A stretch of 64,000 bases of DNA, from assembly GCA_036172665.1 (NCBI GenBank), contig CM069875.1, positions 22,103,806 through 22,167,805 on the forward strand, read 5' to 3'. Position numbers and translations under genes: made by a program. The notes beneath the pieces are model-generated. The model had not been told where the DNA came from. It ran no database searches and was given only the letters and a program-made list of their open reading frames with translations. Origin of the DNA: Prosopocoilus inquinatus. Taxonomy: Eukaryota > Arthropoda > Insecta > Coleoptera > Lucanidae. Positions 1 through 64,000 of this stretch are shown here, piece after piece (the stretch's first letter is position 1; the number at the start of each line of letters is the position of its first letter).

Positions 1-1230
1 TGAATGAAATTATCTTTCCATTAAATAAAAACTAAAATTTTATAACTCAACTAACTATATCAGAATATGAATAATCTATAATTGACGTGTGCGAATGCTT
101 TTTGAAAAACAAAATATTTTAGGAAATATTTGAACTCCATTTTCTTTTCACAATAATTAACATCATCAAGGAATTAAAAACAAAGTATAATGGAGAACAT
201 AGCGATAATGATGATTAGTATTATAACCTCTTTATTTTTTACTGATTCTGAAACTCTACTCTACTCAACTGCTAAAAATGACTGAGAGTCTTCAAAATTA
301 ATTTAAGAAAACGATACCCAAAAAATGGATATATGATCGAACTTTTCAGGAAAGAGTTGATTGCTATTATAAAACTAGAGGAAAGAAATTGAACAAGTTA
401 TCATTTTCTCAATTACAAGATCACGGACGAATAAATTTACTAATCGACAAACTCGAAGCCAGATACAAATTCGAAAACAAATTCAATAAAAAAAAATTAA
501 TTCCACATCAACTTAATTAAATTAATTGGAAATGAAAACCGAATTTAAGAAATTTAACTTTTGATTATTATTATTATTAATTTCGAATCAGCTTACTTAA
601 AATATGTAATTGGAAAAAAAATCTTGAAGAAGTTTAATTTTCGAGTATTATTATCATTAACACTAATTATGAAAGTTTTGTTCAAAATGAATTTGTATAT
701 TTCCTCCAATTTGATTAAAATCTTCAACGCTTAACGTTTCAATATCAGTTTAATAGTTTTATTAGGAGTGTCCAGTAAAAGATTAACCCAACTCAACCCA
801 ACCAAAAAAGTATAAACGGCAATTTAGTTAAACCTTTCTGGAACCGAAATATAAAATTTTACAATCCAACAACCTAAGAACTGAATATAATTGCGATACC
901 AACGAAAATCTCAAAATGTAGTCTGTGAATAACATTGCACGGACATCTGGCAAACTTAAAAGCATATTTGACGTGAGAACATCCTAAATTGTTCGTAAAA
1001 TGTTCGTATCAAACTATTTTGTTCGAAGTGATCACTACTACCGCTGATTGCCTTTCGACACACGTCATAAATCACACTGTATAATGATAAAGGATCTAGC
1101 AGAAAAACTCTACATAGACTGACGATCGGATATCTTTTTGTCATGAGTAAGCAAAATCTTTAAATTCAAGACCTATAATGAAGGCTCATACGGAAATTGG
1201 ATTAAAAAATTTATTCAATTTGAAGAATAT
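1..1230. other. AT-rich noncoding stretch
   Basis: No convincing exon, RNA gene or terminal repeat is seen here. The short open frames lack recognisable domains and have the composition of random AT-rich sequence. Confidence 0.5.
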
Positions 1231-1492
1231 GTACTAAGCCGCCAAAAAAATCTGGCACACGTAATATGTTATATTGAATTAAGTATCATAGCTCTAAAGC
1301 ATTCGTCCATCTTTGTATTTCTATGTTTTTTACGTTACGGTAGTATCATGGTAATGGCGTAAAGCAACCATGTGCAAGTTGTTTCGCAAATCAAAAGAAC
1401 GAAGACAATATCAAGATAAATTGATGAACTAATAAAATAACTGAAAAATGCATGTAGAGAGTTACCCCAGATTTTTTTGGCAGGCGTAGTAC
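1231..1492. mobile_element. MITE-like inverted-repeat element, 262 bp
   Basis: The two ends form a terminal inverted repeat of about 25 bp. The left end starts GTACTAAGCCGCC and the right end, reverse-complemented, starts GTACTACGCCTGCC; both continue into a shared AAAAAAATCTGG. There is no coding capacity. Size and structure fit a non-autonomous DNA transposon. The superfamily is not certain; a Tc1/mariner-type end with TA just inside the palindromic GTAC is possible. Confidence 0.7.
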
Positions 1493-2968
1493 AATCACAA
1501 CCTTAGATAAGAGTACTATCACTTTTAGCGACCTAGTTTTAAAGATACCCATTCCATGGATGTCAGCCAGCAGTCTAAGCGATAGTTCGTTGCAATTTCT
1601 CTTTCACTCTGTCACGAAGAAACTTTCGACCTTATAAATGTATCAATTCTGAAAGTTCAAATCTGAATATGTCAGCTAAATAAATTCCAAATAATATATT
1701 CCGGTTAAAATATTTATACCTAACTTTAGTTTATACTTATAAAATAAGACACACATACATATTTTGATCTGCATAAAATTCCGGTATACATCGATGACAG
1801 AACTAAAAAACTAATATTTATTTCTAATTAAGATTTAAGATTCAAGATATCATTACAACTTTTCAATGCGTATTCACGTAAATAGTTCAAAGTTTGTAGG
1901 AAAAGAAATTAGATAGGAATCGGAAAACTTCTGTATTTGAAGAGATAGAGAGATGATTAAATTAGCAAGAAGGTGCAGGTTCGAGAGCTTATTAAGAATC
2001 CATTTTCTAATATTACTTGTCACGGCACAACTTTTGCAAAAACCAAAATCTCCTAATTTCTTTTATTTGCCGTAACTTTTTTGTTACTTAAGATATTGAG
2101 ATGCGGTTTGAAATAATTTGCATGGTAATTTAAGTACTTTTATGGACAATTAATAAAACTAATTTCATTTTTTCAAATTTTCAGTAATCTAATCTAATCT
2201 TAAAATTTTAAATCTTCCGCCCACGCACTGTTGGGCCACACTGTATTATATTATCTAACGATTTGTATTTATTAGCATTCCTCCAAATTAATGTCCTTAA
2301 TTCATATTTTTACTCGCATATAAAAATGGGATTAGACTGTGGCGATCAATGAACTGTGATTATGACTTCCAGTAAAAAAAAATGCAAAAAAAAATTCACT
2401 TTCAAATCTTTGGCACAAATTCTGGGATGAGTCTCACTCATGAAAATTTTCTAGATGAAAAATGTTTCAATTTAGTTTCAGTTAAGACAAGCGTGTTCAT
2501 TCCATTTTGTCAAAGGAAACTTTCTATACTTTTCCTTAATCTTTGAAGTAAAGTTGTTGCTTAACATTCTAACAAGAACTCTATACTTATACTCGTAGTA
2601 CATTTAATGTTCTGTCGTTTGCAAAATATAAACATTCAATTTGTGGAACAAAGTTTTAATTCTTTGAAATAAGTGAGGTATAACAATGAAACTTTCAGAT
2701 TCACGACTAAGTATTTGATTAACTCGACAACTTTGCTTTTAAAATATGAACGTTGAAACAAGTAATTAATCAAAAGAAACTGTACCTGCATAGTTTAAAA
2801 TTGAATACTCTTTGTGCTGGTAGATTTTAGCTAAAGTTTCTATACATATTTCTCTTTTACGAAGAAGATTTTCCTACAAAAATAGAAGATGAAAAGCAAG
2901 GATTTAATGTCTCATCAAATGTACAACTTATGAAATCTCACAATTAAATTTTTTCATTACTTTCATAC
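1493..2968. other. noncoding stretch
   Basis: AT-rich sequence in which I see no gene, RNA or clear repeat boundary. Confidence 0.5.
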
Positions 2969-2971
2969 GTA

Positions 2972-3181
2972 AGGTGCTTTCTTTCGCTTAAAAGTTTGAA
3001 TCGTGTTTCGAATAGTTTGGATCTGAATTTCGTAGTTGCAACAAAACACCTGACTTGAATTTTTGATTGACAGTTCATTTGTAAATAACCATAATTCAAT
3101 CCATCAAGTTTTAAAAAGAAAAAAATGTTTTTGAACCAAAACACGTTTGGATTATGATTTTGTGAGCGAAAGAAAGCACCT
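2972..3181. mobile_element. MITE family A, copy 1 (210 bp, GTA duplication)
   Basis: The element begins AGGTGCTTTCTTTCGCT and ends with the inverse, AGCGAAAGAAAGCACCT. GTA is found directly outside both ends (2969-2971 and 3182-3184), consistent with a 3-bp target duplication. The interior is clearly homologous to the second copy at 29226-29458; both share the segment with ACCTGACTTGAATTTTTGA. No coding capacity is seen. Confidence 0.82.
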
Positions 3182-3184
3182 GTA

Positions 3185-4105
3185 ATTGTACACTATTAAA
3201 TTTTGTTATAATTAATTCCCAAATGTTTCATAACAATGTCAGCTTTTGCTAGGTGAAATTATTCAATTTCTTCAAAATATTTGTTTGATTTACACGGCGC
3301 GACTTGCTGATTAGGCGCAGTTCTGACTTCCATTTTACTACTAGCCCACTAATTTATACTATAGTTAGTGAAACAGGAGCTAATTTCATAACTGGGTGTT
3401 CAAAGAAACAGTTCGCACAACAATAATATGTGTGAAAATATTTCAAAATCGTATCGTAAATGACTTTTTTAGTCCTCCGGCCAAAAATGTTGGTATTGCA
3501 TTCGTCAAAATCGTCCGGAAACAGCCCTATAGAAGGCCTAGGCCATCAAAAATGTTGACAATGTTGACATCTGTGGCTGACATTTCTTAAATGACAAAAG
3601 GTTTGATTTCTAGTAAATATTTGATGTATTGAATAAAGTTTGTAATTTGTAGTTAAGGTTACTGAAAACTTGTGTGTGTAATGCGTGGCAGCTTGTTTTA
3701 TTGAACGTGAGTATGACTCGAAAAGTAAAATTTCTTTGCTTTCATGTCAAAATACGCCGGTAAGACGTTGCTCATTGTATGTAGTTCCTTGCCACCAAAT
3801 TCTCACTACATCACCTACATCACTTCACAAATAATTCATATTCCTTCCAATATCTGCTGGAAAACTTCTCAGATAGCAGAGCATTAATTGCACGTTCGGC
3901 AGCCTGAGTAATATATGCCATTGCACTTATAATCAATACTTTACTTGAACAATATTAATTGGTTTTTATTGAATGTCAAAAGCTGTAGGTAACTTATAAT
4001 TAAAATTCCGCAAATATGTATTTACTAAACAGATCCAATTTTTTAAAATATTTTTCATATTTTTTTTCAATCAATGACGCAAACGAAAAAAATTAGTATA
4101 TTAGA
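3185..4105. other. noncoding stretch
   Basis: I see no gene or RNA. A 64-codon open frame at 3396-3590 has no recognisable domain and is treated as chance. Confidence 0.5.
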
Positions 4106-4217
4106 GTTTCACAAGAGGCATTGTAGCACGAGTGAGGTTGGAACGAGCTTAGCGAAGCAAGCTACGCTCGCTCGAGCCCCAACCCCATTCGTGCTACAAT
4201 AGGCCTTCTTGTGAAAC
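4106..4217. repeat. foldback hairpin, 112 bp
   Basis: The arms are imperfect inverse complements: the left arm reads GTTTCACAAGAGGCATTGTA and the right arm ends with the inverse. The centre is a GC-richer block of repeated AGCGAAGC/GCTCGCTCG-type sequence. Small fold-back elements of this kind are common in insect genomes. No gene is present. Confidence 0.7.
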
Positions 4218-4749
4218 ATGTATAATAATATAAATTATAAACAATGAGACAGACCAATTTTTTTTATAAAATAAAAAGCTATATCCAAGTTATCAGGAAA
4301 AGAGTTTAATTTTAGATTAATTGAAATAGCAACTAGTACAAAAATATAAAATTGACCATTTTTTCAAGGTATTTTCTGTTTTTAGATGTGGGAAAATTTG
4401 TCTTCCTCTAGATATGGTTGGAGGCTCGAAAATCTTAATAATTTGATCTTTTGATACAGTGCACGCATCCTTAACTATTAACAACTATTATTTTTTTGAA
4501 TTTTTTCGAAAAAAATTCAATTCTATTGTATTATATAATAATAATAATAATAACTTGCCTTTATCGCAATTATATTTTGCAATATTTGTCCAACAAAATA
4601 TATATTATTTATTTTATTAGCATTAGCATGATACCCGAGTTTCACTAACAGAAAGTGGTTAAGCAGAACTGAACTAAATTTAGCGGGTCTCTTGCGACAA
4701 TAGAAAGATCTTCATCACTTTCCGAAAATAATTTACTTCGTACAGATGA
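4218..4749. other. noncoding stretch with short AAT microsatellite
   Basis: AT-rich. The only notable feature is a short (AAT)n run near 4538-4556. Confidence 0.5.
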
Positions 4750-6370
4750 GCTTGTACGCTTTTAATGATTATTTCATTAACTCAGTAAGTAAAAAATAAA
4801 CAAACTATAGGCGAACCTGACAAACAAAGCAACTCCTCAACGTTTCTGTATCCTCTTTCAGTTGCGGAAATGAGTCAAATCCTAAGTACTATTTCGGCAA
4901 ATGGTTGGTTATGATGATATACCTTGTTCTATCATGTCTCATGCTAAAGATTTCATCATTTTACCTTCACTTGATTTAGTTAATGTCTCTTTCGCTGAAG
5001 GATATTTTCCTGAAAGATTAAAAACATTGTTCCCATTCCGAAAGGCAAAAACAAATTGAATCTGATTACATACCCATTGCTTTATTATTAGCTTTTGCCA
5101 AGATTTTCGAAAAAGCATTTTATCTCAGATTCCTGAACTATTTATCTACTAAAGCCATTTTAAAAGAGCAACGACTTGGTTTTAGAAAATACTGTGATAC
5201 CGTAGATGCTATTCTTTCCTTGCATAATTTTTAACCTTACTCGTGCCTTCGATGTCGTTGTTTATAGCTTATTGCTGCACAAACTTCAAATGCTTTATAT
5301 TAAAGGCCTTGCTCTCAAGTGGCTAAGTACTTATTTTTAAAACAGATACCAACGCGTTTTAATTAAACATAATAAAAGACCTGTTTTTCTGATTTCGTTA
5401 AAATCAATATACGAGTTCCTCAATGTAGCATATTGGACCTTTCGTTGCTTCTTGTTTTTATCAATGATATAAACTTTGATGATTCTCATTTAACGCTATT
5501 TGCTGACAACACATCTGCTGCTGTGAGTTCTGCTTCTTTTGAAGATCTTGCAGTAAAAGCTACTAATGCAACGAGAAATATAGAGAGCTATGATGAAAAA
5601 ATGGTTAAACAGTGCTAAAACTAAAATTTGACATATTAATCTAAATCACGTCTGTCAAGTATCTTAATCAAATCAAATTCTACAAGTGTTCCTCATTTGG
5701 ACACTACTAAGTCCTTAGGAGTTAATCTGACTTGCATTTAAGTTGGGGCGACCGTGTTGATTTTTTATTAAATAAACTATCAACTGTTTGTTTTGTAATT
5801 CGTCAGCTGCTTACCAACTTAGATTTGCAACTTCTCAAGACGTATTATTTTTCAAATGTCCATTCTTGGCTGAGTTACGGCATCGTCTGCCGGGGGACCT
5901 GTAGCAAAACCAATGACGTACTATTTGTTCAAAAAAGAATAATCCGCAAATAACAACTTTCAAAAACACTCGATTTTCTTGTAGAAACTTCTTTTCTGAA
6001 CTTAGTATCTTAACTGTAATATCATTCTACATATTGTCTTGTGCTACTTGTGTTTATTCTCAAAGAGAAAAATTCCAATTGTCAGAAAACAGAATTCTAG
6101 CTTACGTCATAAACTTAAAGTACAGGTTCCTCAAAATAGGCTGTCTGTGTCAGCTAAAAGTGCTTCCGTTATGCCTATAAAACTTTTTAATAGTTTGCCT
6201 GAACACAATAGAAATATCGACTCTCGTACTATTTTTCGTATCAAAGTTAAAAACTTAAAGAAGTTTCTATTCAATTAGTGAATTTTTTACAATTTGCTCT
6301 AGTTTATAATCACTTATCTGCCTTTTGGCTTTTTTGATTTTGCTTCAATAAACTTTTGACATTAATTTTT
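4750..6370 (+). pseudogene. jockey/CR1-like LINE reverse transcriptase relic
   Basis: Decayed coding region of a non-LTR retrotransposon reverse transcriptase on the plus strand. Conceptual translation across several frames gives the family's landmarks in order. Near 5075-5220 there is an FAKIFEKA...LRFLNYL block followed by ERLGFRK-like residues (here QRLGFRKYCDT). Near 5240-5345 there is an HKLQMLYIKGLALKWL block. At 5460-5520 the YADD-box equivalent reads LTLFADNTSAA, with the second catalytic Asp replaced by Asn. Thumb and C-terminal segments follow to 6278, the last ending in a KLFNSLPEHNRNIDS block. An AATAAA lies near 6348. Stops and frameshifts throughout make it inactive. The exact clade cannot be fixed from this sequence. 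Confidence 0.82.
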
Positions 6371-6429
6371 TTTTCCTTGTGATTAAATTAATCAATGATT
6401 ATTATAGAATTATTTTTAATGTGTTTTAG

Positions 6430-6960
6430 ATTTAGTCAGGTGTGTAATTTTGGCTCTTTTTTATTACATGTTGTAATCTGAGGAAATAAATTAATTGATT
6501 GAGTTCTTAACGAAATATTAGGATGTCTTTCGAAATCCCTTGTACCAGTCAGCTGAAGCTTTTCCCAACTTTTCGGAGATACTATGCTGTTTGCTTTTGC
6601 TAGATCGTAAGTCAATTTACAACAATCATGTATGGTCAAGCCATAAAACATTTTTGAGCAAGTTGTATTATATTTAATAAGAACTTTTTCTAATTCTGAA
6701 GAAAAAATTGGTTAACTTTATAATTGGGGACAATCTTGTGTAGAGGATCTTCACTAAATTTTTTCACATATCCAGCTTAAAATCTGAAAACTCAATTTTT
6801 TCTTTCAGGCTGCTTCACGAATTTTCATTCCTTCGATTACTAAATTATCTGCTTCTTCATCTTCCTTGAATCTACTAACAATTCTGTCGGGTTTCTTTGT
6901 ACGTATCGCTATGTAACAAAAACTATAGTTTCGTATCTAATAGGCAAACAGCGGATCTAA
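6430..6960 (-). pseudogene. pogo/Tigger-type transposase N-terminal relic
   Basis: The minus strand holds two pieces of the N-terminal DNA-binding half of a pogo/CENP-B-like transposase. At about 6890-6810 an IEGMKIREAA segment resembles the first, psq-type helix-turn-helix. At 6651-6436 a segment with AKANSIVSPKSWEKL and FERHPNISLRTQS resembles the second (Tc5/CENP-B type) helix-turn-helix. Stops and a small deletion separate them, and no catalytic domain is left. The sequence TCATTGTTCCCCTG followed by TA at about 7900-7914 may be the outer end of the same element, since its inverse CAGGGGAACAATGAGA looks like a pogo-type terminus. That link is inference. Confidence 0.62.
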
Positions 6961-7933
6961 GAAAATGAACTGATTTCATCCGGTTTCAGACACCGGCAGC
7001 CCCAAAACGGAACCTGCATTACGTTGTTACCCACGCTCATACCTCATCATATATGTATGACTACTCAGGCTTTCGCGCAGTTAAATATCCTCAGAATATT
7101 TACAATTGCAAATTCCAATATAAATAAATCCAATATAAAATATAATAAATTATTATACAAATATGTATTTAAAATCGCGCGGCACCCGACCACTGCTGAC
7201 ATCGAGGTTTCTCGCGCGCATCTCTGGCGGACATCCATTTAACCAGTACAATACTGTGAGTAACGCTGCTTCCATGAATTCATTACTTCTCTGACTCGTT
7301 GATTGTTCACTATTGCTAGTCGCGCGAAATCGTCAAATACGTTGAACCGCCTAGATGTTGTATTTATAATATCTCGCCGCTTCGTTGCAATAATAACCCG
7401 TACCATTTTTTCCAATCCTTTCAGTGCTAATAGGATTAGGATTACAGTAACTTCCTCTCTAAACTGCAAAATTTTCGGAAACACTTTGAAAAGCTGGTGA
7501 GACATCTTCTTGTTGTTCCTACCAATAAAATGTCTCATTCCCACGTTGCTATTTTCCTGATATTTTAGGGTGTTTGCCTTAATCTAGAAATATTGTTGTG
7601 CAGATTTGATAGTTTTATTTACCTGTGATAATGAGGTTCCTCACGGTAAAAACACAACGGATTTATTTCGACAATTTCGTTTTCTTGCAATCCACAATAA
7701 GAAATACATTTCGAACTTTACTCAGTGTAGAGCGCAATGTTAAAATGCGTTTTCAACCAACCACTGCAGTTTTCAACGGTTTCTTTTTTGGTAAATAGTG
7801 TGAGTCTGTTATTGCCAACTTAAATATATGCAGTTGTTAATATTAATGGTTACCTTTTTTATAAAAATTTCGTAATGTCTCGCTATTCCCCGTGTCTCAT
7901 TGTTCCCCTGTATGACACTCTATTATTATATTA
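6961..7933. other. noncoding stretch between two transposon relics
   Basis: No recognisable gene. A 101-codon open frame on the minus strand (7544-7239) has no domain I can name. It may be chance or part of the neighbouring pogo-like relic. Confidence 0.4.
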
Positions 7934-7935
7934 TA

Positions 7936-9419
7936 CACTCTGCAAAATAATTATCACATCACTTGTATTTTTTGGTAAACGTTTTTATATTTGTTTAATT
8001 TGTCACTGTTTATAAATGGTGACAAGTTACAGCTCTGAGAAATTAATTAATTTGACTGACGAAACTAGAACTCTTAAATATCCTTTCTTTTTGCAAGGAT
8101 TTGTAGTAAGTGTAATAAACTCGCCATATTGTAAAATGATTTTAAGAATCGATTATTCTGAAAATTTTACTTATATTGTTTTCAAATATGAAGTCCCTGT
8201 TCCCAATTCTAGAAATTTAAGTCGTGATAAAAACGGTTAAAGCCATTGTATTGATTGAAGATGGGCATAGTCAAAGATATGCAATCGCAACCAACGATAC
8301 TCAGCAGATGTTTATTTCGGTTTAGTGAAAGCGGGGATTAAGAAACACAGTATGACAAGTTCGTAAAAGATCAACAAGCGCTTTAAATTCCCAATTTTTA
8401 CGTTTAAGTGCATTGCACAAAACACAAAAATGCTGAGAATTTAATTGTACAATGCAATGAATGTCCAAATTACCACACAAACCATTAGAATATCCTTTCA
8501 TGATACGGGAAATCTCGTTAGAGTACCCTATAAAGATCCGTTAAACACCAAGGAGCATCACCTACCAAGATTTCAATTTGTCAGAGAGCGCGTTGATTGG
8601 AGTGCTTATAACTGGGCCAAAAATTTGTTTACAGATAAAGTTCTGTTTATGTAGTTCAGCTACACGTGCACTAGTGTCAAGAAGAGATGACGAGTGGTAT
8701 ACGCAATGCAATTTTAGAAATACATCAAATTTCGACGGCGATTCCATTTTGGTCTGGGTAGCGTATTCTTGAAGGTGCGTGCAGAGTTAGTGATTGTGAA
8801 TAATGACTGCTGATAGGTACAACAGGAAGTTTTTAAACCACGTGTTGTACCCCACCCGCCATTGGTCCAGACTTCCTATTAATGCAAAATAACGCATGAC
8901 TTTCATTACTGTTGTGCAAGATTGTGCAAGAAAACACTAATGAAGTCGGGATGAGGACTGCCCCGCTAGAATCCCAAATCGAAATGGGATTGAGCATGTT
9001 TGGGACCATATCCAGTTCTCTTTACGTTGTAACCTAGGTTGTAACCGAGCCTCCAGCGATAACTTTAAATCAGTTCACAGTAAGAGTAGCTGAAGAATGG
9101 AACGATCTAAATCCAGACTATATCAGAAGTATTATTGAGTGCCTATCAAGACGGCTGCAAGCTGTTACACAAGCTAGAGGTGGAAATACTTGTTACTACT
9201 GTTCTGTTTAATTAATACTCCCATTGCTTAACCTAATTGTGTTCTTCGATATAAAATTAGTAATTTCTTAATAGTAATGAGTTAAATTTAACCCGAATAA
9301 GTAATAAAAACTACTAGAATAAGTAATGAATAATAATAAAAATTAATATTAACCACTAGAAAATAAATTACGTCGTTTAAAGGAAAAAATCAAGTGATGT
9401 GATATTTTTTTGCGGAGTG
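7936..9419 (+). mobile_element. Tc1-like DNA transposon, full length, dead
   Basis: The left end reads CACTCTGCAAAATAATTATC and the right end, reverse-complemented, starts CACTCCGCAAAAAAATATC. Both run on into the shared ACATCACTTG. TA dinucleotides flank both ends (7934-7935, 9420-9421), the standard Tc1/mariner target duplication. The 1484-bp length fits the family, and the interior carries a broken Tc1 transposase on the plus strand. Confidence 0.9.
8235..9212 (+). pseudogene. Tc1 transposase pseudogene
   Basis: Decayed DDE transposase. In order, the translation shows a helix-turn-helix start (IVLIEDGHSQRYAIA near 8255), then a DNA-binding region with many stops. Next come FVRERVDWSAYNWAKNLFTDKVLF near 8575-8650, where the expected first catalytic Asp falls in FTDK, and DDEWYTQCNFRN. 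PHVV-like residues near 8835 and a LLMQ-N segment near 8880, where the second Asp would lie, follow. The third catalytic segment reads IEHVWDHIQ near 8988. The C-terminal block EEWNDLNPDYIRSIIECLSRR ends near 9160. Multiple frameshifts and stops exclude activity. Confidence 0.88.
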
Positions 9420-9421
9420 TA

Positions 9422-10565
9422 TTATTAACACTCAGCAAATAATAAACTTTTCTGTTAACAATAATTGCCAATTAAATTCAAAACGAGAACGAACCACTAT
9501 AACTTGTTGATCTCAAACCATTCAAAAACAAATCCTTGAAATTCTGACTTATCCTAAAAATTTACAACTGTAACATGAAATAATAAGAATGTTATATCTA
9601 ACAAGATTTCTTCGTCTCTTGGCAGCAAATGCACGTCCATCATGATAGCGAATGTGACAAGGCGGTTGAGCACGTACAGCACTCAAGTACCAACAGACAC
9701 AAAGAATATGTAGATTTTTCGATTACGTTGCAGGCAAGTCAATAACCCTTCCTGTCGGACGTAAGCCCTGAGTTATGTGGGTGTTACGGAAGTTACGCAG
9801 CTTCGGAAGCAACTACACCAATAACGATAATACTAAAAATAAACTGAAAACAAGAAAATGCATGGTGTAGGTACATCACATGCATTAAAATTACTTCACA
9901 CTGCAATTACCAGAACAAAAACAGTGACTGTTTCAACCGTTTCATTGTTAAGACGGCGGAGGGTGAAATTAATTGCAAACGTAATTAAAAATCTACTAAT
10001 TGGACTGCGGTTGCTCTGATCCGCGACAGACACTTTCAAAGTTGGCGGTCTTCTTCTGCGGAAGATAATTTTGCCCGAATGTATTTTAGCCGGTGTATGC
10101 ACACGAAAGGATGAGACGAATTTCGTCGGGTGCAATTTTGCTACCAATTAATTCAGGACCTACTTGTACCACGCAATTAATTAGAGTTTGCTGGCAAAAT
10201 TATTCGCTTTTCCTAAATTGTAATTTGCCGAAACACAGAAATGAAACATGTAGAGCGAGTCAGATAATAACCATTCTCTTTCTCGTTTACAGACTAGTTT
10301 GTGTTTTGTGTTTTTGTTTTTAAGGGTTATTAGGCAAAGTTATTATTCAAAAGGAAGTGATAAACTCAAAAATACCTTAAAAAATTTATAATAAGGAGGA
10401 GACCAACATTTATTTTAAACTATGCCCAAATTAAGCCTTAAAATTTACTTTCTGTTAAGTAGGCTTAGGCACATTCGTTGTCCTATATGAAAAGTGTAGT
10501 AATTTCATCAATTGTCAGTACACTCTTTGTTTTAAATAAATTATTATGAATAAGAATCACATATA
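9422..10565. other. noncoding stretch
   Basis: No gene recognised. The part at about 9600-10150 is slightly GC-richer than its surroundings and contains chance open frames on both strands (10147-9896 and 10093-10323) without recognisable domains. Confidence 0.45.
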
Positions 10566-11098
10566 CAGGTGTTGCATTTTGAAACGCAATATAGGAAATT
10601 CCATGTTAATTTAAAGGTGCTCAAATATTGACTTCCCTTATTATTTTACAGCAAAATTCTATTTAGATTTTTTAAAGTACTCTTCAAGATGAATCTTTCT
10701 GTGAAGTTTTTAAATTTTTTTGCTTGCTAGTGAAGATGCAGTAACGAAATTCAAATTATACCAAACTATCAGCACGGCCTTGATCAGTAAATGTTAAAAT
10801 AAATTACTGGAAAGCCTTTGCTGTCAATCTTTTTCAAAAACGACTAGATCTATTAATTATCTGTCCAGTTTTCACTATCATCGATCAAGGCTGTGTTGAT
10901 AGTATAAATTGAATTTAGCTACAGAATCTTAGTTAAATATCTTGAAACTGAGCAAATGAAAAATTCTTAAACTTCATTTTGAAGAGTACTTTAAAAAAAT
11001 TAAATGGAATTTTGCTGTAAAATAATTAGGGAAGCCAGTATTTAAGCACCTTTAAATTAACATGGGATTTCCTATGTTGCATTTCAAAATGTTGCGTC
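10566..11098. mobile_element. long hairpin MITE, about 530 bp
   Basis: The element is nearly a complete inverted repeat. The left arm contains GGAAATTCCATGTTAATTTA and the right arm its near-exact inverse around 11060-11075. Pairing continues inward through TTTAAAGTACTCTTCAA to the central GATCAAGGCTGTG region. No coding capacity is seen. A hairpin transcript would be a natural source of small interfering RNA, which is inference. Confidence 0.82.
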
Positions 11099-11492
11099 AA
11101 ACTACATTGACATGACTATATTGAAATTGTTGTTAGTTTACGAAGAGAACGATTTAAAATAAAATCAAAACGTAATGATCTCCCTTAGAGCACTTTTGTT
11201 AAGCACCTTTTGAGGTGCCTAATCACCTCTTAAGAATAAGAACGCAAAACAGTATATCCCTGTATATAAACTTTCAGACATAATTTAAATGTTTTTTTTT
11301 TAATTTTCTGTGCTTTACTGAAACTAAATCGAAAATAAAACCTGCCTACCCATACACTTTTCAATTTTCTAAACAGAAAACGTGGTAACCGGAAAAAGTT
11401 AGCGTCAATAGGACAATCGCAATTTTATAATCCACTTGCCCATTTTGGATTCCCCGTTGTAATAGTAATTAAGTGCCGTTATCCTATTACAG

Positions 11493-11674
11493 GATGCGGT
11501 TGTGGTTTTGTCCTGCGGTGCTGCTCCTTGCCGTCCTGCAGGAGGCCAGTCCTGGTCGAGCCTGCCGGATAAGTGAATTTCCTTGCCGCAACGGGCGTTG
11601 CGTCAAATTGAATAGCTATTGTGATGGTGTGGACGACTGTGGCGATGGTTCGGACGAAATTTCCTATTGCACTG
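11493..11674 (+). CDS. exon: signal peptide plus LDL-receptor class A domain
   Basis: The best host coding exon in the window. A pyrimidine-containing acceptor (CCTATTACAG, ending at 11492) is followed directly by an ATG at 11494, and the frame runs to ACTG then GTAAGT at 11675, a strong donor; the exon ends in phase 1. Residues 1-21 ([21 protein letters not shown]) look like a secretion signal. Residues 24-59 form a complete LDLa module, with the six cysteines at 24, 31, 36, 43, 49 and 59 and the acidic calcium-binding motif [13 protein letters not shown]. The product is therefore a secreted or membrane-anchored LDLa protein; further domains would lie in later exons. The acceptor just upstream of the ATG suggests an untranslated exon lies upstream. 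I do not recognise the specific gene. Confidence 0.85.
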
Positions 11675-12304
11675 GTAAGTTGGTCATTTATTACATTCCG
11701 ATTTGAGTAGTTTTAACTGCCCAGTTGTAATATTAATAACTCCAAGGATTGATAAAACTTCTGAAAACAGATTCTTTATAGGACGTACGACAACCTTCAG
11801 TTTCATTTAACCTTCAACAATTGCATTTTTTATCGTTTTACGACTAATTTCTTCTTTTAAACCTTTTGAGTATTTAATTTTATTTTTGAAAAATTAAGAA
11901 ATAAGACAATTTGCGCCTTAACATGCCACGAAGAACAAAACTCGAATTTTGTATGTAGGTTTATTAAAGAATTCTTCAATGTTTTGAAAAGTTATATCCG
12001 CTTCTGAAAAAAAGTTATCGGTTTTTAACCTGCATCACTCTGTATATTGTCTTTTTAATAAAAGACCGTAACCATTTCAGTTTCTGTTATGTCGAAAAAT
12101 GCTGCGGACTCGGCTTTCAATCGATGACAAAAATGTCTTAATTATGAGTCTTGAATCTTTCTTTTAAATTAATGGTTTGTAAATTCTTATTGTTCAGTAA
12201 TAATTTGTAGCCACCAAAAATGCTGAGGGAAAGTGATTCTTTGATAACCAAAGTTGGTCGCGCCTGTGTACATACAGATGGTGGCACGTGATAATTTACT
12301 GCAG
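11675..12304 (+). other. candidate intron of the LDLa gene
   Basis: Runs from the GTAAGT donor to a TTTACTGCAG acceptor. It is AT-rich with no other feature seen. It is an intron only if the next exon call is right. Confidence 0.35.
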
Positions 12305-12409
12305 GTAGACTAACACTGCAAAAGGGAAAATGGGTGCATTGTCAAAATAAATTTATTTGTCGGGGCTATCTCGACATGGAACTGGAATGTGAAAGTTCAA
12401 TGGGACAAG
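12305..12409 (+). CDS. candidate second exon of the LDLa gene
   Basis: The upstream exon ends in phase 1. Starting after the AG at 12303-12304, the frame completes a Gly codon and stays open through RLTLQKGKWVHCQNKFICRG and a following DMELECESSMGQ to a possible donor (CAAG then GTAGGA at 12410). The exon would again end in phase 1, giving a symmetrical 1-1 exon. It is moderately GC-rich for this region and has a cysteine-rich stretch (three Cys). If the donor is not used, the frame ends at a TGA at 12439-12441 after PCPPR. The acceptor's pyrimidine tract is weak, so chance remains possible. Confidence 0.38.
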
Positions 12410-12441
12410 GTAGGAACTACCTACCTTGCCCACCTCGATGA

Positions 12442-13368
12442 GCCCCAATGAGTGGTAAAAGTAAAAGCCTAAAGTTTGTTAATTTGTGCAAATAACTACT
12501 GCTTTATGTTTTCTTAAAATTCGGAAAGAATGGAAATTTCGTGGTATTTTCTATTTTCTTTAAGGATCAAAACAATCCTGAAATTCAAGAGAATATATTG
12601 TTACGTTCTATTTATTTAATTCAGTTTTAAACATTAGGAGAGAATTATTAATTATTATAAAAATACAAAATAATACAATAAAATTCTTGTAGCCCTATTT
12701 CGCAATGTTTTTCTTTTACTCTTTACCTCGTTAGTTCATCATTGTATGTACCACGCTTCGCACCTTCCTCCCGTCTGTTCTTTCTCTATTGGATCACGCT
12801 TCATTTTAATGGCGATTTTAATTATAATAGCGATACGTTTAATGTAATGCAAGTTTCCCCCTGAAATAAATGAGAAATTTCTTAAATTTTAGTGGCTCTA
12901 TTCGATTTCCTAGTTTTCATTGGTCAACGAAGATTTAATATTTCGTAACTAGTTGGTCCCTTTTTGGATTTTTGGATCCAGGAATAATTTTGTGAAAACG
13001 TGCATATTTTTACTTATTCCCACTACTTGCATCTTCTTCGGTACATTGTAATAACAGGTACTATTAAGGTCCGAATCCAGGATGAGATATTTTCATAAAA
13101 ATCAAATTGCACCATTACGAAATCTCAGCAAAACTTACAATGAAAAATTTAAGTTTTGCTAACATTTTGTAATCATGAAACAGAATTCTCATCGTGAAAT
13201 CGCACCCTTACAATACAAAATTTTAGTCATTTTATGTGTTCTTATTTCATCTTCTTTTCTTGTCTTTTGAATGGATATTTCAGATCCGTTTTTTCAGTGG
13301 GCCACTTTATAATTTATCCTTCAAGTCGCAAGAAAAAATTAACGGAATAATCATCGACGTTTGAAACA
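12442..13368. other. noncoding stretch
   Basis: AT-rich sequence, either intron or 3' flank of the LDLa gene. No exon could be supported. Confidence 0.45.
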
Positions 13369-13624
13369 TTCGTCCTACGCATCCCATATAGAGGTGGATT
13401 GAAATTTTAGAAGTGGTTTTTTGTTTATAGTAGATTTTTGTGCCTTTTTTTGTTATTTATCCTCATAATGTTGTTATTGATGAACCATTGAAAGAAATTA
13501 ACTTCCATTATTTCATCAATGACAACATTATGAGAGCAAATAACAAAAAAGGAGCAGATCTATCATACACAAAAAACTAATTCCAAAATTTCAATCTATC
13601 TCTTGATGGGATACGTAGGACGAA
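13369..13624. mobile_element. hairpin MITE, 256 bp
   Basis: The ends are TTCGTCCTACG and its inverse CGTAGGACGAA. Pairing extends over almost the whole element, including TTGATGAACCATTGAAAG opposite CATTATTTCATCAATG near the centre. No coding capacity. Confidence 0.82.
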
Positions 13625-14691
13625 CGATTCTTTTCTATTTTTTCTTAATCTCAAATAACCTTAAAGAGAAAGAGTTTCCTGTGTTATTTTGGTTATTAAG
13701 AATATACTTACGAATTTTTCGATTTATTAATTTAATTTAGTAAAACTAAAATTAACCTCCGCCCACAATTTAATTTAGGACAAGATTTATCTCAGTTGTT
13801 TTTGGAAATTAAAAAAAATGTAGGTATAATTTTGAAGTATCTCCCCGTAAATAAAACAAAAATTCTTGATGAGAATAAACACAATATGGAAAGATGTGAG
13901 GAGTAATCCATCAAAGCTTATTTTATTGTCTGGAGACTAGCAAATTAAGTTACATCTATCAGATGTGCAGGAATTGCAATTCTGCGAAGACACCTCCAAA
14001 ACCGAACATCTTGAAGGCAAGCATATCCTGTTTGTGTAAAAATATCATTTTTAATCAATGAACAACACATCTCGTTTAATAGATGGTTTGTATACAACAG
14101 CCAGGGATATTTTTGATAATGATTTATACAGGGTGTCTTAGAAAAACTATTTCTAACTTTCAGAAATAATAGATAGCATGTACGAGGGAGGTTCACGCCA
14201 AAACAGGAATTTTCTCTGCGAGAGTAAAAATTGTTGAGATTTAGACCGTCTAGAAAGTATCAGGAATTATAAATATTTTCGAATTTTTTTCCATTATATG
14301 GCTTTCTCAACAGCTGAGAAGCGTAATATTTTTGTCAAAATCATTTTTCCAAATCAAATAAATAAAAGGGACAACAGACATTGAATTTTAACAATTTTAA
14401 ATAAGCAACGAGAAGTGTGCGCAGCGCAGTCGTCAAATTCATACACCAGCGTTGCAGAATTGACTTTCGTAGCATCACTACAAAAATAATCGGCATAACC
14501 TTGACTGCTCATCGTATTACATCTGACAATTTTTTTCAGCTATAGTTCATAGACAAAATTCAAATGCGCATCTTATTAAACGTGAAGTTAGGTCAGAATC
14601 AAAAACTTTGGTATTTTAAAGTTTTCACGTCTTGCAAAGTAAATTCACTTTATAATTTGAAATTTTGTGGTATATTAAGATTGCGTTAACA
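13625..14691. other. noncoding stretch
   Basis: No gene recognised; the 83-codon minus frame at 14196-13945 lacks any known motif. The text around 14130-14150 (CAGGGTGTCTTAGAAAAAC) resembles the CAGGGTG-starting dispersed repeats of insects, but its other end was not found. Confidence 0.4.
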
Positions 14692-14694
14692 TTA

Positions 14695-14869
14695 AGGCTA
14701 GTTTACATTATCCGATTTTGCATTCTATTTTTGTATTTGATTTTTCTGTTCGATTTTATATTCGAGTTTGTCTCGAATGGAAAATCGAATAGTGTAAAGG
14801 CAAAAATATCACATTTGAGCTAGTCGAAAATGAAAATCGAATGCAAAATCGGATAATGTAAACTAGCCT
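14695..14869. mobile_element. PIF/Harbinger-like MITE with TTA duplication, 175 bp
   Basis: The terminal inverted repeats match almost perfectly: AGGCTAGTTTACATTATCCG on the left and its exact inverse at the right, with the pairing continuing into ATTTTGCATTC. TTA flanks both sides (14692-14694 and 14870-14872), the 3-bp duplication typical of PIF/Harbinger elements. The interior repeats variants of TCGATTTT and has no coding capacity. Confidence 0.85.
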
Positions 14870-14872
14870 TTA

Positions 14873-15980
14873 CGGTCTGCTTTCTCAAACTGGGGAATTT
14901 TGAATCAGGTTTTTAATTGGGATCTGTCACATTTCAAACACTCTCAAAATTGACATTTACACTGTTAAATTGAGCATTATTATTATATGATATCCAGAAA
15001 TTAGTAAAGTTTTATTAATATGCATTTAAAGCAGTAAAAGAAAATAAATGCAGTTCCGGTTGTAACTAAAGGTTCGGCTGTTTTTTGGCCGAAACCGAAA
15101 CTCTAGCCGAACCACGAAATTGTGGCCGAAACCGATACCTTATCTTCGGTCGGATACTACGTGGTGTGTTACGTGGGACAAACTTACACCAATAGAAACA
15201 GAAATTGCAAAAAACAATTATTGCACAAATTGCACAACAAAAATTAATAGTTTGCAAAAGAACTGACTTTTTACCTACAGAGGTACTTTTAAGGCAAACT
15301 ATATGCTCTCAGGCTATTGACTGTTTTATCAGCACCTCTTTCAGCATATTTAAGATGATTTCAAAAAATACACAATACATAAACCCCTCTGTAAAAGAAT
15401 AAAAAAGTTACTACGAAAACGACCAGAGAAGTGTATTGTGGCTTGTGGCGAAGTGTTCACTTTGATCATTTTATCGTACATAAAAGTATACCTTTAGTAT
15501 CATGAAGATAAAATATTTTATAAATAAAGTTTCAACACAAACTTGATTATAACATGGAAAGTACCTATTCATTTTTGGACATATTTCTTTTTATTTTAAT
15601 AAGCAGAGTAGATCCGTGAAGCAGCGACCTTCATTTTTATTGCAGCCTTTGCATTCGACGTACCCTTTATTGACCGTAGCCAACTAAATTACATCACTTT
15701 TGAGTCAGTCACACGTTACTAAGGCTGGATAAATGCAAGCTAATTTTTTAAAAAGAGAAACAAGAGTTGTTCAATTTGTTTATTCCAGTTTTACGGTGTC
15801 AGTTGTAGAAGATTTTGCGAGTAGTTCAATAACTGAAATAGCGTATTTTTTATTATTTAAAAATTAGAAAGCTGTAAAGCCTGTATAAAAACAAAATGTT
15901 TCTACAAAAATCCGTTCTCTCTTAAAGTATATTTTCTTTAGAAATATCAAGAATAACAAGAAAATAAATAACTAAATATA
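14873..15980. other. noncoding stretch with a CCGAAAC-rich patch
   Basis: The patch at about 15070-15155 repeats GGCCGAAACCGAAAC-like words, a pattern often seen in subterminal regions of DNA transposons, but no terminal repeats were found. The rest is AT-rich without recognisable genes. Confidence 0.4.
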
Positions 15981-16571
15981 CAGTGACCGGCAGAAAGTTA
16001 ACTACATATGGAAAAATTCTTTATTATTGATTTATCAGGAAAATTTATTCTTTATGAAAGCTCCTGCATCTTCCCAAACTCAAGATCCGTGTGTCAAAGT
16101 TTGAATACCTGCTGTCATATACCGAGGAAATCAAAATATTTGAAATCGATATAAGAGTAAAGTACCTTTATTTTTCACGCTATGCGAAAATTTTAATTAT
16201 TTATTTGGAGAAGTTACTATGAAATCATAGCTTCCTACGATGGAAAAAAATAATTTGCCTACAAAAAATTGTAATTTTTATTGTATCAATGTTATTACTC
16301 ATAATTTTTAGTTCAGAATTGAGCAAAAGACAAATCTTAGAGCATGTTCATGTCACACTTGAAGAAACGTCCAGCTCTACACATTCAAAGTTCTGCGACA
16401 CACACGTTGTTACGAAAAGAAATAAAAAATACGTGAAATTATTTTTGTCATCGTAGACAGCATTTCCTCGGTATATCACAGAAGGTATTCAAACTTTGCC
16501 ACGTGCATCTTAAGTTTGGAAAGATGCAGGAGCTTTCATAAAAAATAAATTTTTCTGAGAAATCAATAATA
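15981..16571. mobile_element. hairpin MITE family B, copy 1, right end lost
   Basis: The left end reads TA then CAGTGACCGGCAGAAAG, a Tc1/mariner-like terminus. The segment ATGAAAGCTCCTGCATCTT (about 16056-16075) is repeated inverted near 16520-16540, and pairing covers most of the element. The outermost part of the left arm has no partner at the right, where the next hairpin element starts at 16572. This suggests truncation by, or insertion of, that element. A related sequence lies at 53932-54270. Confidence 0.75.
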
Positions 16572-17787
16572 GACTTCTCCTTTGAATTTCTGTTATTTTA
16601 TAGTTATAAGTTAACGATAAGGATCTATCAAAATGTAATATTTTCAATTTTCGGACACTTCTGCTTATACCGGAAGTAGCTGTAAAACTTTCTTATTTTA
16701 AATGGAATGCACCATATTTTAATACATTTTTGAAATCTTCGTAAAATTACGGTAGGAATTAAAGAAAAACATTTTATACGCTACGAAGAACCAAGAAATG
16801 AATATTCAAACACAGATATATTAAATGTATTTGATGATAAAAAAATCGACAATTCAAGAAGTTAAAAAAAAATTGTTACATCGAGGAAAATTTGCTATTA
16901 CTTAGACACAATAGAAAGTTATTACTAATAAGTAATAGCTAAGGACAACTATTATGTTATTTTTAATATTTTTAATTTATTTACTAGTTTTTATAAAATT
17001 TTGTATTGTAAGTGTAAATTTCTCCTTGTAAATGTGTAAGAAGACTTACCAAGAATTCCAATAGATGCGGCACTTGTAAATAAAAAGTTCAGATGATAGA
17101 TAATAATAATATTTAAATATTATTTTTCGGTTTCTAAAATGAAATTGACTTTACAGTCTGAAATTAATTTAAAAAACCTCTGTTTGTTAGATTTTCATAG
17201 CACCCTGTTCAGGAATAATACTGAAAAGTGAAAAAATTTATGTGTCGAATAGAAAATCTTTAATAGAAGGAGAAACGTAAGACATGGGTATTAATTCTGA
17301 TTCTTATGGTATAAAAATATACTGGGTGTTCTATTTAAAAAACATTACTTTACGACGGTTGAAATCAGTTCGAATAGAAGTTACTTTTCAACCAGTCCGT
17401 AAACAATTTTGTGTAAAATTAGGTATGACTTGAAAGCCTACGAGTATAGCCTACTACAAGCCAAAAATTAAGATTATGGCTTTTGTTACACAAAGATGGC
17501 AGTATCATAAATAGAGTACTGCAACTCTGAACTTTAAAAAAAATAAAATACCTCTAAAACGGCCACTTTTCTTGTATCACATCTTACACAAAATATTTTT
17601 AGAATTTCATGGAGATTTCAAAAAAGCAATAAAAAATGGGGTATTCTATTTAAAATAAGAAACTCGACAGCAACTTCCGGTACAAACGGAAGTACCCGAA
17701 AATTGGAAATATTATATTTTAATAGACTATTATCACTAATTTATAACTGCAAAATATGAAATAGAAATTCAAAGAGGAAGTCCGTAA
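16572..17787. mobile_element. hairpin element with GGTGTTC-type motifs, about 1.2 kb
   Basis: Arms of at least 200 bp are inverted. The segment with ATACCGGAAGTAGCTGT near 16668-16684 pairs with its inverse in ACAGCAACTTCCGGTAC near 17667-17684, and the outer ends share CTTTGAATTTCTGTTA or its inverse. Three copies of a GGGTGTTCTATTTAAAA-like word occur (17325, 17638, and inverted near 16705). A similar word starts the repeat at 51840. No coding capacity was recognised. Confidence 0.68.
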
Positions 17788-19210
17788 ACTGTTATTGAAT
17801 GAGTTGCCTGAATCTCCCTGTATATGTTGCATAAAATAACACTGAATTATTTATTTGTAGTAGTTTTTTTCCCAATTTACACTGCAATGAAAAAGTAGAA
17901 GTATATTCAGAAGGTTTAAAACCAATTATAAAAGATTGGACTTTCCAATTTTATCCGCACTAAAGAGATTTCATTTCACGTGTAAGTTAACGAAAACCTT
18001 TCCTACTTCGAACCGGATCGTAAAACACCAGAGACTTTTTTTAAGAACCCAATAACCGAAGTAATCCAAGCGGTTTCTAAATTACATTTTATATAAAACT
18101 GTAACTTTCCTGAGATCAAACTTTAAAAATAACTCAGAAGAGTGGTTAAATGATTCGTCCACTTTACTGCAAAGTTATAAGTTACAAAATCTAGAAAAAG
18201 ATTCTAATGTGTGTAATTTTCTTTTTTAAGTGTGACGTGTTTCTTGTAAGTAAGTTTAACGCTTTCCATTTATATATTTCCGGTAGTACGTTGACCAATC
18301 AAAATTCGGTTTTATTTACGTGATTATAGTTTCATGTCAGTAAAAGCGAACTGGGATTGCTCAACATATTTCCGGAGACATATAAACGGATAGCTGTAAA
18401 CCTATGTGTAGAGCTTTTTAGCTTTAAGTTAGAGCTATTTCTGCGTTAACGTTAAAATAATAGAAATGCGACAATTAACGTGAGAAATTATTAACACGCT
18501 AAATTTAACATTGTAGCCACACTAAGGCCCATATGACATAAATATTTGCTGTGGTGACCTATCTTTGTCTTCTGTAACATTTTGTGGCAAATTATCATAT
18601 TTGGCGCTAAAAACAAATTATTGAGTAACAATAAGTTGAAACATTTTGCATTTAAACTATCTTGATGAATACTTTAATACCAACCATGTTTGCTAATGCA
18701 GCGTGTATAAAAAGAAAAAACGAAAAGGGTGTTTTTTTTTCATTTTTGAAATAGGAGGCTTTCATTTTGCACATAGCTATAGCTCCCAACTCTAACAATA
18801 TTTAAAGCATTTTCCAATTTGATTTCAAGCGTTCAGCATGCAGAAGCGGTCTACTTCAAAAAAAGTAATAAAAAACCCATTTGTTGCATACTTTTTGAAG
18901 ACGATGTATAATAACCTCATATTCAAAAGAACTTTCAACAAAATGTGTCTGGAAAAAATTTACTATGTCTAAATATTAAGTTTAAGGCTGCGTTTCATAA
19001 AACACTTAAACCAGGATTAAATGTAATCCTAAGTTAGAATGCGACAGATAGGATGACTAATTAACACATTTAAACTTTATGCGTAATCACATTCGAACTC
19101 GAAAAACGACGCGCGGGTTATGAAACTAGAACGCGGGCATTGCAATCTTTCCACACACCCAAGTGCGACCTAGTTAAGCAAATAAAATTGTATATTTGCA
19201 AACAAACCTG
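17788..19210. other. noncoding stretch
   Basis: No gene recognised. The segment at 18990-19130 has a short GTTTCATAA inverse pair and a GC-richer end, too little to call an element. Confidence 0.45.
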
Positions 19211-19621
19211 TGTAAATAGTCTATGCAGCATTCGGAACTGCATTCGTTCACTAAATCGTTAGTACGATTCACATCGAGAGGCGTCGGCGTCTTCCCCACG
19301 ATGAACGTCGCTGTCGCCCCTGGACTGTTATTGCCGTATTCTTTGGAATTTTAATCAAATCTCCGGCGCCCTTAGATCTTAGTCGTCGCTCCACCGCCAA
19401 AGCCGTTTAACCGAACACCTCAGAGAAGCCGCCAGTCGACAAGTGTTCCGTCGTGACACAGGAAAGGATTCACCTCTCTGCATCGAGGACGAAAGGGAAA
19501 ACGCGACGCCAAAGATTAATCTTAATCTAATCAAATACTAGAATAAAGAGGCATATTATTATAATTCGTTTGTTTAAAAGTTCTACCTACGCCTCTGCAA
19601 TTCCGGAAGGTTTTCGTAACA
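19211..19621 (+). mobile_element. possible solo LTR of a gypsy-type element
   Basis: The segment begins TGTAAATAGTCTATGCA and ends CGTAACA, giving the TGT...ACA ends usual for LTRs. It is 411 bp, markedly GC-richer than the flanks, and has an AATAAA near 19541 in the position of an LTR poly(A) signal. Immediately downstream TGGTGGATCACCGC has the TGG start expected of a tRNA primer binding site. No gag or pol follows. It could instead be a conserved host regulatory element. Confidence 0.4.
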
Positions 19622-20644
19622 TGGTGGATCACCGCATATACCATAGGGAAGACCTTCCGTGAAGGCGCGAAAAGCTCTCAAAGTGAGAAAACAGAGCGTT
19701 TGCAAAATAAGTGCAAAATTTTTAACTATAATACGTCGACAGCACGGAACACAAACAACACGGAAAAAAAAAATAAAAAAAAACGTATAACAAAAAGAAA
19801 ATTCCTTAATCCGTCTCTTATTCGGCGTTCATAAAATAACAAAAAAGCTTGCTTCTCTGATCGTATACAGTAAATATCGTGGGAATGACTAATTTGCAAG
19901 ACACACTCACCGAATATCATCTATGTGGAGGATCAGTTTCAAACAAACGTTCACCATTAGACATTTAGAAATGTTTATAATTGTTCGACGTGGCGTTTAT
20001 CATTAGCGACACACAGACGAGATCGCAAAAAGAGATTAGCACAAATACTGTCGACGGCATTATGAATACACTCCTCTGAAACGCTGTTCTCTCGCCGTTC
20101 GTGAATCCTATTTAGCTTTAATTCGTTCAATCACTTTTCACAAACTGAACTGTTGATTCCAAAAAATCGGAGCAATAATTGTGTGTTATAATAACAAAAA
20201 AATGAAGCAAATTCTTTCGCTCAGCGGTGGCTCAGCTGTAATACGACTTATGCGACGTTAAACAAAACGCTTTTATTGGCCTCTCGATTTCGGCAAAGGT
20301 CACTGCTCGATCACACTTCTGTTTTTCGTTCCAATCAAATTTCCGTTTCTTGACCTACCTCAAAGACATAAATGTACGTTTATTGACCGATTTTTAACTA
20401 CGATTTTCTCGAAATGCGTAAAACTTTTGTTAAGGACATGTAAGTTCAATCATTCCCATATACATATATAGTGATGTATTACAGGTTTAAATTTCTGCAC
20501 TTATTTCACAAACACCCGGTATATTGTAAGTTAGGCTGTTGCAATATTTTCCTTTCATCACTACAGTGTATTTACTTCCAAATTTCCATAATAGACAACA
20601 CCGCTTAATCAGTCTGACTTGAATTATCTCAATTTGACGTATAT
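19622..20644. other. noncoding stretch, possible leader of the LTR element
   Basis: If 19211-19621 is an LTR, the first few hundred bases here would be its leader. No frame with gag-like features is visible. The part at about 20220-20350 is somewhat GC-richer. Confidence 0.35.
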
Positions 20645-21395
20645 ATAACAAGTGTTCATTTCGAAATCCGGTAGCATTACCTGTGAAAAACTTTTGTTTC
20701 GAAAAACGTTTGTCGCAGTGTTAAAATTGGACGTAACCTAACTTTGAAATGTCATCATAATATAAAACGTATCTAAAAGAATATGTTACAACTCACTCAG
20801 AAATTAAATATTTTTTTACATAAGAAGTTATAATGTCCCTATCTGAGATTACCGAGCAGCAATTTTTGCACCAATGTCATGCGATAAAGATAGAGCTTTA
20901 CATCTTCAGGTAATAATTTGTGTCAGTCAAATTGATTGTGATAACGAGCGAATAGAGATGTATGGAGCATTTTCTACTGCAATTTGCACTTTCCATAACA
21001 TTAGCAATACGTTTTCATAGTTGACTGTTCTTCGGAAGATCCTCCAGTTTGTCGAAACATCTGTACCTATCAATGCAGATTGTCTTCAAATATTTTATAG
21101 TCAACAATACAACGACAAATTCAGTTCTAAACTCTTCCAAGCAGTTTCGGTACTCCCGTGACTTTTGAACCGTTACGAAAATTAATTTTCAATCATAAAT
21201 CTGCTTCAATGTAAACACCAAACGTCATTTTGTAATGCAATATAAAGTTAATAATATCGTAAATAAGTTCCGAAAAGAAATTATTTTTGCAATTAAACCA
21301 ATAAATAAGTTAAGTTAAGCTACGACATGCGTTTAAAAAAAATCATTTGTTTGCAACGCCAATGCTACCGGAAATCGAAATGAACACTTGTTATA
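20645..21395. mobile_element. MITE-like element with inverted ends, about 750 bp
   Basis: The left end ATAACAAGTGTTCATTTCGA and the continuing CCGGTAGCATT reappear inverted at 21363-21395 (AATGCTACCGG then TCGAAATGAACACTTGTTAT). The inverted repeat is about 33 bp with few mismatches. The interior has no recognisable coding sequence. Confidence 0.78.
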
Positions 21396-22543
21396 CAATT
21401 ATACAATATAGGCGACCTATTAACATAAAATCACGGCCTACGTCACTTGCAAATATGTAAATAAGGAGTTATTTATACAATGTTTACACATTTTTGTAAA
21501 TAAAGGACCTATTAACGAATGTTATGTTCTACTACTAGTAGGAGTATTCTGAATCTGAGTCCGCTGAGAAAAATTTTAAAACAAATACAGCTTACAATCT
21601 TAAAAAATAAAACTCTGCATTCGTAAATCGTCCTTATCATCCGTACCGAAATTAGCGCATGTAAAATTCTTTGACCATCAGCATTTCCTATTGTTTCCGA
21701 TAACGAAATTACTCGACCCTTCCGTAACGATGTGACCCAATTAAACAAAATCAGCCAATTAAGATTTGTTTATCGTACTTTTACGAACATGCGTCTCCAG
21801 ATTGCGGCCGCAACGACTCGACTCGACTGCCTGAAATTGACGCCGTTCTTTGTAAACAATGCGGCTCAAGTTGGCGTTCAATAGGGCCCAGATAAGCGGG
21901 ACAATTGTGATTAGCAGCGAGTCGGCTGGACAACTCGCCATTGAATCGGGTGGAAATGACGTGATAAGGAACTAGTTCTGTTACACCGGTCCTGCCACAA
22001 TGGACTTTACTGCTAAAGCTCTCTCATAATCGGAAATCTTCGAAGTGTTGCCAATAGTGCAGCTTCGACCCGACATAATCGAACTCGATGACCATGGAGA
22101 ATTATCTTGCAAATAGTTTTGTGATTTATGGAAACTAGCAAACTGTATAGAACGGAGTGTGAGGAAAAAGCGTTCAGAAAGGAAATTGCTACAAGTACTA
22201 CTGCTACAACTGACAAACGGGAATTTTCATCGTGATGAAGTATTTGATAAAGTAATTTCCTGTACTTAACTACTTTTTGTACATAATCTTGTGGCATTCA
22301 GAGTAGACCATGTTAGGGTGACTTTTTTGTTTGTATTATTTTTATAACGGGAAAAGCAGCCTACTGCCATGCCAAAAGTTCATGAATGCTTTATATCTTT
22401 CTAATTCTAAGAGATGAGAAATGTGTGAATCCTAAAAGGTAAGAAATCTGACAATCCTATAATTTCACACACACTAATTGTTGAATAATAAAGAATTCGC
22501 TTCCATACGAAGGAGTATTGGTATATGTATTCTTATCACTTGT
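21396..22543. other. noncoding stretch with a GC-richer island
   Basis: The part at 21780-22010 is GC-richer than its flanks and not obviously repetitive, so it is a candidate conserved regulatory element. Open frames on the minus strand (21748-21512, 21941-21759, 22297-22013) have no domain I recognise. Confidence 0.4.
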
Positions 22544-23002
22544 GATTCTGAAATGTCTCCCGATATTTTCAGGGTGAATAGAGCGTCAAGAAATAAGGTC
22601 ACCTTTTTATATAATATTTTTTCGAAAACTGAATAATAAGGGAGTTATAACCCCTGTAAGAGGGGTGAAAAATTTTGTTTTTTGGCAATATCTTCGATCG
22701 GATCCTTTAACTTATCAAACTAATATTTTGAATACAGATATAAGGCATCTAACTGCGCATTAAACACGTATTTGTCAGATCCTCTATTCTTCTTAAAGGG
22801 CAGTTTTATAGGGATAGCTTTCAGTATTTTACCCCTAACTTTTTATTTTTTATATATTTGGTCAAGAATTTGCGAAAGAAATATTCTTTAGATTATTAGG
22901 CACAAAAAAGGTTCTCTCATTGCATTTCGATAAACTCAAAAAGGTGACCTTATTTTTTGCTGTTCTATTCACCCTGAAAATATCGGGAGACATTTCTGAA
23001 TC
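22544..23002. mobile_element. hairpin MITE, 459 bp
   Basis: Near-perfect terminal inverted repeats: GAAATGTCTCCCGATATTTT then CAGGGTGAATAG at the left, with the inverse (CTATTCACCCTG then AAAATATCGGGAGACATTTC) at the right. Pairing continues into the AAGGTCACCTTTTT block. No coding capacity. Confidence 0.87.
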
Positions 23003-23733
23003 TCGATGTATATCAGTACAATACATATTTTCTAATTCATTGTAAAAAATAAATATTTTTGCAAAATCAGAAACATCTTAAACTTTAATATTAAGAAAAT
23101 TATTGTTAGTTCATGAAATGATTCTATTTCTCGAACGCAATAACTAAATAATTTTGATCGTATTTTGTAGCTCAATTTAAATAAAGAAATGACTCCAACA
23201 TTCTTTAAATCTTACTTTCTACATTAAATAAATGAATTAAGCGAAACGGCAGAGCACAGAAGTTCATTACTACGCTGAATTCAAGTAGCTTTGAAATTAT
23301 GATACAGCAGCCTCAAAGTATATTACAAACATGACCTCTAAACGTGTAAACTTGCTGGGGTTTGTTTATGTTTACTTAATGTTTCTGATTCAGCCTACGC
23401 GAAAGGGTTCGAACCCCGTTCGATTTGGTTATTTAAATAGTAAATCTAGAGATCTATTTCTGAAATGTAAAAGATGAAAATTTACATTTGTTTGTTCTTC
23501 TACAGTCCAGAGTGTAATTTTTTTGAATTAATCTGTAGACTTTTTTATGATTTTTTGCCTACTTTGCCAAGTATTTTTTTATATAATATAGCAACTAAAT
23601 ATATTTTTCTTTTTCATTAAATTGTTACAACATGGGCCACCGATCTTTAAAATTTTTTTCACTCCATCTAGCTCTCTTACGACACGAACGCCAAGTAAAA
23701 CAGAATCGGTCTCATGTTTTACGAATATGCTGC
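23003..23733. other. noncoding stretch
   Basis: No gene recognised. A GGGTTCGAACCCC word at about 23407 resembles a tRNA B box, but no A box or cloverleaf surrounds it. Confidence 0.45.
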
Positions 23734-24048
23734 GTTCATACACGGAAAATTAACATTAATTTAAAATTAATTTAAAATTATGGAATGTAAACTTCTATTC
23801 TAATAAACGAGAACTTTCATTCATGATTTCTATTTTTAAATTAATTAACTCAATTTCACTCTAAAGTTGATTAACTTTTACCTTTCAGGTTAATGAATAA
23901 TGTTTCTGTGCATGCCGACATTGCTACCGCAATTTTAAAAGGAACATCTCTTCTTAATTTAGTTTAGAGTTGCGTAAACAATCATTTATAGTCAAGCTAA
24001 ATTAAATTACGTTAAATTAACGCTAATGTTAATTTTTCGTGCATGAAC
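23734..24048. mobile_element. MITE-like element, about 315 bp
   Basis: The ends GTTCATACACGGAAAATTAA and, inverted, GTTCATGCACGAAAAATTAA match over about 30 bp and continue into AT-rich pairing (CATTAATTT-like). The centre is unique and noncoding. Confidence 0.75.
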
Positions 24049-25257
24049 TTAACTTTATTCAGTTTTTGCATATGGGCAACCACGAAGTATGCATATTGCA
24101 TCGTAGCTTGTCATGACGTTAAAAAAATATTAATAATTTGAAAAAATAAATAATAAAGCTCATGTAATACCGGGTGAGTCATATTTCTGCATTTCTGTAA
24201 TAACTTTCTTATCAATAGAGATAGGACAAAAAAACTTTCAAGAAAAATTGTTTGACATGTCAAGGACTATATATTTGTTAAATTAGTTAAAGTCGATCTG
24301 AAATTGTTTTCGAGCGACCACGCCTCCTTCGTTTTTTTAATTACATGGTATATTTTTAATAATGGATTTTGATAGAAAGCTTCTTTCTCTTTCTGATGGT
24401 GTAAGGGTTTTGCTATCTTAGATAACAAAAATGTTCAGGAAAAGATCAGGAACTTTTCCATCGCAGTAATACGGATGTGGTGCGGAAATTTCACTTCTCG
24501 AGGGTTTTAACAATTAATTGTCGTAAACAATAATTATGTAGGTACCAGAACTAAAACTACCCAATGACGATGGAGATTACCACACAGGGTTAACTAACTG
24601 TGGTACCTATATTTGGGTTGCAAATTTGTAGGTTAATAGTGAATTCCTTGTTATCTTTTGAAAATTACCTTAATCCCAACAAAGTAAATAAGCACAACCA
24701 CTTTAACAAATTTCTAAGTTATCATACGGAATAACACCTTAGGAAGAAAAATTCGGTTAAGTAAATATCAAATGTACGATCTTCTACAGTAAAACATTTC
24801 CTCGCCATTTTAACAAAATTGGCAAAACACTGTTCTTTTGGCACTCTCCAGTGATAAATATCATATCGACTAATTCTTTATGACTACCAAATACTTCCTT
24901 TTTAAGTTAAAACTGTATCTTTTAAGTTTATAGATTCTAAAGTCTCATACAAACTCTGTCATTTAGTGGACAATGAAAGATTACTGTTTGTTTTGGGCAA
25001 CTATATTTAGAAGTCAATCATATCTATTAAAATGCCGATTATAAAATTGGTAAGAAACCCTTTAAAATTCTATAGTTTCATCACCCAGCGTCATTTTTCG
25101 CTGAGTTTTGGGTTTCGTAACTGGAATGTACTAAACAAAAAATTATTAAAAGTCGTTATTGGTAAATATAAAAGTGGCAATGCCTGGAGCATAAATGAAA
25201 AACTGATGATCAAAACATGTAACACATGAAACATTTTAAGTGAGAAAATAGTTTTTA
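24049..25257. other. noncoding stretch with one repeat-like start
   Basis: At 24170-24200 the text ATACCGGGTGAGTCATATTT resembles the GGGTG-starting dispersed repeats of insects, but no matching end was found. The 65-codon frame at 25032-25229 has no known motif. Confidence 0.4.
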
Positions 25258-25260
25258 AGC

Positions 25261-25327
25261 TTTAAACGGACACTGTAAATTCGCAAGGAACACTCAACGT
25301 TTTGCTGCCTCTGGTTCGTCAGGAGTG
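25261..25327 (-). ncRNA. decayed hammerhead, Penelope-like type
   Basis: On the minus strand the order is CACTC (stem I, 25327-25323), CTGACGA (an intact hammerhead CUGANGA core, 25322-25316), a short CC-AGA-GG stem II, AAAAC where GAAAC is expected, the GT of a minimal stem III, T at position 17, and GAGTG (stem I return, 25295-25291). CACTC and GAGTG pair perfectly. The altered GAAA makes it probably inactive. Downstream, the minus-strand CAGTGTCCGTTTAAAG word is shared with the copies at 30245 and 39479. Penelope-like elements are known to carry hammerheads of this type; the assignment here is inference. Confidence 0.55.
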
Positions 25328-25514
25328 AAAAAATATAAATAAACAAGTGGTCAAGAGAAACAGTTAAAAATATTTTATATTCTTTTTCTTTTTCTAAAAT
25401 ATCTGAGGATTATACTAGGAGTATCATTTATAAATTTCATGCAAAATCTGTATTTATATCAGTATTTCCTTTTTGAAATTGTGTGTTTGCTCGGATTATT
25501 TCCATTCCTAAGAA

Positions 25515-25940
25515 AAATAATTCATCAGAACTGAAGGATCCAAGACCAATTAGCATCTTGATTATTTAAAATATTTGAGAAAATAGGTACTTGAAGTTCA
25601 AAATAGAAAATTTATTAATGAATATCATGTATTTACAGGTAATAAGGTTTTCTTGAAGTAAACTATGGAGTTCCCCAAGGTTCATTTCTTGGGCCATTGT
25701 TATTTACTTTATATACATTTACGCTTTTACAGAAATCATTGAAATTTTGTCATATAATTTTTTATGTCAATAAAATTTATAACTTTTATAGGAAGATTCT
25801 CTATTAGTTATTGCCCGTGTGAATAAATATTTAAATAATATTGTTTTCGAATCAGTAAAACGTCTAAAATTGTAAACTGTGGCTATTATTTTCTGCAATT
25901 ATACAACTTTTGTTAAATGAGTAGTAAGAAATGTACCTAT
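25515..25940 (+). pseudogene. LINE reverse transcriptase scrap
   Basis: Two conserved pieces of a non-LTR reverse transcriptase with a deletion between them. Near 25525-25590 the reading gives ELKDPRPISIL and FEKIG. Near 25660-25715 it gives VNYGVPQGSFLGPLLFTLY. The FYADD equivalent near 25765 reads FYVNK, so the catalytic pair is lost. Stops follow to about 25930. Confidence 0.72.
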
Positions 25941-26521
25941 AAATATTGCAGTTTCAGGTTGTAATCTTGTTTTGTATATTATTATCTTATATTTCGTTCA
26001 CTTACTATGTTTATAACAATATGGAGAATAACCATTGTTGCAGTATGCCTAATTTTGAAGTAAAAGTTGAAAGAAAAGAACAGGAAGTTGTCAAAATCTA
26101 TGTTTAGCGCGTGTACAGGGTGGATCAATGTCGATATTTCTTATGAGCATCTCTCTAACTATAAGAGATAGAGAAAAACTAATGGCCAAGACTCGATCTC
26201 TTTTTTAGAGATAAAATCATTAGTGTAAACAGAAATTGGCTACTTTCTTTTGTTTTCAAGTTATAAGCAAAAATGACTTTGTTTATCTCGATTCATAGAA
26301 CATTTCATAAGGAATATTTTAAACAATTATTGAAACTTGTTACGACCAAAAATTCATACTTTAATTACGTTTAGATTTGTCTAACTATGAAAAGTTACCT
26401 CCCATAAAATTTACCGAAAGTTAAATTAGAGCTGTTGCAAAAATGTTACTTGAAATTACTTTTTATTAAAAATATAAAAGACAGAAACAAAGACACAAAC
26501 TTTATTGGTTAGTTAACTATA
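25941..26521. other. noncoding stretch
   Basis: No gene recognised. TGTACAGGGTGGATCAATG at about 26114 is the usual start of a dispersed insect repeat; its other end was not found. Confidence 0.42.
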
Positions 26522-26776
26522 ATATCGTCGGTCTACAAGAGAAGGTGACCAAACCCACCGATAGAAGTTTTGAATTATTAGAATTTTAATATTTGCCTTA
26601 CATTCAATCTTTTTTAATTTAAAATACATATTCTAGAAAATATTGTTCATAAAAATTAATATAAACTAACCTGATGTAAAATAATTGATTTTATAATCAT
26701 AAGCAAATATTAAAATTCTAATAACTCAAAAATATTATCGATGGACTTGGTCACCTTCTCTTGTAGACCCACGATA
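26522..26776. mobile_element. hairpin MITE, 255 bp
   Basis: The left end ATATCGTCGGTCTACAAGAG and the next AAGGTGACCA recur inverted at the right (TGGTCACCTTCTCTTGTAGA then CCCACGATAT). Inner pairing includes TTAGAATTTTAATATTTGC and its inverse. No coding capacity. Confidence 0.85.
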
Positions 26777-28389
26777 TGTGATATATCGTTGTAAAGAGAA
26801 TTTTTAGTTTTAGAAAAGTAGATGGGTATATTTCATTTAAAATTTCTTTTAAAATTTTAATCAATTGCTTTTCCGACTAAGGCAGGTAATAGAAAATTAA
26901 ATGTAGAACAACATATAACATTTTGTAACAATACCTGTGATATCTGTTGGGACAGCTTAAATCAAACAGACTGTATTTCTATGAAATTATGTATAGAAAT
27001 TTGGTCACGTACACTAAAATCAACTGAATAAACAACAATATTTACATAATTCAAAAATGTGATATGATCAAACGAACGCCTCTTCTATTCCTGTTCCTGA
27101 ACGAGCGTCGGTTCATTAAATGGGCACGTGCGGCATTGTCCTTTGAAATGCACAGCATCACTTCACATTCAGGCCGGCGGTCATTTCACGTGAGATAATG
27201 GAACGTATGCGGAGGAAGAGAAGAACCGGACGCTGTACTCGGATCAGCTAATAAAAAGCACCAGATAAAATCGCAGAGAATCAAACAAAGGGGATTCATC
27301 AATCGGGAACGTCCTAGATAAAACGTAAAACGTACGAAAATAAATCGAACATGTAACCTACTCGCTCTGTGTTTTTTTTCTTAATATCTACTGTTTTACT
27401 GACTCTTTTTTATTTTCCAGAACGATATTCATGTCTACTCTACTTTAGCATCGACAATGTTTGAATTTCATATTAGTTACTCACAATTTCAATTTATAAA
27501 TTTTAAGTGATTTTTATACTTTTTAAAAGGATTGTTGCTCTTGACTTTTTCAATTTCAATTTGTTTTATTTTCAAAGTTGCAGAAGTATATTTTACCTAA
27601 CATTGAATAATATCAAATTAAAGTACAGAAAAAAAATAATTGTTGATTTTTTCTTTGAAAACAGTAATGATGATCCGAAATAGTACGAAGAGATTAATTA
27701 TATTTAACAGTAATAACTAGGCATATTTGCATATACAAATGCATATTTTGAACATTCTTATAAATAAATACACATTGTTGCTACTCGTACGTGCAAAACG
27801 ACACTTTATCAAAGCTTAACTAATCACAAAGTAAATTCAACCAAACTCTAGCCAAACATGTGCCAGCAATTAAAATGCAAAAAAATAACAAAAAATCTCA
27901 AAAGAAAAAATTAAAATACAGTTGGAACTAGATGCAGACGATCTGGACAATCAGTGTTCTAAAAGCAGAATACCTGGAAATAATAAAAGGATTACCAGGC
28001 TATGGGCAAAGTCTTTTCACTGGGTATCGGAACCTTTGATGTTTGTGTTTTCTAACCACTACGCATTCTGCAACGCATCGATTCTTAAATGGCGCGAACA
28101 ATTTAAATTTAAATTTGTACAGCAAGCAACTTTTCTCCGCTACCAGAAACAAAAATATTCTCGCAGACAATAATTTCGAATTAAAAAATTGTTCATTTTT
28201 TAACAGAAAAATAAATGTGTGTTAATACCATATGTCCATTTAAAAGTTTGATAAAGGTAAGCTCTGGAAGTGTAAACGTATATCGAAAACCAAGTAGTTT
28301 TTAAGGTTAATGCTACGGATGACATGTAAAAGTCTGAAATGTGGTAAATTAAACTTTGATTATACTTAACTATTCAAGAAATAAACAAT
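26777..28389. other. noncoding stretch with a GC-richer island at 27070-27320
   Basis: The island contains a CACGTG E-box (TTTCACGTGAG), GATAA-like words and no repeat hallmarks, so it may be a host cis-regulatory element. The open frames at 27922-28225 show no domain. Confidence 0.4.
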
Positions 28390-29160
28390 ATTTTAATGTA
28401 AACATAAATTATAATTTAAAGGGGGGAGATTCCGTTTTCTTTCAAACATAAATGACCCGCCGCGTTTCTTTTTGTTAAATGCGTTTTGCAACAGAAATGT
28501 TGTTATATTATTACGTTCTTGAGTAATTATTTGCCTTAAATCGTTGATTGTAGAGACTGGAGTTCTAAGTAGTCTATTTTTTAGGTACGGAAAAAGAAAA
28601 CCCAAAATTGTCGAATCTGAAGATCTCGGTGAAAATTTTTATTTAGAAAAATTGATAATACTTTTATTAAAACATTCTGTGTAAAAACCTACATGTAATA
28701 AATCATCGTTATTCATCAAGTTTTGTGTAAACCACTGACAATATAGAACACGTCGATTAAAATCTGCAGGTAATAACTGATCTAAGGATGTAATTTAAGA
28801 TTTTTTTTAAATATATTAAGACAAGTACTGCAAGATAAACCAATTTCCTGCGACAAGTGCCTCAGTGGTTTGGTTGGCTCTTAAGTCATAAGTTTTTAAC
28901 ACCATTAACTGCTTCGGCTGTGCGCACAGTTTGTCTTCCACTTCCAGCTTTCCATAATACACTTCCTGTACTGCGGAATAAATCTACAGACTAGCGTACC
29001 ATATTTAAAAAAAAATGCGTTAAGGAATGCAAGGTTGAGGAATTTTGAGCGAAATTCTTCCATGCAAGCAGGAATATTATATACCAATTGCCCATTTCCC
29101 TTGCCGAAATATGATTCAACAACAAACTTTTTTTGTTCAGGAGTGAAAATCATTACAATC
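28390..29160 (-). pseudogene. mariner-like transposase relic
   Basis: Minus-strand relic of the same general mariner-type family as 41514-42846. In coding order it has an N-terminal block FTPEQKKFVVESYFGKGNGQ (29155-29090), then PTKPLRHLSQEIGLS near 28865, a QWFTQNLMNNDDLL block near 28730, and a C-terminal FLFPYLKNRLLRTPVS block (28600-28550). The central catalytic region is largely deleted. Frameshifts and stops occur throughout. No terminal repeats were identified. Confidence 0.75.
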
Positions 29161-29225
29161 TCTAATATGAAAATTGGACAGCAAGTTGTCAGTTCATAAA
29201 CTGTCAAGTAATTTAAAGTAACTAA

Positions 29226-29458
29226 AAGCTCCTTTCTTTCTCTTAAAATTTTGAATCGTGTTTCGAATAGTGGACCTGAATTTCGTAGTTGTTGCAACAA
29301 AACACCTGACTTGAATTTTTGATTGACAGTTCATTTGTAAATAACTATAATTCAATCCAAACAACTTTTAAATAGAAAGAAAGATTCAAGGAAAACAATG
29401 TCTGTTTTTGAATCAAATCTCGTTTGAATCACGACTTTGTAAGCGAAAGAAAGCACCT
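29226..29458. mobile_element. MITE family A, copy 2
   Basis: Homologous to 2972-3181 over its length: both contain ATTGACAGTTCATTTGTAAA and end in AGCGAAAGAAAGCACCT. The left end has diverged from AGGTGCTTTCTTTC to AGCTCCTTTCTTTC. The interior has small insertions relative to copy 1. Confidence 0.82.
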
Positions 29459-29679
29459 AATAAATTGCTGTAGTAATCTGAGATAAGGTTTTATATTCCA
29501 TAGCCTACCTTTATCAAAAATTTAAATGGACATATGGATGTAAAAATATATTTATTTTATAAAAGTTACTTTTTAGTGCATATTTAAGTGCATATTTTTG
29601 ATAATTTTGGTGCATATTTGCATGCATATTTTTAAGTTCTTTAATACATAATAATCCTAAGCTTAGTAATAACTTTAAC

Positions 29680-29691
29680 AATAATTTTATT
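29680..29691. repeat. target site duplication, left (12 bp)
   Basis: AATAATTTTATT, identical to 30161-30172 on the other side of the retrozyme-like insertion. The word is AT-rich, so chance identity is less remote than for a GC-rich duplication. Confidence 0.7.
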
Positions 29692-30160
29692 GAACATATA
29701 AATTAGCGACATCTTACTATCGCTTTTTGACCTAACATTGCAGTAGGATAGACAAATTGAAGCGGGATTTGCTCCTAATGAGTCCCCCATGCAAGGCGGC
29801 CATGCTTGCTGTCAAAGCATAATGAAAGATTTTAGAAAAATTTTGTGCAAATCGTTTTTGATTGCAGTGAGAACCTCGAGCAGCCTCTGGACAGCTGTTT
29901 CAGCCCTGCTTGGGGCTTCTTCAGCAGAAACGTAGCTCGACATTCCCACTGCAGACCAAAAACGACTTGCCCAATTTATTCGCAAATGCGATGTAAGAAT
30001 GATGAACATATAAAATAGCGACATCTTACTATCGCTTTTTGACCTAACATTGCAGTAGGATAGACAAATTGAAGCGGGATTTGCTCCTAATGAGTCCCCC
30101 ATGCAAGGCGGCCATGCTTGCTGTCAAAGCATAATGAAAGATTTTTTTTTTTTTTTTAAT
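29692..30160 (-). mobile_element. retrozyme-like tandem repeat, 312-bp unit, with hammerhead
   Basis: An insertion of one full 312-bp unit (29692-30003) plus the first 140 or so bases of the next (from 30004), in direct orientation. It is bounded by a 12-bp direct duplication, AATAATTTTATT, at 29680-29691 and 30161-30172. The right edge is a T16 run (30142-30157), i.e. poly(A) at the 5' side of the ribozyme-sense strand. There is no open frame of note, and it is richer in GC than the flanks. A tandem unit of about 300 bp with one hammerhead per unit matches the known layout of animal retrozymes; the name is inference. Homologous copies lie at 43270-43782 and, decayed, at 52310-52385. Confidence 0.8.
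29864..29952 (-). ncRNA. type-I hammerhead ribozyme
   Basis: Sense is the minus strand. The core reads CUGAAGA (fits CUGANGA), followed by stem II AGCCC/GGGCU with a loop, then GAA, then ACAGCUGU and C. A15.1 and U16.1 are both present, and C17 is the expected cleavage base, so cleavage would fall between 29890 and 29889. Stem I has UUUCUG opposite CAGAGG next to the core, an internal loop, then CGAGC/GCUCG and an outer GCAGUG/CACUGC stem. Stem III is the palindrome ACAGCUGU, so the ribozyme could fold with a two-pair stem or as a dimer with an eight-pair stem; short stems III of this kind are known in animal retrozymes. All conserved core positions are met. Confidence 0.83.
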
Positions 30161-30172
30161 AATAATTTTATT
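30161..30172. repeat. target site duplication, right (12 bp)
   Basis: AATAATTTTATT, identical to 29680-29691. Confidence 0.7.
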
Positions 30173-30244
30173 AATAAGCACAATACCTGAAATCGACTCT
30201 TGTCAGTTTTGTCTGATGATAATTGTATATATTTATTTTTTCAT

Positions 30245-30425
30245 CTTTAAACGGACACTGAAAATTGCACAATCGCTCGCTGCGTGTTTTAATAGTAATA
30301 CCGATAGTGACTGAAACATATCAGCTATAAACCGATAGGGAAACATATCGGCTAACATCCGATGGTGAAACGTGTCGGCGATAAACCGATAGTGAAACGT
30401 TGAGTGATTGTGCAGATTGTGCAAT
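30245..30425 (+). ncRNA. decayed hammerhead with tandem-expanded core
   Basis: On the plus strand TGCACAATCGCTC (30266-30278) pairs over all 13 positions, with one G-U, with GAGTGATTGTGCA (30402-30414), forming a stem I. GAAACGTT (30394-30401) directly precedes the return strand as in Penelope-type hammerheads. Where CUGANGA should follow the first strand the text reads GCTGCGTG, so the core is lost. Between them lie four CCGATAG-starting units (from 30301, 30332, 30359 and 30386; 31, 27, 27 bp and partial), each containing GAAAC. The leading CTTTAAACGGACACTG word is shared with the copy at 25261. Confidence 0.55.
30301..30399. repeat. tandem repeat, 27-31 bp units, about 3.5 copies
   Basis: Units begin CCGATAG or CCGATGG and contain GAAACATATC or GAAACGTGTC. 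Because most units are 27 bp, the minus-strand reading shows a nine-residue repeat (YRFIADMF, HRMLADMF), which I regard as a by-product and not a protein. Confidence 0.8.
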
Positions 30426-30997
30426 CAATATTGACTGCGCCAACCGTAACTTACCGTCCCTCCTGTCATTCCGTCGGACACCAAGGTGTGAAGAAGGGTT
30501 AAGCAACTGTGCCCATTTAGTGGAAAAGGTGTGGAGGAAGATATTACGGTAAAAGCGTGCCACGCAGCAAAAGTTACGCAATCCACAACAAGTGATACAC
30601 TGCTGGGAACATATATCCCTGTCTGCCTCCTGAAGGTACAACTCTCCAGGACCCGCTTCTCCGTTGGCATACCCCAAAAACTCTTCCCAAAAGTACACGT
30701 ATCGCAAAAAAAAGGAGAAGCTAAGTTCGTTCAAAAATATAATATTTATTATGGTACAGCAGTGGGACAAGTTTGTCTTAGTACAACCTCTGTTAGGGTT
30801 AATGGCCGCAATAAATTAAATTTTACACTGCTCACAAAAAGAAGCGTTGGCGCATCGACGTGAATGCAGCTAGTGACAACAGCGAATAACAGTTACAGTT
30901 ACCCCCTCCAGAATCCGCCGCTGACTCACAAACGTGAAACGTGAAACGCCGACACACGAAATGATTCCAAAGCGAATAAAGAAAAGTTGGCAGTATC
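30426..30997. other. unassigned stretch, mixed composition
   Basis: Somewhat GC-richer than average, with overlapping open frames on both strands (30531-30863 plus; 30770-30321 and 30670-30425 minus). None has a domain I recognise. It could hold the next exon of the candidate minus-strand gene at 30998-31348, but no convincing acceptor was found. Confidence 0.35.
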
Positions 30998-31348
30998 TTA
31001 CTCAAATCCCTCCGGCGAATCGTTAAGAAAGATGACCATGTCAGCCCGGGAACGAGAACGGTTCAAACTCTTTTTTCCTCCCCAGCAACAATTCACGAGA
31101 AAAACGTGACGTCCCTCGAAGCTTAACAAAACGGTGTTTAATTCTTCAGCATGAGATAATGTTAAAATATTTCTCGCAGTTGCCTGCATGTTCCAAACGC
31201 CCGCGCTGCTACCTATTAATCCTTCATCGTGCCCACGACTAATGGAACACAAGAACGTAGTGACTTGAATCCAAACACTTGGGCACAGTTCTAACAACAG
31301 CGATCCAGGAAAGCCATTATCACACAATGCGTTTAAAAACGTGCACAA
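30998..31348 (-). CDS. candidate minus-strand exon, unknown protein
   Basis: An open frame of 116 codons on the minus strand with balanced base composition. It reads past the end of the clear coding-like part at a good donor: the text ...GGATTTGA is followed by GTAAGATAC, the GT being at about 31003-31002. An internal ATG in good context begins MQATARNILTLSHAEELNTV and would be an alternative start. I recognise no domain. The R1-like LINE is inserted about 100 bp upstream (31466), which would place it in the 5' part of the gene. This could equally be a chance frame. Confidence 0.28.
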   Translation of the reverse strand: MCTFLNALCDNGFPGSLLLELCPSVWIQVTTFLCSISRGHDEGLIGSSAGVWNMQATARNILTLSHAEELNTVLLSFEGRHVFLVNCCWGGKKSLNRSRSRADMVIFLNDSPEGFE

Positions 31349-31452
31349 CGCCTAGCAGCCTCCTTGCTCCTTGCTGTCAAAGGAAAGAACGCTCCACATA
31401 CACCACAGTGCCACCTGACACCGAGAGACGACAACTAACGACAACCAAAATG
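31349..31452. other. short spacer before the LINE insertion
   Basis: Unique-looking sequence continuing beyond the LINE at 37517. It may be 5' leader of the candidate minus-strand gene. Confidence 0.35.
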
Positions 31453-31465
31453 TCTTCAACACACC
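31453..31465. repeat. LINE target site duplication, left (13 bp)
   Basis: TCTTCAACACACC, identical to 37504-37516, adjoining the T8 run that is the LINE poly(A) tail read on the opposite strand. Confidence 0.88.
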
Positions 31466-31502
31466 TTTTTTTTATAGAGGTTTAGAGAATCTTCCAAAGA
31501 CG

Positions 31503-31530
31503 CTCCCGGGTAGCTCTACCCCGGGAGTGT
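31503..31530. other. hairpin in the LINE 3' untranslated region
   Basis: CTCCCGGGTAG and CTACCCCGGGAG are near-perfect inverse complements around a short loop, close to the LINE 3' end. Stem-loops here can be recognition sites for the element's reverse transcriptase; that role is inference. Confidence 0.6.
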
Positions 31531-31629
31531 GTTGGATTCACCCCTTCATTTCTGCAGGGGCGCCTACCAACTAAACTCCTTTCCTCTTTTCCATGTTGCG
31601 GAAGGAGGGACCGCCTCTCGGCATTTCTT

Positions 31630-31815
31630 CTCCCTCCGAATGCAGTCTATCGCGTCCTCCTTATCCTTTTCTTCCCCATCCTCTTCCTTCCGCTACTTTC
31701 CCATCCTTTTCTTTCTCCTCTTCTTTCCCATCCTCTTCCTCTTCTCTCCTCTTCCTCCTCATCCTCTTCGCCCCCTCTTCTTTTCTCCTTTCCTCCTTTC
31801 CTTCACCTCTCGTTC
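31630..31815. repeat. pyrimidine-rich low-complexity tract in the LINE 3' region
   Basis: A run of CTTCC/TCTTCC-like words (purine-rich on the LINE sense strand) just beyond the ORF2 stop. Open frames across it on either strand are composition artefacts. Confidence 0.75.
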
Positions 31816-31835
31816 GCCTGATTATTTGCCTCGCT

Positions 31836-34740
31836 CTATCTATGATGTTCTCCAAGGCATTTACTTTTCATAATTTCTCGCAACATGTTCATGACAATCT
31901 CATGTTGGTCTTTTTTCAGTAGTTCTTCGACTATGTTTTCTTTTGTGATTGGATTTCCTAAGCCCAACTCTGATCTAATTCTCTCGTTTCGCCACCTCGG
32001 GCATATAAAAAAAGTGTGCTCCGTGGTGTCCTCGGCTTCTTGGCAAAACCAACACTCTGCCGTCTCTACCTTCTCGTAATCTTTCACGTATTTCCCGAAC
32101 GCGCCGTGTCCGGTGAACGCTTGTGTTATGTAATGATCTACCTCGCCATTTTGCACCACAACTCCACGTCCTTTATAAAGACCTTGGCCCAGCCCTGGTA
32201 GTTGTCCCATTGTCGTTGCCAGGCTTGATAAAGAGCATTCCTGGCCAAGGCCTTCGCGGCACGTCCTTCCTGGTATATTGTGATCCTCTCTTCGATCTGC
32301 AACCTAATGGGGGGGATTCCGGCCACGACCAGAACGGCGTCCGTCGAAACCGTTCTGTAAGCCGACGTCACTCTCACGGCCGCCAACCTGTTCAACCTTT
32401 CCAGCATCAATCCGTGGTGCGCGTACTTCATGGCATTTTTCCAAGCTTGTACCGCATACAAGATTATGGAGGAGACCACCGACGCCAGCAGTTTCCTCTT
32501 TTTGAACTTGGGATCTCCAACATTAGGCATCAGCCTGGCTAGTTCCGTATAGGCCTTGTGGGCCCTCGCGGCGGTCTCTTTGACGTGCGAGGTCTTCCTC
32601 CAATCTCTATCCAGGTGCACACCTAGGTATCGCACCTGTCTGGAGGACGTTACCTCGGAGCCATCGACTGTCAAGCCTATGCGAGTTAGATCTCTCTTAC
32701 CTGCCAGGACCAAGACCTCGGTTTTGTTCCCCCCCAGGGCCAGCTTCATCCTACCCAAAGTTTGTTGGACGATCTCCATCGCCAGCCCTGCCCGTTCCTT
32801 CAGCAGACGCACCGTCCTGGCAGTAACCACCACGGCCAGGTCATCCGCGTATGCGATTGTGGTAACCCCCTGTCCCAAGTCCACTTCCAGGATCCTGTTA
32901 TACATGGTATTCCACAGCGTTGGCCCCAGCACGGATCCCTGAGGGACCCCGCAGGTGAGGTTCATCCTCTCTCCCTGTTCATCGGTTATAAGTTCCCTGT
33001 CGGTGAGGTACGACCCGATCATGCGTTTAATACCATCGCTGATTTGGTTTTTGTGGAGTGCACCCATAATCTGCCTCCACGAGGCCGTATTAAATGCGTT
33101 TCTCATCCAGGGCAATTAAGATACAGTAGTGCCTGCTCTTATCGGCTAGTCTTCTGATCCCCTCGACGATTCCTTGAACCTGCATCAGTGCTGCAATCGT
33201 CGATCTTCCGGTTCTGAACCCGTGCTGGTTCTCGCGCCTCCAGCTCCTCGTTCAGACGATTCCTCAGGAGGGTCTCTAAAACCTTTCCGAGGACGTCTAA
33301 GAGACAAATAGGTCTATAGGTGGTCTCCTCAGCGAGTTGTTTCTTAGGTTTCTCGATGAGGACCAGGTTGGCCCTCTTCCATTGGTCCGGGAAATACCCT
33401 TGTCGGAGGCATCTATTATACACGTTTAGAAATACCTTCGGAATGGCGCCGATCATTTTCTTCACCACCTCTGGCGGGAGATGGTCCGGTCCCGGTGCCT
33501 TGGCTGCTTTAACCCTGGCTGCCGCGCGAATTAGTTCCTCCTCCGTGAAAGGGGGGGGGGGAAGCTTCCGATGAGGTCGTCCTCGTCCTCGCCACCCATT
33601 TCCTATCAATCGCCTCCGGAAAGAGTTGCCGCGCTTGTCTGCGTCTGAATCTCCTCCGGGTCGGGTCTGAACGCTCCACGCAGACGCAGTTTATTGGTGA
33701 CGATCTTATAAGCTTTCCCCCATACGTCGTCCTCCAGTTCGTTTCTCAACTCGTCCCAGCATTCAGCCTTACGTTTTTTAATGGCTTTTTTTAAAATTCA
33801 ACTTGGCATTCCTGTATTGGATCCATGCATGAATACGTTCGCCGTTTTCTCGGTTCGCACGATGCAAGCGGGTGGCTTTCCTTCTAGCAGCCACGCACTG
33901 TTTCCGGAACTCAGACATGGACCCGTTACACCAATATGCTGGGACTCTCATGTTGCCCCCTTTCTTTTTCTGAAGGTGCTTATCACACAGTGTCGTTAGT
34001 GCTTTGACTAATTCGTGCGGTTTCTTAGTATTTACGGGGTTACGGTGGTGAAATTCCGCAGCCATGATCTCCAGTCTGGCCGGGATCACCCTCCACCCTT
34101 TCGTTTCAGGGTTTATTCTTTCACCGCTAGCCATCTTGATAGAATACATAACAGCCCTGTGGTCGCTAACGCTTTCAATTTCCTCAGCGACTCTTCAGGT
34201 TACGATCTTTCTCGCCAAGCCGAGGGTAGCCATGGTAAAGTCGATGTGTGATTGTCCTCTACTGTTCAGGAAGGTCGGGGTGTCGCCTTGGTTCAACATC
34301 ACTATGTCGTTGGCATTTAGCCATTCTTCCAACAGCCTGCCCCTTTCATTAATGGTCCGGTTTGTCACACCTGACATTTTAGCGTTGAAGTCGCCGACCA
34401 CAAGGATGTCTCCATCGACGCTTCTCATGTGGGCTTCCAACCTGGCTAACAGATCTTTAAATCCCTCATTAGTTCCACTCGGTGGAAAATATACGTTGTA
34501 AATAGCACAACGCAAACACTCATAATAAATAAATATGTAAATAAAATTTTCAAAAATATCGCAGCCTTTCACCTTGAGTTTGTTGTTGTTCAAAAGAACA
34601 AACGTATCACATCTTATATCACATACCAAATTCCTAACTCTTCTCAGACTAGGCTCCTGACCGAGCAACAAATCAATATTCTCCTCCTGCATTACTTGTT
34701 TTGCGTGATCGAAGCCTCGGGATGCCTATCAGTGTTAAGT
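31836..34740 (-). pseudogene. LINE ORF2: endonuclease, reverse transcriptase, CCHC
   Basis: Reading from 34740 down, the endonuclease appears first: LLLGQEPSL, VVGDFNAK, then SHIDFTMA at 34692-34195. After a frameshift, ESVSDHRAVMYSI (the SDHR motif, near 34160) is followed by a linker to 33778. The reverse transcriptase starts with KAPGPDHLPPEVVKKM and TYRPICLLDVLGKVLE in 33609-33139. After another break, NAFNTASW, CGVPQGSVLGPTLWN and the catalytic IAYADDLAVVV come in 33115-32138. After a last frameshift, the C-terminal zinc motif CWFCQEAEDTTEHTFFIC lies in 32210-31836. Catalytic residues of each domain are present, but at least three frame breaks separate the parts. Confidence 0.9.
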
Positions 34741-34996
34741 TGAAGAATTCTTTTACGGGTAATCGTAGGAGAAATCCCGTTATGTCCCGTATTGCTCCGG
34801 TCATGGTGATCCTGTCTGCCTAATCTGTTGAGTTGGGAATGGTGTCGTCACGTTCCATTATCGATTATAATAATCTCTTCTGGCCTCTTTTCTCTTTGCT
34901 CAGTTGGCGTCTCTTGCAGCCGCTCATTCTGCGGTCTTGCTCTACCTGCCCGCGGGGTCCTTCTGGGCACGCTGTTTACCACCATGGGCAATTCCC

Positions 34997-36940
34997 TTAC
35001 GAACTCCTTCTGGCATCCTTGAGGGCAGCCTTAAATACCGGGCAGGCCCCGCTGTCAGCTCGGTGACCCTGGGCTTCGCATAAGGGACAAGCGGGCTCCT
35101 CAGTGCAGCTCTTTTTCAAGTGCCCCTTCCTTCCGCAATTCCTGCAGGAGTCTAGTCTGGAGGGCCCATCGTAGTTTTCCGTCAGATGGCGGTACGACTA
35201 ACATTTCCTGCATTTCTCCACCCTTACCCTAGCCTCCATTCGGCAGGGTACAAGGCCAATAGTTACTTCTTTCCTGCTCAGAAGTTCCTCCGCCTCAGTC
35301 ATCGGGAGAGTCACGGTAACCGCCTGAGTTTCATTGGCGTTCGGACTCAGTTTGCCAATCTTTATAACCTCCTCCGTTCGCTTACCTAAGGCCTTCTGGA
35401 CGGCTTCCTCAACGTCCTCTTTGTCCGCTAAGGCGTCCAATCCCCTTATATGTATCGTCTCCACCTTAGTTGAGTCCCCAATCTTTCTGACCCTTGTGGG
35501 CGCGACTTTTTCTGATATTTTAGTCTTTAGGCTTTCTAGGGCTTTCGAATCTTTCTGTACTGTGATGAGTAAGTTGCCCTCACGGGTGCTCCTAATGCCT
35601 TTCACCGTCTTGGAAGCAGGATCATCCCTTATTGCTTCCTTGACAATGCCCAAGGTTTCCGCATACTTCCTTCCTGCATTCTTCACCACTATTGCATAGG
35701 TCTTTCTGTCCTGCCCGTTCTTTCTGGTCTTACCGTGGATGGTCATGTTCTTCCCGGTTTCGTGGAAAACGCATTCCACCATCCTCCTCCACCTTCCTTC
35801 GCCCATTCCTTTGTGGTGGTACATTGCGATGGCACTGTCCCGTTCCGTCTCCTCCTTTAACTTATGAAGACTATTCCATATGAGACCATCGTCCCCACTC
35901 AGTACCATCTTGATCGCCTTTCTTTCCGTTTTGCCTGTCCCCCCGGCGTTTCTGATTCTACTCGATTGCTAAAGAACTTCGAAATCACCGTTGGTGCTTG
36001 CCAGCTCCGGAAACCTATTTCTGTATTCCCTTCTATCTTCCGTTATAAGATTCACGTCCCTCTCGTCCGTGAGGATGACCTGCACCGCTTCTGGGTGCAA
36101 TTCCAACGGGCTGCCATCCTCCGTCTTTGTGACTTTAAAAACATCCTCGGCCCATATTAATTCGGCTACGCTTTTCCATCCCTCTGCCGACTTTATTTTC
36201 GAGGGATCTACTTGTTGTTCCCCCCTACGCCATGCCGACGTCTGCTTCGTAGCGTCTCTGTATTGTTTTGCTTGAACCTTAGGTTCGTCCGCTACCGCTT
36301 CACCCACTGATTCTTTGCCGTTAGATACCAGGATTTCCTCCTCCTGATATCTCCTGTCCTTTAACCACTCCTTGACGGACTCTCTGTTAAATATTTCGAT
36401 GGTCCTCCTGATTTTAACGTTTGTATTCTTAATTTCCCTTTTTGTGTTTGGATTTGCCTCGATCAATCTTTCCAAATCTTTCCCTTGTCTATTAATCTGT
36501 TCAATGGCCTCCATTATCGTGAACACCATTGGGCACTCCCGCTTTTTGAACCGGCACTCCCCCTCTATGGAGTCCCTTGGCCTCTTTTTATTATTACTGT
36601 CCATATCCGCTGAGTGTGACCTCTGATACTGGATATATCTGACATTTGCCCTGGGCCGGCTGTTACTATATTTGCTTATATTCCCTTCGTGCATCTTGCT
36701 CAGCGCAACGATGCGTTGCGAGAGCAAGGGGAGTGTTGTTTCACTACTGGCCGTCCAGGCTTTTGCCACAGGCGTCTCTTTCTCGACGGCCTTGGTTTTG
36801 GTTTTTGTAATTGCCCCAGTATTTGCACCTGGAGCCTGTGTCTCTGTGCCCTTTTTTGGGGAGGTAGGATCCTCCATGTAAAGCTTGATATCCATCCAAG
36901 AATTGTTTATAAATCCCCATTGACGCTCCCCACCCACCAC
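34997..36940 (-). pseudogene. LINE ORF1: gag-like protein with zinc knuckles
   Basis: From 36940 an open frame encodes a lysine- and glutamate-rich protein of 323 codons to 35969, and after a break the frame 35908-35198 continues with a domain ending in EARVRVEKCRKC. The next codon is an in-frame TAG. Beyond it the same frame continues through two good zinc knuckles, CRNCGRKGHLKKSC and CPLCEAQGHRADSGAC, to a TAA at 34999-34997. The first knuckle (CRKC...H....Y) has lost its last cysteine to tyrosine. ORF1 proteins of this type bind the element's RNA. The stop and the break make it non-functional. Confidence 0.85.
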
Positions 36941-37503
36941 GGAGCCACAAATGGGACGGGGAACTTCCTCCGTCAGGACTACGTCGCCGGGGGTCCTATT
37001 TTACGCGGCCTGGGCTAATCGTAAGTTCGCGAATCCTGCGGACGGACGGGCCGCAGTTGCCGTCTATACGGAAGCTGGGGCCAAAGTGAAGTGTTGGGAC
37101 CTCCTCAGCCACCAGGATCCCCTTTTCCAGCGCTATGGCTAAGCCACGCATGCGACTAAGTGGGTCCTCGGACAGGACAGGAAGTGGTAAGGAATAGCTG
37201 AAAGCGAGAAAGATCCCTAGCCCTTGATACCTAATTGCATCGGGATCTGAAGCAAGCAAGAACCGAGACCAGATGGTCTCTGAATAGGAAAGCTATAAAG
37301 AAAAGGAGCACATACCTTTTTAGACAAGTTGAAGAATGGTTTGTGCCCAGCTAGGCACCTCGGGGCGCCGCTCCCGCTTACTAGCGTGATTCTTAGGGCC
37401 CATCCTCCTTTATCCGGACTATGGACCGGCAACGGCGACCCCCCGGCATCCCTGCTGCGCGAACGCAACGCAATGACAATAGACAGCCGCCGCAGGCGGA
37501 GTT
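36941..37503 (-). other. LINE 5' leader
   Basis: GC-rich sequence upstream of ORF1 up to the target duplication. It contains overlapping open frames without domains; non-LTR elements usually hold their internal promoter here. Confidence 0.6.
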
Positions 37504-37516
37504 TCTTCAACACACC
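37504..37516. repeat. LINE target site duplication, right (13 bp)
   Basis: TCTTCAACACACC, identical to 31453-31465. It fixes the LINE 5' end at 37503. Confidence 0.88.
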
Positions 37517-38224
37517 TGCACAAAGGGAAGCCTACCCGACCAGAACGACCAATGCGAAAATCAATTATACTACAATAATGAGTAGTACTAACAGTAAACA
37601 AAAATTCCTTATTTTGTATTTTGTTCATTCACATTAACATTGACATTTTTTTCGAAAACACGACCTATAGATTTTTGAAACAACATTGAAGTAACCAGTA
37701 CATAAAAAATGATGTGAATACAATCCTGCTTTATTAATTAATTACAATTTTTCGACTTTGAAAGCGACCAAAAAAAACGGTTCTGTTATTAAAATTATAA
37801 AAAAATATAATATATCTGTAAGGGTTAGATACTGAGAGCCTTAATACAGAATATCTATAAACGAATCTTTTGACGTAGGAGACGTTGGAGTTTATGCCTT
37901 TTTCCGTTTGTGAAATTACTTGCCCTTAGAAGCAATATTAGTTGCCTACCTTACGATGCCAGCAGGAGTAATCGCCAACATTCTTTTCATATCATTATTA
38001 TTTATATTTCCTGAATTGAAGAGGAACAAAAATACTATCCAGTCGTGAAAGGATAGGGAGCGTTTCATTAAAAAAATTGAATAACGGCAGTTTGAAAATG
38101 TGATAATTGCTTACGCTTCATCGTTTGAAAAGAAGAAATAAGATTAAGATAATTGAAACTAGATTGTTCCTTTTGCTTTGCTACCAATTTTTATTGTTGA
38201 ACGACACAAAAATAGTTTTATGGT
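37517..38224. other. noncoding stretch
   Basis: Continuation of the sequence interrupted by the LINE, then AT-rich DNA without recognisable genes. Confidence 0.45.
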
Positions 38225-38787
38225 AGAGTAAAGTCAGCATATATGGAATAGACCGGCTAATATGGAATACTCGGAATTTCTCAAATAAGAAGCGACTCTG
38301 GCATTAACATGAGTTTCGGTATTGTAGGGCACTACTACAGAGATTCTTAGCCAGTAAGATTGCATAACTTTAGAGTACATGATTTTGTGAATTTATCGTT
38401 TTGGAAGTTTTCGCGCGATACCAGAAAAATGTATTTTGACGTATTTTTTAAAAATAAAAGTGTATTTTACACCAAAGTTAGTTTGTTGTAATGTAGATTA
38501 GTACTACATTTGATATTTCACCTTATTAACTCAAAGTGTTGCATATTTTCCCTTATTTCATATCACCCCAATTGACTATTCCATATCATATCATGAAAAT
38601 GCATTTTTTTTTAATTTGTTACAGAATTTTCCAAAAAAATATGTATTTCTTAAATGTATTATATGCAACCTCTGGAAAATGACATAAAGTATTTTTTATT
38701 AAAATATCTGAGTATTTAGTATCTTAGTTCAGAATTTATGACGACCTAAAGAATGGGTATTCCATATACATATGCCGACTTTACTCC
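38225..38787. mobile_element. MITE-like element, about 563 bp
   Basis: The left end AGAGTAAAGTCAGCATATAT then GGAATAG and the right end (inverse: GGAGTAAAGTCGGCATATG then ATGGAATA) match over about 30 bp with a small insertion. Noncoding interior. Confidence 0.78.
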
Positions 38788-39478
38788 AAATATTAAAAGT
38801 AAAAAATCAAACCGTTTTAATTATTTACTCTTAATTGGTTATATAAATATAAATAGTTTGCATTCCACCGTATATAGAATTGAATGTAACGTCTTTCTAT
38901 AATAAAATATACAGGTGTACCATTGTACGTTTCAAAATAATTTTAGGTTATAGTACTCAATAGGTAGAATCTTTGCGAAAGAAAAAAATTCTATCTCGTT
39001 CTGTAGATGAGCTATTAAGGAAATCGCGCTTGGTTACTCACCCTGTATAGAAACCTGTTGATAGAGTATACATTACGGAAAGATTTAAGATATCTGCCTA
39101 TTGAGAACAAAAATCAATCAGTATATACCTAGTTCCTCTACTTACCAAAATCTGTACTTGGCGACGTTCACATCATAAATCATAAACAGGGATAGGATTT
39201 CGATATGTTCACGTCATCGTTTCAGTAGCGCCGTAAAAATGAACCGAACAGGCACATCGTGTAATGGGTTGGGTTAGGTAATGGGATTGTTAAAATAATT
39301 TACGGCGTTCTTACTAAATAAATGATACAACGTGGTGATATATTCCGGAGGTCGAGATACAACTGATCAAAAAATTACTGTGAGAATCTTTACGAATTGA
39401 AACAAGAAGAGTTTATTGCACAACTGTAATTTTTTTATTGAGGTAATATCGCTCTGTTTTTTAAGTAAAAAGTTTTTA
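38788..39478. other. noncoding stretch with a dispersed repeat (38930-39000)
   Basis: The word ATTTTAGGTTATAGTACTCA with flanking similarity recurs at about 46706-46730, so a diverged dispersed repeat is present. CACCCTGTATAG at 39039-39050 may be its outer end. No gene seen. Confidence 0.5.
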
Positions 39479-39560
39479 AACTTTAACCGGACAGAATTAT
39501 AATTAGAAAAGCACTCAACGTTTCACTAGCGATTGATAGCTTCGTCCTGACGAAACTTTT
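39479..39560 (-). ncRNA. decayed hammerhead-like relic
   Basis: On the minus strand an AGC...GCT stem-II-like pair is followed by GTGAAACGTTGAGTGC (39526-39511), the same 3' hallmark as in the copy at 30394. The upstream core reads AGGACGA instead of CUGANGA, so it is probably inactive. Downstream, CTGTCCGGTTAAAG matches the CAGTGTCCGTTTAAAG of the copy at 25261. Confidence 0.45.
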
Positions 39561-41511
39561 AACTTTACAATTTTCATCGCGTAAAAGTCAACTTTATTTA
39601 TTCTCTATTTTTTATTGTACTGAAAAACACCAATGCTGTAGTTGCGTGTTAATCTCTGCAGCTCTCGCGTTTGCATTGACGCTGCGCTTTAATACCTTAT
39701 ATTACCTTCACCAGAATTTGAATCGCGCAAAATATATGGACCCGACTCGTAATCATAAAGGAGTTCATGCAAAGATCAAATGCAACATAAACGTATGTAG
39801 CCACTATTGTTCCGCAACTATTTGAGCAATTGAAATTAGTTATGACGTTATATAATATAACAAATTGGATAACATATGAAAACATGTTTCAGACGTGTTC
39901 TATAAAGCCAGAGAAGTTTGCTCGATGGTTTGTATGCACTATTCATGTTTGAAGTAACTATTTCTAAATTGCTATTGGGAATTTCTAACTTGATTCACAT
40001 GTTTCGTGACTTTCCTCTTATTCGTGGCAATTTAATACCCTTATGTTAAAATTACGAAATTAACTTTTCAAGTTTCAGATTTGAAACTACGCTAGCATTT
40101 TTAAAATGCATACCGTTTATTACTTTCGTTACTTGTTTCTAACAAAACGACGAGTCGAGTCTGTGAAACATCAGATACAAATACTTTATTTTGTTTCGTT
40201 CCAAAAAGTTCTTTATTTTTCATATTCAATATTATTAATTAAGTTCTTGCCATTCATATTAGTCGATGTAGAAAAAAAATTATCATTTAATGTATTAGTG
40301 TAGAGAGGTAGCAAGGATCGGTGGTTTTACTAGAAACATAAAATTGGTATATAGGCGGATATTTACAGGTTGTTATAACGTGTTATACAACTAGCATACA
40401 ACAAAAAAATTCAAAGTTCACCCCAATCGTTACTAACTAGTTGCTGTTTTAATAAAATAAAGAAAAGAACACAAATAGCTGACTAATAGTGTAGCCCCAT
40501 TCTTTTACAATTTCACGTTTTCCGCCTATCCAAAAAAAAAATAGACTATAGGTTTTTTAAATTAATTATATGTATACGTTATATTCTTTTTTAAATCAAC
40601 TAATCTACTAACATTTTTTTCAAATCTCTTTGGATTATGATACATTCCTGAATATAAAACAGCGATATACGTAAAGGCAACAGCAGAAACTAAAAATAAC
40701 TTTCTTGATGAACTAGATTCAGAGTCGGTTTCCTTTCCAATTACGAGCTAAAACCGACATTTCGAAGAAAACGAGAACAATCGATTCGATCCCGATCTCT
40801 CAATCATTTCGCATTTGCCATTCATTCCTTTTCAAAGCCCTTAACCGTGCATTCAGGAGCGAAAAGTTCAAGGAGTGGTCGTCGATAGATCTCAAAGGTC
40901 GCTGTTTTGTGCATTCCCCTAGCCGACGTTCTACGCGACCATTAAACATGTTTCTTTGTTGGAAACCCGCGACTGTAGCAGAGATTTTGAGAAAAATAGT
41001 AGTCGCACAAAGCGTGTGAAAAAGAAAGACACCGTATTTTACAAATGTTTGTCGTCAACAGCGGTAACTTTTCCAAAAAAACTCGAGGTGAAATCAATTA
41101 TTCAGTATGTTTGACCATAGTAACTCAACTGCTTCCGCAAATTCTCAATGTTTAATGGAGTTCTCGTTACGTGACGCTACTTTTAAAACGGATATCCGCT
41201 AGCGTAACTAAATTTACGTCACGACAAAAAGTGCGGCGGTTGTGACTATCAAATGAATATTCATCGTCAACGATTTTATGCTATATTCCTGTTATTATTA
41301 TTAAGTTTGATAATTTATTTCCTAGCTGGGAAAGTTGGAAATTATTCGCAAGATAATTAAAGTTCCACTGAAATCATCGGCCTGACGTACGCAAGTCTTT
41401 TATCAAATTAGTTAATCGAAGCTTTTATAACCATCCCTCAGTTAGCTTACGAAATAGAAGTCTTTAATGTATTTCATCTCCTCAAATATAATTGTTTGTG
41501 TTGCTATTATA
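39561..41511. other. noncoding stretch with a GC-richer island at 40740-41240
   Basis: The island is non-repetitive and more complex than its flanks, a candidate conserved regulatory element. No exon could be supported. Open frames at 39885-39697 and 40106-40303 lack known motifs. Confidence 0.4.
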
Positions 41512-41513
41512 TA

Positions 41514-42846
41514 CCGTGCCTTCAATTGAATTCCTCATTAAAGTAAGCTGTGATTTTTTTATGAAGTTGGCGACACAATTCTAGAGAAAACAGTTGTCAT
41601 TAACTGTCAGTACTGATCATAACATCAAATAAAATAAAAATACAACGTTAAAGTTTAAAGTAGATGCTCAAAGTGCTCTCCTTCAACTTGAATACATAAG
41701 CGTATGTAATACGTTTCATGTTTTCAAACCCGTTTGCTAAGTGTTCGCCGGTTATGTTCGCACACACATCAGTAATGACCGCACGAAATTCTTCGATTGT
41801 GTGACGCGTAGTTCTAGTTTTTCATGTGTGGATAAAGGAAGTAATCCATAATTGTGAGATCCGGAACCTTGCAGGAAAATTCACAATCCGATTATCGAAA
41901 AACTGCTGCATGAAAGTCATTGTTTGATGAGCTGTGTGGGCAGTAGCATTGTCTTGCTGAAGAAACCCTTGTTCATCATCATGTAGTTGATTAATGAAAG
42001 GTTCTAATAACTCATTTCGGCATCTTTCAGCAGTTACTGAGTCGTTAAAAAATATTGGTCCGATGATACGCCTTCTTGACACTGCTAGCCAAACACCAAT
42101 TTTTAATGGATGTAATGGAGTTTCCACAAATTCATGGGGATTTTCTACTGACCATATTCTCATATTATGTTTATTTAAATACCCTGAGAGATGAAACCAG
42201 GCCTCGTTGGAAAAGAAACACTTGTCAAGAATGTCGTCATTGTTTAAGTTATCAAGAAACCACTGACAATATTCTGTTCTTCTGTGAAAATCTACTGGCC
42301 TGAGTTCGTGGACTGCTTAAATCTTATATGGATAAAGCTTTAAGTCTTTTTTAAGAATAGTGTGACATGTTCCCACTGATAGCTGAACTTCTTGTGAAAG
42401 TTTCGCAATAGATTTCTTGGGAGAGTATTCCATTCGATCCCGAACATCTTCAATGCAGGCTGCAGTCCTTTTCTTAACTGCTCCGCTCCCTGTTTTGCGA
42501 CCAAGTGATCCTGTTTCACGAAATTTAAGAACACAAGCATGGATATGTTTAACTGGCTGTTCATAAGTAATAGCAAAATTAGGAAACTGCTATCGAAACT
42601 TCTGTACACACTGATTAATTGAATAAACTAACTGTCCATTTTCTATTCTACCGGTTTGAAAATAACTTTCAACAATAAATATTTTCTGCTGTAATTCTAA
42701 CATTTTGAATTAATTGAAAATACAAAGTGTCAATTTGACATTAGTTTAATTAAATAATTGAACAGCTAGCAGTGCTGCAAATCTTAGGAGAAAAAAACAG
42801 TGAAATCACAGCCCACTTTAATGAGGAATTCAAATTGAAGGCACGG
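41514..42846 (-). mobile_element. mariner-like transposon, full length, dead
   Basis: The ends CCGTGCCTTCAATTGAATTC and, inverted, CCGTGCCTTCAATTTGAATT match over about 35 bp, continuing into CTCATTAAAGT. TA flanks both ends (41512-41513, 42847-42848). The 1333-bp length and single transposase gene fit a mariner. Confidence 0.9.
41648..42703 (-). pseudogene. mariner-like transposase pseudogene
   Basis: The ATG at 42703-42701 starts MLELQQKIFIVESYF, the first helix-turn-helix. ACVLKFRETGSLGRKTGSG and KKSIAKLSQEVQLSVGTCHT (second helix-turn-helix) follow. The linker has QWFLDNLNNDDIL. The first catalytic segment reads SNEAWFHLSGY, where the Asp is replaced by Asn. The second, QQDNATAHTA, is intact. 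The third, after a frameshift, reads PDLTIMDYFLY, with Asp at a spacing of about 34-35 from the second, as in DD34D mariners. The frame ends at TAA (41650-41648). In-frame stops (within FR*QF and KI*AV) and the frameshift make it inactive. Confidence 0.88.
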
Positions 42847-42950
42847 TACTTGTACTATGCTATTATATGTATAACATGACGTGCAGTAGCAAATAGTTGC
42901 TCAATGAGGTTTAAACTATGTTTAATGTCAACGGCTTTTATTCTTTTTCT

Positions 42951-43194
42951 GGTTGCTCGGATAATGATTAAGATGTAAAAAGTAGTTTAACTATGAAATA
43001 AAACTGATTTGAAGTTTAACCAGCAGTTAATAAATTGCTAGTTTATGTCCGATCTTACCACCTCCTGATAAATTTAACCGTCGGTTAATATCCTAAGAAA
43101 CCATTATCGGCACAATGGTTTCCAAGGATATTAACCAACGGTTAAATTTATCAGAAGGTGGTAATATCGGGCCTTAATCGGACACTGAGCAACC
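42951..43194. mobile_element. hairpin MITE, 244 bp
   Basis: The ends GGTTGCTCGG and, inverted, GGTTGCTCAGTGTCCG match loosely. The inner arms CCTGATAAATTTAACCGTCG and its inverse around 43135-43160 pair almost completely, including GGATATTAACC. No coding capacity. Confidence 0.8.
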
Positions 43195-43256
43195 AAACCT
43201 CTGTCTTTCGTAATTGATGAGAAGAATACTCGAATCAAGCAGAATTTTGAGGCGAA

Positions 43257-43269
43257 CAATTTTGTTTAC
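43257..43269. repeat. target site duplication, left (13 bp)
   Basis: CAATTTTGTTTAC, identical to 43783-43795, bounding the inverted hammerhead insertion. Confidence 0.82.
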
Positions 43270-43301
43270 AAAAAATTTTTTTGTGCAAATCGTTTTTGAT
43301 T

Positions 43302-43390
43302 GCAGTGAGAACCTCGAGCAGCCTCTGGACAGCTGTTTCAGCCCTGCTTGGGGCTTCTTCAGCAGAAACGTAGCTCGACATTCCCACTGC
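43302..43390 (-). ncRNA. type-I hammerhead ribozyme, copy 2
   Basis: Identical by eye to 29864-29952 over the core: CUGAAGA, stem II AGCCC/GGGCU, GAA, ACAGCUGU, C17. Stem I is complete (GCAGUG...CACUGC outer pairing). Predicted cleavage lies between 43328 and 43327. Confidence 0.83.
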
Positions 43391-43540
43391 AGACCAAAAA
43401 CGACTTGCCCAATTTATTCGCAAATGCGATGTAAGACTGATGAACATATAAAATAGCGACATCTTACTATCGCTTTTTGACCTAACATTGCAGTAAGATA
43501 GACAAATTGAAGCGGGATTTGCTCCTAATGAGTCCCCCAT

Positions 43541-43608
43541 GTTTCTGCTGAAGAAGCCCCAAGCAGGGCTGAAACAGCTGTCCAGAGGCTGCTCGAGGTT
43601 CTCACTGC
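43541..43608 (+). ncRNA. hammerhead ribozyme, copy 3, stem I truncated
   Basis: The plus strand has the full core and the inner stem I (TTTCTG opposite CAGAGG), but the inversion breakpoint at 43540/43541 removes the 5' strand of the outer stem I. Cleavage would fall between 43582 and 43583. The core may still cleave, but loss of the loop contacts of stem I should lower activity. Confidence 0.75.
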
Positions 43609-43782
43609 AATCAAAAACGATTTGCACAAAATTTTTCTAAAATCTTTCATTATGCTTTGACAGCAAGCATGGCCGCCTTGCATGGGGGACTCATTAGGAG
43701 CAAATCCCGCTTCAATTTGTCTATCCTACTGCAATGTTAGGTCAAAAAGCGATAGTAAGATGTCGCTATTTTATATGTTCAT

Positions 43783-43795
43783 CAATTTTGTTTAC
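43783..43795. repeat. target site duplication, right (13 bp)
   Basis: CAATTTTGTTTAC, identical to 43257-43269. Confidence 0.82.
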
Positions 43796-44984
43796 GTTTA
43801 AGTAACGTCTGTGAGAACCATTTTCAGCTCTCATAAAACATAACTTGTCCAATTTACGACATTATCGTTGTTTCTTTCTCCCCACAGAACTTTCTCCATC
43901 TCATTCTTGAAAGTCGGAACTAACCATTCCATCTTACCATTCTACGCCACATAACGAAAAAGTCTGTATTCACACAGTTGGTACCATTTTCTTTATAAAA
44001 TTGTTTGAAATGTAAAATAAAATTTTGTAATATTGACTGGGGCGGCAACTCTCTCTTGCTGTGTGACGTTGGTGAGAAGAACGAAATAAGTACAAATCTA
44101 CAGAAATTTGGTTTTACTTAAGAACCCTCGACTATAACAAGTAAACTTCCTTCCATTATTGGTGATCGGTGATTATTTACCTAAATATGGTGGCAAATTA
44201 GCGCTGAGACCTGTCAGCTGTTCCGAGCTAGTACTCTGATGAAGAAGGGTCAGCTTACAAATACTAAAGGCACCAGGAAAAGAACCACAGCTGCTCTCTG
44301 CGCACTGTGATATCAAAATCCATGGGTGTACAGTATTTGAAAACTTTAACTTTAACACTTGGGCATTCAAAGTAGTTAATCAATGGCGACACAACAAAAC
44401 ACCAAAAATGTACTTACTTACGTACAAATACGTTAGCTGTACAACAATATACAGTGGTCTATCAGGCTTAAAATAAAATAACCTACGCTTCGGGAAAGTA
44501 TTATTAATATAATCAGCTTAAATAATAAGCGAGGTTTAATCAGATCCAGTACTGGTCTACACATAAATTAAACTGAACTTGAATTGCGTGGGATAATGTT
44601 AATTTAATGCACAAACATGTACTGTTATTTTAACGTCATATGCTAACGTACGATAAATAGAAAACAATTGGGTACATTGCGATTTTTGGGAGTAGTCGAC
44701 AAAATTCAAAGAGCAGCGCTGCCACTCATGGAAACGCCGTACTTCAATTGCATCACTTATACCAACTGTCGCGCGCTGATGACTTTCCAATGCGTACTCC
44801 AAACGTATGCACGCCCTCGACAGGAAGGATAGTCGCAAAAGAAAGCGAGGAACGATAAAGCGAATAAAAAAAGCGGACGCCGTAGCCATGAAACGTAAGG
44901 AAGCCGGAAACGATTCTCTATCAACCAAAATGGCGGCTAATCAGAACACGGAACGTAATAGCGTGACCATATAAAACCAATGAA
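43796..44984. other. noncoding stretch
   Basis: No gene recognised. The 44650-44930 part is GC-richer, and the 109-codon minus frame there (44928-44599) has no known motif. Confidence 0.42.
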
Positions 44985-44996
44985 AGCCTTGATATC
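44985..44996. repeat. SINE target site duplication, left (12 bp)
   Basis: AGCCTTGATATC, identical to 45173-45184. Confidence 0.88.
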
Positions 44997-45172
44997 TCCT
45001 CTTTCTTTGCTTTGCGCAGTAATTTGCGTATTAATTGTCTTATGGGCTCGCCATTCCATTTACTTTGTTTAATAAACTGGGTCATAATCCGGACAACACA
45101 AACATCCATGGCCCAGGTGGAATTCGAACCCACACTCGACTTTATAAGTCGGCTAGGCTAACCGCTGCACCC
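44997..45172 (-). mobile_element. tRNA-derived SINE, 176 bp
   Basis: The minus strand begins GGGTGCAGCGGTTAGCCTAG (A-box-like) and has a B box GGGTTCGAATT. The head can be drawn as a tRNA-like arm set with a CGAC/GTCG anticodon stem, but acceptor pairing is imperfect. A non-tRNA body with ATGGATGTTTGTGTTGTCC follows, then an A-rich tail (AAAGCAAAGAAAGAGG). A perfect 12-bp duplication flanks it. SINEs are transcribed by RNA polymerase III and mobilised by LINE machinery. It is not a tRNA gene. Confidence 0.87.
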
Positions 45173-45184
45173 AGCCTTGATATC
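45173..45184. repeat. SINE target site duplication, right (12 bp)
   Basis: AGCCTTGATATC, identical to 44985-44996. Confidence 0.88.
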
Positions 45185-47755
45185 AAACAGCGTCAGAACA
45201 GGGGACGCAATGTTACCACCTTAATAAGGCGAACCTATACCACACGTGCAGAAACCAGAAATTAATATGTAACATGACGTCAGCCAAGTTTTAAGTATCT
45301 AATCAGATTAGGCTGGTATTGTTAGGTTTCATATTTATTTGTCAGTTGCTCGATTTGTTCATTAATGATGAATGAAGGCCACCAACAGAGATGGTGAACG
45401 AACTACTCTGTTCGTACAATTCCCCTATGACCTCTGTGAAACATTATTAGAACACCTTGCCGTAAGGTTGTCGTAATAACATCGTACAGGTGTTCATTGG
45501 TGTGGCCTTGGATAACATTTTTTCTTCCTGACTACAATAGGCTTCAATTTATTATTGATTCAGCCATCTAACCTTGACATTCCCTACAATTTGGGATAAT
45601 ATCGAATCTTTCTTTGTCGCTTCTACTATTTTTTATGAATTGATTTTAAAACTTCCAACAAGTGCATTGAGCTTCTGAAAACAATTTTACGCTCTCTTTC
45701 ACTGTAGTAAATAGTTGTATTAGCCTATCAAAAAACTGACCCTGAATAAAAATTGCAAGTAATTTCTTGTGTTTCCCGGATTAAACATTGTAACCAAGAG
45801 CTTGTGATCTGTTTGAAGCTCGCTTTTGGCTGTACTGTTTCCCATGCCCAAATAAGGTCTTCGAAGAGAACGCAATTAGCATACTTATATAGACCATTAG
45901 AATAATCACGATCCGAAAAAACGGCATACATTCTGTAAGACGAAGCACTTGCGATGAAATTCAACAAGAAGAATCCGGGAATAAATGTTCGTTTAGTTGA
46001 AGAAAATAAGATGTTATGTTAAATTATAATTATATTTCTAATTTTTATTAATATTTATAATTATACAATACACTTTCGACTCGAAATACCTGAGACTGTT
46101 ATTCGGACAATGTGACAGTGAACTGTGTGGTGAACTGCAATTTCTGAAGATCGGTTATCAAAAACTCTTAAAATACATTTGGATAGTGAACTGGTGTAAG
46201 TACGGGATGAATTTTTGTTCCGGATGTGAAAAACAGTAGGGTCCTAAATGACAGACAATTATACTGTGTATTGAACAAATAGGTATAGCGACAGTGAAGC
46301 AAATATTAATTAACAATTTTGGGACAGATAGTAATTTAACTTTGTATGTTAAAGGGAGGCCGAGATTCAAATACGTACCTGTGGATAGGTTATAGTGGTT
46401 GGAAGAGGCGCTAAGGACACAAGGTGGTTAGAGTTCATAAGCCATCCTAGTTGGTTAGCAGCTAATTTCGAAATTATTGTAAAAATTAGTTAAGTTTGAA
46501 ACAAAATTGAGTTAAATTAGAAATTCTTTGAACAATGTTTCGGTCGAATAAATTTATTTTAACATTAAGAAAAATGCCGATTAATAAATAACTTTCTTTT
46601 ATCGATTTTGAATTAAAAATATAAAAATGTTCAGGATATTCCATTAAAGAAAATTCTGCTATACGTTGTCACTATTTTATGGAGCACTCTGCATCTGTCA
46701 AAACAATTTTAGGTTATAGTACTCAATGGGCACAACCTCCATATGAAAGAAAGAGAGAGCATTCTTTAAGATAAATTAATTCGTATGATGTTACATCAAA
46801 ATTTGTCCAATCTAAGTTCTTATTTACAGCTTTATTTCATTCTTAACAGTTTGCCGACTAAATATTTTAAAAATATTGCACAAATAAGATCGAATTTATA
46901 CATTTTTCATTAAACCAGTAAAAAAACGGAGGCTGTAAAAATTTCATACTCATTCGAAAAAGGAATTTTTCCATAAACGCGTCTAAATAAAAGTTTTTCG
47001 CACTTCATCTTTAAAAAAAAAGTGCCATCCTGCGATTTCGCCTCCCTTCTAAAGACTCTTTGAACGAGCCCGGTAATCTCCGACGATTCAAGGTGTTTAC
47101 TTTCATCTCAGTTTCCGCGTTAACGCGCACCTTACGCCGTTTCGGTGCGAACTTTTAGCGACTAATTCCGTCGAAATTTTCTCGCCGCGCTTATCACGAA
47201 TTAACGCCCCTAAGAAAACTTCGCCCGTTCGGTAACGCCGTAACGTTATTTTTATACCTATCGCGAGATGAAAGATGTGGCAAAGAAAAACTCGGATTCG
47301 AGTTAATTAAACTTGTGCATTATAGAACAAAGTGCATGAAGTTAAACGCTATTAGCACAAACATGGTAGGTTAAATTACTCCGCGCAGAAGAGTTAGCAA
47401 GGAAATCGCAGTAATTGGGAAGAAGGTTGCGCTTTGAATATTATAGGAACAGATTAAAGAGCTTTCAATTCTATTACATGATTTTCCTCTGTGCCAAGCA
47501 AGCAGAAAATGTCGAGTTGGGTGCAAAATTCACACGACATGCAATTTTAATCTTTTCTAATTCTTTGTGTATTTGATACTGTTGCATCCTGTTAATTAGG
47601 CCGTTCGCGGACGAAAGAAAAGTAAAGAGTTTATTATTGCGGGTACATTTTAGTAAACATTGTCTGTATTTGTATGTTCGGGATGAAGAAACTCATTCAA
47701 AGGCCGAACGGAGTACAAAGTTTAAACGGTTTAATCGGAAACATGAATGTGCGAA
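45185..47755. other. noncoding stretch with a repeat and a GC-richer island
   Basis: 46690-46765 holds a diverged copy of the dispersed repeat seen at 38930-39000. 47030-47440 is GC-richer, non-repetitive and contains GTTAACGCGC-like words; it may be a conserved regulatory element. Open frames at 45967-45728 and 46370-46158 have no known motif. Confidence 0.42.
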
Positions 47756-49219
47756 CTAACAAAGGAAATGGAAAACTGTGAAATTTGCTTGTACTAATGG
47801 AAACAATTCCACCCATCGAGTTGAAATATCTTCGATTATGAAAATCCATCGATATCCATCGGAACTTTCAGGGAGTGGTCCAAATAGGTCCATTGAGAGA
47901 GTTTCAAATCTCTGACTCAAGACTGGTGTTCTCAACAATCCAGCAGGTTTTAAATTCGATGGCTTGTATCTCTGGCATTCTACGCAGTTCTGGATGTATT
48001 CCTTAATATATCGGCGCATCCCTGGCCAATAATATCGGGTTGCAATCTTCTGGTAGGTTCTCTCAAACCCATAATGTCCTGCGGTAGCAGTATCATGGTA
48101 TTCATGTAGAACTCCGGTACGTCCTTTCTCAGGTACAACCATTTGCGGAGTTTCGGACTCAGTCTCGGGAACAAATCGATATAACACACCATTGGATATG
48201 AGATAACCTCGGTCTGTCCAGTTGGGTAAATTCGGGTGATCGACAGCTTCGAAACAATCTATGATCTTCTTAACTTCGGGGTCTTCTAACTGCTCTTTTC
48301 GGAGATCTTCGGCACTCTTCGTTCGTAGATCTACTGTTACGGAACATATTCCACAGTTTGCTTCATCTTCTTCTCTGCACGGTGGTCTTGAAAGAGTATC
48401 GGCCACTACGTTTACCTTCCCAGGTGTATAGATAATCTTCAAGTTGAAAGATTGTAGCATGAGTGCCCATCGAGCTAAGCGTCCCGACGGCGACTTAATG
48501 GACATTAGCCATTTCAAAGCTTGGTGATCCGTAGCAATAGTTACTTCGGAGCATTCTATATACCCACGAAACTTCTGAACTGCCCAAACAACGGCGAGAG
48601 CTTCTCGCTCTGTTGTATTGTAGTTCTTTTCTGCAGAGGTTAGCAAACGACTCGCATACTCCACGGGTCTTTCATCTTTACCAGTTCCTTGCAATAGGAC
48701 AGCTCCCAATGCATAATTGCTCGCATCGGTACGAATGGTGTATGGTAAATTCTCATCTGCTTGTCTTAAAATTGGGTCGGACATTAACGCAGTCTTTAAA
48801 GAGATAAATGCTCTCTCTTGTTCGTCACTCCAAACAAATTGAGCACTAATCTTTGTTAAGTGGGTAAGTGGTTTTGCGACTTCTGCAAAATTTGGTATGA
48901 AACGCCGATACCATGAATAAGTCTGTAAAAATGTCTTCACATGTTTAACATTTCGCGGACGCGGCATTTCAGCAATCGAACGCACTTTCTCGGGATGAGT
49001 CTGTATACCCTCTTGAGAAATAATATGTCCCAAAAACTTTATTTCTGAACGAGCGAAAACATACTTCTCGCGGTTTGCACGTAGTTGAAATAGTTCTAAT
49101 CGATCAAACACAGCTTGTAAGTCTTTTAAATGATCAGAAAACGTTTCGGACAGCACGACAAGATCGTCTAAATAAGCAAAAACTGTTACCTGGTTAAAAT
49201 CCACTTCGAAATCTGTCAA
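47756..49219 (-). pseudogene. gypsy pol, distal part: RT palm, RNase H, integrase (truncated)
   Basis: The frame resumes just past a one-base shift in reverse transcriptase. Residues near 11-24 read VTVFAYLDDLVVLS with the YLDD catalytic pair. RNase H follows with TDASNYALGAVLL, EREALAVVWAV and ATDHQALKWL, supplying the Asp, Glu and Asp of its active site. The integrase zinc domain has HEYHDTATAGHYGF with CVECQRYK downstream. The catalytic core starts with LSMDLFGPLPESSDGYRWI, holding the first catalytic Asp. The reading then leaves homology at VQANFTVFHFLC, so the second Asp and the Glu are missing. Confidence 0.9.
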
Positions 49220-51284
49220 TCAGTCGTTGGAATGTAGCACAGGCATTCGTCAAACCGAATGGCATTCGCTTAAAACGATATGTACCAAATGGGGTGGTGA
49301 AGCCGGTTTTGTCTCTGTCTTCGGATTTAACACTTACTTGCCAGTATCCCGATCGGAGATCGATAGTTGACATATAAAGTGTTCGTTTTGCAAGATGAAG
49401 TAAATCATCTACACGTGGCATTGGATAACTATCAGCCACAGTTATCGAGTTCAAACCTCTATAGTCTACACACACGCGTACACTATTGTTCTCTTTCGGC
49501 ACTAAAACCACTGGCGCTGCCCAAGGACTTTCACATTCTTCAATGATGTCATTGGCAAGCATTTTGTCTAACTCTTGGCGAAGTACTTCTTTCTTCGGAG
49601 CTGGAAGTCTGTACGGCGGCACAGCAATTGGTTGATGCTCAATGGTCACAATTCCATGTTCGGCGTATGGTGTGGGGACTCCCCCTAGGGCAAAGGTTTT
49701 TCCATTGCACTGAATTAAGGAATCCAGTTCTCGACGTTGTTCTTGACTTAACATCTCTCCTTCATCGTTACGTAAGCGCAAGTTGCTCACAGAGATTTCA
49801 CACATCTCAGTCGATAGTGAATCTTCAAAATTCAAATCGAAAGATTTTTCTGGATAGTCAGTGAAATACCAAAATCGTTCAGGCACATTTAGAGAAACTT
49901 TTGCATCTTCAATAAAGTCAATTCCAAAAATTGTGCGATTGTTTGTTGCATGTGGAAGAACAATAAAACAAGTCGGTATCACTTTATCTTGTAAAACAAC
50001 ATCAACTGTTGCTAATAAAACTTCTTCGAGTTTACGGGTTCCATCAGCCAAGGTAATCATCGTTTTCTCTTCTCGCAGATCTATTTTCTTCTCTTTGAAA
50101 ACTTTGTACAAAGTGTGGCCAGCAACGCTTTGTCTTGCGGCGGTGTCAGCTAAACCACAGCCTTTTGCACCTAATATCTGCACATGTAGAATCGGTCGTG
50201 GACGAGGCTTTACTTCAGCGTCAATAGAATAAAATTCTGTCGAAGAAACGGATGTACTCGAATTTGTCGAAGTTGATTCAGCTTTGCACTTAGGGCAGTT
50301 ACTTTTGATTACTCCGGGTGTACCACCTTTGAAACACGAAACAGAAGCTCGAGTCACATTTGCATCTTTCGTTTGTGAGACATTTGTCGTTGTGCTTTTA
50401 TGAGATTCTTTGTCTTTTTGTCGCGCAAGTTTTTGGCAATCATGTTTCTCATGACCGTAATTGTGACAATAAGAACAGCGAACTTGATTTTTCCGGTTCG
50501 CATTACACGACCCGTCTTTTCTCATTGGATTGTCGACGTTTTTCTCTACTTCGAAAAGTTTCTCGCGTAACGATTCTTCTGCTGATCTTGCTGATTTTAA
50601 TAAATCATCAAATGTTTGGATAGTTTCACGTGGGACACGTTTTCGAATTCTCCTAGACAACAGTCCATATACCATGTCTAGTTGAACGCATTCCGGTAAT
50701 GCTGGTTCGGGTAATTTTGCCAAAAGTGAACGTGCTTTACACACAAAAATGTCTGTCGTGGTACTTGCGTTTTGCTCGCACGAAAACAGTTCACGATAAA
50801 TCACGTATGCCGGTTTCTTTAATCCGAATGCATTGCGTAAGAGAGCGATTGCGTCATCAAACGAATTAATTGTGTTTTTAATCCCCTGAAACCACGTCGC
50901 TGCTACTCCCGTCAAAAGCATAGGCAAACCTTTGAAAGCATTTTCGTCGGCTATATTCGAACACTCTTTGTAAACAGTTATTGCATCGATAAATGCCTCG
51001 ACGTCGGATTCTTTATCACCATTGAAGCGGGTTGTGCATTTACTAAAGTTGCCTTGAACTAAAGTCTGTGATGCAGGTGTGTGAGCCCTTGCCTCATTTG
51101 ATAAATTCAGAACACTTTGAATCAGCGTTTTTAATTGATCGTCAGTCATCATAACCGTTTGTTGTTCGCGACCTTCGTTCTGTGACATTTCGGATAATTC
51201 AAATTGTTTGTTACTTACAGTAGTCGTTCTGGAACGTAAGCGTTTGCTCTTTCGCTGGACAGATTCACCTCTTCGGCCTGTCAT
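49194..51284 (-). pseudogene. gypsy gag-pol fusion: gag, zinc knuckle, protease, RT fingers
   Basis: One open frame of 696 codons with gag and pol joined in the same frame. Residues about 75-230 are the gag capsid-like region (WFQGIKNTINSFDDAI). A zinc knuckle lies at 270-283 (CSYCHNYGHEKHDC), and a second, odd CFKGGTPGVIKSNCPKC block follows near 317-333. The protease active site reads ADTAARQS near 379-386 (a DTA variant of the usual DSGA/DTGA). Reverse transcriptase starts near 555 and has VCVDYRGLNSITVADSYPMP and FKRMPFGLTNACATF. The frame ends at FRSGF by a frameshift overlapping the next frame by about 25 bases. Confidence 0.9.
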
Positions 51285-51360
51285 TCAAACCATATTTTCC
51301 TGTAGTTTTCGCAGTGATTTTCTTTCTTCAATTTGCAACGCGTTCTTCTTTAATATTGGG

Positions 51361-51378
51361 GCCCCACGTTGGGCGCCA
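51361..51378 (-). other. tRNA primer binding site of the gypsy element
   Basis: On the minus strand TGGCGCCCAACGTGGGGC starts four bases (AAAC) after the LTR end. The TGG start complements the CCA end of a tRNA, as required to prime minus-strand DNA synthesis. Confidence 0.85.
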
Positions 51379-51382
51379 GTTT

Positions 51383-51660
51383 TGTAAGGGCGGTGTTTTG
51401 TTTCGGCTAGCTTTGGTAAATAACTCGTAGGATATCTTCTACCGTATATTAAAGAACATACATTAACAAACTTAAATCACTACACTTCAGAAAACATAGA
51501 AAATAATAATTCTTAAACAAAAGAGTTTGGTAAGCAAAAGGAACGTCTAACGTCTAGCAACGTACGAATTATACTGTTGATTGTTTTTGTACTCCCCCTA
51601 AACTGAAATGAGATCGCCCAGAATAAGTAATCGGCCACTAGATGGCAGCTGCGTGTTACA
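51383..51660 (-). repeat. 5' LTR of the gypsy element
   Basis: Starts TGTAACACGCAGCTGCC and ends CTTACA on the minus strand, giving TG...CA ends. The boundary is fixed by the primer binding site next to it. No matching 3' LTR is found near 47756. Confidence 0.8.
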
Positions 51661-51839
51661 GTGTTAGATTTTCGTTCGTCTGTGTTACCTCAGTAATCAG
51701 AAATTCATATTCAAACTGACTGAATTTTTGCAAAATTCTTCAAGAAAAAAAAATTATTTTACGAAAGTTATTCAATGAAATTAATATATCTTTATACCGT
51801 TGTAATCAGCTCACTCTGGCGCTTCCAAATATCTAAAAA
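51661..51839. other. short noncoding spacer
   Basis: Nothing recognised. Confidence 0.4.
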
Positions 51840-52032
51840 TATACAGGGTGTTCCATTTAAAAACAATTAGGTTTCCACGAACCTCCATTTTTCTGATCTC
51901 TCTGTATAGTTCAAAATAATTTTACAATATGTCGCGAATTGCCTAGTATAAAATTCTTTATAGATTTTTTCCCTAATTTTTTTCCCATAAGCCTCACAGA
52001 AGAAATACGCATCGTTGGGCCACCCTGTATAA
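51840..52032. mobile_element. small element with CAGGGTG ends, about 193 bp
   Basis: Starts TATACAGGGTGTTCCATTTA and ends CACCCTGTATA, the inverse of the first 11 bases. The GGTGTTCCATTT word relates it to the hairpin at 16572-17787. The 74-codon minus frame across it is incidental. Confidence 0.65.
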
Positions 52033-52309
52033 AGGTATGTACTGAAATGTAGTTTATACGTGAAAAATAATAATGTTATAATATTCAACACGAGCCAGAT
52101 GTGATCTGAAAGTTACGTTACACAAGACTTCTTGTTATGAAAAATTCGGTTTTACAATAGACTTCCAAAAAACATAAAAAACGCAGAAAAATATTTGTGC
52201 ATTTAAAAATCAATTAAAACGATTGTTAATCAACAAATCATACTGTAGTGTAAAAGAAGATGTAGTATAGTTCATGATTTTCTTTTTAATGTTTGTAACG
52301 TTAAGTAGC

Positions 52310-52385
52310 GATATCCTGCAGACGAAGCCAAATAGGACCAAAACAGCTGCTCGAGGGACCTATTGCAATCAAAAACGATTTGCAA
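52310..52385 (+). ncRNA. decayed copy of the retrozyme-like hammerhead
   Basis: The text GAAGCCAAATAGGACCAAAA then CAGCTGCTCGAGGG and TTGCAATCAAAAACGATTTG aligns with the ribozyme and its downstream flank at 43541-43640. GAAAC has become AAAAC with a preceding change, and the C17 region is deleted, so it cannot be active. It shows an older layer of the same family. Confidence 0.7.
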
Positions 52386-53348
52386 AAAAAACTTTAAAAA
52401 CTAGAATTTTTAAAAACTCAATCGAGTAGCAACTGCGTCCAATTTATTCATGGTTTGGTTCAGAATTCAAGATTTACCAATTCGATTCAGATCATCATCA
52501 TCATTTAAAAATATTTAGTTTTAAGAATCTTAAAAAATCGCATATCTAAGGAAGAGCGGGGTACCCTCACTTTAAATCCGCTACTGCGCTTACTTCATTA
52601 GATTAGATTAGATTAAATCTAAAGTAAGTAATTGTAATTACAATTAATTTCCTCTAAGATTTGAAATTCGAGATGAAGATGGCTGACTCTAAGTTTATGA
52701 GTTTGATGAAGAAGAAATAATAAAAAATAGACACTACAGTGTTCCCATATCTACCGGACGAGCGGACGCTTGCGTGTGTTATGGCTTGAGATAAAAGCTC
52801 TTAAAAAACAGGCAACTAACTGCTCCCATTCTTGATCAAAGAATGAAGAGCAGTATGAGGTGGCCAAGAAAGAGAAAGATTTTTTGCTAGGCGACGCGAC
52901 GCATTTGGTGGCTTCCAGGCTGCAACGGCCGTTTAAGATCAACTTTTGAAGTGTCTTGAGCGTTTTAAATGACTCGAACCTTCTGAAATATCTTGGTTCT
53001 GTAGAAATTAATCAAACGCCAAGAGATGATGCAATAAAATTGAAGGGTACTTATACTTCATGTTTAACCACGAGAACAATTAATTCGACGATCCAGTGCA
53101 TGATAAAGGAAAAAAGCTAATTGAGTACGGGCTCGCTAGGATTTATAAGGGCCGGTTTTCGGCTTTTGAAATTGTTCGTCAATGAAATTGGGCATTAAAC
53201 AGATAAATTTTAAGGTATTTAAAAAGTGGCCTAATGCAAAAGGGTTGCAATAAGTGTTTGATAGTGGTATCAGGTGGTATCGGACAATAGAGAAAATATG
53301 TGAGTCGAATTTATTGGAATAGAAACAATAAATAAAGAATAAAAAAAT
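52386..53348. other. noncoding stretch
   Basis: Contains a short ATC microsatellite (about 52491-52505). No gene recognised. Confidence 0.45.
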
Positions 53349-53745
53349 TTAAAAATCTCAAAAACCTGATAGTAATTTGTTACTCCGATATTTCCATAAA
53401 ATTGAGCAGGAAAGGTTCTGAAACGTATTACTGTTACTCTGTACTGTTACTTTAAATTAAAATTATTACAGTTCTGTAGAAAATTAGTAAATGTCAAAAT
53501 TAAAATTAAATTATTGAAATTTATATGTATAGTTGTAACAGTGTGTATAATTAAGTTTAAATTTGAAATTAATTTGTGAAATATATGACGTCCTGAACGC
53601 GATGATAAAAAAGAAAACATATTTTAATTTAAAAAAATTTAAAGACCATTAAAAATATCAAAATTTAAATGTAATTTATATTTCCGATGCTGTCATAAAA
53701 TTGGACAGGAAAGGTCCTGAAACGTTTCCAATATAAGTTACTTTG
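53349..53745. repeat. two diverged direct copies of an AT-rich repeat
   Basis: The segment at 53349-53450 (with CATAAAATTGAGCAGGAAAG then GTTCTGAAACGT) is repeated in the same direction at 53636-53745 (CATAAAATTGGACAGGAAAG then GTCCTGAAACGT). Function unknown; noncoding. Confidence 0.7.
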
Positions 53746-53931
53746 TAAAAATTCGAATAAGAAGGTTAGATGTTGTTACGGCTTTCCGCAAACGTCCTGT
53801 ACACATGTTTATTCTGTATTTTGATCTGTAGAATATGTCCTGAAGTATCAGGCTATATTTTTCTTACACCCTGTATTTTTTTCTTTATGTGTGTTAACTA
53901 AAATTTGTAAATAAAGTATAAATATTATTTT

Positions 53932-54270
53932 ATACTGTGACCGAGAAAAAGTTAGACTCATATCAGAAAATTTTATTATTTATGAAAATTCCTGTATCTT
54001 CCCAGGCTCAACATGCCTGTGTCAAAGTTTGAATATCTCTTGTCCTATACCGAGAAGATCAAAATATTTGATATCGAAAATGACATAACGTACCTTTATA
54101 TTTTAAAATGACTAAGAATATTTTCTAGGATGAAAAACAATTAAAACAAAAAAAAGTAATTTTTAGGGTATCAATTTTATTGACTATAATTTCTAGTCGG
54201 TAATCGAGCAAAAAACAAAAATCTACGATCCACACGGGGATTCAAGAAAAATCGAAGTTTCAGTTCACGT
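53932..54270. mobile_element. MITE family B, copy 2 (left part)
   Basis: ATACTGTGACCGAGAAAAAG at the start and TGTGTCAAAGTTTGAATA (54013-54030) align with 15979-16120 of family B. The homology continues to about 54250 (GAGCAAAAAACAAAA). The inverted right arm present in copy 1 is missing. Confidence 0.7.
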
Positions 54271-54288
54271 AAGCTTTTTGGTTAGACC

Positions 54289-54588
54289 TTGCTCTGGAAA
54301 AATGCCAATGACTCATTTTACTTTGCTGTCAGCTGCTGTTATGTAACCGATGTACAAATGTATTCCAAGGTTTGCTTGTATAAGTCAGTCGATCTTACAT
54401 AATAATTTCTTCTGTTACTGTTTACATAAGCTCTTGGTGAGGTGTTGCTCTGGAAAAATGCCAATGACTCATTTTGTTTTGCTGCCAGCTGCTATTATGT
54501 AACCGTTGCACAAATGTAGGCCAAGGTTTGCTTGCATAAGTCAGTAGAAGTCAGGAGGCGATCTTACATAATAATTTCTTCTGTTACA
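54289..54588. repeat. tandem duplication, 156-bp period, two copies
   Basis: TTGCTCTGGAAAAATGCCAA begins at 54289 and again at 54445. Both copies run through GACTCATTTT, TATGTAACCG, CCAAGGTTTGCTTG and ATCTTACATAATAATTTCTT. The second has a small insertion (GAAGTCAGGAGG). No protein is apparent. Confidence 0.82.
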
Positions 54589-56434
54589 ATGTTATATTTT
54601 CTAGCGAGTTAGTAATTTAATCGTTTTCAAAATACAGAAAATGTTTCAAGCCATAGGTATTAGTATATTTTCCCTCCATTTTAGAATTTTATACAACAAA
54701 GTATTAACCAATAATTATAAAGGAAAGTCTTCTACTGCAATTAATACTTACCTATTTTCTTTTTTCTAGACAGACCGGCTTCACATTTATGTCGGCGTCA
54801 GTAGCACAAATGTTCTAAGTTGGTTCGTAAGGAATTTACGGGCAGTATATTTAAGTAGCTCCATAATATTTTACGTTGCTTTCGATTAAGCTTAGAATAA
54901 CTGCATTAATCTAATTTTAATTATTTCACTAATTTATAACATCTTAAGCCCGGTTTTATAAACGCAAAATAAATTTACTATTCAGTTTAATGTCTTAACT
55001 GTGGTGTTTACAATTGTTACTAAAGCATTAAACTGCACAGTAAATTTGTCTCGCCTTGACATCAGGTTTTAGCCTTAGAATTTTTTAATATTTAAAGTAC
55101 ATTAGGAGTGTTTTATTCCTCATAATTTAGAAAAAATAATAAAAGAAATGTATTGTTTGTAAGTATAGATTAATGCTTTTTCCAATTTATCATTTATCCC
55201 TCAATAAAAGAGTCGTAACTCTGCTACAACTACGTGATTATGTCAAGCATTTCAAAACGAATGAAGGACATTAAAACGCAATTCCACGACGTATGTACAA
55301 TGTAGCTTTAATAAACGATGATTTTTTTTAATCCTTATTCTGTAGTATAAATCATCCTGACATTCTCAAAAGCTCTTAGTCGATCAGTGCTATTGTGATT
55401 TCGTTAAACGTCCTTACGAAACAATCAATAAGAAGAACCAACTTAAATATGTTAAGTCGGAAACAGAAATTTTAGGTCAATCAAAGCTGCTACAAATTTG
55501 TAATGCGATAAAATATTTAATTAATCCGGTTTCTCAAAATAATCAATTTGTGCTGACCTTTGTTATCATTTAAAACAAGTATGACGAAACTAAATTCTCA
55601 AAAACAATTTCTGTATTTTTTTACCTTTGAATTCATTTCTTTCAGATGTTTGATGTTTTACATTTCATTTTTCTTTAATTTTGTATCCTCTCATCCATTA
55701 TTAAATATTTAATGTTTTCATTCCGTAACAAAAACGAAACATTCAAAGGGGTTAAAGAAGTGAAATTGAATTTAAGGAAGTCGTCCTCGCTCCTTGCCTG
55801 GACCGTTCGATATTTAATTTGCGTTCGTTTCATAATTAAACTTATTACTAAATGGAATGCGATTTACCCTCCGGCCGTTCCGATCCCCTACTGCCAAGTT
55901 ATAATTCGAAATTTCGCCAAGATCTGACCCGACTTCCGCTGCAAACTGACTTTCTATAATTACTACTATGGACTAATTACCTAAAGTTATATAACTTTAT
56001 TTACGTCAGTAATTTTAGGTATGCCCGGCCCTTAATTAATTGCGCGCGTCCTCAAATTTCTGTGGGCCACAAGAAATTGTTTTCCACTTCGAAAATCTCT
56101 CCGAGAAGCTTTTGTAAATAATCCTTCGACAATAAATATAATGCAGTGACTAAAAACTAACAGTAATTTTAAATGGGTTATTAATTATAAAGCTTGTCAA
56201 GAATATGAAAAGTTTCAAAGTACTAACTACTTCATGCCTCAAAAAATATGCATGTAATAAAGTAAAGGAAGTTATGATTGGCGTAACTGGCAAGGACAAA
56301 GTAACTGTCGTCGTATGTTTCGGTCTTATTAGACCTTACCAGGACAGTATAACCAAGGTATAAGGTGCTAACAACCGAAAAGGAGACTAAAAGCACATTT
56401 GTTGTTGTTGAAGGCCTTCTGGTTGTTACAACTA
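54589..56434. other. noncoding stretch with small hairpin and GC-richer island
   Basis: AAATTTACTATTCAGTTTAA near 54970 is repeated inverted as TTAAACTGCACAGTAAATTT near 55030, a small foldback. 55790-56110 is GC-richer and unique, a candidate regulatory region. No exon supported. Confidence 0.42.
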
Positions 56435-56507
56435 GTGATGTAAAATGACGGTCATTTAAAATCGTGACGTCATTTTGGTCATTTAAGTTCAAATGACGGT
56501 CGTTAAA
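56435..56507. repeat. TGACGGTCATTT repeat cluster, possible hAT end
   Basis: TAGTGATGTAAAATGACGG is followed by several direct and inverted copies of GACGGTCATTTAA-like words. Such clusters occur at hAT transposon ends, but no partner end was found. Confidence 0.3.
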
Positions 56508-56516
56508 ATTTATCAA

Positions 56517-56702
56517 AGCCAGAACGGTCCAAGTGGCAAGGGGGTCGGCCTGGCAAGGTCGTTGGTTCGAACTACGCTCGAATTAATTCTCGGGAATGGT
56601 CGGTATTCACTTCAGGTACTCCTTCAGTGCTACGGATACAATCCGACATCAAGCTAATGACTTAATACCCCGTTGGCTGTCTATCACAGATTAAAAAAAA
56701 TC
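56517..56702 (+). mobile_element. tRNA-derived SINE, second family
   Basis: The head has an A-box-like GGTCCAAGTGGCAAGG and a B box GGTTCGAACTA 45 bases on, with the GTCGGCCTGGCAAGGTCG segment between them as in many insect tRNA-derived SINEs. A unique body and an A-rich end (near 56690-56700) follow. No clear target duplication. It differs in sequence from the SINE at 44997-45172. Confidence 0.75.
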
Positions 56703-56889
56703 TGTAAACAAGTAACTATAAACAGAAAGGACAACAAAAATTGAAGAATAAAGATATATTTACTTAAAAAAAAGAATCTGAAGAAATTTCAAAATAGGAA
56801 TGGCTATTTAGTAAATCACATTACATATTTGAATATAATATTTTAACTGCATCTTCATCACTTATTTCATTATCAGTTTCCATTTGCTC
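56703..56889. other. short noncoding spacer
   Basis: Nothing recognised. Confidence 0.4.
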
Positions 56890-57329
56890 ATTTAAGAATT
56901 TAAGAAAACCAAAATTTAACGATTACAAAATTCCTCAATAACTCGATAACACCTGATGTGACCTCTTCTAAACTTTTACATTGTTCAGACACTTTTTTAA
57001 AACAAAGTTTTTGATGCAAACAGAAACCTCCGATTGTCATTTGTTTTCAAGTTATTATTAGAGCTAACTTTTGTTTTCATGTGGCACCCATATTAGGTTT
57101 TTGGTTAGTTTGATAGTCTTTAAAAAGAGCTTTTCAACGATGTATAACATACCCGAAAAGTTTTTATTTTTAGGGGAGATATTAACAAAAACACAAACTA
57201 ATCCCTATAAAATTAGTAAGCTGTGGAATTAAACAAATTAAACGAAAAAGCTTAAAAATGTGCTAAGTATGCTGTAAAATAACTAAATGATAATAAAAGT
57301 CATAACAGAAAAAAAAGTAAAGAAAGCGT

Positions 57330-57770
57330 ACTAAAAGGTGAGGTTTACTTAAAGAAACTGTTCAATATGACAACCATTCTGTTCCACATACTTTTGACTC
57401 CTTATTCTAACAGAGTTTCAGACACTACAAAGTGTGTTTTCGTTTAATAATCTTATCACATCCAGCATTTTTTGTTCTAAAATTCCCTGAGCTTCTGGCG
57501 GTGCAAAATTAAATACTTCGTTTTTAGTGGCGGTGCAAAATTAAATACTTCACCTTCAGTGGCGGTGCAAAATTAAATACTTCGTTTTTAATGGTACCCC
57601 GTAAATGACAGTCAAGGGGGATAAGGTCGGGTGATCTTGCAAACCATTGTACTGGTCCATTATTTGAAAGCACTCTAGTTAAAGTTTTCTCTCAAAAAAT
57701 GTGCATCACGAGTGTTACGGGCCAGGTGACCATCCTGCTGGAACCTGATGTTTTGTCGTAGGGTTTAATA
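57330..57770 (-). pseudogene. DDE transposase C-terminal relic (mariner-like)
   Basis: Reading the minus strand from 57770, VPAGWSPGP-like residues are followed by QWFARSPDLIPLDCHLRGTI (about 57650-57590), holding the third catalytic Asp in PLD. A segment EAQGILEQKMLDVIRLLNEN and the end VEQNGCHIEQFL come near 57490-57350. A 32-bp tandem repeat interrupts the frame. The N-terminal and first catalytic parts are absent. Confidence 0.75.
57496..57591. repeat. 32-bp tandem repeat, 3 copies
   Basis: TGGCGGTGCAAAATTAAATA begins at 57496, 57528 and 57560. Copies 1 and 3 continue CTTCGTTTTTA and copy 2 reads CTTCACCTTCA. The period is not a multiple of three, so it breaks the transposase frame. Confidence 0.92.
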
Positions 57771-58195
57771 ATTTGTCTAGAAGCAGGTTTTTTGCGTTTG
57801 TTCCAAATATCTGTTACGTCAATATTGTTTCGTTATTTTACAGTATTGAGTGTTTAATTTCATAGCCTACTAATGCCAAAAGGGATTAATTTATGTTTTT
57901 GTAAATATCTCCCCTAAAATTAAAAATTTTTCGGGTATGTCATACATCGTTGAAATCTCTTTTTAAAGACTATCTAACTAACCAAACACTAATATGGGTG
58001 CCATATGAATAACAAAAGTTAGCGCTAATAACTTGAGAACAAATGACAATCGGAGGTTTCTGTTTGCATCAAAAACTTTGTCTTAAAATAGTGTCTGAAC
58101 GATGTAAAAGTTTAGAAGAGGTCACATCAGGTGTTATCGAGTAATTGAGGAATACTGAAATCGTCAAATTTTGGGTTTTCTTAAATTATCTTAAA

Positions 58196-60339
58196 ACTGA
58201 AAAAAGTTATGGTGAATTTGAAACGAGATTTGTTGCGAGCATTGAATTCTACAAAACATTCCCCATTTAACCGTTGCTCTATGTCTTCTAATAACCGAGA
58301 TGCCAATGGTGAGCATCGAAATGTGGACACAGTGTATAAATATTCAGGCATAGTTACAAGGTAAAAGCCTTCTATATAAAAACAGTTTAACAATTTTACA
58401 TCAACTTATCTTAAAAACTATGCATGCTTGACCCTTTATGCACAGAGGCTTTTTGTTTTGTTTTTTCATGTACTATCTGTAGTTAACTGGTCGGACACGT
58501 ATTGAGTGCCTTACCTTATAACATACGGAGAAAATTGAAAGGGTAGCTAGCAAATCAAATTAAAGCTACTTTCTTTTAACAAAAAAAAGTTACAAGAATT
58601 TATAGTGAAATTTACTACCTGTAGTAATACTTTAAGCTACGGTACGGTAAAAATTAGTTGAAAAGTTCTTTCGATGCAGAAACAGTGTATTAATACAAAT
58701 AATAAATTAAAAGTTAAGGTTATTAAATTTTGTTCTTTTAATGCCCAAAAACTGCTGTTCATATTGTTGAGAAACGCTGACCAATTAAATAAAAATAGAA
58801 AACAGGTTAACGAGACATTTAAACAATGACTAAAGAATTTAGAGTTCATTTAATAAAAAAGTGTAGTTTATAATTACTTTAAAAGAACTGAACATAAATT
58901 TATAAGAAATTTAAACTGATTATCTTGTCATTGAGTTTTGATCAAAAACGAAGGAAAACGTTTTATGTTGATCTCCTAAAGCTGCCCTTTTAATCTTTTC
59001 CGTACGTTATGAGACCAGAGATAAGCTTGTAAGCGCGCCATCAAGTAACCAGGAGTGTGACCTTAAACCGGATGAAATTATAGCAAATTTTAGCAATTTT
59101 AAAATTATGATGACAGGCCATTGTTTACGTATTGTCCGCTTCGTGCGTTATAGCTTACAAGGCAGCAGTATAGCTGTTTGCTATACATTTCGCACAGTAT
59201 CAAGGTCAGCCCCCTGACTACGCGATGGCGTTATTAGTAGTTATTAGTAGTCATCGGAATTTTATATTTTAATTGGTTAATCTCTAAAAAGGAGCAGTTT
59301 TCTTTTTAATTCTTAAGTTGTTAAAACTTTAAACGTAAAGTTACTTTTAACTGTAGAATGTTTGTTTTATTATCCTTAAGACGGGTTTCCTAGAACGGGG
59401 GCGATTTTTCCATGTCAGTTTAATTCTAAGAGCGCTTTTGTAAACTATCCAGTGTGTTTCTTGGGTAATATTCCTTCTCTGTCTTATAAATTATTTTATA
59501 TATCTTGATTTTCATTTTATTGACTCCTAGGTGTACCCAGGAAGGCTTTACAAACAAACCCAGTCTAAGCTTCGGTTGTAAGGACAATTGTTTCGGAATA
59601 AAACGGAGCTTAAAGTTTTTACACTTTTAGAGTCGGTTTTTCTATCTCATTTTAACATTAAACTTCGCTTTATTTTCAAGTAACAATTGTAAGGATAATT
59701 ATTTCCACAGGAATAAAACGGACTTTAAAGTTAAACCCCGATTGAAAAACTGGTCCTTCGTTGTCAAATCAAACATGAAGACATTAAATTTACACATGAG
59801 ATTTAAATTTTAAAGCCTCCTTTCGTTCGATTATGAAACCGAGCCGTAAAGTGACTACTTAAAGCCTCCTTTAATTCTATTATGAAAACTGCCCTTAAAT
59901 CACATAAAGCTAGTAAGGCAGTAAACAGAGAATTTAAATAATCCATTAAAAACAAACGGTATTTACTTTTGCACATGAATATCATTGTCCGCAGCAATAA
60001 ATTAAATTCATTAGTAAATCCATTATTAAATGTATGCCGGATTCTCCGGTTAATGGGAGGCAAGTTGCGAAGTTGAGATTGATGTTGATTCTATATAGTT
60101 CGGGAATCACATTTACACAAATCTGCACTTGGAGACGCACGCCAATGGGCTGAATTACTTCGGAGTTTAATTCGCTGGTGTATTACTCGCGGGGGTGCAA
60201 CCATGCCACCCCCTGCATACATTAGTTAACCCTACGGCGAAGTTCGTCCTTTAAAGAGATTATACGTTTTACACCATGTGATTACTCACAAGGCTTTATT
60301 TATTTAAGTTGCGTTCGCAAACCAGCTTCAGAAAATATT
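58196..60339. other. noncoding stretch with local duplications
   Basis: Direct repeats: GGAATAAAACGGAGCTTAAA near 59594 and GGAATAAAACGGACTTTAAA near 59710; and TAAAGCCTCCTTT at 59811 and again at about 59869, with the following ATTATGAAA shared. 60100-60250 is GC-richer. Minus-strand frames here (58849-58637, 60063-59803) have no recognisable domain. Confidence 0.45.
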
Positions 60340-61298
60340 TTATTTTGGTAGGCAGAGACAATAACAGATTTACATAATTCATTTGCAAAAATGAAAATAG
60401 ACAAAGCTCTCGGATGTGATGGTGTATAATGCCAGATATAGTGAACAACAAGGAAGAGGAGGAAGAGGCAGACAAAAAATGTTTTTTTCATTATTATTAA
60501 ATGACAGCGGAACAAAAGGCAATAGAAAAGTGGGGTATGAAAATCTGCAACAACTTCAGAGACACATTTAACCACAGCAAGTAAAATATTATAATAAGAA
60601 TACCAAAAGCAAGACTTAGAAAACGATTATAACAAACAATTGAGGATACACAATATAGATTCAAAAGGGAGAGAGGAACGCAGGATGTAATATATGCTTT
60701 AAGACAGACAAGTGAAATGGCAATAAGGAAAGGAAGGGAAGTACATATTTGCTCCGTAGACATGGAAAAATCCTGTCATCGAGTGAGCAGAAGTGACGTA
60801 TGGAAGGTGCTTGAAATAGGAGAAATTGATCAAGGAGATACACAATGATTAATAAAAGCAATTATAAAAATAACAGAAACTGCATCAGATTAAATCAAAA
60901 AGAGTCAGAAAATTCGAAACCATAATAGAACTAAAACAAGGCGGCGTACTAAGCCCCTTACTGTTTGCACTTGTCTTGGACATGGCTACAAAAAAAAAGT
61001 AAAGGAAAAGATAAAAAACTACAAGGTGGGTTACTGGACGATACAAATGGTAGACTTAACCACCGAATTAATGCTTGCGGACAGTATGGCTGTAGTAGCA
61101 GTAAATGAGAAAGAATTACAATACAATTTAAATACGTTAAACGACGAAATGGATCAACATGAAGTTGGATACAGAAAACACAAAGACTATGATCATATCA
61201 AAGGAAAAGAAGAAACACAACATAAAGGTAGATAACAAAAAAAAATAGAACAGAAGCTCAAATACATAGGTACCACAATAGAAGCAGACGGTAAATTA
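60340..61298 (+). pseudogene. LINE reverse transcriptase relic, second clade
   Basis: Decayed non-LTR reverse transcriptase on the plus strand. In order: KIDKALGCDGV near 60390, a region with frameshifts, then RFKRERGTQDVIYALRQTSE (60660-60720), EVHICSVDMEKSCHRVSRSD (60740-60800; the catalytic FxxxDxxKAF equivalent), IELKQGGVLSPLLFALVLDM (60926-60985), and LMLADSMAVVA near 61070 where YADDM is expected (Asp-Ser). The KLKYIGTTIEADGKL block near 61255-61296 is cut by the element starting at 61299. It differs from the relics at 4750 and 25515. Confidence 0.82.
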
Positions 61299-61480
61299 CA
61301 GTGAAACCTCTCATTACGGACACCTCTGATAAACGGACCCCTCTCTAACCGGACAATTTTATGGCGACGGAATATTTCTATAGGATCTTTTAATAAAATT
61401 CTCTCTATTAAGCGGACACTCTCATAAACGGACTTATTTATAGATTATATGTATGTAATATCAAAATAAAAATAAAATCT
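61299..61480. mobile_element. pogo/Tigger-like element end
   Basis: Starts TA then CAGTGAAACCTCTCATTACG and contains several variants of ATAAACGGACNCCTCT, a repeat style common at the ends of pogo/Tigger-type elements. It is inserted in the KL codons of the LINE relic. No matching right end was found. Confidence 0.6.
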
Positions 61481-63131
61481 TATTACCACTAAACATCAGA
61501 AGTCCTGTAACTATTGTATATGAGACGTGATAATACACCAGTCTCTTCTTTAATACAAACGTAAACACCGTGACAAATTACTTGTTACTTATGACTAAAT
61601 TTCCTTTGTTTGAAACTGCCTACCATTTACAGTTAACTTGTTCCTTCCGTTTTCGGTATCTCAGTTCCGTTAACAATAAATCAGGATTTCGAGTAACGCA
61701 TTTGAAAACAATGGTCATTATCCGAGGTATTTTTGAATGTTTCTTGCATATTAAATTCTTTTTACATTACGTTGTAATTAATCTTTAATTATTAGCCGTA
61801 GATTAGAAAGGCGCTCAATTTAAAATTGCGGCAGAGTGATTTATGGCCAATTTCACCCCCTCACATAATATACCGTGCGGTCTCCCACGGTCGCCGCCGA
61901 ATATTTTTAATTAATATCCGGGGTAATATATTACATCGGCGGCATTTAATTCCGCAAAGCTCATTTTTCGATCAGGGTTTCAATCGAATAAGGAAACAAT
62001 GCGGCATTGTACAAGGTTCATTTGAGGTATGTGATTTTCTGAGCCTTATGGCGTAAGCTGATTTAGTATGGAACGAGCAGTTTAAAATGAATGCGAACAA
62101 AGTCCAAAGTCTTCATCTAGATAAAATACATCATAACAATAGAAAAATTGCTCCACGAGATCAAGACCGAAAGTTATTTATGCGATGGCCGCCGAGAATT
62201 TTAAGGAGATCCGCCGGCGGCGGTTTCTTTTTAAAATTATTTTATATCCGAGTTATTTCGGACTGAAAATATACTACCCCATCTGGAACGGATAGCCACC
62301 GATCCAATAAAACTCTAATACTTTCATCCTTTGAACTGTTTAGAAGTGATCAAAAGATTTTCTCTATATATATTTACTTTGTGTGCAATTGATATTGAAA
62401 CTTTGGCGGCGGAAACTAATATCGGTAATACGTTTTGCAGTTTCAACTTCATTTTAAGTGCCTACCTACCAAAAACTCGAACCGTTCCTGAATTACATTG
62501 TTGGCTCTGCCAGCATTTCAATTAAACGAATTTAAAGGCTCGTGCTTTGCTCACTGAAATTACAAGTGCTTTCAGCTATAATCCACAGATAGCATTAGCA
62601 AACCTTGAAAACATTGTTTTATCTCAATAATTGCAAGACTAATATAAATTTTGTAAAGTTGCTGATAAACAAAGCAAAACGAATATTTTCACATATTTGC
62701 TTTGATGCATTAAATCACGGATTAATCTGAACAAACAAATAAATATCTTTATAAACAGGCTATGCTTTTAAACTTAAAAAAAAAAACCTTAAAGTAATCA
62801 CATTGTATTGGCAAGTGCACTAAAGTATTTTCTGTGTTCTCTTACAGTTAATGAAACTCTTATAAAAAAAAAAACATTATTAGAAACATAAAATGAAGTT
62901 TATTCAATAAACTTTTACTTATTATTATATAGAACCAGGATGCGAGAACTCTGAGGGATTTCAGTGTGAATAACGAAAAAATTGTACAAAGTATGTGAGC
63001 AACAATTACTGGCAGATGTCTCTGTAAAAACGATTTCGGGTTTCGCAAATTGACGACTAATTTCGAACACTTTAATTAAACACAAACGTTTACAAAACAA
63101 ATGACTACACTAATAATAATCTACATCACTT
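61481..63131. other. noncoding stretch with GC-richer islands at 61830-62240
   Basis: 61830-62050 and 62160-62240 have high-complexity, GC-richer text with TTTATGGCC, TTAATTAAT and CCGCCGGCGGCGG words, and no repeat hallmarks. They are candidate regulatory elements with homeodomain-like sites; this is inference. Nothing else recognised. Confidence 0.42.
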
Positions 63132-63243
63132 ATGCTGCAATTCTGAGCTCGATCGTAGGCATCATAAGATATTATCGTGCCATTTAAATGTACAAGTCGT
63201 AAGTACCTTACGATCCTTACGATCGAGCTCAGAATTGCAGCAT
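63132..63243. repeat. near-perfect hairpin, 112 bp
   Basis: ATGCTGCAATTCTGAGCTCG then ATCGTA on the left pairs with its exact inverse at the right, ending GCAGCAT. The arms are about 28-30 bp with a loop of about 50 bases. It may be a small foldback element or a hairpin RNA source. Confidence 0.82.
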
Positions 63244-64000
63244 TATTTAATAAATAACATTTCTGTATTTCACCGTTTACTAGTCCAAGTTGTTCGCACT
63301 TATCGCACGCTAAATTCAAACTGTTCAAATTGCGCGCCCGTCCTCGCTTGTAAGGAGTGTCTAAATAAAAAACTGATCAAGCAGGCTGTGGAAGACGCAA
63401 ACAAGGTCTGTATGTCTTAGATAATTTCGTACTTTTAGCAAAGACATAAACCCCCGTATGGTATTTCGTTAAATATTATTCAGTGTAAAGTAAATGTAAA
63501 CATTTAAATTTTAAAATAGGTTCCCAAAAATTAACATTTAATATATTTATTTATTTAGTAAAAGTTACGGAAGACGTGTTTATTCAACAGCAAATTTGGC
63601 GTTACATCTGACAGCTTCACAGTTGAATTTAGAAGCGACTAAAAATATTAAAAAAAAGTACTCAATGAGGATTTCGTGAAAAGATACTAAGAGAACGCTA
63701 TCACGTGACCGAAGACGATTTCAGATACTTTGTATTCTATAAAATTGATTTCACATTTCGTGTGTACATATTTTGAATTGATAACTATTTCAGACTGTCT
63801 TGCAACTTCTAATAAGAAAATAAGGTATCTTTATGCTGTAAGTAGTTAGTTAAGTAGTTAAAAATCATATGAATTTAAATTGTTGAGCAGCATCCTGTTG
63901 AAAGCGCCGTATTAGTAGTAGTAAACGCTCAGCCCATTGATCACATTTGTATTAAAAAAATGGTCATTGGTCTTTTGCACCACAGAAAAATTAGATTCAC
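63244..64000. other. noncoding stretch
   Basis: No gene recognised to the window end. The 61-codon plus frame at 63235-63420 starts inside the hairpin and has a few cysteines but no known domain. Confidence 0.42.

Follow-up and report, generated by a model that had tools for sequence, protein, structure and literature searches.

Background

Animal non-LTR retrozymes were defined by Cervera and de la Pena (2020; PMC7229834), and the sections of that paper used here name Penelope-like elements (PLEs) as candidate mobilisers. A 2020 review (PMC7761336) states, in the passage that concerns us, that the repeats carry no conserved motif from which the autonomous partner could be deduced and that PLEs are likely. 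The excerpts of PMC11167929 used here, on the Poseidon PLE of Anolis, report that the purified protein acts on both strands, cleaving and extending each, and that it starts at two internal RNA sites, the interval between them being the genomic tail. The corresponding part of PMC3846280, on Penelope elements of Adineta, reports flanks in inverted orientation, one of which may carry a tail, and puts forward self-priming.

The window analyzed here is a stretch of 64,000 nucleotides from the lucanid beetle Prosopocoilus inquinatus (contig CM069875.1), in which an initial annotation made from the sequence alone had described one retrozyme-like tandem insertion. The retrozyme adds one more family to a class already described; what is new is the anatomy of its insertions and the bearing of that anatomy on the mechanism. 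Our search of the open-licence PMC text found no description of inverted two-site ends of retrozymes, and a search of open-licence PMC for retrozymes together with twin priming found nothing.

Results and discussion

The retrozyme unit and its hammerhead

The repeat at 29692-30160 has a period of 312 bp and contains 1.45 units in tandem (Table 1, in which q denotes the position in the unit). The 312-bp tandem unit of the initial annotation is borne out by direct copies of 143 nt each at 29691-29833 and 30003-30145, which are spaced 312 nt apart and are 99% identical, and the 12-bp flanking duplication that it reported is exact over 12 nt within a repeat of 18 nt with one mismatch (29674-29691 and 30155-30172). 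We also recovered the complete minus-strand hammerhead with a long two-part stem I: all core letters are present on that strand, with stem II AGCCC/GGGCU and C17 at 29890, and the two-part stem I extends to 29954/29863. Site A, at about q175, lies 60 nt beyond the predicted hammerhead cut. Insertion 1 is one-directional, starting at site B and ending in the T-run at site A. The unit has a low GC content (43.3%), its circular fold is predicted at -112.1 kcal/mol compared with -75.2 (sd 5.0) in 200 shuffles, and a search of 29692-30160 for open frames of at least 150 aa found none.

Table 1. Positions in the window of the two retrozyme insertions and their parts
Feature	Position	Strand	Remarks
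Target duplication, insertion 1, left copy AATAATTTTATT	29680..29691	.	12 bp; 18 nt with one mismatch from 29674
Target duplication, insertion 1, right copy	30161..30172	.	12 bp
Retrozyme insertion 1, unidirectional	29692..30160	-	One full unit and 141 nt of a second
Full 312-nt unit	29693..30004	-	q1 = 30004, q312 = 29693
Second unit, partial, q172-312	30005..30145	-	
Type-I hammerhead ribozyme (predicted), long two-part stem I, q51-142	29863..29954	-	
Hammerhead core CUGAAGA - stem II - GAA - stem III ACAGCUGU - C17	29890..29924	-	
Hammerhead cut (predicted)	between 29890 and 29889	-	
Site A, q171-176	29829..29834	-	One of two fixed outer ends across insertions
Site B, q312/q1, ..AUAUGUUC	29692..29693	-	Other fixed end; outer end of insertion 1
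Run of 16 T	30142..30157	+	Presumed cDNA of insertion 1 ended at AAAA of site A
Target duplication, insertion 2, left copy CAATTTTGTTTAC	43257..43269	.	13 bp
Insertion 2, left arm, outer end site A	43270..43541	-	q~170 to q1, then q312 to q214
Insertion 2, right arm, q74-312, outer end site B	43541..43782	+	
Hammerhead core, intact, left arm of insertion 2	43328..43362	-	
Hammerhead core, right arm of insertion 2	43548..43582	+	Arm begins q74
Target duplication, insertion 2, right copy	43783..43795	.	13 bp

The insertions are almost certainly an animal non-LTR retrozyme, judged by their sequence features. The type-I core is complete, the 312-nt unit falls within the range of about 170-400 nt for tandem units, GC is low, target duplications exceed 4 bp, no frame reaches 150 aa and hammerhead PLEs are resident in the same genome. 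These features support the retrozyme reading that had been proposed for insertion 1.

Two checks that had been suggested for it did not help to decide the matter. None of the Rfam hammerhead models matched the window at the gathering score, the best listed being RF02275 (14.5 bits, E 1.8, in a listing up to E 10). Mean divergence is 0.020 in the core and 0.043 in the unit (44 insertions), a difference that is not significant (P 0.16, rank 48 of 312 rotations). Fold prediction for q51-142 prefers a decoy CUG/CAG pairing (-49.9) to the ribozyme fold, which is put at -45.0 (-43.9 when stem III is included), an advantage of at least 4.9 kcal/mol. Because the decoy pairing is preferred and stem III is palindromic, analogy with the axolotl retrozyme, as presented in the relevant section of PMC7229834, suggests that the hammerhead may act as a dimer.

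Family size and variation

The core pattern CTGANGAN{8,22}GAAACAGCTGTH matches the genome exactly at 18,389 places (9,245 + 9,144) and the reversed-pattern control at 2, so that its abundance is beyond chance. Two control windows of the unit gave 17,798 and 12,648 matches, counts that decide nothing, as coverage along the unit is probably uneven. A DNA search of the 650-Mb genome returned at least 117 matches to the unit, with 40 of 100 candidates scored. Hammerhead rules permit variation at N7 and either C or A at H17. The core is intact in 33 of 42 distinct copies. Over all 42, N7 is A in 37, G in 2, C in 2 and T in 1, and H17 is C in 25, A in 15 and G in 2. Covariation among these copies is weak because they are much alike: paired cells amount to 97.9% (97.8% when shuffled), the score is matched by 27 of 500 shuffles, and the alignment contains one double change, which speaks neither for nor against the hammerhead. 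The pair q60/q134 is found as GC, GU and AU.

Two same-strand cores with a different stem II lie 220 bp apart at C1:3993818 and C1:3994038 and perhaps represent a retrozyme family with a shorter unit. As a separate observation on the assembly, it contains 42 COX1-like matches (for example C6:31279764-31281104), most with TGA in frame, and they are probably mitochondrial insertions. A COX1 stretch of 1,000 bases, translated with the invertebrate mitochondrial code, agrees at 99% protein identity with a Lucaninae entry, the best of 120 listed, which makes a stag beetle the most likely host; the stretch itself may be a nuclear copy.

Insertion anatomy across the genome

We parsed insertions automatically in a sample made up of 38 loci from a similarity-ranked list, 20 regions containing the first 22 core-pattern places, which require an intact core and are otherwise unselected, and insertion 1. 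The parse yielded 70 insertions, 57 of them inverted head to head and 13 one-directional, some of the latter being old fragments. Every one of the 57 inverted insertions has its outer left arm on the minus and its outer right arm on the plus strand, both antisense reading inward. With end windows set at q163-186 for A and at q295-312 or q1-8 for B, 109 of the 114 outer ends fall inside one or the other, typically at q~171-180 (..UUUUUCUAAAAU) and at q312/1 (..AUAUGUUC). Both ends could be placed in 52 inverted insertions (48 A/B, 3 B/B and 1 A/A), and the remaining five have one end beyond both windows. By their flanks, five entries (L034, L046 twice and L060 twice) are segmental duplicates, four of them A/B; once duplicate loci are dropped, A/B accounts for 44 of 48 (binomial P about 8e-10, calculated by hand with p = 0.5). 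The sole A/A case (L087) appears by eye to be two adjacent A/B insertions; L065 has a B/B appearance with a target duplication, and L050 and L087, both with more than one strand switch, may each represent a pair of insertions. In the list-ordered sample, 17 insertions were A/B when read by hand; the automatic parse, whose counts are used here, has 14 A/B, 1 A/A and 1 with one end unresolved.

Where recognizable, the target duplications are 7-14 bp long. Over the 70 parsed insertions, the longest flank match has a median of 10 bp compared with 4 in mismatched flanks, and it reaches at least 7 bp in 63% compared with 10%. The automatic duplication finder misses cases in which the match runs into the flank or a homopolymer has been added; it scores insertion 1 as 5 bp where 12 bp are exact, and L031 as 4 bp where 9 are seen by eye. 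In the 33 A/B insertions with matches of at least 8 bp, AT makes up about 80% of the flanks, and G, the complement of q1, precedes B in 55%. Neighboring retrozyme cores within 1,000 bp, in the first 100 listed from one contig, are oriented -+ in 13 cases, +- in 0, -- in 4 and ++ in 2.

The window itself holds a second insertion, at 43270-43782, of the typical A/B head-to-head form and with a 13-bp target duplication; it was identified after counting and enters no insertion count. The hammerhead in its right arm lacks the distal 5' strand of stem I, since that arm begins at q74. Judged by the parsed copies, the typical insertion of this retrozyme is inverted and two-site, and insertion 1, on one strand only, is a minority form. 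The initial annotation saw insertion 1 correctly and overlooked the second insertion, the prevailing inverted two-site anatomy and the link to PLEs discussed below.

Other sequences in the window include a unit-like 44-bp fragment at 52346-52389 (q121-164, 86%) and a LINE at 31476-37000 with APE-type endonuclease and RT domains. Directly behind this LINE, at 31476-31596 on the minus strand, is a match to the Rfam R2 RNA element RF00524 (50.9 bits). Given its APE-type endonuclease and RT domains the LINE is apparently not an R2, and it may be a LINE of non-R2 type with an R2-like RNA structure. At least 36 RF00524 matches are listed in the genome (51 scored of 29,438 candidates).

Penelope-like elements in the same genome

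A PLE-type hammerhead pattern has 4,113 genome matches, which are candidate PLE hammerheads, and its control has 0. A 788-aa open frame with RVT_1 and GIY-YIG domains (L071) stands beside PLE-type cores. Among 150 GIY-YIG hits scored of 2,232 candidates, 90 form 45 pairs in -/+ orientation, and PLE-type core neighbors within 5,000 bp, in the first 100 listed, are -+ in 21 cases, +- in 1 and -- in 1. All eight PLE loci that we read (six of family 1, two of family 2) have a tail at one end and none at the other. In each of the six family-1 loci one end is at ..CTCACTATTTATTT and the other lies 37 nt beyond; five of these loci were picked because they form close pairs and the sixth for its open frame, a selection that forces inversion in the six but not the presence of one end of each kind. 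In family 2 (L095 and a small insertion inside L037), read by eye, the tail is likewise on one end and has a different sequence. A short fragment resembling the stretch before site A of family 2, at about 13741-13776 of the window (minus strand), was left out of the locus count.

Two fixed starts, one per end of an inverted insertion, are seen in 48 of 52 resolved retrozyme insertions and in 8 of 8 PLE loci. The presumed hammerhead cut precedes site A by 48 nt in PLE family 1 and by 60 nt in the retrozyme, and the tail measures 37 nt compared with 137 nt. Besides the hammerhead layout, comparison of the unit with the PLEs found no convincing sequence match; at the start sites the one candidate for a common sequence is a CTATTTTA near site B in PLE family 2 (two copies seen), which family 1 lacks. 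The unit was also considered as a PLE in its own right and rejected, having 312 nt and no frame of 150 aa or more and so no RT and GIY-YIG endonuclease. The retrozyme insertions bear the integration scar of the PLEs of the same genome, a hint at the mobilizing enzyme, and on this pattern the retrozyme is likely moved by PLE machinery.

Proposed mechanism and the nature of the template

The copies themselves display fixed ends, inverted order, target duplications, laps and the same signature in the genome's PLEs. As an account of them we consider likely a two-ended, rolling-circle form of target-primed reverse transcription, in which a PLE enzyme would copy a retrozyme circle. By analogy with published retrozymes, hammerhead self-cleavage of tandem transcripts would release 312-nt monomers, which would then be circularized. 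A reverse transcriptase/endonuclease, presumably that of a PLE, would break AT-rich DNA in a staggered manner. Reverse transcription on the circle would be primed by the 3' end of each strand, at site A for one and at site B for the other. Each cDNA could run several laps, as a circle has no end, and the two cDNAs would be joined head to head, giving an inverted element with an A end, a B end and a short target duplication.

The evidence on the template comes from 43 A/B insertions with one inversion, duplicates dropped (86 arms). Their inner arm ends are independent of each other: the circular distance has a median of 75, compared with 78 for a uniform distribution, and two insertions have inner ends within 10 nt of each other where 2.9 are expected. 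Of the 43 arms of each kind, 40 A-arms and 23 B-arms cross the hammerhead cut, and one inner end of 86 lies within 5 nt of it (3.0 expected). Twenty of the 86 arms are longer than one lap, and one arm of L031 has nine whole units in a row. In PLEs, for which arm length was judged from the length of the open frame as a stand-in, the two arms agree within 10 aa in 18 of 45 pairs, 11 of them being equal, against a mean of 2.0 and a maximum of 10 in 5,000 shuffles. We read the PLE template as linear with a common 5' end and, because of the independent arm ends, the read-through of the cut site and the multi-lap arms, the retrozyme template as having no end. The contrast between PLEs, often equal-armed, and unequal, multi-lap retrozymes is evidence for an endless template drawn from DNA only, and the retrozyme template is probably a circle. 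A stop of the reverse transcriptase at the hammerhead, hinted at by the ends of L066 (q143) and L067 (q142), was not upheld by the other insertions. Inner arm ends in q51-142 number 27 of 86, compared with 25.4 expected, and the ends do not depart clearly from a uniform spread (KS P 0.064).

Ten variants private to an insertion occur on both of its arms, in 8 of 47 insertions (mean 0.47 and maximum 3 in 200 controls). A further 95 are private to one arm, which later mutation would also produce. The variant G295A of L031 is present in 13 of 13 segments covering q295. At q302 (window 29703 and 30015), an A/T switch, end and inner segments of one insertion disagree in 11 of 37 comparisons from 36 insertions, including insertion 1. 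On this discordance, a single template does not always suffice; candidate causes are a mixture of templates or a position that the enzyme misreads.

An uncut multimeric linear transcript, on any unit of which the PLE enzyme could start at A and B, would likewise read through the cut site and yield several laps, and the q302 discordance within insertions is to its credit. On the other hand it would require a uniform source array in the case of L031, with the same private variant throughout both arms, and retrozyme arm ends have no common 5' end, unlike PLE arms. We regard a linear multimer as unlikely, although it deserves consideration. A more specific version of the circle that we prefer is about as likely as not. 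In it, one RNA circle would be bound by a PLE dimer and primed by both 3' overhangs, at A by one and at B by the other, both polymerases would copy this circle over less than one to many laps before the ends are joined, and each array would be the direct read-out of one integration. If this were true, the two-site rule would serve as the mechanistic signature of PLE integration, with animal retrozymes as parasites of PLEs that exploit an endless template.

The remaining alternatives concern the enzyme and the origin of the inversion. The enzyme of a LINE, such as the APE-type LINE at 31476-37000, might move the retrozyme, the inversions being products of twin priming. LINEs also give target duplications of such length, and one adjoins insertion 1. 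In LINE twin priming, however, the second start is variable and a minority of insertions are affected, whereas here two fixed internal outer ends occur, nearly always one of each, most parsed insertions are inverted, and the two-site pattern is shared by the genome's PLEs; we hold a LINE origin to be very improbable. About as improbable is the folding back of one cDNA by self-priming, as proposed for rotifer Penelope, where the pertinent part of PMC3846280 inferred it from palindromes at inverted junctions. The often symmetric PLE arms of the beetle would suit it, but under it both ends would be alike and the arms symmetric, and the retrozyme has A plus B ends and asymmetric arms. Very improbable too is an inert satellite DNA that recombination has spread and that carries a fossil hammerhead, a reading favored by the non-significant core conservation, the control-window counts and the decoy fold given above and opposed by dispersed insertions with target duplications and fixed ends, by near-identical young copies and, weakly, by the scarcity of G at H17 (171 pattern matches; 171 of 18,560 cores), where C and A are subfamily letters and T lay outside the count.

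Comparison with known systems

Plant LTR retrozymes, as described in the portion of PMC4918200 used here, are similarly non-autonomous, carry a hammerhead and have a circular RNA cycle, which for the beetle element is conjectural. They have a type-III hammerhead, LTRs and 4-bp duplications, whereas the beetle element has a type-I hammerhead and longer duplications. Closer are the animal non-LTR retrozymes of PMC7229834, which, in the sections cited, resemble it in unit size, tandem units, low GC, target duplications, co-resident PLEs and a type-I core with a short palindromic stem III. They are described there as direct tandem repeats, whereas the beetle insertions are mostly inverted head to head with two fixed ends.

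The inverted form with two fixed ends is shared with the canonical EN+ PLEs, which in the parts of PMC11167929 and PMC3846280 considered here are alike in their two internal starts, inverted flanks and one-end tail, and also in their short target duplications, AT-rich targets and a hammerhead upstream of the starts. Unlike them, the retrozyme lacks a long open frame, separates A and B by 137 nt compared with about 30-40, and has unequal arms that sometimes run over several laps. In the excerpts of PMC11167929 no strand difference in start site was seen, whereas the two ends of a beetle retrozyme insertion nearly always differ.
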